Part shown: one piece after another, positions 1 through 64,000 of the stretch
How the letters are laid out: each line of letters begins with the position of its first letter
How positions within the stretch are numbered: position 1 is the first letter of the stretch
The notes under the pieces: model-generated
Told to the model about the DNA's origin: nothing
The model's database searches: none
Seen by the model: only the letters and a program-made list of their open reading frames with translations
Program-made: the position numbers and the translations under genes
Assembly: GCA_030429585.1 (NCBI GenBank)
Contig: JAUIEU010000001.1
Span: forward strand, 553,994-617,993
Reading direction: 5' to 3'
Length of the DNA: 64,000 bases
Source of the DNA: a bacterium
GTDB lineage: Bacteria; Cyanobacteriota; Vampirovibrionia; Vampirovibrionales; Vampirovibrionaceae

Positions 1-763
1 AGGTAGGCGCAATAAACTCGGCGGCCACGCGTGGGTCCAGTAACGTGTCTGTCTCTGGGGCGCTATCTGCCATGCTAAGCACGGGGGCATGGGCGGCAGG
101 CACGTGGCAGGCCTTTACCACCGCATGAGACAGCAAGGCTTCCAGGGCGCCAATGGGGTCGGCACCCCCACCGGCCTTGTAGGCGGCTTCGTCGTCGTCG
201 CTTAATTCTGGCATAAAGGCCGCAATGGCAATGGCCCTTGCCCCATGGGCGATTAATCGCTTGGCGGAAGCGATTAAAACAGGGTGGTTGGCTAATTCAC
301 CAAGCACGTTGCCGCTGGCCATCGGGGTAAACCCAAGCTGGAGTGGTTCATAGGTAGTGTCAATGCCGCTAATGCTAACCCCATGTATGGTTTGGCAGGC
401 GGCAATAGCGTTTAAAGTTAAGGTTCTGGCATCTGATGGAATACCAGCATCGAGTACGACCCCAATAGGCTGATGAGACATGGCCCGTAGGGCCCATTGG
501 CTGGTGAGCATGGCATCTAGGGTGGCACCTTCTGTATAGTACACGTTGCTGGGCAGGTGTTGCAGTACGGCGGCATTGGCCACGTTAGGGTGGGTTACCA
601 GCCGGTCGCAGGTTTTGGCTAGTAAATTCATGGCCATGCTGGCATCGCCGGCAAAGCCACCAATGCTAGCGCCAACACCAGTGGGCACCACCATGCAGGC
701 GGTAAAGGGGGTGTTTAAATCGTGGGGGGCACCAATCACCGGTGCCATAGCAGCCATGGCCAT
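1..763 (-). CDS. DUF3326-like protein (partial, truncated by window start)
   Basis: Open minus-strand frame from ATG at 763 to the window edge, absent from the ORF track because it has no stop in the window. Reads MAMAAMAPVIGAPHDLNTPFTACMVVPTGVGASIGGFAGDASMAMNLLAKTCDRLVTHPNVANAAVLQHLPSNVYYTEG, which resembles the cyanobacterial DUF3326 family. Confidence 0.65.
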   Translation of the reverse strand, partial: MAMAAMAPVIGAPHDLNTPFTACMVVPTGVGASIGGFAGDASMAMNLLAKTCDRLVTHPNVANAAVLQHLPSNVYYTEGATLDAMLTSQWALRAMSHQPIGVVLDAGIPSDARTLTLNAIAACQTIHGVSISGIDTTYEPLQLGFTPMASGNVLGELANHPVLIASAKRLIAHGARAIAIAAFMPELSDDDEAAYKAGGGADPIGALEALLSHAVVKACHVPAAHAPVLSMADSAPETDTLLDPRVAAEFIAPT

Positions 764-780
764 AAGGGGGAACGACTCGG

Positions 781-1392
781 TTATTGGGTGGGGGTGGCCG
801 GTACGGTTTGATCTTCTGGCAAAATGGCCACGTAGGGTAGGTTGCGGTACAGGCCAGCGTAATCTAGGCCGTAGCCCACTAAAAACTCGTTCGCCACTTC
901 AAAGCCGACAAAATCCACCGGGAATTTAGGAATTTCTTCGCTGCGGGCTTCCTTTTTATCCAGCAGTACCGCTAGCCGCAGGGTACGGATTTTGTGTAGT
1001 GATTTTAGGTAGTGCATAAAAAAGTGAAGGGTGAGGCCGGTATCAATAATATCTTCTACAATCAGCACGTTCTTATCGTTTAAATCAGGCAAGGTTAGGT
1101 CTACTGGTTTTACCTCACCAGTGCTTTTGGTACCCGCGCCATAGCTGGCCAGGCGCACAAACTCAATCTGGCAGGGCATATCTAAATGCCGAACCAAATC
1201 GCTAGTAAACATAAACGACCCTTTTAAAATGGAAATAATCACCAAGCGATCCACACCGGCATAGCGCTTGTTAATATCGGCTGCCATGGCCTGTATGCGC
1301 TCTTGTAGCTGGCCTTCCGTAAAATAGGGTTCTAGCGTATCAATATTGTACAGTTTGGCGGGGTCGGTATCGGTAATGGCAGTCATTGTCAT
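781..1392 (-). CDS. hpt: Hypoxanthine phosphoribosyltransferase
   Basis: 203 aa; IISILKGSFMFTSDLVRHL, EFVRLASYGAGTKSTGEV and NVLIVEDIIDTGLTL (PRPP-binding motif). Confidence 0.93.
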   Translation of the reverse strand: MTMTAITDTDPAKLYNIDTLEPYFTEGQLQERIQAMAADINKRYAGVDRLVIISILKGSFMFTSDLVRHLDMPCQIEFVRLASYGAGTKSTGEVKPVDLTLPDLNDKNVLIVEDIIDTGLTLHFFMHYLKSLHKIRTLRLAVLLDKKEARSEEIPKFPVDFVGFEVANEFLVGYGLDYAGLYRNLPYVAILPEDQTVPATPTQ

Positions 1393-1454
1393 TGGGTGGG
1401 TTCCTACATTTTAGAAGGGGATAAAAAAGAGAAGGTTGATGAGGGCAGGCAGGC

Positions 1455-3398
1455 CTACGGGTTGGCGGGCGGGTTAGGGATTTCGTGGGCTTCTAAGGTG
1501 CGCCAGGTTAGCCGGTGGGTGGGGCGTTTTTCAATGCGGAATAATTCGCTAAAGCCAATGCCAACCGCCCATAACACATCGCTACCGGTGGTTAGTAGCG
1601 GTATGGTGCCACGGCGTTCTTGGGGTAGGCCGCGGTTAATAAAGTAATTTTTTAGGCGCATGGCGTTCATCATGCCTAAGGGGTGGATACGGTCGCCGCT
1701 GCGGCGGGTACGAATACTCAGGGTATCGTTGATGAGCAGCTTAAGGTTGGCGTAAATGGTGGTTTCCGTTGGGTTGGGTAAGGGCTCCGGGATAACTTCA
1801 TCGGGCCCAAGTCGGGTAATTTCCAGTTCAGCCCCATAATCGGGTAGGGCAATATACTGGGTACGAGACTGATGCAGTGCGGGGGTGGCAATTAGCTTGC
1901 CCGGCGAATCCGTGTCGGACGCGTCGTCGTCGGCCTCTTTATCCGTATTATCGTCGTCATCGCTATCGTCGTCAGTGGGCGCTTCTTCTGTGTTGTCGCT
2001 ATTGTCAGCTAGCTCTGGGTCGATATCATCGCCGTCGTCATCGTCGTTTAAATCGCCAAGGTCGTCTAAGTCCAGTTCGCCATCGGTATCAACGTCTAGG
2101 TCGGTGTTGGTGGCATCACTGTCGTCGTCATCATCAGTATCACTAACCAGGGATTCGTTGCGGATGGCGTCGGTATCGGTTTTATCGTCGTCATCACTGG
2201 CGGCGGCGGGGCCTACCCCTGCCCAGGTGGGGAATAACTGAGGCAGCCGAAAGGCGACGGGTGCGGGTTGGTTGTCCGTGGTTTCGGTTGCATTGCCAGC
2301 GCTGTCCATGTGGGCCTCATTGGCCACCACGCGCAAGGTGTGCTGGTTAATGGCTAAATGCCAATGGCTATCCGCCGATCCATCTGGGGATTCAATGGAC
2401 AGGCGTTGGGCGGTGGCCTGGGTGGGGTCGCTTCCTTCAACAAAGGCCAGCACTCGGTCGATGGCATCGTAGTTAATGGGCAATTGGTAGTGCTGTAAAA
2501 ACCGAATAAGCAGGGTTTTTTTAAGGGGTTTGGCCAATTGGTTTAGGGTAATTAGGTTGAGTTGTTGGCCATCAAACAGCCCGTGCCAGTAGGGGGTAAT
2601 CAGGGCTTCCAGCATGTCTTGCTCTTCGCTGGCTAAGGTGGCTAAGCGGCTTAAGGCCTGGCGCGTGTTGGGAAAACTTTTTTCCAGGTAAGGGATAACT
2701 TCTTTGCGGAGGGCATTGCGAATGTGGCGGGTATCGTTGTTGGTTTCGTCGTCATGCCAGCGTAGTTGGTTGCTTTCGGCATAGGCCAGCAGTTCATCCT
2801 TAGTAAGGCTTAACCAAGGGCGAAGCACAGGGACCTGGCTGTCATCTAGCAGGCGCTGGGCAGGGATACCGCTCAGCCCTTGCACACCCGTACCGCGTAG
2901 TACCCGCATCAGCAGGGTTTCAATTTGGTCGTCTCCATGGTGGGCGGTGAGTATGGCGTGGGCGTCCATATGGTTTGCAATGGCTTCTAGGGCGCTATAA
3001 CGGGCTTGCCGGGCCACTGTTTCTGTTTTAGCCAAGGTGCGGGGCACCAGTGATGTCATTACCGGGACCTGCCACTGTTGGCATTGTTGCCAAATAGGGT
3101 CTAACTCGGGCAAGGGGGCAGGGCGCCAGCCGTGGTCGATACCGGCGGCAAACACATGCAGGTTGGGGTGGTTTTTCCGCAGTTTTTGGGTGGCGAATAA
3201 CAGGGCCATGCTGTCAATACCGCCACTAACGGCCACCAATACCCGTGCCGGGCGCGCACTGTGGAGTAATCCAGCGTTACCAAGGGCCTGTTCTATTGCG
3301 GCGGAAGGGCTAACCGACGGGCTAGGAGCCGTGACAGCACGGCCTGCTGTTTTCTTAGTGGCTTTGGCTTTGGTGGTTTTTGGCTTGGCGGGCGGCAT
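1455..3398 (-). CDS. tilS: tRNA(Ile)-lysidine synthase with a long acidic insertion
   Basis: PP-loop VAVSGGIDSMALL, TAHHGDDQIETLLMRVLRGTG; TilS_C-like region RTRRSGDRIHPLGMMNAMRLKNYFINRGLP; adjacent to hpt. Confidence 0.93.
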   Translation of the reverse strand: MPPAKPKTTKAKATKKTAGRAVTAPSPSVSPSAAIEQALGNAGLLHSARPARVLVAVSGGIDSMALLFATQKLRKNHPNLHVFAAGIDHGWRPAPLPELDPIWQQCQQWQVPVMTSLVPRTLAKTETVARQARYSALEAIANHMDAHAILTAHHGDDQIETLLMRVLRGTGVQGLSGIPAQRLLDDSQVPVLRPWLSLTKDELLAYAESNQLRWHDDETNNDTRHIRNALRKEVIPYLEKSFPNTRQALSRLATLASEEQDMLEALITPYWHGLFDGQQLNLITLNQLAKPLKKTLLIRFLQHYQLPINYDAIDRVLAFVEGSDPTQATAQRLSIESPDGSADSHWHLAINQHTLRVVANEAHMDSAGNATETTDNQPAPVAFRLPQLFPTWAGVGPAAASDDDDKTDTDAIRNESLVSDTDDDDDSDATNTDLDVDTDGELDLDDLGDLNDDDDGDDIDPELADNSDNTEEAPTDDDSDDDDNTDKEADDDASDTDSPGKLIATPALHQSRTQYIALPDYGAELEITRLGPDEVIPEPLPNPTETTIYANLKLLINDTLSIRTRRSGDRIHPLGMMNAMRLKNYFINRGLPQERRGTIPLLTTGSDVLWAVGIGFSELFRIEKRPTHRLTWRTLEAHEIPNPPANP

Positions 3399-3630
3399 GT
3401 ATACGGTGGCTTTCGCTAAAACAAGGGTGTTTATTATTGTAGCCCAAACAGACGGCGGGATAACGACAAACCCGTCATGGGAACCTCACCCCCAGACGGC
3501 GTCTATAGCTGTGCTGGGTAACGTAACAGAATGTTTCATAGGCCGTTGTGCCAGTGATACAATGCCAGCGGTCTATAACACTATTTTTTATCGTCTCCGT
3601 TCTACTGTTTTAAATAAGGTGCTTTGCCCT

Positions 3631-4866
3631 ATGTTCTCTTTTTTAACCCGTCATGGAATCGCCCTGGTGGCCCTATTAGTAGCCATAGGTGCATGGGCGG
3701 TATCGCCAACCACTACCCCTGTATCGGCCTTGTTAAACGGAACGCCGGGCCCCAGTAACCCGGCACAGGTGCAGCTGGCGGCCAATGCACCGCGGCCAGG
3801 CTTGGCTCAGCTATTTGGTAATAACCCCACCATTATTGCGGATGTGGCGGAAAAAGTGGCCAACGGGGTGGTGAATATTGATGTGTCTCGCACGGAGCGG
3901 GTGCAATCGTACCTGCCGGGTATGTCGCCCTTTAGTGATGAGATGTTTAAGCGGTTTTTCGGCTTTGGAGGCCCCAATAGCCCTGGCCAGGGCGAGCGTG
4001 TGGTTACGGGTAATGGTAGTGGCGCCATTATTGATGCCGCCGGTTATATTATGACCAATAACCACGTGGTGCATGGCGCTGATGAAGTGCAAGTAACCCT
4101 GAATGACGGGCGCAAGTATCCCGCCAAAGTGATTGGTACCGACCCCTACACCGACTTGGCGGTGGTGAAAATCGATGCGCCCAATCTTCAGACGGTGCCC
4201 TTTGGCGATAGCGATGTGCTGCGCCCTGGCGAATTTGTGTTGGCCATTGGCAGCCCCCTAGGCTTTGACCATACTGTGACCCTGGGCATTGTGAGTGCCA
4301 GTTCGCGCCGGGTGCCGGATATTAATATGAATATGGAGTTTATCCAGACGGATGCGGCCATTAACCCAGGCAATAGCGGTGGGCCGCTAGTAAACCTGAA
4401 TGGCCAAATTGTGGGCATTAACACCGCCATTAGTGGCCGTGCCCAAAATATTGGGTTTGCCATACCCGCCAACGTGGTTAAAACCGTCAGCGAATCCCTG
4501 ATTGAAAAAGGCACCATTCAGCGCCCCTATATTGGTATTGCCATGACGCCTTTAAACCCAGAACTAGCCAAATCCATGGGCTTAAACGAGCGTACAGAAG
4601 GCATTGTGGTGGCCCAAGTTATCCCAGACAGCCCGGCCGACCGTGCAGGGTTTGTGTTGGGTGATGTGATTCAGCGGATGAATGGCGACAAAGTTAATAA
4701 TGCCAAGGATGTGCAAAAGCAGATTCAATCCATGGTGATTGGAGCCGAGGTTAATTTCCAAATCCTGAGAGATAACCGACTGCTGGCCTTAAGCTTAAAA
4801 AGCGAAGAGCTGCCTAAGCAACCTGCCGGGGGGCCTCGCTCTTTGCCGCACCCTCGCCACCGGTAG
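3631..4866 (+). CDS. HtrA/DegP-family serine protease with PDZ domain
   Basis: Start set at ATG 3631 (MFSFLTRHGIALVALL signal/anchor). Triad motifs NNHVVHGADEV, DLAVVKID, NPGNSGGPLV; C-terminal PDZ-like region. Confidence 0.93.
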   Translation: MFSFLTRHGIALVALLVAIGAWAVSPTTTPVSALLNGTPGPSNPAQVQLAANAPRPGLAQLFGNNPTIIADVAEKVANGVVNIDVSRTERVQSYLPGMSPFSDEMFKRFFGFGGPNSPGQGERVVTGNGSGAIIDAAGYIMTNNHVVHGADEVQVTLNDGRKYPAKVIGTDPYTDLAVVKIDAPNLQTVPFGDSDVLRPGEFVLAIGSPLGFDHTVTLGIVSASSRRVPDINMNMEFIQTDAAINPGNSGGPLVNLNGQIVGINTAISGRAQNIGFAIPANVVKTVSESLIEKGTIQRPYIGIAMTPLNPELAKSMGLNERTEGIVVAQVIPDSPADRAGFVLGDVIQRMNGDKVNNAKDVQKQIQSMVIGAEVNFQILRDNRLLALSLKSEELPKQPAGGPRSLPHPRHR

Positions 4867-5003
4867 TGTCGTGCTTTTTTGTAACAGCCGGGCGGCACCA
4901 CTGCACTTGTGTGTGTCGCCCACGGTTGGCTTTGCTACACTTTTTTCCTGTTTTCGCTACACTAGTGCTGTCTTTACCCCACTATTATTAAAGGATTGTG
5001 ATT

Positions 5004-5339
5004 ATGACCACTGCCACCACCGATGCCATCCGCGAAGAAATTCAGCGCGAAGTAAGTGAACATAAAATTTTGGTGTACTCCAAGGGCACCAAAGATGAGC
5101 CTCGTTGTGGTTTTTCCATGGCCACCAAAGCCTTTTTTGAAAAATTTGGCTATCCCTTTGAATTTATCGACGTGTTGGAAAACCATGATAAACGCCAAGT
5201 ACTTAGCGAAATGACGGAATGGCCCACCTTGCCAAAAGTATTTATTGGCGGCGAATTTTACGGCGATGGCGATATTTTAATGCCCATGGCCGACAAGGGC
5301 GAACTACAAGCCCTGCTTAAAAAAACCTTTGGCGAATAA
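5004..5339 (+). CDS. Monothiol glutaredoxin (Grx4 family)
   Basis: KGTKDEPRCGFS (CGFS active site), EWPTLPKVFIGGEFYGDGDI. Confidence 0.95.
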   Translation: MTTATTDAIREEIQREVSEHKILVYSKGTKDEPRCGFSMATKAFFEKFGYPFEFIDVLENHDKRQVLSEMTEWPTLPKVFIGGEFYGDGDILMPMADKGELQALLKKTFGE

Positions 5340-5492
5340 ATCTTTCCGCATCCAGCACTTTAACTTGAATTTTCGTCGTTAAATCTGTACTCACGCAGTC
5401 ACGTATTGTTATACGCTCCTTTGCTCCGTTCAGATTTGCCTTGAAACGTCGGCGTTCTAGCACAGGATGCAAAAAGATTCTGGAAACCGCTT

Positions 5493-7235
5493 ATGATGAA
5501 TTTGTCTTCAACACAGCGTCTCGATTTGTATCGAGCCGGGGAAGTGGCGCTGGTTTACCCGAATGCGCTCTACCAGTTGTGGCAGATCACAGGCCCAGAT
5601 GCGGCCTCTTTTCTGCAAAACCGCACCAGTAACGATGTGGCTTTATTGGAAGACGGCTGTGGCCATTTAAACGCTGTATTAGATAAAAAGGCCAAGTTAG
5701 AAGGCCTGTTGCTGTTGGGCAAGGCCCCGCAGCAAACGGATGGGTTTTGGGCAATGGTGGATAATACCATTGCAGAGAGTACCCACACCGCCCTGTTTCA
5801 ATTTAAGTTAATGAACGATTTTTCCGTCGATGTCGTGTCTCGCCAACAATGTGTTGGACTCCATGGGCCCCAGGCCTTAGCATTGCTAGCGACTGCCATG
5901 GGTGTGGCCCAAACCACCCTAACCACGGAACCTTATGGCCTACTGGCTTTATCTACCCAACTGTTTGGCGATGTACTTATTTGGGCCCAACCGCTTACGG
6001 GCCAACCTGGCGTGTGGGTATGGGGCCAACACGAGGCGATAACGGCCTTGCAAGGTGTGCTAATGGATAGCGACGAAGTGGCCACGGTGGATACAAAGCA
6101 GATGTCCGTGTTGGCGCTGGAGGCTGGCTTACCCCTGGTGGGCGACGATGTGGGCTTGGGCCGATTATTGCCAGAAACCGGCCTGGAGCAAGTGGCTGCC
6201 AGCACCACCAAAGGTTGCTACCTAGGGCAGGAAACCATTGCTCGTGTGGCGACCTATGGGGCTGTACAGCAGGCGCTAGTGTTACTTGCTGCCCCAACGC
6301 TGCCTAGCCACACCACGCCTGCGGATTGCGCTGGCCAACCTATCCACGCCACCGGTGTGGATAAACCTGTGGGGATGGCTAATCGCTGGGTGTTTTCGCC
6401 AGTGTTGGGCCAATGGTGTATTTCCGCCTACATGGATAAAGATAGCCGATTGCCGGGTAAGGTAATAGACGTTACCGTCGGTGATGGTGCAGTATTTTCC
6501 GTTACAGTGCACCTGTTGCCGCTGGTCCAGCCGCCATCGGTGGAAGATATGCTTCATGATGGGTTGCGGGCCTATGCCAACAATAATGATGCTGAGGCCC
6601 TGACCTTGTTGCGCCAGGCTTTAGGCTTAGCCCCGAAACACCCAGATGTATTGGAAGCTTTGGGCGCGGTGCTTAGCCGCCAAGGCCAATACGCTGAGGC
6701 CATTACCTTAATGGAATCGCTTATAAATATTGAACCTGACCGTGTGATGGCTTATACCAATTTATCCGTATGCCATATGGAGCTGGGGGATAAAGAGGCG
6801 GCAGAAGACGCCAAGGCCCAGGCCACGGTGGTGGCTATGCGGGCCCAAATGCAAAAAGGCATGCAACAAAAGGCCAATGCGGCCGAAGAAGCCGCCAAGC
6901 AGGAAGCCCAACGCAAGCAGCTAGAAGACCGGGTGCAGATGTTCCACGACGCCTTGGCCCACAGCCCCGACGATGCGTTGGGTAACTTTGGGTTAGGCAG
7001 CACCTTGCTAGAGCTAGGCCGTTACACAGAGGCTGCTGACGCGTTAAAAAAGACGGTGGACTTGCCGACAAGCCAATCGGCGGCGTACTTAAAGTTAGGC
7101 CAAGCCTATGAAGGGGCCCAACAACTGGAAGCGGCAAAAGCTATTTATGATGCTGGTATTCAGGTTGCCTCGCGTCGGCGGGATTTACAACCCTTAAAAG
7201 AGCTGGAACAACGGCGCCAGCAATTGGCCAACTAA
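5493..7235 (+). CDS. YgfZ/GcvT-like folate-binding protein fused to C-terminal TPR repeats
   Basis: KGCYLGQETIARVATYG (YgfZ KGCYxGQE signature), followed by TPR-like repeats (ALTLLRQALGLAPKHPDVLEALGAVLSRQGQYAEAI...). Confidence 0.88.
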   Translation: MMNLSSTQRLDLYRAGEVALVYPNALYQLWQITGPDAASFLQNRTSNDVALLEDGCGHLNAVLDKKAKLEGLLLLGKAPQQTDGFWAMVDNTIAESTHTALFQFKLMNDFSVDVVSRQQCVGLHGPQALALLATAMGVAQTTLTTEPYGLLALSTQLFGDVLIWAQPLTGQPGVWVWGQHEAITALQGVLMDSDEVATVDTKQMSVLALEAGLPLVGDDVGLGRLLPETGLEQVAASTTKGCYLGQETIARVATYGAVQQALVLLAAPTLPSHTTPADCAGQPIHATGVDKPVGMANRWVFSPVLGQWCISAYMDKDSRLPGKVIDVTVGDGAVFSVTVHLLPLVQPPSVEDMLHDGLRAYANNNDAEALTLLRQALGLAPKHPDVLEALGAVLSRQGQYAEAITLMESLINIEPDRVMAYTNLSVCHMELGDKEAAEDAKAQATVVAMRAQMQKGMQQKANAAEEAAKQEAQRKQLEDRVQMFHDALAHSPDDALGNFGLGSTLLELGRYTEAADALKKTVDLPTSQSAAYLKLGQAYEGAQQLEAAKAIYDAGIQVASRRRDLQPLKELEQRRQQLAN

Positions 7236-7245
7236 GCGCCTGCAA

Positions 7246-8415
7246 CTAGGCACCTGCACCTAGGCGATACTTTAACCACTCGCCAAAAACAAAAGGTTTG
7301 GCAGGGTGGGTATGGCGGTTAGGCCACTGGCTTAGCAAAGAGTTGACCGCATTATCCCAGCTGTAGTGGTTGGCAATGGCCAGGCATTCTGCCGGGGTTA
7401 GCTGTTGTTGGCCACGGGCTTGTAACATGGCCACTGCCCGCTGCTGAAAATCATCATCATCCTGGGCAAGTTGGCCAACAGTACCGGCATTGGCCAGCAC
7501 ATCGTGGGGGCCGGTTACATCAAAGGCCAGCACCGGGGTGCCGCAAGCCAAGGCCTCTAACATTACCAGGCCAAAGGTATCCGTTTTGCTAGGGAATACC
7601 ATTAAATCGGCGGCGCCGTAGTACTGCCGTAAGGCATCGCCTTGTTGCAGGCCCGCAAATACCACGTTGGGGTGTTTTTCTTTTAATTCATCCAGGTAGG
7701 GGCCGGTGCCCACCACAATTTTAGTGCCGGGTATTTCCAGCGCCATAAAGGCATCCAGGTTTTTTTCTTGGCTAACACGGCCCACATACACGCTGTAGGG
7801 CTTAGGTAATTCGGCATTGGGCAGATAGGTGGTGGCGAAGGCGGCCCGTTCATCATCGGTTAGGGGGTAAAACTGGTGGGTATCCACCCCACGATTCCAG
7901 TGCATCAGGTGCTTAAACCCAAACCCCTCTAAGTGTTGGTGCAGGCTTTCTGTGGCCACTAGGGTGCCACTCGCAGGCCGGTGGAACCATCGCAAATACC
8001 GGTAGCCCATGGGCCGGGGCGGAAAACCCACGTGGGTGACAAAATACTCGGCCCATTTGGTGGTAAACCCGGTTAAAAACGGAATCCCTTCCATCACGCA
8101 GTGGTGGCGAGCTGCTAAGCCCAGGGGGCCTTCCGTCATAATTAAAATGCGGTCGGGGTTTAGCTCTGTAATGCGTTGGCCTGCCCCGCCGGGGATGGCT
8201 AAATGCAGGTTGGGGTAAAAGGTGGGTACGGTCCAGTATTGCTCTGGGGTTATTAAACTAACCTGGTAGCCGCGTTCTTCTAACTGTTGGGCCAGGTTGC
8301 GAATAGTGGTAACCACCCCGTTTACCTGGGGGGCCCAGGCATCGGTTACAATCAGCAAATGCTCGCCAGCGGTGGGGCTAGCGGCATTGTTGTGGGGTGT
8401 GGTGGATGGAGACAC
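7246..8415 (-). CDS. Family 4 glycosyltransferase (mannosyltransferase-like)
   Basis: LIVTDAWAPQVNGVVTTIRNL, YVGRVSQEKNLDAFM, FPSKTDTFGLVMLEALACGTPVLAFDVTGP. Confidence 0.9.
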   Translation of the reverse strand: MSPSTTPHNNAASPTAGEHLLIVTDAWAPQVNGVVTTIRNLAQQLEERGYQVSLITPEQYWTVPTFYPNLHLAIPGGAGQRITELNPDRILIMTEGPLGLAARHHCVMEGIPFLTGFTTKWAEYFVTHVGFPPRPMGYRYLRWFHRPASGTLVATESLHQHLEGFGFKHLMHWNRGVDTHQFYPLTDDERAAFATTYLPNAELPKPYSVYVGRVSQEKNLDAFMALEIPGTKIVVGTGPYLDELKEKHPNVVFAGLQQGDALRQYYGAADLMVFPSKTDTFGLVMLEALACGTPVLAFDVTGPHDVLANAGTVGQLAQDDDDFQQRAVAMLQARGQQQLTPAECLAIANHYSWDNAVNSLLSQWPNRHTHPAKPFVFGEWLKYRLGAGA

Positions 8416-8572
8416 AGGGAATGCTATAGGGAGTGTAGAGGCAACACTGTTATTATAGGGGCGATATAACTGTATGGCGACTGTTTACCTGATGGGTTGC
8501 CACAAGGGTTTACAGAAATGTGCTGCCCGTGTCGATACGAGTGGTAACCATTTGGATACGTGAGGCCTGTTT

Positions 8573-9625
8573 GTGACATTGTTACCCCCATACCCCCGAG
8601 CGATTGCTGCAACAGCCAGCCTGTGTGCGGCGGTGTTGCTGTGGGGGCTAGGCAGCACGGTGCCAGGGCTGGCAGGTTACCCTACCCCGCCGCCACAACA
8701 AAATGTGTACGAGCGCACCGCCCACCGAGGCATTTGGGATTATAACTTTACCGATGCTAAAAGCGGCTTGTTTTGGACGATCCCAGATAGTAAAGACAGT
8801 ACGGGCAAGGCCGGCACGGATAAGTACCCGCCGGACTACCCTCGCATCCATTACCCAACCGAAATGTTTGTATGGGCGACCTTTGAAGAAGTAGAGCAAC
8901 TAGAGCAACGCGTCATTTTATCCGCTAAAAACGACCCTACACGAGTACCAATTAGTATTACCACCCCTATCACAGATATGTATGGGCGCCACATTCCGGT
9001 GGGGGTGTATGCGGTGGCGCTTCGTCAGGCGAACCCGAACCCACCCAGCACTATTGCAGAATTAAACCAAGGCAGTACCAGTGCGGCCATGCCCCCCCGT
9101 TACCATGCCGGTATGTACGATGATCCGTCGCCCTCGCCGCCAGCGGTGGTGCAAGGCCAAGCATCAGCCAACCAGGTTTTTACCACAACGCGGGTGGTGT
9201 ACCCACAGCATGATATAACCCGTCAGACCCAGCAGAACCCTTTCTTCCTCCATAACCCGCGGCTAGATGCTGGGGGTGGCCCTGCGGGTACCGGCGGGTA
9301 CCAAGGGCAAAACGCGGCTGGGGTTACTCGTAAAGGTAAGGTTATCCCCCTGCAGGGCAACTATTTGGTTATTAAACGCCAAGGCGTGGTAAAAGGGGTG
9401 TTGCCGGTGGATTCTGTGCAGCGGTACCAACCGCAAAAAGGCCAAAAAAAGTCGAAGATGGCCTTTGCCGCCATGTCTCATAACGGGCAGCCCGGTACCC
9501 GTGTGGCCCTGTTTTATAAATCCAAGGTGTACCAGGCCACACCGTCTCAACAACAATTGCCTGTGGACTACCCAACGCGCATCATCAATAACGACACGGA
9601 TAGTATCAATCATCAATGGCCTTGA
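8573..9625 (+). CDS. Hypothetical exported protein
   Basis: 350-aa ORF from GTG 8573 with a hydrophobic N-terminus (AIAATASLCAAVLLWGLG); no recognised domain. Confidence 0.7.
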   Translation: MTLLPPYPRAIAATASLCAAVLLWGLGSTVPGLAGYPTPPPQQNVYERTAHRGIWDYNFTDAKSGLFWTIPDSKDSTGKAGTDKYPPDYPRIHYPTEMFVWATFEEVEQLEQRVILSAKNDPTRVPISITTPITDMYGRHIPVGVYAVALRQANPNPPSTIAELNQGSTSAAMPPRYHAGMYDDPSPSPPAVVQGQASANQVFTTTRVVYPQHDITRQTQQNPFFLHNPRLDAGGGPAGTGGYQGQNAAGVTRKGKVIPLQGNYLVIKRQGVVKGVLPVDSVQRYQPQKGQKKSKMAFAAMSHNGQPGTRVALFYKSKVYQATPSQQQLPVDYPTRIINNDTDSINHQWP

Positions 9626-9719
9626 TGATTGTAGGGGATGCGGACAGCCTAAACATAGGCTATACTAGTGTTACAACAACTAAACGTCTGCCAGAGAGAC
9701 AGCATTCGCTTTATTTATT

Positions 9720-10136
9720 ATGATTTTAGAAGCCTTTAGCCAGCATTTAAAAACCAAAATTGCCCCCATGACAGATGCGCATGTGGCCGCCTTGTTGGCG
9801 AGTAATCGTGGCCAGGTGCAGGCGCGCCCCCGCCGCGGGCTTGGGAGCCATGTATCCAGCCACCATAGCCGGGCAGTATTAAGGGATTGGTTAATCACCA
9901 TGCTGCAAACCCCAGCAGAAAACCTGGTTGCAGATATCCCCCTCCACGAGCGTAATGTGATGAATGTGATTCAGGCAGAACTAATGCTGGTGTATTGGCA
10001 GGGCGATGCGTCCATTGAGCCTGCTTCGGCGAGTGGGTCTCGGTTATTACGAACCCTGGAAGATTACTGCGATAGCTATGACCATTGGCAGTTTGGTCGC
10101 TTTCTTCACCAAGTCAACGCCTCCGATTTTAGCTAA
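9720..10136 (+). CDS. Hypothetical protein
   Basis: 138-aa ORF from ATG 9720, convergent with crcB; no recognised domain. Confidence 0.65.
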   Translation: MILEAFSQHLKTKIAPMTDAHVAALLASNRGQVQARPRRGLGSHVSSHHSRAVLRDWLITMLQTPAENLVADIPLHERNVMNVIQAELMLVYWQGDASIEPASASGSRLLRTLEDYCDSYDHWQFGRFLHQVNASDFS

Positions 10137-10539
10137 ACAACTGGCGAGATAGCTGCAAACCAGCCCAAAATAGGGTAAATCCGCTTGCAATACTGCCAAG
10201 CACATATACCAGTGCCATAAACCACTGCTGGGTGCTGGTAAAGGCCCAAATATCGCCAGTAAAGGTGCTAAAGGTGGTTAGGGCACCCAGTAGGCCCGTC
10301 ATTACCAGTAATTGCCAATGCTGGGTGGGTACCCCAAGTAGTAGCGCAGGTAAGGGGGTGGTGGATTGAATCGCCCCAAAACATAGCCCCAATAACAGGC
10401 ACCCCACACCGTTGACAGCCACAATGCCCACCCAGCCTGGCTGGCCGAGTGCCGCCGTAGCCAGCACAACGCCATAGCGGGCCATAGCGCCGAGTGCGCC
10501 GCCTAAGCCAACAGCTATCCAGTGGGTTGTAACAGTCAT
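10129..10539 (-). CDS. crcB: Fluoride-specific ion channel CrcB/Fluc
   Basis: GLGGALGAMARYGV and GLLGALTTFSTFTGD motifs; small four-helix membrane protein. Confidence 0.92.
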   Translation of the reverse strand: MTVTTHWIAVGLGGALGAMARYGVVLATAALGQPGWVGIVAVNGVGCLLLGLCFGAIQSTTPLPALLLGVPTQHWQLLVMTGLLGALTTFSTFTGDIWAFTSTQQWFMALVYVLGSIASGFTLFWAGLQLSRQLFS

Positions 10540-10671
10540 GGGGGGGTGGGTCCTTGTGGGTATGGCTTATGGTAACGGTAAATAGATGCTAGGGGTAGGA
10601 CCGAATGGCGTTGGATTATGTTATTGTATTGCCCACACCAACGGTAAGTGGGTTTAACAAGGATAGGATCT

Positions 10672-11772
10672 GTGCCTAAAAAACGTATTTTAGTAGCCAC
10701 TGGCGGCGGCGATTGCCCCGGCCTAAACGCAGTAATTCGTGCCATTGTGCGCCGTACCAGCCAAGAGCCCGATTGGGAAGTGGTCGGTAGCATCGAAGCC
10801 TTTAACGGCATTTTAAAAGATCCACCAGAAGTGGTACGCTTAACCAAGCGGGATGTATCCGGTATCCACATTCGTGGGGGTACCATTTTAAAAACCACCA
10901 ATAAAGGTGGCCCGTTTGCCTGGCCGGTAGAACAACCTGATGGCACCTGGGCAACCGAAGACCGCACGGAAGAAATGCTAAACCGCTTAAAAGACCCCCT
11001 GGGTGTGGAAGCGGTGATTAGTATTGGCGGCGAAGGCAGTATGGATATTGCCCAAAAGCTGCACGAGCGTGGCCTAAACGTGATTGGTGTGCCAAAAACC
11101 ATTGATAATGACCTCTCTTCCACAGATGTGACTTTTGGTTTTCAAACAGCGGTAGAAATTGCTACTGATTCGGTGGATAAGCTGGTAACCACAGCGGCTA
11201 GCCATAACCGACTGTTGATTTTAGAAGTGATGGGTCGTTATGCTGGCTGGATTGGCCTAAGTGCTGCCGTTGCCGGTGGGGCGCATGTCGCGCTGATACC
11301 GGAAATTCCGTATGACATTGAAAAGGTGGCAGAAGCCGTTAACGAGCGGATGCAGGGTAACCGCGGGTACTGCATTGTGGTGGTTAGCGAAGGCGCTAAG
11401 GCCCTGGGTGGCGAGCGTGTTAGCCAAAAAAGCGACCAAGTGGGCTACCAAAACGAAATGTTGGGTGGTGTGGGCCACCGGTTGCTGGCTCAGCTTAAGC
11501 AGCACATGGATATAGATGCCCGTGTGATGATTTTGGGCCACCTGCAGCGGGGCGGCACCCCCACGGCCTACGACCGTATTTTGGCCACCCAATTTGGTGT
11601 TAAGGCAGTAGAACTGGCCTTAGAAGGCAAGTTTGGCACCATGGTGAGCTACCGAAAGCCCCATATTGTGGATGTGCCCATTAAAGAAGCCATTAATAAA
11701 TATAACTACGTTAGCCTGGATAGCGACCTTGTCCAAGCGGCTCGTGGTGTGGGCATTTGCTTAGGCGATTAG
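10672..11772 (+). CDS. pfkA: 6-phosphofructokinase
   Basis: ATGGGDCPGLNAVIRAIV, ISIGGEGSMDIA, PKTIDNDLSSTD. GTG at 10672 preferred over 10648 because of the upstream AGGATAGGA. Confidence 0.93.
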   Translation: MPKKRILVATGGGDCPGLNAVIRAIVRRTSQEPDWEVVGSIEAFNGILKDPPEVVRLTKRDVSGIHIRGGTILKTTNKGGPFAWPVEQPDGTWATEDRTEEMLNRLKDPLGVEAVISIGGEGSMDIAQKLHERGLNVIGVPKTIDNDLSSTDVTFGFQTAVEIATDSVDKLVTTAASHNRLLILEVMGRYAGWIGLSAAVAGGAHVALIPEIPYDIEKVAEAVNERMQGNRGYCIVVVSEGAKALGGERVSQKSDQVGYQNEMLGGVGHRLLAQLKQHMDIDARVMILGHLQRGGTPTAYDRILATQFGVKAVELALEGKFGTMVSYRKPHIVDVPIKEAINKYNYVSLDSDLVQAARGVGICLGD

Positions 11773-11774
11773 AG

Positions 11775-12030
11775 CAATGTGTGGCTGTGGTTACTAAATA
11801 CTTATGTAGAAGCAACTGGAGCCGGTGCGGGGTGTAACATACGTAGTATGGCACCCCAGCAGACCAATCGGGGGCGAGCATTGCCCGTGATACCCTAAAT
11901 TGGCAAGCGCAGCCGCCGTTGGGAAGGCGAACAGTAAGCGTATTAATCGCTAATAAGCTATTGGGAGAGGTTTGGAGACACCTTGTCTCCAATGGGAGTG
12001 AAGAGGGCTAGCCCTCTTCAAGCAAAAAAT
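11775..12030 (+). other. Structured intergenic region with several strong hairpins (candidate RNA element, strand uncertain)
   Basis: Hairpins GGGGTG-TAA-CATAC-GTA-GTATG-G-CACCCC, GGAGACA-CCT-TGTCTCC and GAAGAGGG-CTAG-CCCTCTTC; no convincing ORF. Confidence 0.35.
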
Positions 12031-12055
12031 CACCTAAGAAGATTGTTGATTAGCC

Positions 12056-12820
12056 CTAGATTTTCTTCCACTTTAGGGCGACGAAGGCCAGGTTGGCAAT
12101 GGCGGCCATGGGACGAATGAAGGGGAAGCGGCGGCCTAGTTTTGCCATTTGCAACATGCGGCGCCCCGCCCAACTGGTTTTGTAGTGCTTGCGGGCCCCA
12201 ATAAATTTTTCCATCAGTAGGCGGCGCTTACTGCCTTCTTTCATTTTTAGGGCATTTTTTAGGGTATCCCATTGGCTGGCTTTTATGTTTTGGCTGCCGG
12301 TGTTGTTGGCTTTTACATGGTTGACGACCCCATCCATGGCCTCGTTGTAGGTGGTTACGGTGGTTTTGGGGTCGCGGTCATGCTGGGGGTCTAAAATGGT
12401 TTCCAGCACATCACTTAGCCGATGAAAGGGGGTGCGTTTGGCATTGTTCAGCCCACTATCTAACCCGGCTTTTAGTATTTTACTGCCCTTACGGCTTAAC
12501 CAAATAGAAAGGGGCAACCCAATAATAGGGTACAAGCACATGCCGCCAGGGATGGCCAAGTTGCCTGCGGTAACCGCGGCAGGTAGGCCGTATTTGTACA
12601 CAAAGCCTTTAATCACACGGCCATCGTTGGGGTCATTCATTAATTGTTTTAGGGGCTGCCACAGGCCACTTAGGTTTTTAGGGAGCAGTCGGCTTACCGG
12701 GTTACAACCACCAAACCGCACAGAATCGTTGCCAGTGGCTAGGCTGGCCCTACGGTTGCTACGGGCGGCACCGGCAATCGTAGGTGCATGGGTAGTGGGT
12801 GTGGAAAGGGGGGTAATCAT
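12056..12820 (-). CDS. Hypothetical protein with disordered N-terminal leader and hydrophobic segment
   Basis: 254-aa ORF; leader MITPLSTPTTHAPTIAGAARSNRRASLATGNDSVRFGG; hydrophobic AIPGGMCLYPIIGLPLSIWL. Confidence 0.7.
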   Translation of the reverse strand: MITPLSTPTTHAPTIAGAARSNRRASLATGNDSVRFGGCNPVSRLLPKNLSGLWQPLKQLMNDPNDGRVIKGFVYKYGLPAAVTAGNLAIPGGMCLYPIIGLPLSIWLSRKGSKILKAGLDSGLNNAKRTPFHRLSDVLETILDPQHDRDPKTTVTTYNEAMDGVVNHVKANNTGSQNIKASQWDTLKNALKMKEGSKRRLLMEKFIGARKHYKTSWAGRRMLQMAKLGRRFPFIRPMAAIANLAFVALKWKKI

Positions 12821-13103
12821 ATGGGGATGACGAAGGTGGGCTCTGCTGTAGGGTGTCTCTCTCTGGGCGGCACAGGGGTGCTCGCTTATGGGGATGAATC
12901 CCCCTAAAGGCCGCTTGATGCTAGCAGGGTGGATGTTTGTAACAGTGGGGTTACCAGGTTGTTACAAGGGCACTTACTCACATATCCCCAGTGCCACCTT
13001 TCCAACACAGGCTGTGCCGTTGGGTTAGTGGGTGGCGTGCAGGGGGCGTTGTGGGATGAAAAAAATGTCTCTCTGTAAGTATGTCCGTTAAAAAGAAAAA
13101 AGT

Positions 13104-13163
13104 GCTGGTAACCGCCCCAAGCCCTGCGTAGGGCATTGGGCCAGTCGTTTGTCGGTTACCAGC
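13104..13163 (-). terminator. Long two-part intrinsic terminator hairpin downstream of the 13252-13647 ORF
   Basis: On the minus strand: GCTGGTAACCG...CGGTTACCAGC outer stem with inner CCCAATGCCCT-ACGC-AGGGCTTGGG, followed by ACTTTTTTCTTTTT. Confidence 0.7.
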
Positions 13164-13251
13164 GGGGTTGCATGTCTCTCCTCAAATGGGGTTGCGCTAA
13201 GGCTCTATTCTGTTTGTCTCTAACCGTGTTTCCTTATTTCTATAATTAATA

Positions 13252-13647
13252 TTAGGCGGCCAAGTTTAGGTGGCGGGTGGGTAGGGTGTGGGAACGACCC
13301 AGTAACCGTTTGGCGGTATGCAGGCCAAATACACCCAGTACCAAGCCTAAAAAGCCGGGGGCACGCATACCCATTTTGCGTGTGGCCCACTTAACAGGGT
13401 AGTAGGCCAATGTTGCCTGCATTACCGATTTTACCGCTGTTTTTAATACAGAAGGCCGCTTGTGTGGGGCATAGGGCACGGCACTGTAAGGGGTGGGGGT
13501 GGTTTTAAACAGGTTTTGTCCAACGTTTAGGGCGGCCTCGGTTAAGGGGTGCATACCGCTGGCGTTGGTGGTGGGGTTAATGGGTAACATAACAGTGACT
13601 CTCTTCTCTGGGGGCGTGGTGGGCGGTGATGTGTTGGGGTGTGTCAT
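13252..13647 (-). CDS. Hypothetical protein
   Basis: 131-aa ORF, disordered N-terminus and basic/hydrophobic C-terminal half; followed by a terminator-like hairpin. Confidence 0.6.
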   Translation of the reverse strand: MTHPNTSPPTTPPEKRVTVMLPINPTTNASGMHPLTEAALNVGQNLFKTTPTPYSAVPYAPHKRPSVLKTAVKSVMQATLAYYPVKWATRKMGMRAPGFLGLVLGVFGLHTAKRLLGRSHTLPTRHLNLAA

Positions 13648-13799
13648 GGTGGGGTGAAATGGGTTACTGTGGTGTCCATATCCTTACTATAGGGGTTTTT
13701 AACCCACGCCTCATGAGACGGAACACTCATTGTTGTGGGTGTTGGCCTAGGTGATTTTACCCAGTAGGCAGAATTACCCAGTCCTTTGTGGGTCGTTCT

Positions 13800-14046
13800 G
13801 GGTTATTCCTCTCATGCGTGTTGGCAGGCAACAAGGTTTAATAAGGGTGCAGCAAACGTTAGCCCTTTAACCGGGCTACTAGCGGGCGTTGCCGTTAGAG
13901 CCTTGTGGTAGGCGCCCCCGCGTGCGGAGGTTACTGCTACGAGATAAACCCTCTGATGTTGCCAAACCTTCCCATGGATTGGCTCGGTTACCCTTGGGGT
14001 CTCTGGGTAAATCCAACAGCCGTTGCTTTTGTAGCGGCTGTTTTTA
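13800..14046 (+). ncRNA. Candidate structured small RNA (class not identified; 5' end approximate)
   Basis: Non-coding region between two minus-strand genes. It ends in a strong + strand terminator and contains paired segments GGCAACA (13827-13833)/TGTTGCC (13957-13963), TTAGCCC-TTTAACC-GGGCTA, and GGATT..TTACCC-loop-GGGTAAATCC. Confidence 0.5.
14014..14046 (+). terminator. Orphan intrinsic terminator
   Basis: ACAGCCGTTGC-TTTT-GTAGCGGCTGT followed by TTTTATT; no + strand CDS ends nearby. Confidence 0.85.
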
Positions 14047-14055
14047 TTAGTGGCG

Positions 14056-15048
14056 TTATTCAAATATCAGCAAATGGGGCGAGGGAACCTCTAACGAGGG
14101 GCTATCGCTGGGGGCCTTAAGCAGTAAGTATTCGGTGCGCTGGTTGGGGGTAATGGCAACGGCCCATTGGTTACACAAGGCAGACATTAGAAAATGCCCA
14201 CGGCCACTTACATCTAATACACCCTCGCCAGTGGCGTGGCGTTTAATACCCTTTAATGCCGGCGGCGCCGTTAGTCGGCCCCATTGGTCCACCACGCTAA
14301 AGGCATGGTAGGGCTCGTTAAAATACTGCACGTGCCCGGTGGTTAGGCCTACTTCATCCTTGCTATCGGTAATGGTAAAGGGTTGGCCCTTGGTGTAGTT
14401 GCCGTGGGGTGGCCCGTGGTAGCAAGCGTTGTAAATAGCTTCCACCACCGCTGTAGAAAGGTTGGGTAGGTGGGGGTGCTGCTTCCCTAAATGGTCGGCC
14501 AGTGTTTCGCGGTAATCATGGATGTGCTGGCTGTTTTGGATGGTATTGTGGTGGGCGGGGTTAAAGGGTAGCTCTTGTGTAAAAGAAAAAGGCGTTGTGT
14601 GCTGCCGTTGGTATTGGTAGCGTTGCCATAGGGTTAGCCAGGCCAAGCCATCGGCGGCATTTAAATCGATATAGCGACCAATGCCTAAGGTGAATAAGGT
14701 GGTTACCCAGCTATCAATAGGGTTTTTGGTGGCCAGGGCCACTTGGCGGCGTAGGGGCTGGGGTATGGTGGCCTCTACCCATTGGCAAAATTCTTGCTGT
14801 TGAATGTGGGTGAGTGGCGGGCAGGTAATGAGTAATAAAGGAAAGGGGGTGTCTGCCGTTGGGTTCGCCGAAGCTTGGCACCAGGGGGCAACATCAGCAA
14901 GGTGGGTGAATTGGTGGGTATCTAGGGTGGCGGCATCCAATACAGGCTGGCTGCCCAATGGCCAATGCAGCACCCACAAGGGGTGCAAGGGTTGGGCGAT
15001 ACCACTGGGGGTATGGGCCACGGTTTGAGCTGATGGAGGCAGGGCCAT
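14056..15048 (-). CDS. Protein with divergent HATPase_c (RsbW/SpoIIAB-like) C-terminal domain
   Basis: AVVEAIYNACYHG (N-box-like) and DVSGRGHFLMSALCNQW (G-box-like). Confidence 0.6.
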   Translation of the reverse strand: MALPPSAQTVAHTPSGIAQPLHPLWVLHWPLGSQPVLDAATLDTHQFTHLADVAPWCQASANPTADTPFPLLLITCPPLTHIQQQEFCQWVEATIPQPLRRQVALATKNPIDSWVTTLFTLGIGRYIDLNAADGLAWLTLWQRYQYQRQHTTPFSFTQELPFNPAHHNTIQNSQHIHDYRETLADHLGKQHPHLPNLSTAVVEAIYNACYHGPPHGNYTKGQPFTITDSKDEVGLTTGHVQYFNEPYHAFSVVDQWGRLTAPPALKGIKRHATGEGVLDVSGRGHFLMSALCNQWAVAITPNQRTEYLLLKAPSDSPSLEVPSPHLLIFE

Positions 15049-15153
15049 AATGACGCATTATACCCTGCTAGAGGGTATGTTGGGGGCCTGCTGTGGGGGA
15101 TCTCCCCCATCTACGGTAGGGTCGCGTAGGCCAAGTGGTGGTTAAAGTGGTGG

Positions 15154-15864
15154 TTAAGGAATAAGGTTGTGCTGCTTAGCCACGTACGCCGCTTGAGTTC
15201 GATTGGCGACTTTCAATTTTTTAAACACATGGGCCAAGTGGTTTTTCACTGTGGTGGGAGAGATGCATAATTCGGAAGCGATGTGCTGGTTGGTGGCCCC
15301 TCGGCCAATATGCATCAGTATCTCTCGCTCGCGGGGGGTCACGCGGTCTACCTGTGGGGCGGTATGGCCGCTAGGGTGGCTGGCAAAGCCAGGGAGGACG
15401 TCTTGTTGGAGGGGGAGCGGGGTAGAGAGGGTAGGGCTGGTTGACTCGACGGGTATGGGGTGGCTTGGGCGATTATGGTTAGAAGGTGCTCCAGAAGGTT
15501 GCTGGCCTTTATAAAAGCCAGTAATGGCGGCTTCTATCACACTTTTTGGGGTGTTTTCCGTAAAGTAGTACTGTACCCCGTGGTGGAGCAACGCGGTTTG
15601 TTCTTCAATGGTGGGCACAGCGGTTACCACCAGGGTGGGGGTGGCGTGGGTGTTTTCCAAGGCGAGTAAATCCTTAACCGCATCCACAATAAGCAAGCTG
15701 CCTTGTTGTAATATACTGGTATGGATAATAACCGCCCGAATAGGCCGGTATTGCTGAATGGTTTTAGCCACCATGCCTAAGGAGTGGGCGACCAAAACAC
15801 CGTGCTTGGTGTGGGCTTGCACCCATGGTTGATTTGGGAGAGAGACCAGCAAGGTATAACTCAT
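15154..15864 (-). CDS. LuxR/NarL-type transcriptional regulator with divergent receiver-like domain
   Basis: VTPREREILMHIGRGATNQHIASELCISPTTVKNHLAHVFKKLKVANRTQAA (LuxR-type HTH). Confidence 0.9.
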   Translation of the reverse strand: MSYTLLVSLPNQPWVQAHTKHGVLVAHSLGMVAKTIQQYRPIRAVIIHTSILQQGSLLIVDAVKDLLALENTHATPTLVVTAVPTIEEQTALLHHGVQYYFTENTPKSVIEAAITGFYKGQQPSGAPSNHNRPSHPIPVESTSPTLSTPLPLQQDVLPGFASHPSGHTAPQVDRVTPREREILMHIGRGATNQHIASELCISPTTVKNHLAHVFKKLKVANRTQAAYVAKQHNLIP

Positions 15865-16134
15865 GGAAGAAGGGCCTTTAACATTACCGATGATGATGCG
15901 TTCAAAGCGATCAAAATAAGGCGGTGGTTTATTACCTAAAACGGATTGTTCTTTTCATTATAGAAATTATACAGCATAATCCCAATGGCCTAGCGGATGA
16001 ATCTTCTATTTAGAAATATTGTGCATTAGTATACATAGTTGGGTTGGGTACCTTTCCAAGTATGGCGGCAAAGGGTAGCATGGAGGCCGTACACGGAATG
16101 ATGAGTAGCGTTTTACAAGGTGGGCACAGCAACT

Positions 16135-17130
16135 ATGGCAATATTGGTAACCGGTGGCGCAGGCTATATTGGCAGCCACGTGGTGTGGGCTTTGCAAGAT
16201 AAGGACATACCAGTGGTTGTGGTGGATAATTTAGTGACGGGTCACCGTTGCCTGCTGCCGGAATCGGTGCCCTTTATTACGGCGGATGTGGACGATATGG
16301 CCCAAATGGCCCACGTGTTTCATTCCCATGCGGTCACGGCTGTTATTCATTTGGCGGCTAGTTTGTTGGTGGAAGAAAGCGTGACCCAACCGGCGGCCTA
16401 TTACCAAAACAATATAGGCGCCATGGCAGGGTTGCTGGCGGCAGGCACGGCGGCTGGGGTTAAGCAGTGGGTGTTTTCATCGTCTGCGGCGGTGTATGGG
16501 CCTACAGGCCAGCACCCTGTGGCAGAAAATGCCTCTTTGGCGCCCGCCAACCCGTATGGGCGAACCAAATTGGCTGGCGAGTGGCTATTGGCGGATGCCA
16601 TGACCGCTTGCCATGGTAGTGCGGTTACTTTGCGCTATTTTAACGTGGCTGGCGCCGACCCACAGGGCCGAAGTGGTGAATGTCCACCGGTGGCTACCCA
16701 TTTGGTAAAACGGGCCTGCATGGTGGCCACCGGCCAAAAAGAGTGCTTACAGGTGTTTGGCACGGATTACGATACGCCGGATGGCACCTGTGTGCGAGAT
16801 TATGTGCACGTGAGCGATGTGGCAGACGCCCATGTGAAAGCGCTAGCCTATTTAGCGGGGGGTGGCCACAGCACCACGCTAAATGTGGGGTACGGGCAAG
16901 GTATTTCTGTACAACAGATGCTAACCGCCTTTGAACACCAGCTAGGGAGGCCGTTACCCGTTACCCATGCCCCCCGCCGGGCTGGGGATGTAGCGATTGC
17001 GGTGGCGAATGCCAGCAATATAAAGGCCACTTTGGGCTGGGCCCCTAACCACGATGATGTGGCCCCCATTGTACAAACCGCCTTAGCCTGGGAAAACACG
17101 TGGATGACCAAGGCCCCTGTGGCGCCTTAG
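16135..17130 (+). CDS. galE: UDP-glucose 4-epimerase
   Basis: MAILVTGGAGYIGSHVVWAL, NPYGRTKLAGEW (YxxxK), LRYFNVAGADPQGRSGE, DGTCVRDYVHVSDVADAH. Confidence 0.95.
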   Translation: MAILVTGGAGYIGSHVVWALQDKDIPVVVVDNLVTGHRCLLPESVPFITADVDDMAQMAHVFHSHAVTAVIHLAASLLVEESVTQPAAYYQNNIGAMAGLLAAGTAAGVKQWVFSSSAAVYGPTGQHPVAENASLAPANPYGRTKLAGEWLLADAMTACHGSAVTLRYFNVAGADPQGRSGECPPVATHLVKRACMVATGQKECLQVFGTDYDTPDGTCVRDYVHVSDVADAHVKALAYLAGGGHSTTLNVGYGQGISVQQMLTAFEHQLGRPLPVTHAPRRAGDVAIAVANASNIKATLGWAPNHDDVAPIVQTALAWENTWMTKAPVAP

Positions 17131-17162
17131 GTTGTACCCTTTGCTTTTTCCCCTTGGTTAAT

Positions 17163-17197
17163 AAAAAACACCCCGCTAGGGCAAACCTAACGGGGTG
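17163..17197 (-). terminator. Intrinsic terminator of the zinc-ribbon gene
   Basis: On the minus strand CACCCCGTTAGG-TTTGC-CCTAGCGGGGTG followed by TTTTTTAT. Confidence 0.85.
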
Positions 17198-17220
17198 AAT
17201 AGTGTTTAATTTAGCAAAGC

Positions 17221-17508
17221 TTATGCCATGCAGCCTCTGCAGTACACAGGCTTGCGGCCATCTGGCTTAAAGGGCACTTGGGTTTCGCAACCACAAGCGG
17301 CGCAAACAACGTCAAACATTTGACGTGGGCCACGGCTACCGCCGCCACCGCCGCCAAAACCTTGGTTGCGTTGTTTTTTAGCGTTACGACATTCTTTACA
17401 ACGACGTGGAGGCTGAAAGCCTTTGGACGAAAAGAATTCTTGCTCTTCTGGAGTGAAAATGAAATCGGCATTGCAATCGCAACACTGAAGGGTTTGTTCC
17501 GTATACAT
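17221..17508 (-). CDS. Zinc-ribbon protein with two CxxC pairs (zf-trcl-like) and Gly-rich linker
   Basis: QCCDCNADFIFTPEEQEFFSSKGFQPPRRCKECRNAKKQRN...VVCAACGCETQVPFKPDGRKPVYCRGCM. Confidence 0.88.
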   Translation of the reverse strand: MYTEQTLQCCDCNADFIFTPEEQEFFSSKGFQPPRRCKECRNAKKQRNQGFGGGGGGSRGPRQMFDVVCAACGCETQVPFKPDGRKPVYCRGCMA

Positions 17509-17749
17509 GGAAAATAGTTCCTAACGTTAGGGATGATTATATTGGCTAACCAGACGAGAACCACATTTCGTGACCATTAGTAATCCATGACCAGATTTGG
17601 ACGGATCCCTTCAGATTTGCTATTGCCATTATCCGCCATGTTTGTAATTTTTCAAGTCCTTTATATCTGGTTCCTCTATATGATGCACCCAAAAGCCCCT
17701 AGGGTTATGCTTATAGCCACTTTACTAATCTTTCCTAAAGAAGGCGTTT

Positions 17750-18112
17750 GTGATGGTTTTTTTGGATGAGCGGCCCGAAAGCAACCGCGATATTTTTATA
17801 AAACGGAAAATCCGGCAGTGGTGGATAGTGGGTGTGATGGGCACCCCCCTAGTGCTTTTTTCCGTGGGGTTTAAGTTGTTTCCTCACCGAATGAAGGCGC
17901 TGTCCAAAACGCTACCGATAGAGATTGGGGGCGTTGATGGGTATACTATTGTGCCTGTGTTTATTACGGTGCTGGCGGTGCTAACGCTTATTGTAACCTT
18001 GGCTAATTGGCGATGCCCTCAGTGCGATGGGTTTTTTGGCCGCAATATTTTTATCCATGGCTGTAACCGCTGTGGCTTCGATTCCAGGGATGATGATAAT
18101 CGCTTGGGGTAA
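17750..18112 (+). CDS. Small membrane protein with C-terminal zinc ribbon
   Basis: Two hydrophobic segments, then WRCPQCDGFFGRNIFIHGCNRCGFDS. Confidence 0.55.
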   Translation: MMVFLDERPESNRDIFIKRKIRQWWIVGVMGTPLVLFSVGFKLFPHRMKALSKTLPIEIGGVDGYTIVPVFITVLAVLTLIVTLANWRCPQCDGFFGRNIFIHGCNRCGFDSRDDDNRLG

Positions 18113-18127
18113 GTTAAAAATAGCGTA

Positions 18128-20143
<2,016 letters not shown>

Positions 20144-20270
20144 AGAAAGTAGAAAAGTGGCTAGACCAATATGGCTTATATTTATAGGCTGTACGGGCAA
20201 TAGCTTATACAGAAGGGTATAAGGGCATGCGATAGGGCTAGTATAACGAAAAATATGTAGGACGATTGTA

Positions 20271-20861
20271 ATGACCACCACCACTGTTGAGGCGTTGTCC
20301 TTGGATGCGACCCCCGGCATCCAAGCCCTGCTGCAAGAACTCTTTAATTTGTTAGATATTCCTTTTGCCAGCGACACGATTACGCGGTCTGACCTTTTTT
20401 TGCTATTTGAAGCATGCAAGGTGCGTGTTGTGACCATTGCCAAAAAGGCAACCACGGAGCAGGATACCGACACCGCCGCACTGATTGTGACGCGGATGGG
20501 GATTATTACCCACCAAATTCGCTTAATGCTATCGCAACAGCAGATAAAGGCCACGTGTGTCGGGTACACCAACGAAATCCCTAAACTGTTAAAAGAAAGG
20601 CCTTACCAAATGATGGTGTTGGATGTGCCTTACGAGCGAGGGATAGACGGCGGTTTGGTCTCTTCTATGCCAGAAGAACTTGCCTACGTGTTAAAGTGCC
20701 AACGGGCACTAAATACCCGCCTTAATATGATTGCCATAATGGACCCCTACGATAAACGACGGCCGATTATTGAAAAAACGGGCGTCCATACCATTGTGAA
20801 AGAAGGCGGCTGGCAGGCCCAATTAAAAGAGACCTTAAACGACCTTGTTTCCGTTGAATAG
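20271..20861 (+). CDS. Hypothetical protein, divergent from uvrB
   Basis: 196-aa ORF from ATG 20271, MTTTTVEALSLDATPGIQALLQELFNLLDIPF...; no confident family. Confidence 0.65.
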   Translation: MTTTTVEALSLDATPGIQALLQELFNLLDIPFASDTITRSDLFLLFEACKVRVVTIAKKATTEQDTDTAALIVTRMGIITHQIRLMLSQQQIKATCVGYTNEIPKLLKERPYQMMVLDVPYERGIDGGLVSSMPEELAYVLKCQRALNTRLNMIAIMDPYDKRRPIIEKTGVHTIVKEGGWQAQLKETLNDLVSVE

Positions 20862-20953
20862 GCATTTGTGTTGGCTGTGGTACTAGCGGTATACTGTGGC
20901 TAATATTAGGTTAATCAGCGTGTTGCTGTAGTGTAATAAGGTGCGGATAATTG

Positions 20954-21412
20954 ATGACAGTGGATTGGACGCCGTGGCAGTGGTGGGTGGCCTTAAGTGC
21001 CTTTTTAATTGTGGTGGAAATGGTCTCTACCAGCTTTTATGTTTTCTTTTTTGCTATGGGGGCTGCCGCAACGGCGGCTATCTCTTTTGCGTTGGGTTAC
21101 CAGCTAGAGCGAGAATTGGCCGTGTTTTTAGGGGCCAGCATTATTAGCATTTGGCTGTTTAGGCCCTTGATGTGTAAGTGGCTTAAAATAGGCGAACAAC
21201 CCTCGGTGGCCAGTAATGTGGGGGCCCTAATGGGCGAAGATGCCAAGGTGCTAGAAGCGGTTACAGAAGATGGTGGCCGCATTAAACTGCGCCAAACCGG
21301 CGAAGTGTGGAGCGCATATGTGCCGGTGGGCCACACCCCTATTGAAGAAGGCCGAACGGTTGTGGTGCAAGCTGTAGATGGCGCCAAATTGTGCGTTGTG
21401 GCCACAGACTAG
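20954..21412 (+). CDS. NfeD-like membrane protein
   Basis: N-terminal hydrophobic helices followed by an OB-fold-like C-terminus (GGRIKLRQTGEVWSAYVPVGHTPIEEGRTVVVQAVDGAKLCV); directly upstream of an SPFH gene. Confidence 0.85.
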   Translation: MTVDWTPWQWWVALSAFLIVVEMVSTSFYVFFFAMGAAATAAISFALGYQLERELAVFLGASIISIWLFRPLMCKWLKIGEQPSVASNVGALMGEDAKVLEAVTEDGGRIKLRQTGEVWSAYVPVGHTPIEEGRTVVVQAVDGAKLCVVATD

Positions 21413-21481
21413 TCGTTATTATCAAACTCGTTACCTGCGTTACCCGTTTTTTCAGCGTTGTATAAACAAGGATTCCCTTCC

Positions 21482-22387
21482 ATGGAAATGTTACTTCTGT
21501 TTTTAGTCATCATGTTTTTTGTGGTGCTCTCCAAATCGGTGCGTATTGTGCGCCAATCTACCGTAGGGGTGGTGGAACGCCTGGGCCAGTATTTGGATAC
21601 GCGGCAAGCGGGTATTACGTTTTTAATTCCCTTTTTAGATTCCATGCGCCTGCTGGACATGCGCGAGCAGGTATTACCGTTGCCTCCCCAGCCTGTTATT
21701 ACCCGCGATAACGTGACCATGAATATTGACGCCGTTATTTATATGCAAATTACGGACCCCTTCCGCGCGAGTTATGAAGTAAACGACTTGATTTTAGCTG
21801 TGGAAAAGCTGGCCCTAACCACCATTCGGAATGTGATTGGTGAAATGAGCCTGGATGACACGCTAAGTAGCCGGGATGTGATTAACACCCAGTTGCAACA
21901 TGTGCTGGATGATGCCACCAGCAAATGGGGCATGAAGGTAAACCGCGTGGAATTAAAAGATATTAACCCACCGCGCGATATTGAAGAGGCGATGCAGAAA
22001 CAAATGCGTGCCGAGCGCGAAAAACGCGCCACCATTTTAACGGCAGAAGCGGAAAAACAATCGGCCATTTTAGATGCGGAAGGCGAAAAAGAAGCGCGCA
22101 TTCGTCGGGCAGAAGGGGTGCGAGAAGCGGCTATTTTAGAATCGCAAGGTCAGGCAGAAGCCATTCGTCAAATTCAGCAGGCAGAAGCGGATATGCGCTT
22201 TTCTGTGTTGGATGCCTTAAACCGAGCCAACCCAAGCGCGGGTACTATCCAAATTAAGTACCTAGAAGCTTTAGAACAATTAGGCGACGGGCAAAGTAAC
22301 ACACTGCTGCTGCCGTACGAATCCGCTGCCTTTATGGGCGCCATTACCGGTGGCCTAAAAGCCGTGGATGCCGCCAAGGATAACTAA
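21482..22387 (+). CDS. SPFH/band-7 (stomatin/paraslipin-like) protein
   Basis: VRIVRQSTVGVVERLGQYLDTRQAGITFLIPFLD, RNVIGEMSLDDTLSSRD, MRAEREKRATILTAEAEKQSAILDAEGEKEA. Confidence 0.95.
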   Translation: MEMLLLFLVIMFFVVLSKSVRIVRQSTVGVVERLGQYLDTRQAGITFLIPFLDSMRLLDMREQVLPLPPQPVITRDNVTMNIDAVIYMQITDPFRASYEVNDLILAVEKLALTTIRNVIGEMSLDDTLSSRDVINTQLQHVLDDATSKWGMKVNRVELKDINPPRDIEEAMQKQMRAEREKRATILTAEAEKQSAILDAEGEKEARIRRAEGVREAAILESQGQAEAIRQIQQAEADMRFSVLDALNRANPSAGTIQIKYLEALEQLGDGQSNTLLLPYESAAFMGAITGGLKAVDAAKDN

Positions 22388-22661
22388 CCCTCGGCCTGTG
22401 CATCATTAATAAATGTAACAAGAATAAGCAAATGGGCGCCTTTTGGTGTTTTTATTTATAAGTCACTTATTCTATGGCTATGGCTATGGGATATGGCCCC
22501 TAATGATGGACACTGGGGCACGCGCTCACATGTTATGTAACGGCTTTGGGAACATACGCCAAACAGTAGTCGTCTACAGTACACCGCCTTTTTAAACCTT
22601 AATATATGGCGCGGTATGGGCTAATTAATACAGTGACTTAATTCAATTTAGATGACGGATA

Positions 22662-22865
22662 ATGATGATGACGGACCAGCAACACAACACCACCAATACC
22701 AATACTGCTAAAAAACAGGGTAAAGCCCCACGCAAGGTAGTGGTTCAATCGTCGGTGCCTTCGTCTCATCCACTTAAGTTTTTAAAAATGCGCCAGCACC
22801 AGCAGGCGTTTTTAAATTGGCTTACTGCCAGCGATGAAAACCCCAGCCTACAGTTTGTGCGCTAG
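22662..22865 (+). CDS. Hypothetical small protein
   Basis: 67-aa ORF, polar N-terminus; no recognised domain. Confidence 0.4.
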   Translation: MMMTDQQHNTTNTNTAKKQGKAPRKVVVQSSVPSSHPLKFLKMRQHQQAFLNWLTASDENPSLQFVR

Positions 22866-22966
22866 GCTATTAAGGTTAAGCCGTACCCGCGCCCGGTAGC
22901 GAGTTGTTAAACTCTCTGCTAGACTGAGTGTATGTATTATATGGGCTTACAGGGATACACAAAGCA

Positions 22967-23296
22967 ATGGCAGACCAAACCGCACTGGGTTTTTTACAAG
23001 ATGAGAAAACAGACCAGTTTAACCGCTATGTGGAAGCACAGGGTGGCGCGGTGGATTTACAAAATGCCCATTTGCGCAGCTATGATTTGCGAAAATGCCA
23101 TTTAACCCAAGCTGATTTGCGGGGCGCCTACATGCGGGCGACGGATATTCGGGCGCTGGATTTAAGCGAGGCCCAACTGGAAGGGGCCAGTATTAAAGAT
23201 GCCAAAATCAGTGGGGTACAATTCCCGCGGGATGTAAGCGCCAATGAAATTAACCTAAGCGTTACCCATGGTACCCGTATTCGGCAGGGGTTATAA
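22967..23296 (+). CDS. Short pentapeptide-repeat-like protein
   Basis: VDLQNAHLRSYDLRKCHLTQADLRGAYMRATDIRALDLSEAQLEGASIKDAKISGVQF (A(D/N)LxX spacing). Confidence 0.75.
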   Translation: MADQTALGFLQDEKTDQFNRYVEAQGGAVDLQNAHLRSYDLRKCHLTQADLRGAYMRATDIRALDLSEAQLEGASIKDAKISGVQFPRDVSANEINLSVTHGTRIRQGL

Positions 23297-23303
23297 ACCC
23301 GTC

Positions 23304-24737
23304 ATGACGAGTACAGGGGCGCAACCGGTGTTTACCTGCGCAGAGATAATTGCGGCCACAGAAGGCACCTGGGTAAATCCTAGCGATGCAATACCCACCA
23401 TTAGCGGCCCCCTAAGCACGGATACACGCACTTTAGCGGCAGGTCAGTGGTTTATCCCGATTGTGGGGGAGCGTTTTAACGGCCACGATTTTTTACAACA
23501 AGCCATTCAGGCGAAGGTGGCGGGTTGCTTGGTTCAGGCTGGGCAGATACACAACCTTGCCAGCTTAACTAATGGGCATATCCCGATTATTGAAGTGGCT
23601 GATACCACCTTGGCCTATTTGGCTATTGCCGGATGGTACCGTAAGCAGCGATGTGCGGGCACGGTGGTGGTTGGCGTAACGGGCAGTAGCGGCAAAACCA
23701 CGGTTAAAGAGATGCTGGTGGCGGCCTTATCGCCCTATTGTACGGTGCAGGCCACTGCAAAAAACTTTAATAATGATATTGGCGTGGCCCAAACTTTGTT
23801 GGGCTGCCAGCCGAGTACGGATGTGTTGATTGTGGAAATGGGGATGCGTGGCCTGGGCGAAATTGAACGCCTTTCTGTAGCCGTCCAGCCAAGTGTGGCG
23901 GTTATTACCACGGTGGGCAGTGCCCATATTGGCCGCTTGGGGAGCAAGGCGGCCATTGCCCAAGCCAAGGCAGAAATTATGGCTGGGCTAGTGCCCCATG
24001 CGGCGGTGCCTAGTAGCCCGGTGGCTATTTACCCAAGCAATGCAACCTTACTAACCCCCTGGGTAGCGGCCTTGCCCGCCACTATTCAGCGCCACCCTTT
24101 TACGGTGGTGGCAGGGCCCGTGCAGTCGCCTGTGGCGGGGGCCCATATGCAGGGCAATGCCAATGCAGTGGCCTTGGTAGGTCAGGCCTTGGGGTTATCT
24201 CCTCAGCAAATTCAGGCGGGGTTAAACACCTATGTGGTGCCAGAAGGCCGCGGAAACCTAATCACCCTATGTACCTCGCCCCATCACACCTTGATTAGTG
24301 ACGCTTACAATGCCAACCCAGAAAGTATGGCCGCCTCTTTGCATCACTTTTTTGCCACCTATGCCACCGGCCACCAGGTGGCGGTACTGGCGGGCATGAA
24401 AGAATTAGGCGATTTTACGGACAGTGCCCACCAACAGGTGGGGGCGCTATGGCAGCAGTTGGCTTTAGGGGCTACCGTGCCGCCAGCATTGTGGCTTATT
24501 GGGGATGAATTTAAATCAACGGCAGCAGCGGTCTCCGCTGCCGGGTTACCTTGCCAGTGGTTGGCCAGCATTCCATCAGCACCAACGGCCATGGTGCCAC
24601 TGATTGATGCCATGGTTCAGGCGCTACCGTTACAAGCAGAGGGGGCGGTACTATTAAAGGGCTCTCGGGCTTACGGGTTGGATGCGCTAGGAGAAGCCTT
24701 GGTACTGCACTACGCGAAGCAAGTAACTGCGGTATAA
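23304..24737 (+). CDS. murF: UDP-N-acetylmuramoyl-tripeptide--D-alanyl-D-alanine ligase
   Basis: GVTGSSGKTTVKEML, SDAYNANPESM, KGSRAYGLD. Confidence 0.93.
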   Translation: MTSTGAQPVFTCAEIIAATEGTWVNPSDAIPTISGPLSTDTRTLAAGQWFIPIVGERFNGHDFLQQAIQAKVAGCLVQAGQIHNLASLTNGHIPIIEVADTTLAYLAIAGWYRKQRCAGTVVVGVTGSSGKTTVKEMLVAALSPYCTVQATAKNFNNDIGVAQTLLGCQPSTDVLIVEMGMRGLGEIERLSVAVQPSVAVITTVGSAHIGRLGSKAAIAQAKAEIMAGLVPHAAVPSSPVAIYPSNATLLTPWVAALPATIQRHPFTVVAGPVQSPVAGAHMQGNANAVALVGQALGLSPQQIQAGLNTYVVPEGRGNLITLCTSPHHTLISDAYNANPESMAASLHHFFATYATGHQVAVLAGMKELGDFTDSAHQQVGALWQQLALGATVPPALWLIGDEFKSTAAAVSAAGLPCQWLASIPSAPTAMVPLIDAMVQALPLQAEGAVLLKGSRAYGLDALGEALVLHYAKQVTAV

Positions 24738-24773
24738 TACGGGCTGTTGTTAGAGCCTGAAGGTGAATACGTT

Positions 24774-25742
24774 ATGCTAACCCTTGTGGTGGCTTTGTTA
24801 CTGGGGTTGTTGGGCACGGTACTGTCTGTGCCGGTGTGGATTCGTTGGCAACAACATCGCACCTTGGGTCAATCCATCCGAGAGGTAGGCCCGCAGGCCC
24901 ATTTGGCTAAGCGGGGCACTCCTACCGCTGGTGGGCTGTGCATGCTGCTGGTGTGGTTGCTGGGTGCAGCGTTATTGGTGGTTATGTACCCCCACTTGCT
25001 TACCCCGGCTTTTGGCCTGGCGGTGGGGGCTACCGTGTTGTTGGGGGCTGTTGGTTTTACGGATGACTGGTTAAAAATGACCCGCAATGATAATAGCGGC
25101 GTGAGTGGTTACCTAAAATTAGGCGCGCAGGCCTTAGCCGGTGGCGCCATAGGCTGGTGGGGTTGGCAACACCATGGCGGCGCTACCCAAGTATTTGGGG
25201 TTACCTTGGTGCTGGGGTGGCTGTACCCTTTGTTTGCCGCCTGGGTGCTAGCGGCCTTTTCTAATGCGGTTAATTTAACCGATGGCGTGGACGGACTGGC
25301 AGCCACCACCCTTTCCATTACTTTTATGGTGCTAGCGGTGTTGTGTATGGCGATGGTGTTACCCGGCTTGGCGGTGCTGTGTCTTCTGGCGGTGGGTACA
25401 TTGGTGGGCTTTTGGTGGTTTAATCGGCACCCGGCCAAGGTGTTTATGGGGGATACCGGCAGCCTGGCCTACGGCGCGCTAGTAGCAGCCATCGGCCTAT
25501 TGCTAGGGCTAGAGTGGTGGCTACTGTGCTTTGGCCTGCTATTTGTATTAGAGGCGGTTAGCGTGGTGTTACAGGTGGGTAGTTTTAAGCTTACCGGTAA
25601 GCGGATTTTCCGCATGAGCCCGCTGCACCATCACTTTGAACTGGGCGGCATGAAGGAAACCCAGATTGTACGCCTGTTTATGGGCATCCAACTGCTGGGT
25701 GTACTGCTTGGGCTTGCGCTATTACCGTTACTCGGGGTGTAA
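24774..25742 (+). CDS. mraY: Phospho-N-acetylmuramoyl-pentapeptide transferase
   Basis: GTPTAGGLCML, FTDDWLKM, NAVNLTDGVDGLA, MGDTGSLAYG, FRMSPLHHHFELGG. Confidence 0.95.
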   Translation: MLTLVVALLLGLLGTVLSVPVWIRWQQHRTLGQSIREVGPQAHLAKRGTPTAGGLCMLLVWLLGAALLVVMYPHLLTPAFGLAVGATVLLGAVGFTDDWLKMTRNDNSGVSGYLKLGAQALAGGAIGWWGWQHHGGATQVFGVTLVLGWLYPLFAAWVLAAFSNAVNLTDGVDGLAATTLSITFMVLAVLCMAMVLPGLAVLCLLAVGTLVGFWWFNRHPAKVFMGDTGSLAYGALVAAIGLLLGLEWWLLCFGLLFVLEAVSVVLQVGSFKLTGKRIFRMSPLHHHFELGGMKETQIVRLFMGIQLLGVLLGLALLPLLGV

Positions 25743-25749
25743 TATTGGT

Positions 25750-27303
25750 ATGACTGCCTGTACCCACCCCCTCCCTACCCAACCCACGCCCGCCCAACTG
25801 GAGTGCGCCACAACGGTTATTCTGCCGAATGACTGGCAGGGCCAGCCTTTAACAGTATTGGGGTTATCTAAAAGTGGGATGGCGGTGGCCCGTTATGTGG
25901 CTAGCCGTGGGGCCCAGGTATTTTTAAGTGAAATGTTGCCCGCCACCCCCAACAACGCTACCCAACGCCGAGAAATGGCCGCGTTAAATGTGGCGGTAGA
26001 AACCGGCGGCCATACCCATCAGTGCTACCAACATGCACCGTTAGTGGTGGCTAGCCCAGGGATACCCCCGAGCAGCCCTATCTTGCGCCAGTTATCGTTA
26101 TCTAAAATCCCAGTAATTAGTGAAGTGGAACTGGCGTGGCAAGAAGCTGGCCGCCAAGCTACCCCCCCCTTTTGGGTAGGCATTACCGGTACTAATGGTA
26201 AAACCACCACCACCACCCTTATTGGCGAATTGTTCAAGGCCCATGCAGATTCGCCCCAGCAGGTTGGTGTGTGCGGCAATATTGGCACCCCCGTGCTGGA
26301 TGCCATGATGACCCAGCCGGAGTTGTCTCACTTGGTGGTGGAACTCAGCTCTTTTCAATTAGCCTTTTCGCCTTGCTTAACGCCAGCGGTGGGGGTGTTT
26401 TTGAACCTTAGCCCAGACCATATTAACTGGCACGGCAGCATGGAAGCCTACAAACAAGCCAAGGCCAGTTTGTTTGCCCATATGACCCCCAACCAAGTGG
26501 CGGTACTAAATGGCGAAGATGAGGCGTGCCAAGGGGTGGCCGCTGATACCGCCGCCCACGTGGTATGGTTTACACGCCAGGCCACCTTGCCGGATACGGC
26601 GACTGTTGGTGTGGTGGTAAACAAGGGTGCCCTGTGTTGGGTGGATAAGCAAAACGATACGGTTGAAGCCATTTTGCCTATTAACGATTTGCGCTTGCGT
26701 GGGCAGCATAATGTGCAAAATGTGGCGGCGGCCATTGCGGTGGCCAAGGCCTCAGGGATTGCTTCCGCTAAAATTGCCAGTGTGTGCAAAGGGTTTAAAG
26801 GGGTGGCTCATCGCCTGCAAACCTTGCACACGTATCGTCACCCGCGCCATGCCTTTGCCTGCCAAGTGGTTAATGATAGTAAGGCAACTAATGTGTTGGC
26901 CGCTGTGGCGGCTGTATCCGCTTATGGCGATACCCCCACCTCCGTGTTGCTTGGGGGGCGCCCTAAGGATGAACCCTTAACCCCCTTGGAAGAAAAGCTA
27001 GCCGCCCACCCCTTAACCGGCATGGCCTTGTACGGCGAGGCCATTGAGCGGTTTACGCCATTGGCCACCCAGGTAGGGGTACCGTTAGTTTCTGCAACGG
27101 GGCTGGATGATGCGTGCCGAGTATGGGCCAATGCCATTACAGAAGGCCGCATACCATGTACGGGCAATACCCTAACCTTATTGTTTAGCCCGGCTTGCGC
27201 CAGCTTTGACCAATACCGAGATTTTGAAATACGAGGCAATGCCTTTGCTATGGCGATAGACACCGCCTTGCAGGCAGAAGGCTGGGAGGTTACTGCCGAA
27301 TGA
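25750..27303 (+). CDS. murD: UDP-N-acetylmuramoylalanine--D-glutamate ligase
   Basis: LGLSKSGMAVARY, GITGTNGKTTTTTLIGELF, LNLSPDHINWHGSMEAY, VNDSKATNVLA. Confidence 0.95.
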   Translation: MTACTHPLPTQPTPAQLECATTVILPNDWQGQPLTVLGLSKSGMAVARYVASRGAQVFLSEMLPATPNNATQRREMAALNVAVETGGHTHQCYQHAPLVVASPGIPPSSPILRQLSLSKIPVISEVELAWQEAGRQATPPFWVGITGTNGKTTTTTLIGELFKAHADSPQQVGVCGNIGTPVLDAMMTQPELSHLVVELSSFQLAFSPCLTPAVGVFLNLSPDHINWHGSMEAYKQAKASLFAHMTPNQVAVLNGEDEACQGVAADTAAHVVWFTRQATLPDTATVGVVVNKGALCWVDKQNDTVEAILPINDLRLRGQHNVQNVAAAIAVAKASGIASAKIASVCKGFKGVAHRLQTLHTYRHPRHAFACQVVNDSKATNVLAAVAAVSAYGDTPTSVLLGGRPKDEPLTPLEEKLAAHPLTGMALYGEAIERFTPLATQVGVPLVSATGLDDACRVWANAITEGRIPCTGNTLTLLFSPACASFDQYRDFEIRGNAFAMAIDTALQAEGWEVTAE

Positions 27304-28496
27304 CACCTGTACGCACCCCTCGGGTGGCTAAACCGCGCCCACCTAAATACCGCATGGGCCTGCCAGACAACTTTTTGTTGATGGTGGTAGGCTTGCTGCT
27401 GGCCATGGGGCTGATGTCGGTGTATTCCGCCAGTGCCACCCACGCCCAGCTAGAAACTGGCAATAGCCTGGGCCTGGCGTTTAAACAACTGATTGCCATG
27501 GGTATTGGTGTTGCCGGTGCGTTTGTTTTTGCTAACCTTCGTCCCCATGTGTACCAAACAGTGGCACGGCCCATGGCCTTGCTGGTAATTGGGCTGCTGG
27601 CGTATACCCTGGTAGCAGGTAAGGTGGCCAACGGTAGTGAACGCTGGATAGCCATCCCTGTGTTTGGCCAGTTTCAGCCCAGTGAGTTTGCCAAAATTGC
27701 CACCGTATTATTGCTAGCGGATATGTTGGCCCAGGCCAAGCGCTTTACCTGGCACCATATGATTAACCTGGCCATGGTGGCGGTGATGATTGGGCTTATT
27801 TTTAAGCAACCCAACCTAAGCATGACCATGATTTTAGGCACCTTAACCCTGGCCGTCTTGGTGGTGGGCCGCTGGCCTATTTGGCTGTTTTTGGTGGGTA
27901 TTCCACCAGTGCTGTATGGGGTGTATTTAAAAATTCAACAAACGGAATACCAGTGGCGCCGCATTGTGGGGTGGTTAAACCCTTGGGCCGATGCCCAGGA
28001 TACTGGGTATAACCTGGTGCAAAGCTACTATGCTATTGGTAGCGGTGGCTTGGTAGGGGCTGGCTACGGACAATCCGCGCAAAAATTGTTTTACCTGCCC
28101 TTTCCGTACACGGATTTTATTTTTTCTGTGATTGCAGAAGAGTGGGGCTTTATGGGTAGCACCTTGCTGGTGGTGGTGTTTGCCATGCTGGCGTGGCGTG
28201 GGTTTAGGGTGGCCATGCGCGCCCCAGATCTTCACCCCCGTTTGCTGGCCTTTGGGCTTACCTTTGTCATTATTATCCAGGCCTTAATTAACATGGGCGT
28301 GACGACGGGCTTGTTGCCGGTAACGGGTGTTACCCTGCCTTTAATTAGCTATGGGGGCACCAGCATGATGGTAACCCTGTGGATGCTGGGCATGCTGCTG
28401 GGCGTTTCTCGCTTAAGTAAAACCATCCCTTTGCCTACAAGCGATGAAGCAACAGGCCAAGGAACGGCCACTGGGCTAACCCCCCAGCCGGTTTAA
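27300..28496 (+). CDS. ftsW: Peptidoglycan glycosyltransferase FtsW (SEDS family)
   Basis: Multi-pass; QPSEFAKIATVLLLADML, PFPYTDFIFSVIAEEWGF, LPLISYGGTSMM; located between murD and murG. Confidence 0.93.
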   Translation: MTPVRTPRVAKPRPPKYRMGLPDNFLLMVVGLLLAMGLMSVYSASATHAQLETGNSLGLAFKQLIAMGIGVAGAFVFANLRPHVYQTVARPMALLVIGLLAYTLVAGKVANGSERWIAIPVFGQFQPSEFAKIATVLLLADMLAQAKRFTWHHMINLAMVAVMIGLIFKQPNLSMTMILGTLTLAVLVVGRWPIWLFLVGIPPVLYGVYLKIQQTEYQWRRIVGWLNPWADAQDTGYNLVQSYYAIGSGGLVGAGYGQSAQKLFYLPFPYTDFIFSVIAEEWGFMGSTLLVVVFAMLAWRGFRVAMRAPDLHPRLLAFGLTFVIIIQALINMGVTTGLLPVTGVTLPLISYGGTSMMVTLWMLGMLLGVSRLSKTIPLPTSDEATGQGTATGLTPQPV

Positions 28497-28508
28497 GGGG
28501 TTTTGGGT

Positions 28509-29615
28509 ATGACAAGCCAGGCTCCGCATATTGTACTGACGGGCGGCGGCACGGGCGGCCATATTTTTCCGGCGCTAACGGTGGGCGCCGCTTTGCGCCA
28601 ACAATTGCCAGAGGCCCAGATTGATTATGTGGGCCAGCCCACCGGGCTAGAGTTTGAACGGGCGACGAAGGCGGGGTTTCCTTTTACTCGTATTACTTTT
28701 AGCGGTATGCCCCGTGGGCTTACCTGGCGATGGGCCGCCTGGTTGCTGCAAGGGGTTATTGCCACAGGTACCATGCTGTGCCGCTTTATTGGTAAACGCC
28801 CTAAGGTGGTGTTTGCTACCGGGGGGTATGTTACGGCACCGGTGCTGGCGGCGTGCGTGGTGTTGGGTATTTCGTATGTGCTCCACGAGCCGGATGCTAT
28901 GCCGGGCTTGGTGAACCGATTGTTCTGCCGTTGGGCTGCCGCCATCACGTGTGCCTTTACACCTGCCACCCAGGTGCTGGGTACGGCTAAAACCACCGTT
29001 ACCGGCAACCCAGTTCGTACAGATATTGGGACTGTGGATAAAGCTGCCGCTCAGCAACTGTTGTTTGGTAGCGCTATAAGTGGGCCATGTGTATTGGTGA
29101 TGGGAGGCTCTCAGGGGGCGGCTAGTATTAACCAGGCGGTGGCCAACGGGGCAGAAGGCTTGCATAGTACCCTGGGTGCTACGGTGTTGCACCAGGTGGG
29201 CGCTAAGCACTGGCAGCGGTTTAAGGAAGAACACCCCAGCCCTTCCGCCTATTATCAGCCCGTGGCCTTTATTGAAGATATGCCCACGGCCTTGGCGGCG
29301 GCGAATGTGGTGTTGTGCCGATCCGGGTCGATCACGTTATCCGAATTAGCCATGGCTGGGGTGCCAGCAGTATTGGTGCCCTACCCCCATGCGGCGGCAA
29401 ACCACCAATATAAAAATGCAATGGCCTTGGTGAATGACGGCGCGGCTGTGTTGTTGGCGGATAGGGATTTATCTGCAGAAACGGTAATAAGTCATATAGA
29501 GCGGGTATTGACGCCGGAAGCTAACGCTGCCATGCGAAAAAGGATGCAGCAAAGGGCCCTGCCACAGGCCACCGAAACCATTGCCAGCCGTGTAGTAGCA
29601 ATAGCCTGTGATTGA
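28509..29615 (+). CDS. murG: UDP-GlcNAc--undecaprenyl-P-P-MurNAc-pentapeptide GlcNAc-transferase
   Basis: LTGGGTGGHIFPALTVG, HEPDAMPGLVNR, GGSQGAASIN, SGSITLSELAMAGVPAVLVPYPHAAANHQYKNA. Confidence 0.96.
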   Translation: MTSQAPHIVLTGGGTGGHIFPALTVGAALRQQLPEAQIDYVGQPTGLEFERATKAGFPFTRITFSGMPRGLTWRWAAWLLQGVIATGTMLCRFIGKRPKVVFATGGYVTAPVLAACVVLGISYVLHEPDAMPGLVNRLFCRWAAAITCAFTPATQVLGTAKTTVTGNPVRTDIGTVDKAAAQQLLFGSAISGPCVLVMGGSQGAASINQAVANGAEGLHSTLGATVLHQVGAKHWQRFKEEHPSPSAYYQPVAFIEDMPTALAAANVVLCRSGSITLSELAMAGVPAVLVPYPHAAANHQYKNAMALVNDGAAVLLADRDLSAETVISHIERVLTPEANAAMRKRMQQRALPQATETIASRVVAIACD

Positions 29616-29659
29616 CACCTTTGGTAGGCTTGCCTAAAATACTTTCTACCCATTCATAT

Positions 29660-29731
29660 TGGGGAGTCGCCAAGTGGTAAGGCACCGGGTTTTGGTCTCG
29701 GCATTCGTGGGTTCGAATCCTACCTCCCCAG
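29660..29731 (+). tRNA. tRNA-Gln(UUG)
   Basis: TGGGGAG/CTCCCCA acceptor, D arm GCC..GGC, anticodon stem CCGGG/CTCGG with loop TTTTGGT (anticodon TTG), T loop TTCGAAT. Confidence 0.95.
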
Positions 29732-29943
29732 TTTTTTATAATCCCCTGTTACACACCGTAGCGGGGGATTATTTGTAACTATTACCCGGTTTTACTTGGT
29801 AAACTAGCAATTTATTCTAATATATCGTTTTTATTACTATATAGTTTTTATTGTATGGCTCGGTATTACCATAGCCTGCTAGCCCACGTGCGTGGGCATT
29901 AATTACCCAACTTATATATACATTGCAAAGCACATAACGGATT

Positions 29944-30183
29944 ATGGCATCACCTCAACTCATCTTGGAATTGTCTAAAGGGTTTTTCAATAGAAATAAC
30001 CCGGTGCAAGGCGTGGTGGCCAATATTACCCAAGCGGTGCATTCGGTACTAACCTATAAAAGTAAGATGCGGTTATTAAAATATAAATTTATGCTGGCCC
30101 AGCAACAAATGAGTGAAATGGAAGAACATATCGTTTCTGGGGCGGTAGAACCGAGCGGTGGGCGCCTAGATAGGCCTTTTTAG
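29944..30183 (+). CDS. Hypothetical small helical protein
   Basis: 79-aa ORF from ATG 29944, MASPQLILELSKGFFNRNNPVQGVVANITQAVHSVLTYKSKMRLLKYKFMLAQQQMSEMEEH. Confidence 0.5.
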   Translation: MASPQLILELSKGFFNRNNPVQGVVANITQAVHSVLTYKSKMRLLKYKFMLAQQQMSEMEEHIVSGAVEPSGGRLDRPF

Positions 30184-30445
30184 CCTGAAAACCGGCGATA
30201 GATAACAAAATGTTACGGGAAAAGCGGGTAATTTGTTACACAGTCGCAACAAAATGCCTGTGCTGGGTTTAATGCCAATGTTGCATAGTATTCCTTTTAC
30301 TAATTATTTAGCAGGGGGGGTGTCGACGCAACCATTGCATGTCAGAGACAACATTCTATAGTTACACCGAGAGACTGACCGTTGATTGGCCAATACCATA
30401 TTGGTTTTTCAGTAGGAGAGTACGAGAGATTTACAGACAGGCTGT

Positions 30446-30778
30446 ATGAGTTACGCATTTTCATCCAGTATATTGCTTTCCCTTGTGGCCCAGGAGTACG
30501 ACCTGGAAGCCGAGGTATTTCGCCTTAAAAGCGAATTGTTTGCAATGCATGCCTCTCGTGGTGCGTTAGAAGCCCAGGTCAATACTAATCCGCATTCTCG
30601 GTTAGCCATGGCGCTACGCTCCCAGCTAATTACGATTAAGCAGGCGGAAAAATTTATCACGATGCGATTAAACCAAGTTCAACCGCAAATCCAGGCCAAC
30701 CAACAGATGCAGCAATCTGTTAAGCAAACCGTACAAAAAAGCGTTAAAATATTCGGAACCTGGGGCGGTGGTGGCTAA
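30446..30778 (+). CDS. Hypothetical small coiled-coil-like protein
   Basis: 110-aa ORF from ATG 30446 with heptad-like helical content; C-terminal KIFGTWGGGG. Confidence 0.55.
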   Translation: MSYAFSSSILLSLVAQEYDLEAEVFRLKSELFAMHASRGALEAQVNTNPHSRLAMALRSQLITIKQAEKFITMRLNQVQPQIQANQQMQQSVKQTVQKSVKIFGTWGGGG

Positions 30779-30805
30779 TTTAGCCGCATAGTAGTGCTGT
30801 AAACG

Positions 30806-31552
30806 TTAGTGTGAGGGTGTCAGTAGCGATGCCTGCTTGTTGGCCTGTAAGGCAGCTTGCACAGGCTTGTAACTTAGCCGGTGGTAAGGCGTTACCCCTT
30901 GGGCTAATAATGCGGCTTTATGATGGGGCGTTGGGTAGCCCATATTACTTTCCCAGCCATAGCCTGGGTAGTGGGTGGCGATATCGCTTACCCACATGTC
31001 GCGGGTGTGCTTGGCCACTATACTAGCGGCGGCAATTACATAGGATTGGCCATCCCCTTTAATAATGGCTTGCTGGGTGCGTTGCTGAGAAGGGTGGGCT
31101 TGTTGGAGTAGAGGGTCAGGCAAGGTGGCGCGGCCATCCATTAACAGGTGGTGGGCTGAATGTTGGATTGCTGCATGGTTGTGGACCAATTGCTGGTAGG
31201 CGCGCACAGCGGCCAGTAAAGAAGCCTGATGCACGTTTACCTCATCCACTTCGGTATGGGATACCCAGCCAATACCCACGTGGCAGGTTTCCATAATGGC
31301 ACGGTAGGCGGTGGTTCGTTGTGGTGCCGTCATGGCCTTAGAATCGTTGACGGGGTGAAGGCCTGCAATAGCAACAAGGTGTTGGGTGGTTACCTGTTTA
31401 GGCAGGCACACAGCCGCCGCCACCACAGGGCCCATACAGCACCCGCGGCCCACTTCATCCAACCCAATCAGGGTAGTGGCTGGGTCTTGCTGCTCTGCGA
31501 TGTCATCGTCAAAGGCCAGCAGGTGGGGTAGGCGCCAAGGTTTAGTCGGCAT
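30806..31552 (-). CDS. rnhB: Ribonuclease HII
   Basis: LIGLDEVGRGCCMGPVVAAAVCLP, DSKAMTAPQR, GDGQSYVIAAASIVAKHTRDMW, GYGWESNMGYPTPHHKAAL. Confidence 0.95.
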   Translation of the reverse strand: MPTKPWRLPHLLAFDDDIAEQQDPATTLIGLDEVGRGCCMGPVVAAAVCLPKQVTTQHLVAIAGLHPVNDSKAMTAPQRTTAYRAIMETCHVGIGWVSHTEVDEVNVHQASLLAAVRAYQQLVHNHAAIQHSAHHLLMDGRATLPDPLLQQAHPSQQRTQQAIIKGDGQSYVIAAASIVAKHTRDMWVSDIATHYPGYGWESNMGYPTPHHKAALLAQGVTPYHRLSYKPVQAALQANKQASLLTPSH

Positions 31553-32465
31553 GGGCGGTATCGTCGCTATCCGGGCAAGTTTCTAAGGTTAGGTGGCCTA
31601 GGTGGCCTTGGCGGTAATCTGCCAGCACGGTGCGCGCCGCCCGAGAAATATCCATATCGCCCCCACCGGCTAACCACCCCCGCGATTGGGCGATATTGGC
31701 CAAGGTTAGCTCACTGTCAGAATCCAAGCGGTAGTGGGTCGGGAGCAGGCTAGGGTAGGTTTCATTAACGTGACGTAAAAAGGCGTTCGCTACAAGCTCT
31801 TCATCGTAGGCGGCATCGCCCACACTGCTAACCATGGCCAATAAGGCCCCACGGGTTAGGTGCTCATCCTGTTGTTGCACCTCGGCCATGGTATCCAGCA
31901 CTGGGGGGATAACCCCAGGGGTATCCAGGAGCTCTACCTGTGGATGAATACGCACCCATTGCACTTGGCGTGTAACCCCGGCCTTGTGGCCTGTATGGGT
32001 TTTTTTCTGCTTAACCACCGCGTTAATTAGGGTGGATTTACCCACATTGGGCATGCCTACTACCAGTAAACGCACCGGGCGGGGCTTTAGCCCTTTTTTG
32101 GCTCGCTTCCCTTGGATAGCATCGCCTAGTTTTATGCACTTGGGGATAAGGTGCTGCACGGTGTTGGGCCGAATACTTTGGGCGGTAACGACCAAGGTGG
32201 CTGCCTGGCGGTGCTCTTTGCCATACTGTTTAAACCACTTTAGCCATGCTTCGGTTTGTTGCTCATCGGCTAAATCCGCCTTGTTTAACACAATAATGCA
32301 GGGTTTATTAATATAGCGTTGTTGTAATCGCTGGTTCGTGGTGGCCATGGGCAGCCGCGCATCCACCACTTCAATCACTACATCACATAAATCCACCCAT
32401 TGGCTAAGCTGGCGTTCTACCTTGGCAATATGGCCGGGGTACCATTGTATAGGGGGGCGAGACAT
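31542..32465 (-). CDS. ylqF: Ribosome biogenesis GTPase YlqF/RbgA-like
   Basis: WYPGHIAKVERQL, DVVIEVVDARLP, VLNKADLAD, GMPNVGKSTLINAV, LLDTPGVIPP (circularly permuted GTPase). Confidence 0.95.
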   Translation of the reverse strand: MSRPPIQWYPGHIAKVERQLSQWVDLCDVVIEVVDARLPMATTNQRLQQRYINKPCIIVLNKADLADEQQTEAWLKWFKQYGKEHRQAATLVVTAQSIRPNTVQHLIPKCIKLGDAIQGKRAKKGLKPRPVRLLVVGMPNVGKSTLINAVVKQKKTHTGHKAGVTRQVQWVRIHPQVELLDTPGVIPPVLDTMAEVQQQDEHLTRGALLAMVSSVGDAAYDEELVANAFLRHVNETYPSLLPTHYRLDSDSELTLANIAQSRGWLAGGGDMDISRAARTVLADYRQGHLGHLTLETCPDSDDTAHAD

Positions 32466-32510
32466 GGCAATGCTTCGTTAGGAAGAGGGTAAAGAAGGAA
32501 ACGGCGGTAA

Positions 32511-32547
32511 ACAAAAACGGCTGCGAGCAATGTGCGCACAACCGTTT
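32511..32547 (-). terminator. Intrinsic terminator downstream of rplS
   Basis: On the minus strand ACGGTTGTG-CGCACATTGCT-CGCAGCCGT followed by TTTTGTTT. Confidence 0.6.
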
Positions 32548-32578
32548 TAGGGGTAAAGTTTTAAACGCGGTGCGGTAT

Positions 32579-33055
32579 CTACTCAGTCGCCGCTGCGTCA
32601 GTGCTGTCAGGCGCCACTGGTTCTGCAGCAGGTTCGGGTTTGGGGGCGTCTGCCTTAGGTGCTGCTTTTTTAGCAGCCTTTTTGTTGGCTTCATCCAACT
32701 TGTAAGCAGAGAGCTTCTCGCGAATACGAGCGGCTTTGCCTGCCCGACCGCGCATGTAGTAAATACGAGAGCGACGAACACGACCGCGACGCAGTACCTT
32801 AATGCCTTCTACCCGAGGGGAGTGAAGTAGGAAGATACGCTCTACGCCGATGCCTTGGAAGACACGACGAACGGTGATGGTACGGCTGGTACCGCTGCCG
32901 GCCTGACGGATAACCACGCCTTCAAAAGCCTGTAAACGCTCTTTGGCACCTTCTCGGATGCGAACGTTTACTTTAACCGTGTCACCGGTGTTAATATCAG
33001 GGAGTTCGGCCTTGGTGTAGGCTTGTTCGATGGTATGAATTAATGGATGCGTCAT
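32579..33055 (-). CDS. rplS: 50S ribosomal protein L19 with Ala/Pro/Lys-rich C-terminal tail
   Basis: IPDINTGDTVKV-type core, RIREGAKERLQAFEGVVI, RGRVRRSRIYYMRGRAGKAARI. Start set at ATG 33055. Confidence 0.95.
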   Translation of the reverse strand: MTHPLIHTIEQAYTKAELPDINTGDTVKVNVRIREGAKERLQAFEGVVIRQAGSGTSRTITVRRVFQGIGVERIFLLHSPRVEGIKVLRRGRVRRSRIYYMRGRAGKAARIREKLSAYKLDEANKKAAKKAAPKADAPKPEPAAEPVAPDSTDAAATE

Positions 33056-33205
33056 GGTGCGGAATCCCGTTAAAGGTAAAAACAAGTGATAAAAATTAAG
33101 TTGAATAAGACGCCTGTGGCGTATTAGCCCGTCATTATCGTCAGGCGAGCCTATCATTATAAGGTGTCCATGAGGAATTGCAACGGGCGCGCTTGAGGCA
33201 AAACC

Positions 33206-35482
33206 CTATGGGGTTGGCGGTACGGGTGGAATTAAAGGGTCGTTAGGGGTGGGCGGGCCATTATACACGTCTACAGCCACGTTGGCCACGCTTTCGGTGG
33301 GTGTTGTTGGGTCGCTTGCTTGGGGGGCAGAGAGCTGAAACTCTCGCCGCACGGGTGGGGGGGCTGGCCGCGGCGGACGAACGGCTTGGGTAGATTGAGG
33401 TGAGTAGGGTGCCGGATGAACCGGAGTGGTGGGTAGGGCTTGCTGGTTGGTATCCAGGCCGGTGGTTGTGCCTTGGTTAGGGGTTGGTGGCCCTATCAGG
33501 GGTTCGCCGGTGGCATTTTCCATATCCTGGGCCATGCCGTCGTCTAGCAGGCTTTCGTCAACCTCTAGCTCGGGGTCTTCCAGGTACTCATCCATGGCGA
33601 TGGGGGTTTGGTGGAGGGGGTTATCCTGTTCGGTGTCGGCAAGCAAGCTAAAATCAACGGTATTAATAAACGCTAGGGTTAAGGGGCTAACATGTTGCCA
33701 ATTAAACCTACGGGCCGCCCCACGCGGATACCCACGCAAGGTGTGCCCCCAAATTTGTGCTGGGGCACCGCCTCCTACCAGGTGGCTTACGGGCTCGTTA
33801 TCATCTCGGCCCATCCAAACACCCATTAAGGTGTTGGGGGTATAGCCTACAAACCAACCATCTCGGTTATCATCGCTGGTGCCGGTTTTGCCGGCGGCTG
33901 GGCGGCCAATATTGGCGGCTCTGCCGGTGCCTAGTTTTACCACGCCTGCCATTAGGGCTTGCATGGGTTCGGTGGTGCTGGGTTCTAATACGGTTTGGGG
34001 CATGGCGTAATGTTTAAATAATTCGCGGCCCTGGCGGTCGGTTACACGGGTAATGGCGTGGGGTTCTACCCGTTGGCCATTGGCCCCAATGGCCCCAATG
34101 GCGGCACACATTTCCCACAAGGTTGTGCTAGAGCTACCCAAGGTCAACGAAAGGTTCGGCTCCAAGGTAGAGCGCACACCTAAGCGTTTGGCCAGTGCCA
34201 CCACATTACTGGGGTCAATGGCGTGGAGCAGCTTTACTGCCACAATATTGTTAGAGGTGATAAAGGCCCGCGCCAGAGTGGTGGGGCCAACATGCTCGCC
34301 GCTATAATTTTTTGGGGCCCAATCCTTCACTTGTATGGGCACATCTAGGTATACCTGGTTAAAGGGTAGCCCGCGCTCCATGGCGGCGGCATAGGTAAAC
34401 ACCTTAAACAACGACCCTGGTGGGCGATTAGCCAGCTTAACCCGGTCGTACTGGCTTTTAGCGTAATTTCGCCCCCCTATATAAGCCAGTATGTCTCCGC
34501 TGGGTAGGTCTAACATTAGGGCGGCCACTTGTAGGGCAGGCGTGTTGGCAAGCTGTGGATTATTAAGGATGGCGGTATGGGCGTGTTGTTGGGCGGCAGG
34601 GTCTAGCGTGGTGTGGATTTGAAGACCACTTTGCCAAAAAGTTTGTTCATCCAGGCCAAAGTAATCTCTAATTTGTTGGATAACATATTGGGTAAAGTAG
34701 GGAGCACCATGGGCATCGCTGACTAATCGGCCGTGGGGGTTTAGGGTGAGGGGGGTATCCTGGGCGGCTTTGGCTTTTTCTGAAGTAAGGTAACCGGCCT
34801 CTACCATGTTTTGCAGCACTTCATTGCGGCGGGCCGTGGCGTCGTCTTTATTATAAAAAGGGTTGTACTGGCTTGGGGCCTGGGGTAACCCGGCCAGGGT
34901 AGCGGCTTGGGGCAAGGTTAGGTTGGCTGGTGGCACATTAAAATAAATTTGGCTGGCAGCAGCAATGCCGTAGGCCCCTTCGCCAAAATACACGTTGTTT
35001 AGGTAGGCTTCCAGTATGTCATCTTTGCTAAGGCGTTGCTCTAGTTGGAGAGACAGCCAAACTTCTTGGAGTTTCCGTTTGTAGGAACGGGCATTAGAGA
35101 GATACAGGGTGCGCACCAATTGCTGGGTAAGGGTACTGGCCCCTTGAGAGACAGATTTTTGCCGTAGGTTGACCAACATGGCGCGGGCAATGCCTAGAGG
35201 GTCTATGCCAGGGTGGGCATAAAAGCGGCGGTCTTCTGTGGCAATGAGGGCCTGGATAAACTGTTCGTTGACGTTAGCCAAGGCCATATGCTTATGTTGG
35301 AATTTTCCGTAGGAATAGATAGGGTGATTGTGGCGGTCTAAGATGACCGTGTTTTGGCCGTTGCCGGGGGCATGCTCTTTTAACAAGGTATCGATATTAG
35401 GGGTGTCTTGCAGGGCTAAAAACCCTGCAATGCCAGCGATAGCCAGGGCAACAATAGATAGGGTGAGGAATAGTCGGATCAT
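33206..35482 (-). CDS. Class A penicillin-binding protein (GT51 plus transpeptidase)
   Basis: ATEDRRFYAHPGIDPLGIARAMLVNLRQKSVSQGASTLTQQLVR, LEAYLNNVYFGEGAYGI; transpeptidase SLFK, SNN, KTGTSDDNRDGWFVGYTP. Confidence 0.95.
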   Translation of the reverse strand: MIRLFLTLSIVALAIAGIAGFLALQDTPNIDTLLKEHAPGNGQNTVILDRHNHPIYSYGKFQHKHMALANVNEQFIQALIATEDRRFYAHPGIDPLGIARAMLVNLRQKSVSQGASTLTQQLVRTLYLSNARSYKRKLQEVWLSLQLEQRLSKDDILEAYLNNVYFGEGAYGIAAASQIYFNVPPANLTLPQAATLAGLPQAPSQYNPFYNKDDATARRNEVLQNMVEAGYLTSEKAKAAQDTPLTLNPHGRLVSDAHGAPYFTQYVIQQIRDYFGLDEQTFWQSGLQIHTTLDPAAQQHAHTAILNNPQLANTPALQVAALMLDLPSGDILAYIGGRNYAKSQYDRVKLANRPPGSLFKVFTYAAAMERGLPFNQVYLDVPIQVKDWAPKNYSGEHVGPTTLARAFITSNNIVAVKLLHAIDPSNVVALAKRLGVRSTLEPNLSLTLGSSSTTLWEMCAAIGAIGANGQRVEPHAITRVTDRQGRELFKHYAMPQTVLEPSTTEPMQALMAGVVKLGTGRAANIGRPAAGKTGTSDDNRDGWFVGYTPNTLMGVWMGRDDNEPVSHLVGGGAPAQIWGHTLRGYPRGAARRFNWQHVSPLTLAFINTVDFSLLADTEQDNPLHQTPIAMDEYLEDPELEVDESLLDDGMAQDMENATGEPLIGPPTPNQGTTTGLDTNQQALPTTPVHPAPYSPQSTQAVRPPRPAPPPVRREFQLSAPQASDPTTPTESVANVAVDVYNGPPTPNDPLIPPVPPTP

Positions 35483-35653
35483 GGGGGTGGGCAGCTCTAT
35501 AGTGGCGGGCAAATCGCCCGTGCCTGTGATGTGTTGCCCATTATACTAACCGGGCACAGCAAATGCGAACCTTACCAATGTCGCCAGCCCCTTACTATAG
35601 GTAGTGGAGCTTGCTGTATGGCGGATTACTATTGGCCGATACCCTGACTTGAT

Positions 35654-36382
35654 ATGACACACCCCAACACGTTACCCATTTTTAGCGCTTTTTTAGCTGT
35701 TACCTTGCTTTGCGGGGTTGGGGTGGCGCCCGCCTTGGCACGTGGCAAGCAACAAGCAGCCCAAGAGGCGGTGGAAGCTGGTGAAATGGCCAACTATTGG
35801 CTTAAACATCCTACCAGTAGCCGCTTTGTGGCACCTAACCCGTATACTCGTGCCCCTGTCGTCGCGAGCTATATGCGGATCTCTCGAGACAGGCCCATAT
35901 TACAGGCCTTGGCCTTGTTGGCCAATAGCGATTACAGCCATATTATTACCCATATACAGCAACGGGGCGGGCGAGTTATTTTTAAGGATATGAAGACGTT
36001 GGGTAAGGCGGTAAAAAATTATGATGCGGTGAGTTGGCTCAGCCCATCACAGGCCAACGGCCAATCTCAGTGGATGATTTTTATTAATTACCAGCACCAA
36101 CACGCCCCTGTGGAAGCCTTGGCGGCCATTATTGCCCACGAAGCACTGCATTTTGATGGTGAAAACAGCTTAGCTGAAGAAGTGGCTGGTTGGCAGCAAG
36201 AAGGCACGGTTTGGGCTGCCTTTACCGAACAAAGCCCTAACCTTCGTGCTGGGGAAGACCCTATTATTCTGCGCTTAGAAACCATTCGTAAGGCCATAGA
36301 AGGAAACACCTTGCAGCAGCTCGTTTCAAGTAACCCTGGCTACGCCACCTTGCAGCCCCATTCTCATGGGTTTGGCTTGTAA
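35654..36382 (+). CDS. Exported protein with HExxH motif (putative zinc metallopeptidase-like)
   Basis: Signal peptide FSAFLAVTLLCGVGVAPALA; AAIIAHEALHFDGENSLAEEVAGWQ. Confidence 0.65.
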   Translation: MTHPNTLPIFSAFLAVTLLCGVGVAPALARGKQQAAQEAVEAGEMANYWLKHPTSSRFVAPNPYTRAPVVASYMRISRDRPILQALALLANSDYSHIITHIQQRGGRVIFKDMKTLGKAVKNYDAVSWLSPSQANGQSQWMIFINYQHQHAPVEALAAIIAHEALHFDGENSLAEEVAGWQQEGTVWAAFTEQSPNLRAGEDPIILRLETIRKAIEGNTLQQLVSSNPGYATLQPHSHGFGL

Positions 36383-36527
36383 AACAGGTCTGCAATTAGG
36401 CGGGGATTCTATGTATTCACTTTGTAACAAAATATAAATAATATTTAATGTTGTTAGCCATCATGCCGATACTAAGATTAACTCCGTATTATCGGGCTCC
36501 ATACTTGAATCACTTGAGGGAAATCAC

Positions 36528-36695
36528 ATGTACAAAGCATTACTACAAAGAAAAGCAAAAAAAGGCCAAGGCCTGGTTGAGTACGCACTAATTATTGCAC
36601 TAATTGCCGTTGTGCTTATTGGCTCACTGCAAGGTGTTCAAACATCTATTGCCGGTGTATTTGGTGATATTAACACCGCACTTGGTGCTATTTAA
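36528..36695 (+). CDS. Flp/Fap-family pilin
   Basis: 55 aa, too short for the ORF track: MYKALLQRKAKKGQGLVEYALIIALIAVVLIGSLQGVQTSIAGVFGDINTALGAI; G|xxxxEY prepilin motif plus hydrophobic helix. Confidence 0.93.
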   Translation: MYKALLQRKAKKGQGLVEYALIIALIAVVLIGSLQGVQTSIAGVFGDINTALGAI

Positions 36696-36723
36696 TATAG
36701 CAGCGTAGTATTTTAAAGATTTA

Positions 36724-36762
36724 TTGTCAGGGCTTTTATAGTATTTGCCCTGACAATTTTTT
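36724..36762 (+). terminator. Intrinsic terminator after the Flp pilin gene
   Basis: TTGTCAGGGC-TTTTATAGTATTT-GCCCTGACAA followed by TTTTTT. Confidence 0.92.
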
Positions 36763-36849
36763 AAGCTGTTATTGGCTTTACTGGCTAGCGTTTAGGTAGC
36801 TACAACATATTAAATACGATATAAATTATGATGAATTGAGACGTTGCCC

Positions 36850-37215
36850 ATGAGCATGTTACACAATAGAAAACGGCTTATCCCCACACACAAAGGCCAA
36901 GGTATATTGGAATTTGGCTTAATTGCGTTGTTGGTTGGTGTGGCGGTTATTGGGGCAACACAAACCTTACGCCCAAATTTTGAGGACCATATGGCTTCTG
37001 TGGCCATGCTGGAAAACACCGGGGTGGAAACAACGGCCAGTACCTTTAAAATGGCCAATCCTAATGCGGGTAGCAATGGGGCACCCCCCACGTTTAATGT
37101 GGGCATTGGGAATAACGGTAATGTGGAGTACACAGCGCCGGATGGTTCCCCCTATGCAGGCAACCCGTTTGCCGCGCCAGCCTATACCCCGCCTGGCCCA
37201 CAAGGTACAAGTTAA
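36850..37215 (+). CDS. TadE-like pseudopilin
   Basis: HKGQGILEFGLIALLVGVAVIGATQTL prepilin-like N-terminus. Confidence 0.75.
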   Translation: MSMLHNRKRLIPTHKGQGILEFGLIALLVGVAVIGATQTLRPNFEDHMASVAMLENTGVETTASTFKMANPNAGSNGAPPTFNVGIGNNGNVEYTAPDGSPYAGNPFAAPAYTPPGPQGTS

Positions 37216-37319
37216 TTTATTAAAAAAAGTGTAAAATGGTAGTATAGCTACTGTACCTTGGCTAAGCGTTTAGCCTTAGGGGCGGTGATAACTGTTGCTA
37301 AAGGGTTGGTTATACATTG

Positions 37320-38330
37320 ATGGCGCATACAAATACAACAGCACGTCCGGGCCAAGCGTTGGTAGAGTTTGTTATTATGATGCCCTTTGTTGTGGTGTTA
37401 TTGCTGGCTTCTACTTATATTGGCTTTGGGTTGTTGCAATACCATGTCACGGCCTCTCACCTTAGGGGTGTCCATAAAAACATGGAGCGCTATGCCAGCC
37501 TGATCGACCCCCTTTACCAAATACAGCAAGACGTTGGCAATGGGTACACCGTAACGGAAGAAGGTGGCAATAAATTTAGGGGCCGAGTGATAAAGGCCAC
37601 CAAAACGTATAGTATCCCTAATCTTCCGTTTATACCGGCCATTACTCTTATTAGCAGCACCACCGTGCCAGGTGCACTAATGGAAGGCTTGAACGGCCCG
37701 TTTTTACCCGCGCTATCTAACTTGGGCAATGGCCCAGGCACGTACCCGGATATTCCAGGTAGTGGCGGCGGTAATGCTATTGGCTCTGCTGCCATACAAC
37801 TGGCGGAAAGTAATTTGTTTAGAGACATGATGTTTTGTGCCGATATGACCTATTGCTACGGACGAGATTTGGCAGGGGCCGCCACCAGCTATGCGTCATC
37901 TGACTTGAGCTCGCATTATACGGGCAGTGTGTTTTCTCACGTAACGGATAATCTTGACTTGGCCCTGCCGGGCGGTGTTTATATGGATGCCAGCTGTACG
38001 GTAACGGATGAGAACTTAGGGCATACAACAACATTATCCCGAGATAGCAATGGTGACGGTACAGATGACTTGGACTTTTCAGGCCCCCAGGTAGTTGATT
38101 TTTTAGCGGATAATACAACAGTAGCGTTACACCCCCAATGTTTGGCGGGTTGTAATACTTTGCATGCAGGGGGTACCCAGGCGGATTTTGATAGCTGTGT
38201 GAATCCGTGTTTAACAGGTAAGCTGGCTAATGCCCGTGCCTATGTAAATACCCATATACAGCTTGCAACAGCAGCGGGTGGGTGCGGCACAGAAACCATT
38301 GTCACCCCAATCAATCCGGTGGTTAATTAG
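37320..38330 (+). CDS. TadE-like pilus assembly protein
   Basis: RPGQALVEFVIMMPFVVVLLLASTYIGFGLLQYHVTASHL N-terminal motif; long Cys-containing ectodomain. Confidence 0.8.
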   Translation: MAHTNTTARPGQALVEFVIMMPFVVVLLLASTYIGFGLLQYHVTASHLRGVHKNMERYASLIDPLYQIQQDVGNGYTVTEEGGNKFRGRVIKATKTYSIPNLPFIPAITLISSTTVPGALMEGLNGPFLPALSNLGNGPGTYPDIPGSGGGNAIGSAAIQLAESNLFRDMMFCADMTYCYGRDLAGAATSYASSDLSSHYTGSVFSHVTDNLDLALPGGVYMDASCTVTDENLGHTTTLSRDSNGDGTDDLDFSGPQVVDFLADNTTVALHPQCLAGCNTLHAGGTQADFDSCVNPCLTGKLANARAYVNTHIQLATAAGGCGTETIVTPINPVVN

Positions 38331-38332
38331 CC

Positions 38333-39325
38333 ATGGAACACAACCACATGCCATTACCTCGCATCGTACGCCGTGCCCAACAGGGCTATGTGGCGGCCTT
38401 ACTTGGCGGTGTTGGCTTAATGCTATTAGCAGCTATAGGGGTGGGTATTTACACCGGTATTGTGGCCTACGTTCAAGGAGAACTCCATGAAATTGCCCTG
38501 TCGACGGCAGGGACGGCAGCGCGCTCTGTGTATGATGATGTTGATGCCACAACTCAGGCGCCTGTACTTAGCCCTGCCAAAGCAGTAACCGCTGGCTGGG
38601 AGACCTTTAATAATATGGTTGCTGCCAACACTATTTTAACGGCGTTTAACCCCGGGTTGGATTTACACCCCTTAGGCGATGAGGTGTATGAGGCGATTGT
38701 GTTGGCAGAAGTTAACGTGCCGCTACTTGCTATTGTTGGGCTGGATAATATGCTGATAGAGGCCCGCGCTAGTGCTATTTACGCCCAGAATGATTTATCC
38801 ACCATTGTGCAGGATATTCACTCGCAAGGGGGGGCGCAATTTGTTAATGTGCCGCTGGATTTACCGGTGTTGAATGGCTCTGGGCCAGATATTTATATCA
38901 GTACCCTGGCGAGTAGTACCCCCAAAGGCTATCATGGCGTGATGGTGGAGCTATGCGTGAATAATGGCGATTGCTATGATGTTGGCGATGGGGCGTATCC
39001 TACCGATGCCACCAAGGGCCTAATTGTAGAGCGCAATGGCCGCAATGTGTTGTATGGCGAATTTTTTATCGATTTAGAAAATGTTGGTATTAATAAAGGA
39101 ACGACAATTCGAATTGTGGATGACTTGGTAAACGACCGTTATTTAGCTGCCGACCTTAATACCGCCAATAGAAAACGCATACTGGAGTTGGTGCCCCATA
39201 TGGTGGATTTGTTAGAGTTGCGCACTTTTCACCATGCCTTTATGTGCTTTGAAAATAATTGCAGCTACCCAACAACCCGCTTTGTCGCCGGTTCAACCCC
39301 TTATGTGGATTCGAATCCGCCATAG
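38333..39325 (+). CDS. TadG-like Flp pilus-associated protein
   Basis: QQGYVAALLGGVGLMLLAAIGVGIYTGIV N-terminal helix; VNVPLLAIVGLDNMLIEARASAIYA resembles the TadE/TadG ectodomain. Confidence 0.7.
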   Translation: MEHNHMPLPRIVRRAQQGYVAALLGGVGLMLLAAIGVGIYTGIVAYVQGELHEIALSTAGTAARSVYDDVDATTQAPVLSPAKAVTAGWETFNNMVAANTILTAFNPGLDLHPLGDEVYEAIVLAEVNVPLLAIVGLDNMLIEARASAIYAQNDLSTIVQDIHSQGGAQFVNVPLDLPVLNGSGPDIYISTLASSTPKGYHGVMVELCVNNGDCYDVGDGAYPTDATKGLIVERNGRNVLYGEFFIDLENVGINKGTTIRIVDDLVNDRYLAADLNTANRKRILELVPHMVDLLELRTFHHAFMCFENNCSYPTTRFVAGSTPYVDSNPP

Positions 39326-39376
39326 GCATACGGGCTAGGCGATAGGGCACAACGCGCTAACCGGTGGGCCAGTGCG

Positions 39377-39405
39377 TTGACATAGGTGCCGTTTTGCACC
39401 ACAAT
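39377..39405 (+). promoter_or_regulatory. Candidate sigma70-type promoter for tRNA-Leu
   Basis: TTGACA (39377-39382), 17-nt spacer, CACAAT (39400-39405) upstream of the tRNA. Confidence 0.4.
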
Positions 39406-39441
39406 TCTGGCACTTTCTTCCCCTCAATAAAACCAAGGTGT

Positions 39442-39526
39442 GTCGGGGTGGCGGAATCGGTAGACGCGCACGCTTGAGGGGCGTGTGGAGCAATCCGTGG
39501 GGGTTCAAGTCCCCCTCCCGACACCA
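39442..39526 (+). tRNA. tRNA-Leu(GAG), CCA encoded
   Basis: Acceptor GTCGGGG/TCCCGAC, D loop AATCGGTAGAC, anticodon region CGCTTGAGGGGCG (GAG), long variable arm, T loop TTCAAGT. Confidence 0.95.
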
Positions 39527-39574
39527 TTTTTACCCGTTATGCCCTGTGGTATAGGGGCGCAGATGGAACTCGCC

Positions 39575-40843
39575 ATGCCAGTCAACTCATCCCAACGCCC
39601 TACGGTGGGCATGGTACTGGATCACCCCTTCCCGCCAGATTCCCGAGTGGCCCGTGAAGCCACCACCTTGGTGGACGCTGGCCACCGTGTCCATTTACTA
39701 TGCGCCCAAGATAAAACCACCCCTTGCCCTGCGGAAGATAGCTATAAAGGCGTTTTGCTCCACCGAGTGGATGCGGTACAACAGGCTCGCCAGCAACCGT
39801 GGTGTGATGCCAGGCGCTCTAAGGTGTGGGCCTGTGGGTTGCTAAAAAATTGGCGTTACCAACATCATGGTATTGATACCCCGTGGCAATGGGCAGTTGA
39901 GGATTTTATCCAGGCTTATGATATTGATATTCTCCATGCCCATGATTTACGGGTGTTACCGGCAACCATAGCAGCCGCCCAGCAATCGTCGCGCGCGGTT
40001 AAGGTTATTGCGGATCTTCATGAGTTTTACCCGGCTTTAATACGTCAGTTAAAATCGAAAAAATCGGCTCGCAAAGGCAAGCGGGCTTACCAGCGCTGGG
40101 TAGGGTTTGAACAACGATGGCTACCCCAGGCCGATTATGTGTGGGTGCTGGATAACGCCAGCCGAGATCGGCTTTTGGCATACCCAACAATACAGGCAGG
40201 TAAGGTGGGCTTGCTGCCTAACGTGGTTAGTGTGGCAGAGTTTGATGCGATGCCACCGAATGATGCCATTATGCGCCAGTATGTGGGCAAACCAACCTTG
40301 GTGTACGCAGGCCATGTAAACCATTTAGGCAGGGGCCTACAGTTTGTGATTGAAGCGCTGCCGGCCCTACTAAACATCGCCCCTGATTGTCGGGTGGTAT
40401 TGGCCGGGGCCACCCGCCCTGATTATGAAACACACTTGCGCCAACAGGCCGAAAGGTTGGACGTTAGCCACGCAATTGACTGGACAGGCCACCTGGACGA
40501 TATGGGGATGGCGGAATACATCCAAGCGGCCACGGTGTGCCTATGCCCCACGGTAGAAAGTGAGCAAACCAACAGTGGTATCCCTAACAAGGTGTTTCAG
40601 TATGCCTTGTACGGTAAGCCCCAAGTGGTGAGTAGCGCTAAGCCCCAAACCCGTTGGGTAGAGGCCAATCAAGCGGGCCTTTCTTTTGCGAGTGGGGATG
40701 TGGCTGCACTAACCCAAGCCGTTGCCAAACTGTTAAACAACCCAGCAACCGCAGAAGCGATGGGGCAAAATGGCCGCCAGGCGGTGCTAAGCCACAGCAG
40801 TTGGGAGGCCATTACCCCCGCCTTTTTGGCCGTTTACCAGTAA
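39575..40843 (+). CDS. Family 4 glycosyltransferase
   Basis: GMVLDHPFPPDSRVAREATTLVDAGHRVHLL; PTVESEQTNSGIPNKVFQYALYGKPQVVS. ATG 39563 is an alternative start; the ORF-track start lies inside tRNA-Leu. Confidence 0.88.
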   Translation: MPVNSSQRPTVGMVLDHPFPPDSRVAREATTLVDAGHRVHLLCAQDKTTPCPAEDSYKGVLLHRVDAVQQARQQPWCDARRSKVWACGLLKNWRYQHHGIDTPWQWAVEDFIQAYDIDILHAHDLRVLPATIAAAQQSSRAVKVIADLHEFYPALIRQLKSKKSARKGKRAYQRWVGFEQRWLPQADYVWVLDNASRDRLLAYPTIQAGKVGLLPNVVSVAEFDAMPPNDAIMRQYVGKPTLVYAGHVNHLGRGLQFVIEALPALLNIAPDCRVVLAGATRPDYETHLRQQAERLDVSHAIDWTGHLDDMGMAEYIQAATVCLCPTVESEQTNSGIPNKVFQYALYGKPQVVSSAKPQTRWVEANQAGLSFASGDVAALTQAVAKLLNNPATAEAMGQNGRQAVLSHSSWEAITPAFLAVYQ

Positions 40844-40857
40844 ATAAATGGCTTAGG

Positions 40858-42246
40858 TTAGGCCAAGGTGGTGGTATGGGCCAGCTCGCTGTCATCGTTA
40901 AAGCGTTGTAGCAGTAGGGTAGAGAGTAAAATAACGCCGCCGCCGAGCAAAAAGGCCAGGCCTTCGTGCATGCCGGTTTGGCTAATAATGGGGCCCACCG
41001 CCAGGCTGCATAGTAAGCCGGGTGCGGCAATAAAAATGTTAAACACGCCCATTAACACACCCTCTTTACCCTTAGGGATGTGGTTAGACAGCATGGCAAA
41101 GGGTACGGATAGGGTGGTGGCCCAGCCCATACCAATCAGCCCCATGCACACCAACAGCATAATAGGGTCGCGCACGATAAAGAGGCTCATCATGGCGAGG
41201 GCCATGCATAATTGGGTGGTGGTGTGGACGGCTTTTTTGCCAAAGCGTTGGCAAAGGCCATCGATAAATGGGGAAAAGGCAAAGCAAACCCCGTTGAGTA
41301 CCGCAAACCCTAAGCTGGCCCATTTCACGCCATCGTTATATAGGGCGGATTGAGGGTCTACAGCGCCAAAGGCTATTTTGGGTACAAACACAGCAAAAAA
41401 GATGAACAAACACATTAGGCCAAACCAAGTACCACTGTGGGCCAAGCACAGTACCCATTGGTTAGGGCTTAGGTGGATACCGCCCCACATATGGTTAAAA
41501 AAGCCAGTAAGCCCCGCTGTTTTAGGGTGGGTGTTAGCGGCGTGGGCTTCGTGTTGCAGGGCGGTGGAAGGGGCTTCTGGGGTTGTAAAAATAGTCACCC
41601 CCATGGCCACTAATATGGCCACGGCTCCTAAGTAAAATAATAGGTGCATGCCATCAATCACAAAGGCAATCATAAAGGCGGCAATCGACCCTAACCCAAT
41701 GGTTAGGCTCATCATACTGTAGGCTTTGGTTTGGCGCTCTGGGTTAAATACATCCGGTACTAAAGCGCGGTAGGGCCCTTGGGTTAGGTTAATGCTGGCA
41801 TCCAGCACCCATAGCAATAGGGCCGCCACCAATAACCCCATGGGGAAACTAACCGCTAAGCCCACGGTGCTGGTAAACCACTCGCCAATGGCTTGAGAGT
41901 TGGGCATTAGGATAAGGCTGATGGCGATAAGAATACTACCCACCAGTAAAAAAGGCCGACGGCGCCCTAGCGGGCTGCGGTGCTGATCGCTTAATACACC
42001 CACAATCGGTTGCACCAGAATGCCGGTTACTGGGCCTGCCGCCCAAATTAGGCTGGTTAGCCAAGGCTCGGAGCCGAGTTTTTCTAGCAAAGGGCTCATT
42101 TGGCCCATTTGCAAGGCCCAGGCAAATTGAATGCCTAAAAACCCGATGCTAACTAAAAAAGGGCTGGCCACTTGCTGGCGATGTTCTGCCGGGCGAGTCG
42201 GTATGCCGGAGCCAGCGGTTTGAAGCGGTGTGGATTGAGAACTCAT
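40858..42246 (-). CDS. MFS transporter, GPH/SLC45-like (putative sugar transporter)
   Basis: 12-TM-like; PIVGVLSDQHRSPLGRRRPFLLVGSILIA signature. Confidence 0.85.
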   Translation of the reverse strand: MSSQSTPLQTAGSGIPTRPAEHRQQVASPFLVSIGFLGIQFAWALQMGQMSPLLEKLGSEPWLTSLIWAAGPVTGILVQPIVGVLSDQHRSPLGRRRPFLLVGSILIAISLILMPNSQAIGEWFTSTVGLAVSFPMGLLVAALLLWVLDASINLTQGPYRALVPDVFNPERQTKAYSMMSLTIGLGSIAAFMIAFVIDGMHLLFYLGAVAILVAMGVTIFTTPEAPSTALQHEAHAANTHPKTAGLTGFFNHMWGGIHLSPNQWVLCLAHSGTWFGLMCLFIFFAVFVPKIAFGAVDPQSALYNDGVKWASLGFAVLNGVCFAFSPFIDGLCQRFGKKAVHTTTQLCMALAMMSLFIVRDPIMLLVCMGLIGMGWATTLSVPFAMLSNHIPKGKEGVLMGVFNIFIAAPGLLCSLAVGPIISQTGMHEGLAFLLGGGVILLSTLLLQRFNDDSELAHTTTLA

Positions 42247-42350
42247 AAATGTTACCCAATAATAATAGTGTGATGGTTAAGCCTAATAACGATGCTGATA
42301 GTTAGCTTAATATAAAGTGTCGCGGCCCACCATAGGGGGGCACCGTCTGT

Positions 42351-45300
42351 TTACGAGGCTTTACCCTTACGGGTGCCATTGGTGGTGCTGGTGTTGTTAC
42401 TTGGCTTGCCGGCTTGCCGAACAAGTACGGCATAGGTGTGTAGGGTGCCCGTACCACGGGTAAGTTTTAACGTGCCGTCGTCATCCACGGTGTATTCATC
42501 GTTATTCTCTGGGTTTTTGTACACGGTGCCAGCCGGTTGGTCTAGCAAGTGAATGTCTGGCTCGTATTTTTCTATGCTGGCTTGTGTGGTGTGTATTTCG
42601 GGGTATTGCTCATTGGTTGCCCCTAGGATGTTGTCGTAATACTCGCCGGGGACAGGGCTGGGTTTGCCGGTATTTACCATCATAATAATTTGCTGGTTGG
42701 TCTCAGGGGTCGCCGCGGTTGTGTTGCTGCTGGCTTCTGCTGGGCCACCATCCCAGGCGGCCAGTAATACACCATGGGTGTCATCCTGGGTGATATTTTG
42801 AAGAAAGCCGCCATTAATAACCGGGTATTGCTGACGAATGGCCAACAGGTTGCGAATAACATTAAACTCTTTTTGGATAAAATCCATTTGGGGGTTATCC
42901 AGCCAATCCAAACGAACAGGCTCGCGGTTTTGCATAAATTTATTATTGGTTCGCTCGCCACCGGTTCTAAAAATATCGTACCAAGTGGGTTGGCCTGGCA
43001 GGGCCACCATTAGTGCTATGCGTCGTCGGTCTTTTTCTAACGCGGGTGTTAGTAAGTGTTGAAAAAAGTCATGCTTAAAGGCGGCTGCGGTTCGCCCGGT
43101 TGGGTTTTTAGGGTATAGGCGGCTGCCAATTTCATCTACCAACTTGGCTAACGACATATAACCTGGCAGGCGCGGGTGCTGCTGGCTCCATGTGTTTAGG
43201 GTGTCGGTGAGCATATCGTAAAAGGCGTCTGCTTTGGGCAAATGGGCCAAGCCAGATTGTTGGGCATACTGTTGGTAACCGTTTGCAAGGAAAGCACGGG
43301 TAGCCCACACTTCGCTGGTGGTATTAAAGGCGGTTTCTAATTGGTTCCGAATCATTTTACCAAGGACAGGGTGATTTAAGGCCGCTTTCCAGTCGTCGGC
43401 ATCATCACACCGTTCGGTTACAGCCAGGGATAATAATAACTTTCCTAGTTGCAGCCTTAACTTTTTCATGTTTTGGGGCGGTTGGCCTAGGTTGTATTTT
43501 TCCATTGTGGCCCGCTTGTCTTCTTCTCGGTAAAAATCGTGAAGAAGGCTAGGCAGCTCGTCTAGGGTTAGCTCTTGAGCAAGGTTGGCTAAGTTTTCAA
43601 GCGCCTCTTGTGGGTCCGTCATCCCGGCGTTCGTCATGCTGTTACGGAGGGTGGCAAAATCTGGCTTGCTGGCAATGGTATTTAAAACATCTCGAACATC
43701 TTGGTCAACGCCGCGGTAAGGGTAGTAATCCATCCCATTAATCATGGGGTTTCGTAGTAAGTTATACAGCGTGTTGGAGTAATCGTGGCTGGCCGTAAAG
43801 GTTTGGGCAAGTTGGGCCGTTTCTTTTGCGTGGTTGTATACAAAGGGCTTAAGGGCAGACTTCCAAAAAGATTGGCCAGGGTTTTCCGCATTATCCACCT
43901 GCAGTTGGGTTTGGCCGTATTCATACGGTTTCGGGTCGTGGTGGATTAATTGGAGTAGGCTGCTAAAAAAGTAATCCATATTAACTGGGCCGCCAAACAG
44001 GCTGCTTTGCCCCTTGGCTTGTGGGGTGAGCAATTTATCTAAGGCTTCCTTGCCCCCTTCCACACCACCTAGCGGGGTCATTTCAGTAAGCTCTGCAATA
44101 ATGGTACTTTTAGGGAATATCCGTTTAACGCCAGCCAGTAAGCTGCCCCACAATACAGTGGCATGGTGCATTTCTTTTTTAAAGGCGCGTTGCTGGGCCA
44201 GGGTATCGGGGGCATTACGAACGGTATCAATATCGGCAATATCTTTGGCAGCATCCAGGCGCCAGTTTAGCCCAAGTTCTTTTTGTTGAATAAGATGATC
44301 GGCAATGACTAAACTCTCAGGGCTAACGGCTTCTAGCTGCTGGGTTGCCTGTTGAGCCAGGTGGGTAAGGGGCAGAGCTGCAATATTGTGGAGCATCTGC
44401 TCGCGCAAATGCTTGCGAGAGGTGGCCACATCTTGCAGTAATACCTTGGGCCCTAAGCGCTTAGACAGTTGCTGCTTTACCGTTTCTGGGCCTGTTTCTG
44501 GCTGCCCCGTAAACACGGTTTGCCATAGGGCAGGGCCAATACTGCTGGCAAACAACTCTTGGCCTAGGGGGTGTTTTAATACTTGTTGGGCCTGTGGCGA
44601 AAGTTTTTCCGTAATGCTGGCCAATGCAGAAGAGAGTTGGGCATGAACATTACCCTTGTTTTGCCAGTCAGTAATCTTTTTGCCTAAGGCCGATTGGTTG
44701 CCGAGTAGGGTTTTTGCCGGTGTTAATAGGGGGGAGGCGATGTCTCTGGCGCCCTGGTTATACAATAGATAGTGGTGGCTGCTGGGGTGTGAGAGTAGTG
44801 CCTTTAACCGCAGAGAATCTGGGGGTAAATCTACCGACAGGGGTGGCACGGTGGTAAGCAAGGTGTTGGTTAGCGCTGCACCGCTGGGCAAGGGGGCGTC
44901 CGGGTTGTCTCGGTGTAGGTTAGCCAGCGCTTTATTTGGTAGCCCCGCTTGGGTAAGGGCCAGCTCGCCATTACTCACCAGGCTGTCTACTTGTTTAGTG
45001 GCCTTATCCCAATGGTGGGTTTGGCGGTAGGCGTGTTGTAGCTGGGTAGCCAAATGCTGGCGGTACAATTGCTGGACGCGTTGGGTCCAGTAGGATAAAG
45101 CCTTGCGGGTGTAGGCTTGTACCTCTGGGTTGTCCATGTTCATTTGGATGGCCTGGACTTTGCCATCCCACTTGTAGCCGCTGTTGTCTTCATCTGGCCT
45201 ACCCAGGCGGTAGTGGCGCCATTCTAAAAAATTGGCGGCTTGGTCGCTGGTAATCGTGGTGGTATCTGTGGCCAGGCTAGAGTGGGCTAAGCGAGTTTTA

Positions 45301-46418
45301 AATTCATCCTCGCTAACAGGCCAGCGAAACGGGTGGGTACTTTGCCCACCAGGGAGCCATTGTTGTTCGCTTTTCTTGGTGGGGTCAAATTGCTCTAGGT
45401 ACACAGGCCGAGAGGCGTCATAATCTGGCATATAAGGCGAATTAATCACCCTAAGGCCCACGCGGGGCCAATCTACCTTTAAGGCGCCTTGGCCGTTGTC
45501 GTTTACAGGCAGGGTACCTACTACCATTTTATGGTGGACAGCCGCGTTAGGGTACAGTCGACTAGCGGATTCTGGGTCGCCCTTATCAAACACAAACCAT
45601 GACCAATATGGCGAGCGCACTCCGTTTAGCAATAAATCTTGGTATAAGGGGCTAGCAAACCCTTGGTTTACAAAGGCACCATCGCAATATACCTTAACCC
45701 CTTTGTGCAAGGCCCCCAGGAAGAATTCGTTAAAATCCCCCTTATTTGGGAAGGCATTATTTAAGGCAAAGGGGTCTGCCGTCCAATAACGGTGGGCAGA
45801 ATCCCAATCGCCAGAGTGGGGAGTCAACATAACGGCCCCAACGCCATGTTTGGAGGAGGTGTTTAGCTTGTTGAGCAGGGCGGTAACCCCGTGGATAGTA
45901 CCGTTATACCGTGTTTGGCTATCTGTAGGGGCAGGGGTCACTAAAGGGTCGGTTAAGGGGTCATCGCTGTTGGCGTCCGGTAAGGTCATGCTATCAATAT
46001 AGGCATATAGCATGCTGCCGCTTCGTTGCGGGCCGTGTTGCTTGCGGGCAACATTCCATTGGCCTTTGGGGTGGGCCTTTGTGGCGGTGTCAAAGGTACG
46101 GCGTTCGGTTAAATCAAAGCGAATGTCATCCGTATCATCCCAAAACCGGTAATACACTGTATCGCCAGCAACGTGGTTTAGGGTATCTGTGGGGGCTACC
46201 CAGTAGCGGCCATCTTTGGTTTTGTTCATTTCCACCGCTTTGCTGCCACTGCCGGGTACAAACACTTCTAGCAGGGCGCTGTCTTGCTCGTGGGTACCGG
46301 CCTTCCAAAAGGTGGGTTTGCTGATAGTTGTTTTTGTGGTTTTGTTTGCAGCCCAGTGGTACCCGGCAAAACGAGTTGCAGGCAATGTGGGTTTAAAAGT
46401 AGGTGGGTGGGAACGCAT
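42351..46418 (-). CDS. Large GH13-like (alpha-amylase superfamily) protein with insertion in the barrel
   Basis: 1355 aa. E-set/CBM48-like N-terminus (ALLEVFVPGSGSKAVEMNKTKDGRYWV); GVGAVMLTP, VYCDGAFVNQGF (region I-like), LNWRLDAAKDI (region II-like), IIAELTEM (region III-like), TASHDYSNTL (region IV-like); C-terminal VRLDWLDNPQMDFIQKEFNVIRNLLAIRQQYPVI. Confidence 0.78.
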   Translation of the reverse strand: MRSHPPTFKPTLPATRFAGYHWAANKTTKTTISKPTFWKAGTHEQDSALLEVFVPGSGSKAVEMNKTKDGRYWVAPTDTLNHVAGDTVYYRFWDDTDDIRFDLTERRTFDTATKAHPKGQWNVARKQHGPQRSGSMLYAYIDSMTLPDANSDDPLTDPLVTPAPTDSQTRYNGTIHGVTALLNKLNTSSKHGVGAVMLTPHSGDWDSAHRYWTADPFALNNAFPNKGDFNEFFLGALHKGVKVYCDGAFVNQGFASPLYQDLLLNGVRSPYWSWFVFDKGDPESASRLYPNAAVHHKMVVGTLPVNDNGQGALKVDWPRVGLRVINSPYMPDYDASRPVYLEQFDPTKKSEQQWLPGGQSTHPFRWPVSEDEFKTRLAHSSLATDTTTITSDQAANFLEWRHYRLGRPDEDNSGYKWDGKVQAIQMNMDNPEVQAYTRKALSYWTQRVQQLYRQHLATQLQHAYRQTHHWDKATKQVDSLVSNGELALTQAGLPNKALANLHRDNPDAPLPSGAALTNTLLTTVPPLSVDLPPDSLRLKALLSHPSSHHYLLYNQGARDIASPLLTPAKTLLGNQSALGKKITDWQNKGNVHAQLSSALASITEKLSPQAQQVLKHPLGQELFASSIGPALWQTVFTGQPETGPETVKQQLSKRLGPKVLLQDVATSRKHLREQMLHNIAALPLTHLAQQATQQLEAVSPESLVIADHLIQQKELGLNWRLDAAKDIADIDTVRNAPDTLAQQRAFKKEMHHATVLWGSLLAGVKRIFPKSTIIAELTEMTPLGGVEGGKEALDKLLTPQAKGQSSLFGGPVNMDYFFSSLLQLIHHDPKPYEYGQTQLQVDNAENPGQSFWKSALKPFVYNHAKETAQLAQTFTASHDYSNTLYNLLRNPMINGMDYYPYRGVDQDVRDVLNTIASKPDFATLRNSMTNAGMTDPQEALENLANLAQELTLDELPSLLHDFYREEDKRATMEKYNLGQPPQNMKKLRLQLGKLLLSLAVTERCDDADDWKAALNHPVLGKMIRNQLETAFNTTSEVWATRAFLANGYQQYAQQSGLAHLPKADAFYDMLTDTLNTWSQQHPRLPGYMSLAKLVDEIGSRLYPKNPTGRTAAAFKHDFFQHLLTPALEKDRRRIALMVALPGQPTWYDIFRTGGERTNNKFMQNREPVRLDWLDNPQMDFIQKEFNVIRNLLAIRQQYPVINGGFLQNITQDDTHGVLLAAWDGGPAEASSNTTAATPETNQQIIMMVNTGKPSPVPGEYYDNILGATNEQYPEIHTTQASIEKYEPDIHLLDQPAGTVYKNPENNDEYTVDDDGTLKLTRGTGTLHTYAVLVRQAGKPSNNTSTTNGTRKGKAS

Positions 46419-46698
46419 GGCGGTGTGAGGAATAACCGGGTTGGTGTTAGTGGGTGCCCTGCCGGTATAGGCGGGGGCAATTATTACCGTTTAGGGGGCT
46501 TTATAAGGTCAACATCATGGCTGTTAGCAAATGTTCAAATCGCCAGCCCTGATGCGTTTATCTCACCGTGCGTGTCTACCATCGTGGTATTCCATCAAGT
46601 GTTCTCTTAATAACGTTCTTCCACTTGTTAAATTGCTTGTTAATGGTGCCTTTTATTAAGGTTTATAACCATTTTCCGGTAAATCCACTTTGATAGCC

Positions 46699-47829
46699 AT
46701 GACAGTGCGACATTCACAGCCCCAATCACCCCCATTTAAGGCCATATTTGCACAATGGCCAGCCCCGGCTGTGGCAACGAGTGATAAAAATCACTATGAA
46801 GGGCCTGAGATATATTTTAATGATAAGCCCTTATCTGAAGAGGTGGTGGTGCACCAAAACCCGCTACAGCAAATAGGGCATGGCGTTAAACAGGTGTTTG
46901 TAGAGCTACCCAAAGCCGTATGGCGTGGCCTGCAAGGCACGCCAGAGTATACCTTTGGGGATTTTTTGTTGATTGGTAAAGTGCCGTACTACTTGGGTGG
47001 GGCCACCCTGGCTGCTATTTTTGCCATGGGCCGCCACGGGCTTACATTGGCCCGGCAAGGGCCGGCTATTGCCATGTATTACTTAGCCATTGGCCTAAGT
47101 AATATGCTGATTAACCAATCGGTTAAATCCAATACAGGGTTGGATTTAGGCCTAAAATATAAAAATGCACTCGGTAAACTGAAGCCGGTGTATGGCGATG
47201 CCACCTTCTCTCGGTATGATTTGGTGCCTAAGGCCACGTACCAGCATATGGCCAAAAAAATGGGTATTCCGCTAAGCGTGGCAGACCCGGATGATGAAGT
47301 GCAATCGGTTATTGCGGATATGTTGCCCCGCATCCGCTTAGCCAAAATGGTGCTAGGGAATACCTTAGCCGCAGTGGCGGCGGGTTACCTGGCCAGAACA
47401 GACGAATGGCACCGTGTGTTTACCACCATACCAGGGGTGCTATGGCACAAAAAGCCAGCCAAGCGTTTAGGCATCCTATTAAAGGATTCTGCCAAGGTTA
47501 TTGCCCACCAGTTTGGTGGCGTTAAGCGGGCCGCTGGCATGGGGTTACCCCCTAAGCAATTTGCTGTGGTTAAGCACGTGGCGATGGGCTTTATAGCGGC
47601 AGCAGTAATTACCACCTGGCGTTTATTACGCCCCCCTGTGGATAATAAGGCATACCAACATTCAGAACGTATTGGGGATGTAAAACCGCCCTTGGCTCAA
47701 CATTCTGGTAATCTCTCTCGGGCACAACTGTTGTGGGAGACGGATCAACAACGAGAATTCGCTCGTCACGGGCGCGATGTGGCCACACTCCAGCAATCTA
47801 GGTATAGAGCAGCAGGAGGGACGCAATGA
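46699..47829 (+). CDS. Hypothetical membrane protein, paralogous to the N-terminal module of the downstream GH13 protein
   Basis: Several hydrophobic segments; INQSVKSNTGLDLGLKYKNALGK resembles VHWWVKQKTGVDLEHNYLSTQGD downstream. Confidence 0.75.
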   Translation: MTVRHSQPQSPPFKAIFAQWPAPAVATSDKNHYEGPEIYFNDKPLSEEVVVHQNPLQQIGHGVKQVFVELPKAVWRGLQGTPEYTFGDFLLIGKVPYYLGGATLAAIFAMGRHGLTLARQGPAIAMYYLAIGLSNMLINQSVKSNTGLDLGLKYKNALGKLKPVYGDATFSRYDLVPKATYQHMAKKMGIPLSVADPDDEVQSVIADMLPRIRLAKMVLGNTLAAVAAGYLARTDEWHRVFTTIPGVLWHKKPAKRLGILLKDSAKVIAHQFGGVKRAAGMGLPPKQFAVVKHVAMGFIAAAVITTWRLLRPPVDNKAYQHSERIGDVKPPLAQHSGNLSRAQLLWETDQQREFARHGRDVATLQQSRYRAAGGTQ

Positions 47830-50800
47830 CCACCCTGCCTGTAACACCACCTATCACCTCAACAATACCTAAGCCAGAAAAGGCCCACTTTATTACACAC
47901 CCAATGGCCAAGGGCCCAAAGCGCCCCATGCCTGCCATACATCCTCAGCATGCTTTTCTGTGGGGTTCACCGGCTGTTCAGGGGTATTTAGCCGCAAAAG
48001 GCACTAATCCAGAGCAGCCTTATAAAAGCGTGGTGAATGATCTCTTTTCTCCGGATACCCGTGTGAATGCCCATGAATTAGGGACGCTTGAATTTGAATC
48101 CAAGCTAACCTCTGGTGGGGTTATTGCCCTGCTAGGTAGCTTAAGTAGCACTAACTTTGCCTTGGCCACTAAAGAGATATTGGGGTTTGCTGGCTTTTAT
48201 GGCTCCATGGGGATATTGCCCCACATTGTGCACTGGTGGGTAAAACAAAAAACCGGGGTAGATTTAGAACATAATTATCTAAGCACCCAAGGGGATAAGC
48301 GCAATTTATTTACCGACCCCCAATACTTGCCGCTACAATTGCTACCCAACCAAGAGATTGATGCCATTGGTAATAAGTTGGATGTACCGAAGCATTTGAG
48401 TAACCGGCGCCGGGTAATCGAAGATAAAATTAGAAGCACTGTAGCCCAGGCGCAAACGTGGTGGATGATAACTGCAGGCCCCTTAGTGCCTATTATTGGT
48501 AGTGGCTTAGTGCGGGTAGTAGAACCCCTTTTCTTAAAGTTATCTAATAAAGCACAACAGGTTTTTTGGCAGTCTAAGGTATACCGAAACCCGGATCATC
48601 CGAAGTATGTGAAACGCTTTGACCATTTATTAGCCACGGTGGTGGGTAGTTCGCCTAATACGGAACTATCCCGTTGGTGGACAACACTGCAAAAAGATGT
48701 GGTGAAGGAACTGGATATTCCTAAGGCGTTGGAGGCCCTGCCACGACGAGAACGCCAACACCAAAGCTGGTGGCACCGTGTGATGAAAACCCATATTCGT
48801 CGCCTAAGTGCTGCTCATGTGCATGGCCGCTCACCTGCCATTCAAAAACGGTTGCAAAAACTAAAAAACCGCTTAGATAGCACCTATCTATCTAAAATCA
48901 CAGAGATGGAAGGCAAGCTAAATACATGGGCCACCCGTGCCCCCCATAAAACATTGCGCTCTCATCATGTACAGGCGTTAAATGCGGCTAAAAATATGTT
49001 GCGCCAGTACAAACAATTGCTCACCGTGTTGCAACGCCCAGATGTGTTCCCTACCGATGCGACGATCCATACGTTGCTGCAAGGGGGTACCACTACTAAC
49101 ATTACCCGCCTGTTAGAAAACGGCCAATACAATACAGCCAAAACTGTGTTAGGCAGCCAAGGCAATTTAATAGAAGCGATTGGTGCCAGCCACAGCCGCC
49201 AGGGCCAGCGCCTTAACAGCCTAATGGGGGCAACTATTGCAGATCAACTAACCAAGGGCGCCAAAGAGGTGATTAACTCACGCCACTTTAATCGCTGGCT
49301 GGTAGGTGGTGTGGGCGGCGGTATTGCGTTAGCAAGTGCTATTTTTTATCAGTTGGTACTTAGTAAAACTTCTCGCCGCCGTAAGGAGGGCTCTGCTAGT
49401 AGCACGGAAATTTTAAATAAGTATAACGCCACCCATGCCTTTGAACGATTGCAAGCGACTATTGCGGCCCAAAAAACCCTTAAAACCACCTTGCCGCTCC
49501 GTAACACCACCCTAGAAAAACCGGGCTACTTAAAACAACTGTTTAAGCAAAGCCAAGCGGTTATTTATGCCTTAAACTTGCGTACTTTTGGCGCCACGGA
49601 TGCCAACCATGATGGGGTCATACAGCCGCAGGCGAACGAGCATGGCACTTTCTTATCTGCCATTAATCGGCTGGATGAACTACAATCCATGGGGGTCAAT
49701 ACCATCCACTTATTGCCTATTAACCCAGTAGGCACTATTAAACAAAAAGGCACGGGGGGCAGTGTGTATGCAGTGGCGGATTACCATACCCTAAACCCGC
49801 AGCTTAAGGATAACACCAGCCCACTTAATATTTACCAGCAAGCCCGCCAGTTTATACAGGCCGCCCACCAGCGGGGCATACAGGTAATGGTGGATGTACC
49901 CAGTGTGGCGGCTTATGATTTAGCCATTACTCGCCCGGATCTTATTTCGGTTGATGGCCATGGCCATACCTTAACCCCAGCGGACTGGGAAGATGTGGTG
50001 TTGTTTAAAAACGACAAAAACCTACAGGATTACTACGAAGGCTTTTTTGACTTGATGGCCAACGATGTGGGGGTAGATGGCTTCCGCGTGGATGTGGCGC
50101 GTTCTCGGCCAAATTGGTTTTGGCAGCATTTTATTGGCAAGTACCCCAACCATGCTTGGATGGCAGAAAGCTATGTGGAAGAAGATGCCTCGCCACTCCA
50201 AAACATCCCTAGGGATGTGCCGGAAACCTTATTAGGCTTAGGCTTTGACAGTGTGTACGGGCAAAATCATATCTTCCCTAAAATAAAAAGTGGCCAAGCC
50301 TATATGGATTACCTGCTTGAGATTGAAGGTATGTTTAAGCGGGCGAACCTGGCTAATGGCAACCCGCCAGTGGCACAAGGCAAATCGGTTATTGGGTCCT
50401 TCCTTACCCATGATGATAATGAAACCTTGATGGACCATGGTGGGATTGCCTTTAATAAATTCTGTTTAGCGCTTATGGCGTTTCAGCCCTATACCAACCC
50501 ATACCTGATTGATGGCATGCAAAGCGGCTACCCCCACCGCATTAATATTTTTGATTACGCGCCAGCACACAAAGGCAGTTACCCCGGTACCGCTGGCTTT
50601 ATTCAGCAGGTGTTTAATACTCGTGCCCAGTATGCCGATGTGTTGGCCAACGGCCAATTTACCCCCCACGTTATTACCAAAGACCCCCACCATCAGTTGT
50701 TTGCCTACAGCTTAAGCCATAATGGTAAAACGTTATTGGTGGTGGGTAATAAAGACGTGAACGCACGATCCACAGGGCATATTGAACTGGCCTTACCTAG

Positions 50801-50918
50801 CCAGGCGCCGCTGGTAAACCTAATACCGGAATATGGCCGCCAAAGTAGCGTACATGCCCAGCCGGACAAACTCCATGTAAGCATGGGGCCTGCGCGATTA
50901 ATGGTGTTTGAAATTTAG
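47826..50918 (+). CDS. Fusion of N-terminal membrane/helical module with C-terminal GH13 alpha-amylase-family domain
   Basis: 1030 aa; VIYALNLRTFG, GVNTIHLLPINPVG, GIQVMVDVPSVAAYD (region I), VDGFRVDVAR (region II nucleophile), AWMAESYVEE (region III acid), FLTHDDNETL (region IV). Confidence 0.9.
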   Translation: MTTLPVTPPITSTIPKPEKAHFITHPMAKGPKRPMPAIHPQHAFLWGSPAVQGYLAAKGTNPEQPYKSVVNDLFSPDTRVNAHELGTLEFESKLTSGGVIALLGSLSSTNFALATKEILGFAGFYGSMGILPHIVHWWVKQKTGVDLEHNYLSTQGDKRNLFTDPQYLPLQLLPNQEIDAIGNKLDVPKHLSNRRRVIEDKIRSTVAQAQTWWMITAGPLVPIIGSGLVRVVEPLFLKLSNKAQQVFWQSKVYRNPDHPKYVKRFDHLLATVVGSSPNTELSRWWTTLQKDVVKELDIPKALEALPRRERQHQSWWHRVMKTHIRRLSAAHVHGRSPAIQKRLQKLKNRLDSTYLSKITEMEGKLNTWATRAPHKTLRSHHVQALNAAKNMLRQYKQLLTVLQRPDVFPTDATIHTLLQGGTTTNITRLLENGQYNTAKTVLGSQGNLIEAIGASHSRQGQRLNSLMGATIADQLTKGAKEVINSRHFNRWLVGGVGGGIALASAIFYQLVLSKTSRRRKEGSASSTEILNKYNATHAFERLQATIAAQKTLKTTLPLRNTTLEKPGYLKQLFKQSQAVIYALNLRTFGATDANHDGVIQPQANEHGTFLSAINRLDELQSMGVNTIHLLPINPVGTIKQKGTGGSVYAVADYHTLNPQLKDNTSPLNIYQQARQFIQAAHQRGIQVMVDVPSVAAYDLAITRPDLISVDGHGHTLTPADWEDVVLFKNDKNLQDYYEGFFDLMANDVGVDGFRVDVARSRPNWFWQHFIGKYPNHAWMAESYVEEDASPLQNIPRDVPETLLGLGFDSVYGQNHIFPKIKSGQAYMDYLLEIEGMFKRANLANGNPPVAQGKSVIGSFLTHDDNETLMDHGGIAFNKFCLALMAFQPYTNPYLIDGMQSGYPHRINIFDYAPAHKGSYPGTAGFIQQVFNTRAQYADVLANGQFTPHVITKDPHHQLFAYSLSHNGKTLLVVGNKDVNARSTGHIELALPSQAPLVNLIPEYGRQSSVHAQPDKLHVSMGPARLMVFEI

Positions 50919-51844
50919 CCGCACTGATGGGTGTCTTCCACAAAGCCGGGGGGTTCTAGCTGAAGGGTGACGTGGTTAAGGCCAAAATCTTCGGATAGTT
51001 TGAGTTGGATGGCGGATAGTACCGGCGGATGCGGCTGGCCTTTTTGTACCGTAACGTGGGCACTTAACGCGTGTCGGTTAGAACTAATGGTCCATACATG
51101 GAGGTCGTGGATGGTGAGTACGCCATCTACTTGAGTAATGGCGTATTCCACGGCGTGTAAATCTACATGGGTTGGCGACATTTCCAGCAGGATGCGGGTG
51201 GCATCCCACACCAGCCTAAATGCGCTGGCCATAATGAGTAATGCAATAACCCCACTAATGGCCGGGTCTGCCCATAAAATGCCAAACCAGGTCACTAGGC
51301 CTGCCGCCACAATGGTGCCCACGCTGCCTAGTACATCGCCCAGTACATGCAGGTAAGCCCCTTTAATGTTCAAGTCATGCTGATGATCCGCGTGGAGACT
51401 ATTCATAACCAGTAAGTTAATCCCTAGGCCGCCAATAGCAATCCATAGCATGCCCATGCCATGGATAGTACCAGGGGTAGAAAACCGATGCCAGGCTTCA
51501 AAGAGGATCCACACACTCATGCCAATTAGCACCAATCCGTTTAAAAAGGCGGCTAATACTTCGGCCCTGTACAGCCCGTAGGTTTGCTGGGGCGAGGTTT
51601 TTAAATTGCTAATCCAGGCGGCAAACACGGCCAAGCCAATGCCAGCCATATCGGTAAACATGTGGCCGCTATCGGCTAGTAGGGCTAGGCTACCGCTCCA
51701 CCAGCCACCAATCAGTTCTGCCCAAAAGTAAATGCCGGTAAGCCACATGGCTTGTTGCAAACGCTTAATTTTGGTGGCCCGCCGTTCTGGGTGGAGGGGG
51801 TTATCATCGTGGTGGCAATGGGCATCATGTGGGTGGGCGTGCAT
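50915..51844 (-). CDS. Cation diffusion facilitator (Zn/Cd/Co efflux, CzcD-like)
   Basis: His-rich N-terminus HAHPHDAHCHHDD; GSLALLADSGHMFTDMAGIGLAVFAAW; HDLHVWTISSNRHALSAHV. Confidence 0.94.
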   Translation of the reverse strand: MHAHPHDAHCHHDDNPLHPERRATKIKRLQQAMWLTGIYFWAELIGGWWSGSLALLADSGHMFTDMAGIGLAVFAAWISNLKTSPQQTYGLYRAEVLAAFLNGLVLIGMSVWILFEAWHRFSTPGTIHGMGMLWIAIGGLGINLLVMNSLHADHQHDLNIKGAYLHVLGDVLGSVGTIVAAGLVTWFGILWADPAISGVIALLIMASAFRLVWDATRILLEMSPTHVDLHAVEYAITQVDGVLTIHDLHVWTISSNRHALSAHVTVQKGQPHPPVLSAIQLKLSEDFGLNHVTLQLEPPGFVEDTHQCG

Positions 51845-51933
51845 GGGGTAGTCGCTTTGGGTACACTAGGTAAATCTATTTTACGCTTATTTTTTCATAA
51901 GTAGCCTATTTTTTATAGCGAAGGATATTTACG

Positions 51934-53025
51934 ATGCCTACCAATCACACAATTGTAGTACTACCCGGCGATGGCATTGGCCCAGAAATTATGGACCAAG
52001 CCGTTAAGGTGCTTAAAGCGGTAGAAAAACGTTTTGATACGACCTTTACCCTAGAATATGGTGCTATTGGTGGCGCCGGCATTGATGAAGCAGGCGTGCC
52101 CCTACCGGACAAAACCCTAGCATTGGCCAAACGGGTTAAGGTGATTTTACTAGGCAGTGTGGGCGATTATAAATACGACACGCTGGATCCTAAAATTCGT
52201 CCAGAGCAAGGCTTACTGCAAATCCGTAAGGCGCTGGGGCTATTTGCTAACCTTCGGCCTGTTAAGGCATACCAAGCGCTGCTACACACCAGCACGCTAA
52301 AGCCAGAGATTATTGACGGCATAGATATGCTAATTGTACGCGAGCTAACCGGCGGCTTGTATTTTGGCGAGCCTAAAATCCGCACGGAAACCAATGCCGT
52401 GGATAGTATGACCTACAATGTAGAAGAGATTGACCGCATTACCCGCGTGGCCTTTGATGCCGCCATGAAGCGCGGCAAGCGCCTGTGCAGTGTGGATAAG
52501 GCCAACGTGCTAAAAACCAGCCAATTATGGCGAGATAAAGTTGAGCGTATTGCTAAAGACTACCCTGATGTTGATCTAAGCCACATGTATGTGGATAACG
52601 CTGCCATGCAATTGGTACGCAACCCCAAGCAATTTGATGTGATGCTAACCGGCAATACGTTTGGCGATATTTTAAGCGATGAAGCCAGCATGCTAACCGG
52701 CTCGTTGGGGATGCTACCAAGTGCCAGCATGGGTGCTACAGGCGGCTATGCCATTTACGAACCTAGCCACGGCAGTGCCCCAGATATTGCCAAGCAAAAC
52801 AAGGCTAACCCCATTGCCCAAATACTAAGTGTGGCTATGCTGCTAGAGTACAGCCTAGATATGCCACAGGCGGCGCGTGCCATAGAGCAAGCCATTGCCG
52901 ATACCTTAGCCGCTGGCAAGCGGACGGTTGATATTGCAGAACCGGGCTCCACGATTATTGGCACCACGGAAATGGGCGATGCCATTGCCGAACAGGTACT
53001 AAGCGCCCAGCTACAAACCGTGTAG
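51934..53025 (+). CDS. leuB: 3-isopropylmalate dehydrogenase
   Basis: [69 protein letters not shown]. Confidence 0.96.
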
Positions 53026-53071
53026 CTAGGCAGTTAAAAAACTATGGTAACGGCTAAGCTTTTTATTAGGG

Positions 53072-53629
53072 TTAAGCCGTTTCTGTTTCTGTGTCGTCAT
53101 CCGTATCACCATCGCCGTCGGTAGTGGTGGTTTTGTCTGTATCAGTGCTAGCCACTACTTCATCATCATCGTCATCGTTATCATCATCTGCGGCGGGGTC
53201 TTTATCTTTAGCCTCGGCCTGCTTTTTAAGCATGGCTAAAACCTGTTCCAGGCCAATGGCGTTTGGATCGCCTTCTTGTTCTGCTTTGCCTGAATCGCTT
53301 TTTTTCTTATCCGATGATTTTTTATCGTCGTCTTCTTTCTCAGTTTCCGCCGTAGGCGTGTTGGCATAAGGGTTGGTTTGGTTATCATTACTGGTTGATG
53401 ATGTGCCGCCCATGGGTGCGTCAAAGCCAATTCCTAAATCCATACCGGCCATAAATTTGTAAAAATCGTCGGCAGCTTCATCTATCCTTTGAAACTTCAT
53501 TTGCTGTCCAGCTTCAATGGCTTGACGAATCGCTCTTAAATCTTTGGTTTCGCCACTTTTTGCCGCTTCTGCTTCTTTATATAAAAAAGTTTGAACGTAT
53601 TGTTGAAGGTTTATCATTACCTTATTCAC
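53072..53629 (-). CDS. Hypothetical acidic low-complexity protein
   Basis: 185 aa; ordered N-terminal ~70 aa, then KEDDDKKSSDKKKSD and PAADDDNDDDDDEVVASTDTDKTTTTDGDGDTDDDTETETA. Confidence 0.7.
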   Translation of the reverse strand: MNKVMINLQQYVQTFLYKEAEAAKSGETKDLRAIRQAIEAGQQMKFQRIDEAADDFYKFMAGMDLGIGFDAPMGGTSSTSNDNQTNPYANTPTAETEKEDDDKKSSDKKKSDSGKAEQEGDPNAIGLEQVLAMLKKQAEAKDKDPAADDDNDDDDDEVVASTDTDKTTTTDGDGDTDDDTETETA

Positions 53630-53834
53630 ACACTTTCATTCGTAATAGAGGGTTACTCAACAGCATAAACGGTTTTTAGGGCTAATTGATGCCAATTTAT
53701 AAATAAACAGTTACATTGAAGTCCCCTATTTATAAGGGTTTTACCTAACAGCACAATACCCCGGCACTTATATAAAGCACCGAGGCATTGCAAGGTTGAG
53801 ACAGTTGTACAGAGGGGGAGGGGGTACGGGTTAC

Positions 53835-54872
53835 CTAGTAGCCGCCGCCATAACTGTAGGTTGGCTGGGTATAGCCGTAACTAGGTTGGGTATACGAGGT
53901 GTTGTTGTTATACCAATTGTTGTTTTGGTTATTGGTATTGTAGTTATCCGTATACTGGTTGTTATTGGTGTACTGATTATTGTAGGTATTGTAATCGTAC
54001 GCATTGTTGTTGGTTGTGTACTGTTGGTTATTCCACGTGTTGTTCATGGTGTTGGTTGTATTGTACGTGGGCATATTATACGAGTTGTAACTGTTGTAAT
54101 CGTACTGATTGTTGGTTGTGTACTGATTATAGTTATTCGTCGAGTAATAGTTATCCGTTTGTTGGGTTGGGTACACATTGGTTATGTTGTAATTGTAGTT
54201 GTACACGGTAGATGTTGGGGGGGGCTCGTAGTAGCAATCATATCCGCCACCGGCTTGGCCATAAGCATCGTAGCCACCACCACAGGAACCACCCATATCA
54301 TAGCCGCCACCGTAAGGGTCGCAACACCCGCCACCGTAGTAATCTTGGCTAGGGTAATAACTGTTGCCGCAACACCCATAGGGGTCATAGCCGTACGGAT
54401 CGTACCCATAAGGGTCGTAGCCTCCGTAGCCACCGCCATAGGGGTCATAGCCGTAGGGGTCGTACCCATAAGGGTCATAGCCCCAGGGGTCCATTTGCCC
54501 TTGGTTGCCCACATCATCCCAATTCCAATCATTCCAAGGGTCTGTGCCGCTATCCGGTGGGTCTTCCACTGGGTCTACCACTGGGTCGGGCTCAATAACA
54601 GGGTCGGGGGTTATCACATCCGGGTTCGTATCCAAATAGTCATCTAAACCGGCGCTTAAATCCCTAAACGTTGATCGTTTTATATTATATTGGGTCTGTA
54701 GGGCCTTTCTAATTTCCTCAGCAGGAGTATCTGTATCTAGCAAATCCAGATAATCACTGTAGAAATTATCAATTTCCGTTTGCGATAGCTCGCTTATATC
54801 GCGGCCATCATGATTTCTTTTTTCATCGTTGTTTCTGCCCCAATTCCAGGGCATTATATCCCAAAAACTCAT
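53835..54872 (-). CDS. Prion-like low-complexity protein with (DPYGY)n repeats and N/Y-rich C-terminus
   Basis: MSFWDIMPWNWGRNNDEK... WGYDPYGYDPYGYDPYGGGYGGYDPYGYDPYGYDPYGCC... NYNQYTTNNQYDYNSYNSYN. ATG 54872 preferred over 54896. Confidence 0.75.
   Translation of the reverse strand: MSFWDIMPWNWGRNNDEKRNHDGRDISELSQTEIDNFYSDYLDLLDTDTPAEEIRKALQTQYNIKRSTFRDLSAGLDDYLDTNPDVITPDPVIEPDPVVDPVEDPPDSGTDPWNDWNWDDVGNQGQMDPWGYDPYGYDPYGYDPYGGGYGGYDPYGYDPYGYDPYGCCGNSYYPSQDYYGGGCCDPYGGGYDMGGSCGGGYDAYGQAGGGYDCYYEPPPTSTVYNYNYNITNVYPTQQTDNYYSTNNYNQYTTNNQYDYNSYNSYNMPTYNTTNTMNNTWNNQQYTTNNNAYDYNTYNNQYTNNNQYTDNYNTNNQNNNWYNNNTSYTQPSYGYTQPTYSYGGGY
54376..54492 (-). repeat. 15-nt tandem coding repeats encoding DPYGY units
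   Basis: Repeated CATAgGGGTCgTACCC / CATAGCCGTAnGGgTC units on the + strand, in frame with the minus-strand ORF. Confidence 0.8.
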
Positions 54873-55139
54873 GTTGTTTATCCTCCACACAGGCAACCAC
54901 TACCGGTCTCATCGGTATTTGTTGCTATATTGTCTCCACACAGTAGAACTAAATAAGCTCTGAAATAATAAAAACAATCTATAAGTGATTATTGCCCAGT
55001 TTTTAGGGTTTTCTCTAAAATTAAATCTATTAATACTATTTTTTATATAGATAAGATATTAAAGCTGTTGCAGAGTGTTAAGCCACCACCGGTTTTGTTA
55101 TGGTGTTGTTGTAGACCCTTCTTGTGAAAGAGATACCCC

Positions 55140-55949
55140 ATGACCATGGCAACCTTACCCACGTATACCCATTTATTAGTAGATGTTAAGCCAATTGCTG
55201 ATACTAACCGCACCGTGGGCTGGGTACAGTTGAATCGCCCAAAGGCCTACAATGCCTTGTGTAATAGCCTAATGGTGGAACTGGCCAGCGCACTAGCCTT
55301 GCTAGATAACGACCCTAATGTTGGGGCCATTGTGGTAACCGGTAATGACAAAGCCTTTGCTGCTGGGGCAGATATTACCGAGCTGGCCAGCCAAAGTGCC
55401 ATGGATATGCACCGTACCAACCCCATTGGGGATTGGGAGGCCATTACCCATTGTAAAAAACCCACCATTGCTGCGGTAAACGGCTTTGCCCTAGGCGGTG
55501 GCTGCGAACTAATGATGATGTGTGATATGGCCATTGTTGGCATGGGGGCTAAATTTGGCCAACCAGAAGTAACCATTGGAGTGATACCCGGGGCAGGGGG
55601 CACCCAGCGTTTAACCCGGGCCATTGGTAAGGCCCGCGCTATGCAGCTAACGCTAACGGGCCAAACTTTTTCTGGGGAAGAGGCCTACGCCATGGGCCTG
55701 GTAAGCCAGGTAGTGGCTGATGACGAGGTGGTGCCGACGGCGTTGGCGTTGGCAGAAACCATTGCCCAAAAACCCGCTATGGCTATCCAAGCGGCCAAAC
55801 AAGCCATTAACCAGGCAGCAGAAACCACCTTAAGTGCTGGCCTGCAGGTAGAGCGACACTTGTTCCACCTAAGTTTTGCCAGCGCCGATAAGACCGAAGG
55901 CATGGCCGCCTTTCGTGAGAAACGCCCACCTGTGTTTACCCATCACTAA
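55140..55949 (+). CDS. Enoyl-CoA hydratase/isomerase (crotonase) family protein
   Basis: LNRPKAYNALCNSLMVEL, AFAAGADITEL, KPTIAAVNGFALGGGCELMMMCDMAIVG, FGQPEVTIGVIPGAGGTQRL. Confidence 0.95.
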   Translation: MTMATLPTYTHLLVDVKPIADTNRTVGWVQLNRPKAYNALCNSLMVELASALALLDNDPNVGAIVVTGNDKAFAAGADITELASQSAMDMHRTNPIGDWEAITHCKKPTIAAVNGFALGGGCELMMMCDMAIVGMGAKFGQPEVTIGVIPGAGGTQRLTRAIGKARAMQLTLTGQTFSGEEAYAMGLVSQVVADDEVVPTALALAETIAQKPAMAIQAAKQAINQAAETTLSAGLQVERHLFHLSFASADKTEGMAAFREKRPPVFTHH

Positions 55950-56569
55950 CCTTGGACAGACAATGGCTTTTTAGAGGTGTCCCACTGGGCAGCTTTATTT
56001 CCTGGTAGGCAAACCTTCCATTGGGGGTCGGCATAACTGCCGTTAATTACCTTCTTCTTAATAAAAGGGTTGCAGTGACAAATGCGCCATAGGCCGGTAA
56101 GACCACCTTTAATGGTACCTATTAGGCCGGTTTGCCCGTAAAATTTAATAGCCAGGGCGGTGTATTCGCTGCAGCTGGCTTTGCGCCCATCGTGGGTTTT
56201 TATAAAGGGGCAACCATCGCTTATCTTTCTAAAGGTAGAACCGGTGGCGGTTTTATTAAAGCGAGTCAGTTGTTGGTAAAGGTGGATAGGTGCTAACGCC
56301 AGCTTTTGCCAAAAATTGAGTGTCTGCCCCTCAACAAGGGGTTCAAATACTTTAAAATCTTGTCCATAGCCAATGTGGGTATAGGTGCGGAATAATGTAT
56401 TAGGGTCGATGGACACACATTGCTTTTGCGTTGCCCCAAATAAAGGGCTGGGCTTGGTGCGCATGGCCGCATGGCTAGGTGGCGGCGTGGTTACCGCATC
56501 GGTAGGGGATGCTGTGGCTAAACTAGGATATAGCCGGCTCCCGGTGGGGATGGCTTGGGCCAACGCCAT
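55946..56569 (-). CDS. YidD-like (membrane protein insertion efficiency factor) protein with long N-terminal extension
   Basis: LAPIHLYQQLTRFN...GCPFIKTHDGRKASCSEYTALAIKFYGQTGLIGTIKGGLTGLWRICHCNPF resembles the YidD core. Confidence 0.75.
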   Translation of the reverse strand: MALAQAIPTGSRLYPSLATASPTDAVTTPPPSHAAMRTKPSPLFGATQKQCVSIDPNTLFRTYTHIGYGQDFKVFEPLVEGQTLNFWQKLALAPIHLYQQLTRFNKTATGSTFRKISDGCPFIKTHDGRKASCSEYTALAIKFYGQTGLIGTIKGGLTGLWRICHCNPFIKKKVINGSYADPQWKVCLPGNKAAQWDTSKKPLSVQG

Positions 56570-56652
56570 AGGCGGGGGTGTCTCTCTTCGTCTCTTGGTG
56601 TGGTTGTCTGCTAATACTTAGGGGTGTGGTGGTGGAGTAGGGGGAAGGTTGT

Positions 56653-56931
56653 CTACTTTACTTCTTTCGCAAGGACATTAAACGCCTTCTTAATGCTGCC
56701 AGTAATTCCCCGCCACACTCGGCCAATGGGTTTTCTCAATAAAAACAGCCCAAATACGGCAAGGAGGCCAGAACAACCCACAGCACAGGGGCCGCTACAG
56801 CAGCCGCCGTCAATCACGCCAAAGCCAGGGCCTTGTTGGCGGTTAATACTAGGCGAGGCAGTTGTACGTCGATTGGTATTGGTACTAGCGGCATAAGGAC
56901 TAGCGGTACTAAATGCATTCACAGATTGCAT
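56653..56931 (-). CDS. Hypothetical small Cys-rich protein with hydrophobic segment
   Basis: 92 aa; GFGVIDGGCCSGPCAVGCSGLLAVFGLFLLRKPIGRVWRG. Confidence 0.5.
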   Translation of the reverse strand: MQSVNAFSTASPYAASTNTNRRTTASPSINRQQGPGFGVIDGGCCSGPCAVGCSGLLAVFGLFLLRKPIGRVWRGITGSIKKAFNVLAKEVK

Positions 56932-57041
56932 GGGCTCTCATCTCTCCGTATAAAAAGGGGGTTAGGGGATTCTCAGTGGCATAAACACCCCTAAAGCCAT
57001 TTGGTGCTAGTGGCGCTTGCTAATGTAACAAGCTAGTTACA

Positions 57042-58388
57042 TTATGCCAAAGAATGTTCTGGTGCCGCTTGTTTTTCGGAAAACTCGGCTGGATGTTGCA
57101 AGTACTCTCGCACCCAGTGCAAGGCATATTGGCTAAACCAAAACTTAACCTCGGGCCGTTTGTGCTTGGGGTTTACTTGTACCTGTTTGGCCCACGTGCC
57201 GTGAGGGGTGGCTAGGCCAAGCCATACCAGGCCCACGGGTTTATCATCGCTGCCACCATCGGGGCCTGCAATGCCGGTTAGGGCTAAGCTAATATGGCTG
57301 CCCGTTTTGCCTCGAATACCATCTGCCATTGCTTTTGCCACTGCTGCGCTAACGGCATCCTCGGTTTCAATCAGGGTGGCCGGTACGCCTAGATGACTTG
57401 TTTTGGTGGCGTTGCTGTAAGCCACCATATTAAGGGTGGTATAGACACTACTGCCTGCTATATCCGTTAAGCGGCTGCTCACCAGCCCGCCGGTGCAGCT
57501 TTCTGCAACCGCAATTGTGTGTTGGCTGGTTTTTAGTAAATCCGCCACACGTTCTTCCACCGGGAAGGCCTCGCCTTCACCCACATAATAAGGGGCCAAG
57601 CGCTCTATTATTGTTTGGCGTACGGGGTCAATCAGGGCGTTGGCGTCTTCCAGGCTGGGGGCCTGGGCTGCTACACGCAGGCGCACTTCTGCGCGGCCCA
57701 CATATGGGGCCACGGTGGGGTTGGCGCTATCCATCATATCGGCCAGTAATTCGCCAATCTTCGATTCGCCAATGCCAAAAAAGTGTAAAAAGGTGCGTGC
57801 CATGGCTGGGCGAGGCATGTTGTAAGTATCTATCCACGCTAATAGTTGTTCGGTACCTTCAGCCCACATGGCTTTTAATTCCTTGGGTACGCCAGGGTAG
57901 CAGCAAATAAAGGCGGGGTGGGAGCAATGCTGAGTAACATCCCAGGCAATACCAGGGGCCGTACCGATGGGATTGGTAATGGCTTTGGCAGATTGTGGCC
58001 GCAGGGCTTGCTTAAGGTTGGAGGGAGAATGGGTCATGCCACGGGCAATAAAAAAGGCTTTAATGGCAGCTTCACTGGCCGGATCGCTTGTCATGGCCTC
58101 GCCAAAATGCTTGGCTAAGGTGGCCACGGTTAAATCATCGGCGGTGGGGCCAAGGCCGCCGGTAAAAATTAGAATATTCGCCGGATTGTTGGGCCGGGTT
58201 AGGGCAGTGTGTACCACTTCACCAATACGGGCTGGGTTATCCCCCACGGTGCTGTGGTGGTACACGGCAATACCCAGGTCGGCCAGTTCGTTGCTAATCC
58301 AAGCGGCGTTGGAGTTCACCACATCGCCAAGGAGTAATTCGGTGCCAATGGCAATAATTTCTGCAGTGGGGGTCGTGTTTGTGGCCAT
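57042..58388 (-). CDS. cinA: CinA family protein (damage/competence-inducible; NMN amidohydrolase C-terminal domain)
   Basis: AEIIAIGTELLLGDVVNSNAAWISNEL, FTGGLGPTADDLT, VAESCTGGLVSSRLTDIAGSS, LTGIAGPDGGSDDKPVGLVWLGL. Confidence 0.96.
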   Translation of the reverse strand: MATNTTPTAEIIAIGTELLLGDVVNSNAAWISNELADLGIAVYHHSTVGDNPARIGEVVHTALTRPNNPANILIFTGGLGPTADDLTVATLAKHFGEAMTSDPASEAAIKAFFIARGMTHSPSNLKQALRPQSAKAITNPIGTAPGIAWDVTQHCSHPAFICCYPGVPKELKAMWAEGTEQLLAWIDTYNMPRPAMARTFLHFFGIGESKIGELLADMMDSANPTVAPYVGRAEVRLRVAAQAPSLEDANALIDPVRQTIIERLAPYYVGEGEAFPVEERVADLLKTSQHTIAVAESCTGGLVSSRLTDIAGSSVYTTLNMVAYSNATKTSHLGVPATLIETEDAVSAAVAKAMADGIRGKTGSHISLALTGIAGPDGGSDDKPVGLVWLGLATPHGTWAKQVQVNPKHKRPEVKFWFSQYALHWVREYLQHPAEFSEKQAAPEHSLA

Positions 58389-58565
58389 TAGGGCAAAGCC
58401 TTTTATCGCTTACAGTGGGGTTACTCTAGCAATGTATCCTAAGCGGTGCCTGGCTTCCATGTTTTTTTATAGCGTGGGCATCGCCTTGCTGTTTACGACA
58501 TCGGCCCCGGTTTTTGCTAACCTAGCCCTTACGCCTGTGCACCGATAAAAGGGCGCACACGCGAG

Positions 58566-59966
58566 ATGCGTCCATTTTCAGATAGTTTTACCATGCAACA
58601 TACCTCTACCGTGCCTGCGAATGGTTTTGTACCTCCTGTCGTTACGGGTAATGGCGACCATGCCAATATGCAAATAATACCAGGGGCTACCCCGCAGCAG
58701 TTTATTGCCTGCAATATAGCAGGTGAAGCCATTGGGAGTATTGAGTTTACCAGCATCAGTAGCGATGTTGTCATCCACCCCTATGCCAGTAAAGATGGCC
58801 AATACATGGTGGCGACGGCGGCCCATAACGGGCAAGAATTTCGTTTGCTGGTTGGTGCTGGCGGAACAATTGATATTAATGGCGCCAAGGCCAGTATGGC
58901 AGCGGATGAATTAATGGCTATTGCCCCGTTGTTACCCGAAACGGCAGCGCTATATGCTGCCAACCTAAACGAGCGGGCCAACCATACGCAAGATATTGTT
59001 AAAACCATGTATATACCGGCTAGCGGCAAAGGCACACGCCTAGAGCCGATATTGGAAAACTTAAACGACGAAACCAAGCCTAATACCTATCTGTACGGGC
59101 AAACCACCATCCTTCGTCAGCTCATCGAGCATTATAAGCACTTTGGTATAGAAAAATTTATTGTTGGTGTGCTGGATGACCGTAAAGCGTATTTTAAGAA
59201 AAACCTAGCCGACCTAGGCGATACGGTACAACTTATTGGCGAAAAACAGCAAAGCGGCACTGCAGGCCCACTGGCCCGCATACTGGCTGGCGAAACCCCT
59301 GGTGTGACCCTTGACCCAGGCGAGCCTATTTTAGTAGGCATGGGCGATGCTGTGCTGAAATCCACCTTTGATGTGGCTGATTTTATTGAGAAACATAATG
59401 CCGTTGGCGCGGATGCTACCTTAGCCGTGGCCAAAGTGCCAGAGCATCTTATCCATAAGTACGGCATGGTAAAAACGGAAACACCCAATGCGAGCAGTTG
59501 GATTACTGGATTTACCGAAAAACCTAAAACCGACGAAGCCAAAGCTGCCTTGGGCGAACATCGTTTGGCCAACACCGCTATTTATGTACTGGGGCCTAAG
59601 GCCTTGGAGAGTCTGAAATCCAAATATGCTCAGGTTAAATCTGGCAAGCTAGATTCCGTAGATAATGGCGTTGATTTTGCTCGCCATATATTTGAACCCG
59701 GCTTAGATGATGGCTTAAAGCTGTATGCCAACACACTAGATTTTGATAAGTGGGTAGATATTGGCCACCTTAACACCATGAATGTGGTCCACCGCCGCAT
59801 TGCCAATGGCGATATTTATGGCGCTCAGCAAACCAAGCAAGCCCGCGACCAAGTTGGCGATGGTGGCGCTATCTTCTACGGCGGCAAAGCTACCAAAGAA
59901 GCCTTTAACAAGGCCTTCCCAGATGCCAAAGTAGGGGGCAACGTGGTAGTGGTTCAAGCCAAATAA
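58566..59966 (+). CDS. NDP-sugar nucleotidyltransferase with ~140-aa N-terminal extension
   Basis: MYIPASGKGTRLEPILENLNDETKPNTYLYGQTTILRQLIEHYKHFGIEKFIVGV; VGMGDAVLKSTFD. ATG 58593 is an alternative start. Confidence 0.85.
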   Translation: MRPFSDSFTMQHTSTVPANGFVPPVVTGNGDHANMQIIPGATPQQFIACNIAGEAIGSIEFTSISSDVVIHPYASKDGQYMVATAAHNGQEFRLLVGAGGTIDINGAKASMAADELMAIAPLLPETAALYAANLNERANHTQDIVKTMYIPASGKGTRLEPILENLNDETKPNTYLYGQTTILRQLIEHYKHFGIEKFIVGVLDDRKAYFKKNLADLGDTVQLIGEKQQSGTAGPLARILAGETPGVTLDPGEPILVGMGDAVLKSTFDVADFIEKHNAVGADATLAVAKVPEHLIHKYGMVKTETPNASSWITGFTEKPKTDEAKAALGEHRLANTAIYVLGPKALESLKSKYAQVKSGKLDSVDNGVDFARHIFEPGLDDGLKLYANTLDFDKWVDIGHLNTMNVVHRRIANGDIYGAQQTKQARDQVGDGGAIFYGGKATKEAFNKAFPDAKVGGNVVVVQAK

Positions 59967-59996
59967 AGGTGCTAACGTCTGCTTAATGCCGCTTAG

Positions 59997-60278
59997 CTAG
60001 CCTGAGTCAGCCTCGTTTGGGGCTAGTAGGTTTAGTTCTAGGGCGTGGATTTGGCTGGTCATGTCGTCTTTTAGCACCTTGTGTACCACGCGGTGGCGCT
60101 GCAAGGGGTTCATGCCGTCAAACTGGGGGCTAACCACCGTAATTTTTAAATGGTGGCCTGTATTTTGAATATGCCCGGCATGGAGGTGGCTATAATCTTC
60201 TATGCCTACATGGGTGGCGGCCAGCTGGTCGGCTAGGCGGGTTTTAACATCTTGGTGATAGGGGGTTTCAATCGTCAT
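59997..60278 (-). CDS. BolA family protein
   Basis: IEDYSHLHAGHIQ...HHLKITVVSPQFDGMNPLQRHRVVHKVLKDDMTSQIHALELNLLAP. Confidence 0.93.
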   Translation of the reverse strand: MTIETPYHQDVKTRLADQLAATHVGIEDYSHLHAGHIQNTGHHLKITVVSPQFDGMNPLQRHRVVHKVLKDDMTSQIHALELNLLAPNEADSG

Positions 60279-60436
60279 TATTGGGTGGCTTTATAAACAG
60301 GTAACAGTAATGTATTAAGAATACCTAAAACACACAATTGTCGGGATTTAGCGCCTTTTACATTACTGTGCGTTCTCGTTACACTAACTCCTATAAAATA
60401 TAGCTTAAATTACCACTATTAAGGAAGTCTGCTCCC

Positions 60437-61879
60437 ATGACCGCTGTTGAATCGTTTACACAGCAGGATTACAAATACGGCTTTACCACCGATATCGATT
60501 CTGACACCTTTGCCAAAGGCCTGAATGAAGATGTGGTACGGGCGATTAGTGCTAAAAAAAATGAACCCGAGTGGATGTTGGAATTCCGCCTAAAGGCTTT
60601 TGCCTTGTGGAAAACCATGGAAAAGCCAGAGTGGGCTTATTTAGATTACCCAGAGATTGATTACCAAGATATCAGCTACTATTCTGCGCCTAAAAAGCAA
60701 GAAAAAAAGGCGAGCCTAGACGAAGTAGACCCCGAACTGCTCAAGACTTTCGAAAAACTGGGTATCCCGCTAAGCGAACAAAAGCAGCTGGCTGGTGTAA
60801 CCATGGCAGTAGATGCCGTGTTTGATAGCGTCAGCGTGGCCACTACCTTTAAAAAAGATTTAGCCAAGCATGGCGTTATTTTTTGCTCTATTAGCGAAGC
60901 ACTCCACGAGCACCCCGAGCTGGTGAAGAAATACCTGGGTACAGTGGTACCCACTAGCGATAACTACTTTGCAGCCCTAAACAGTGCCGTATTTACCGAT
61001 GGTAGCTTTGTCTACATCCCCAAAGATACCGTATGCCCCATGGAACTAAGCACGTACTTTCGTATTAATACCGAAGATACCGGCCAGTTTGAACGCACCC
61101 TAATTATTTGCGAAGACAACGCCCAAGTTAGCTACCTAGAAGGTTGTACTGCGCCTACCTTTAAAAAAACTCAGCTACACGCCGCCATTGTAGAGCTTGT
61201 GGCTATGGATAATGCCGAAATTAAATACTCTACCGTGCAAAACTGGTTTGCAGGCGATAAAGACACGGGCAAAGGCGGCATTTATAACTTTGTAACCAAA
61301 CGTGGCCGTTGCCAAGGCAAAAATTCTAAAATTAGCTGGACCCAAGTAGAAACCGGTAGTTCCATTACCTGGAAGTACCCCAGCTGTATTTTACAGGGCG
61401 ATAACAGCGTGGGCGAATTTTATAGCATTGCCCTAACCAATCACCACCAGCAAGCCGATACCGGCACCAAGATGATCCACTTGGGTAAAAACACCCGCAG
61501 CCGAATCATCAGCAAGGGCATTAGCGCCGGGTTAAGCAATAACAGTTACCGCGGCGCCGTTACCATTAAGCCGGGCGCTACGGATGCACGCAACTTTACC
61601 CAGTGCGATAGCATGCTAATTGGCGATGCCTGCCGCGCCAACACCTTTCCTTATATTGATGTGGCTAACAGCAGTGCCCAAGTAGAGCACGAGGCCAGCA
61701 CTAGCAAAATTAGTGATGAGCAGCTGTTCTACTTCCAGCAGCGTGGTATACCCACCGAAGAAGCGGTTAGCGCTATTGTAAGTGGCTTTTGCAAAGATGT
61801 ATTTAATGTATTACCCGGCGAATTTGCCGAAGAAAGCCGCCGCCTACTTGGTATTAAGCTAGAAAACTCGGTAGGGTGA
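60437..61879 (+). CDS. sufB: Fe-S cluster assembly protein SufB
   Basis: [89 protein letters not shown]. Confidence 0.97.
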
Positions 61880-61882
61880 TTT

Positions 61883-62152
61883 ATGAATATTCAGCCGAAT
61901 TTTGGCATTATTAAAGCCAAAGTAACCCCTCCACAGTTACTTAAAATTGAAGAGACATTTGTTAAACCAGGCGGTCTTACACTACAAAATGATGACGGCA
62001 AAGGCACGATTGAACTTAGTGGCGGTACCGACTTTTTTGAAGCAAAAATGGCAAAAGAAATATTTAATGAGCCATTTGCTCAAAAGGTTACGCTTGTAGA
62101 TAACGATATGGCAGATGCGGTAAATCCGATATTAGGTACCACCAACGCTTAA
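61883..62152 (+). CDS. Hypothetical small protein between sufB and sufC
   Basis: 89 aa, ATG 3 nt after the sufB stop; [71 protein letters not shown]. Confidence 0.7.
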
Positions 62153-62183
62153 TAAATCCACCACAATAGGAACTATATTTATA

Positions 62184-62978
62184 ATGATTAAGATTACAAA
62201 CCTCCACGCGACGGTAAATGACACCCCAATTTTAAAGGGGCTAAATTTAACCATTAACCCAGGCGAAATCCATGCCATTATGGGCCCTAATGGCAGCGGC
62301 AAAAGCACCCTAAGCAAAGTGGTTGCTGGCCACCCCGCCTACGAGGTTACCGAAGGTACCGTAGAATTCCAAGGTCAAAATATTCTAGATATGGAACCTG
62401 ACGAACGCGCTCGCCTGGGTATGTTTATGGCGTTTCAATACCCGGTGGAATTGCCCGGCGTTAATAACAAAGGCTTTTTGCACATGGCCATTAACGCCAA
62501 GCGCAAAGCCCAAGGGCAAGATGAAATGCCTATGGAAGCATTCGATGCTTTTTTAACGGAAAAATTAGCCTTTGTAGACATGGACGCAGAATATATGGTG
62601 CGTTCTGTAAATGAAGGCTTTAGTGGTGGCGAAAAAAAACGGAACGAAATTTTGCAAATGGCCGTGCTAGACCCCACCTTTGCCATGCTAGATGAAACCG
62701 ACAGCGGCTTGGATATTGATGCCTTGCGCATTGTGGCCGATGGTGTGAATAAAATTATGGCCCCGGATAAAGCCATGCTGGTGATTACCCACTACCAACG
62801 CTTGCTGGATTACATTAAGCCGGATGTGGTGCATGTGCTGGCCGATGGCCGCATTATTAAAACCGGCGATAAATCCTTAGCCCTAAAATTGGAAAAAGAA
62901 GGGTATGACTGGGTACTAGACGAGGCTGGCATCACAACGGATGCCACAGATGATGCTAAAACTTTGGCAACGGTATAA
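62184..62978 (+). CDS. sufC: Fe-S cluster assembly ATPase SufC
   Basis: [71 protein letters not shown]. Confidence 0.97.
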
Positions 62979-62990
62979 AGGGTTGCATGA

Positions 62991-64000
62991 ATGGAGACTA
63001 CGATTATGTCGCCAAAAGCGGCCCAACTAGAAAAAGCCCCGGTGCTGACCGTTTTAGAAGAATCTGTATTGCGGAGCAAACGGCTGCCCTTGCAGGCGGA
63101 TGCCCCTGAAACCAGCGCCGACACCCAAGCCGTTATGCAAAAGCTGCAAGCCACCGCTATAGAGCGCCTGCAAACCATTGGCATGCCTACAAAAAAGCAA
63201 GAAGCCTGGAAGTACTGCCCCGTCCATACCTTGCTAAGCCAATCCATGGTGCTGCCAGAAAAACCTGGCCAGCTGGATGCTGCGCTTCTTAAAGAGGCAG
63301 GCCACTTAGAGCCCTTGGGCCAAACACGCCTGGCTTTTATTGATGGGTATTATTCCCCGCGTAATAGCGCTTTGCCAGAGCAAGAGGGTATTATTGCCCT
63401 TGATACCCGGCAAGCCTATGCCCAATACAGCGATTCGTTATTGCCGGTATGGCAGCAGCAAGCCAACGCTACCACGGATGCTTTCCATGCCATGAATGTG
63501 GCGACCCACACCAATGGGGCCTATGTGTATGTAGACCCAGACGAAGACAAATCCGCAGAAGCTATCCATATTGCGTGTTTTAGTGGCCACCAAACCGAGC
63601 AAACGGCCACGTTCCAGCAGCACCATATTGATATGGGTGGGCGTAGTAAGGCGACGATTATTTTTCAGTGCTTGGGGCTGCCTTTGGATGAAGGCCTGCA
63701 CCGTTTGATGCACCAAGTACTCTACATTGATGTGGCAGAAGGGGCGGAACTGGACTTAATCCTCCTCCACGATGATGCCATCCCCAATGGCTGGCAGATG
63801 ATGTGTATCCAAGGCAATGTGGCGGCGGATGCCGTATTAAACCTAACCACAGTTTCCTTAGGGTTAGGCACGGCCAGAGACCACTTGCGCCTTAACATTA
63901 ATGGCGAGGGCGGCATGGTTCGTCATCATGGGTTAACCATTCACCAACAACAAGGCCAAAGTTACCTCCATTGCCAAATTAACCACTTGGTACCCAATAG
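62991..64000 (+). CDS. sufD: Fe-S cluster assembly protein SufD (partial, runs off window end)
   Basis: Open frame from ATG 62991 (or 63006) to the window edge, absent from the ORF track: KKQEAWKYCPVHTLL, FIDGYYSPRNSALP, HQVLYIDVAEGAELDLIL, NGEGGMVRHHGLTIHQQQGQSYLHC. Confidence 0.9.
   Translation, partial: METTIMSPKAAQLEKAPVLTVLEESVLRSKRLPLQADAPETSADTQAVMQKLQATAIERLQTIGMPTKKQEAWKYCPVHTLLSQSMVLPEKPGQLDAALLKEAGHLEPLGQTRLAFIDGYYSPRNSALPEQEGIIALDTRQAYAQYSDSLLPVWQQQANATTDAFHAMNVATHTNGAYVYVDPDEDKSAEAIHIACFSGHQTEQTATFQQHHIDMGGRSKATIIFQCLGLPLDEGLHRLMHQVLYIDVAEGAELDLILLHDDAIPNGWQMMCIQGNVAADAVLNLTTVSLGLGTARDHLRLNINGEGGMVRHHGLTIHQQQGQSYLHCQINHLVPN

Follow-up and report, generated by a model that had tools for sequence, protein, structure and literature searches.

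What does a bacterium do with a glycoside hydrolase of family GH13 that continues, in one uninterrupted reading frame, from some 500 residues of hydrophobic and helical sequence? The question is raised by a gene encoding a protein of 1030 aa in a 64,000-nucleotide stretch of DNA (hereafter the window) from a member of the Vampirovibrionaceae (assembly GCA_030429585.1, contig JAUIEU010000001.1, positions 553,994 to 617,993). The class Vampirovibrionia comprises close non-photosynthetic relatives of cyanobacteria that are common in animal guts, include algae-preying bacteria and are almost entirely uncultured. We designate the N-terminal module of the fused protein B, and the gene directly upstream A (Table 1).

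Table 1. Positions in the window of the features discussed in the text, and locus coordinates of a second GH13 paralogue from relatives; residue numbers (aa) refer to the fused protein.
Feature	Position	Strand	Remarks
Divergent giant GH13-like gene, 1355 aa	42351..46418	-	Keeps Asp..Asn (region I), Asp (II) and Glu (III)
Gene A, 379 aa, paralogue of B	46690..47829	+	TTG at 46690 opens the ORF; ATG at 46699
Fused gene B-GH13	47826..50918	+	ORF of 1030 aa, ATG start, uninterrupted
Membrane module B, aa 1-512	47826..49361	+	Free-standing gene in most relatives; profile matches in 290/382 class genomes
Weak hydrophobic helical hairpin of B, aa 88-135	48087..48230	+	Segments 88-106 and 117-135; helices 90-107 and 111-143
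Hydrophobic segment of B, aa 211-229	48456..48512	+	Inside long helix 194-254 (AlphaFold2); hydropathy 1.36
Predicted C-terminal transmembrane helix of B, aa 494-512	49305..49361	+	Hydropathy 1.62; followed by basic tail, K+R 0.29
Linker B to GH13, aa 513-566	49362..49523	+	Central motif similar in fused clade (vs L038, L039)
GH13 catalytic domain, aa 567-1030	49524..50915	+	Pfam PF00128; solved relatives 4gkl, 3dhu, 1gju, GlgE
GH13 region I, DVPSVAAYD, aa 690-698	49893..49919	+	Asp690 kept, Asn-His missing
GH13 region II, GFRVDVAR, aa 752-759	50079..50102	+	Predicted nucleophile Asp756; 89/89 kept
GH13 region III, MAESY, aa 779-783	50160..50174	+	Predicted acid/base Glu781; 89/89 kept
GH13 region IV, THDDNE, aa 861-866	50406..50423	+	His862-Asp863; 87/89 kept
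Second GH13 paralogue, signal-peptide-like N-terminus	L035:1414-2961; L036:1411-2958		Catalytic residues kept

The C-terminal domain belongs to GH13, as it scores 27.4 bits against the Pfam family PF00128 (cut-off 22) and the profile of its family retrieves solved GH13 enzymes from the PDB sequences with a best E of 3e-35. A preliminary description, made from the letters of the window, had claimed the four GH13 regions, and all of them proved to be in place; the broken active site that it had named as a sign against its reading was not seen, since the catalytic Asp, Glu and Asp of regions II, III and IV are present in 89, 89 and 87, respectively, of the 89 GH13 sequences compared. By homology, the domain is predicted to be an intact enzyme of the retaining type, in which Asp756 acts as the nucleophile and Glu781 as the acid/base, and family membership together with the conserved catalytic residues points to alpha-glucan activity. 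Region I is of a particular type: its Asp is invariant (89/89), the positions of Asn and His are mostly occupied by Cys and Ala, and the usual Asp-x-x-x-Asn-His is missing. The Asn-His pair is usual in GH13, not universal, and membership in the family stands because the accepted members GlgE and 1gju also lack it.

Comparison with these enzymes gives a lead as to the reaction. The best-scoring PDB matches are the bacterial alpha-amylases 4gkl and 3dhu (E 3e-35 and 5e-31) which, unlike the window enzyme, have the Asn of region I in place, as part of a pair that is Asn-His or similar to it, and whose solved chains have no membrane module. The maltosyltransferase of Thermotoga maritima (1gju; E 1e-28) shares a region I without Asn-His and a long N-terminal stretch of the barrel, although it has its own insertion between regions I and II and its solved chain contains neither an A nor a B module. 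GlgE (e.g. 3zss, 4u2y), also without Asn-His, aligns from region I to beyond region IV with E ~1e-18; however, the alignment begins at its residue ~230-250, the N-terminal part of GlgE having no counterpart in the window enzyme, and NCBIfam gives the window domain no GlgE call, as its matches, every one far below the cut-off, include no GlgE-specific model. Only as a lead, the type of region I leans towards a glucan-transferring enzyme and, because it resembles that of maltosyltransferases, transfer appears at least as likely as hydrolysis.

The N-terminal half had been reported as impossible to assign, and this still holds. Neither Pfam nor NCBIfam has a family that matches the first ~560 residues, the PDB sequences contain no relative, and Foldseek searches with the AlphaFold2 model of B (pLDDT 83, pTM 0.73) gave no credible match in the PDB or in a viral-fold library; neither approach turned up a module known to be attached to GH13 domains. 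For A and B, no Pfam-A family was matched at the gathering score, the only hits being two stray single-member ones to unrelated families, and the best Foldseek values were E 0.1 to 0.5, with TM-scores under 0.2. Averaged over 50 homologues, segments 88-106, 117-135, 211-229 and 494-512 of B have mean Kyte-Doolittle values of 1.02, 1.11, 1.36 and 1.62, respectively. The hydrophobic stretches of the preliminary description are thus located correctly, but they differ in quality: the last two, including the TM-like segment noted ahead of the catalytic domain, are convincing candidates for membrane segments, whereas the first two are weak and may form a hairpin or a re-entrant structure. The model is mostly helical, and helices 194-254 and 337-369, among others, bear out the helical stalk recognised earlier. 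Hydrophobic segments and gene arrangement recur in independent genomes and are, therefore, more than chance.

Searches of whole genomes indicated that B and GH13 are usually encoded separately, because the matches found in 27 of 58 relatives consisted, in most carriers of the cassette, of two pieces in adjacent frames, corresponding to residues 80-515 and 567-1030. Their flanking regions contain a constant cassette of three genes, with A of 340-500 aa, B of 500-880 aa and a GH13 gene of 530-630 aa. For comparison we used 80 named loci, kept from 393 stretches of genome contigs matching an alignment query (a scan of the contigs with a single-protein query gave no match), plus ten loci of a first set, eight of which duplicate named ones. 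Carriers among the named loci are Vampirovibrionales, including V. chlorellavorus NCIMB 11383, and Gastranaerophilales. Gene A adjoins B in every one of the 72 loci that allowed both to be counted, with a gap of -40 to +30 bases, and B adjoins the GH13 gene in 77 of 78, commonly with overlaps of 4 or 8 bases; the lone exception, L130 from Candidatus Caenarcanum, has these genes arranged as GH13-A-B. In the loci compared, genes for glycogen or maltose metabolism were not consistently found beside the cassette.

The distribution of B is wide within the class. Its profile matches 290 of 382 genomes of Vampirovibrionia, in 49 of 97 genera, and nearly all Gastranaerophilales; several families of the class are without it, including family f3 of the same order as the window, and no B from outside the class was among the matches listed for a sample of the phylum (292 genomes). 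The arrangement, at first called unusual, is accordingly standard across the class, even though we found no description of the cassette in the libraries searched or in the passages located in papers on the class. The proposed search for GH13 proteins with a similar N-terminus did recover a clade of fused proteins; nevertheless, B is mostly a separate neighbouring gene, so it is not a GH13 accessory domain. To judge from these comparisons, A-B-GH13 is a widespread lineage-specific operon in which a known enzyme family is combined with a new membrane-protein family. Its presence in ca. 85% (270/319) of the high-quality genomes makes it a candidate core function of the class, composed of two proteins without known fold and an intact enzyme.

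Gene A, which the preliminary description had left out of account in its reading of the fused protein, is a part of the system. Its stop overlaps the start of B by 4 bases, and profile-profile comparison with hhalign relates both proteins with a probability of 98.4 and E 7e-15 over 195 columns; phmmer also links them, weakly. The AlphaFold2 model of A (pLDDT 80, pTM 0.70) has the same order of elements as that of B, i.e. a hydrophobic hairpin, a beta hairpin, a short helix, a long helix carrying hydrophobic segment three and, last, a hydrophobic helix at the C-terminus. On profile and model evidence, A and B are paralogues, and no further copy of B besides A was found in the genome of the window. 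Neither the PDB sequences nor, by Foldseek, the PDB folds contained a credible relative of A; nuclear receptors and BAR domains appeared in Foldseek with E above 0.4, which we took as chance. With weak first two hydrophobic segments and long helices dominating both models, A and B could also be envisaged as peripheral or monotopic proteins with a role in shaping or decorating the membrane or a granule of glucan, and GH13 as a passenger. We consider this very unlikely, because 74 of 81 B proteins and 70 of 79 A proteins have a convincing transmembrane helix as their C-terminal segment, and because the conserved operon and the fusion to GH13 speak against a mere passenger.

As a single protein, B plus GH13 was found only in the window and in two relatives, genomes G002 (contig 26) and G003 (loci L038 and L039), and it is split in all other relatives examined. 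Given that the parts are two genes in most relatives, the fusion might be an artefact of assembly, or of a frameshift joining both genes. This is extremely improbable, and the independent fused genomes refute it: three of them carry the fusion, their proteins form one clade (support 99/96) and are comparable in the linker, and G002 contains a split cassette in addition to the fused one. For the same reasons, the fusion is real and most simply derives from a single event. It offers a direct hint as to the proteins that act together, and provides a single-chain version that can be cloned.

The side of the membrane on which the enzyme works can be approached from the split proteins. None of 83 split GH13s has a hydrophobic N-terminus or a membrane segment (maximum 15-residue mean 1.38, none above 1.8), and a signal peptide like that of secreted alpha-amylases was not found in them by simple hydropathy, used here in place of SignalP. 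The lack is meaningful because Gastranaerophilales possess a secreted-type GH13 paralogue of 515 aa, with the same type of region I, that does have a clear hydrophobic N-terminus. Additionally, no segment of B is as basic as the tail that follows its last helix (29% Lys/Arg). Taken together, the split proteins, the secreted paralogue and the basic tail suggest that GH13 is most likely cytoplasmic and held at the inner membrane by the C-terminal helix of B. Basic residues are also frequent in the turn that connects the first two hydrophobic segments (27% Lys/Arg), and this agrees badly with four simple crossings that leave the C-terminus inside; with this turn and the weakness of both segments, positive-inside analysis does not fix how often A and B cross the membrane. 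The membrane-tethered alpha-glucan enzyme proposed at the outset is thereby upheld as to an intact GH13 beside a largely helical membrane module, its activity being deduced, and the side, which had been left open, is now most likely the cytoplasmic one.

It is unlikely, in our opinion, that GH13 resides in the periplasm or outside the cell and digests external starch or glycogen, e.g. algal starch during predation. V. chlorellavorus is indeed a predator of Chlorella with many glycoside hydrolases (PMC4451040), the several hydrophobic segments of B make an outside C-terminus possible, and the secreted paralogue shows that the family is able to act outside. However, an outside location agrees poorly with split enzymes devoid of signal peptide and transmembrane segment and with a strongly basic tail ahead of GH13, as well as with a cassette that is nearly universal in gut Gastranaerophilales, which already have the secreted paralogue.

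GH13 domains that are attached to a membrane and form pairs with a second membrane protein are known from the rBAT and 4F2hc heavy chains (SLC3), which partner transporters (PMC8537225). This precedent of a membrane-held GH13 with a non-enzymatic role, and the constant pairing with two membrane proteins, would fit a structural or chaperone subunit without catalytic function, a possibility that we regard as quite unlikely. The heavy chains have a single transmembrane segment, are extracellular and do not maintain the catalytic residues, the triad being not fully conserved in rBAT orthologues (PMC8537225); in contrast, the window protein has a multi-helix module, is probably cytosolic and maintains these residues, and no comparable loss was found among the 89 GH13s compared, with 87-89 of them keeping each residue. 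Moreover, neither in sequence nor in fold do A and B show a resemblance to transporters.

We therefore favour, with moderate confidence, a Vampirovibrionia-specific, membrane-bound alpha-glucan hydrolase or transglycosylase complex that faces the cytosol and is built on a scaffold of paralogous proteins. The helical membrane proteins A and B would probably form this scaffold together, and B would end in a transmembrane helix with its basic tail in the cytoplasm. In the genome of the window this tail would continue directly into the GH13 enzyme, whereas in most relatives a separate soluble GH13, from the next and usually overlapping gene, would presumably dock on A/B. The enzyme would then act on 1,4-linked glucan chains at the membrane's inner face, by cleavage and/or transfer. 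More tentatively, as a possibility to which we give less than even weight, A-B-GH13 could be a glucan machine of the membrane that has so far escaped description and has a novel membrane-protein fold, a trait common to Vampirovibrionales and Gastranaerophilales that serves, for instance, in making, remodelling or anchoring alpha-glucan at the inner membrane.

The genome of the window contains GlgB, GlgX and MalQ, plus a weak match to glucan phosphorylase, which indicates that alpha-glucan handling is present. A GT5 glycogen synthase gave no match in this genome, which weighs against the favoured reading, since a route to the glucan on which the cassette enzyme would act is not evident. Of the 58 relatives, 52 have GT5 matches, whether or not they carry the cassette, and glycogen synthase was rejected as an explanation for the presence of the cassette, being independent of it and missing from the genome of the window. 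No TreS-like gene was recognised among the four GH13 genes of this genome, and the classical maltose-1-phosphate route is consequently not evident. Papers on Melainabacteria and on the class deal, in the passages located, with the use of amylase, starch and glycogen in general terms and not with the cassette. Separately, large hydrophobic proteins of no known family are encoded near GlgB and GlgX genes (L064:1988-3178, L064:8448-9560 and L065:11970-13961); they were not accepted as relatives of A or B, as their best match at full sensitivity had E 0.002 and 9 bits.

Upstream of A, and on the opposite strand, the window contains a divergent giant GH13-like gene whose product has regions I and II some 470 residues apart. 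This gene is kept beside the cassette in several Vampirovibrionales and in a few Gastranaerophilales (L110, L111, L117 and L119), so that an association with the locus is probable. Three unannotated human-faecal phage records, all named 'Bacteriophage sp.' (MT837269.1, MT836044.1 and MT836018.1), encode a stretch with 25-35% identity to residues ~604-783 of the GH13 domain. Finally, positions 53835-54896 of the window (minus strand) encode a protein of 353 aa that has YDPYG-type repeats and a very high content of Tyr, Asn, Gly and Pro, and which is adjoined by an acidic low-complexity protein (53072-53629, minus strand).
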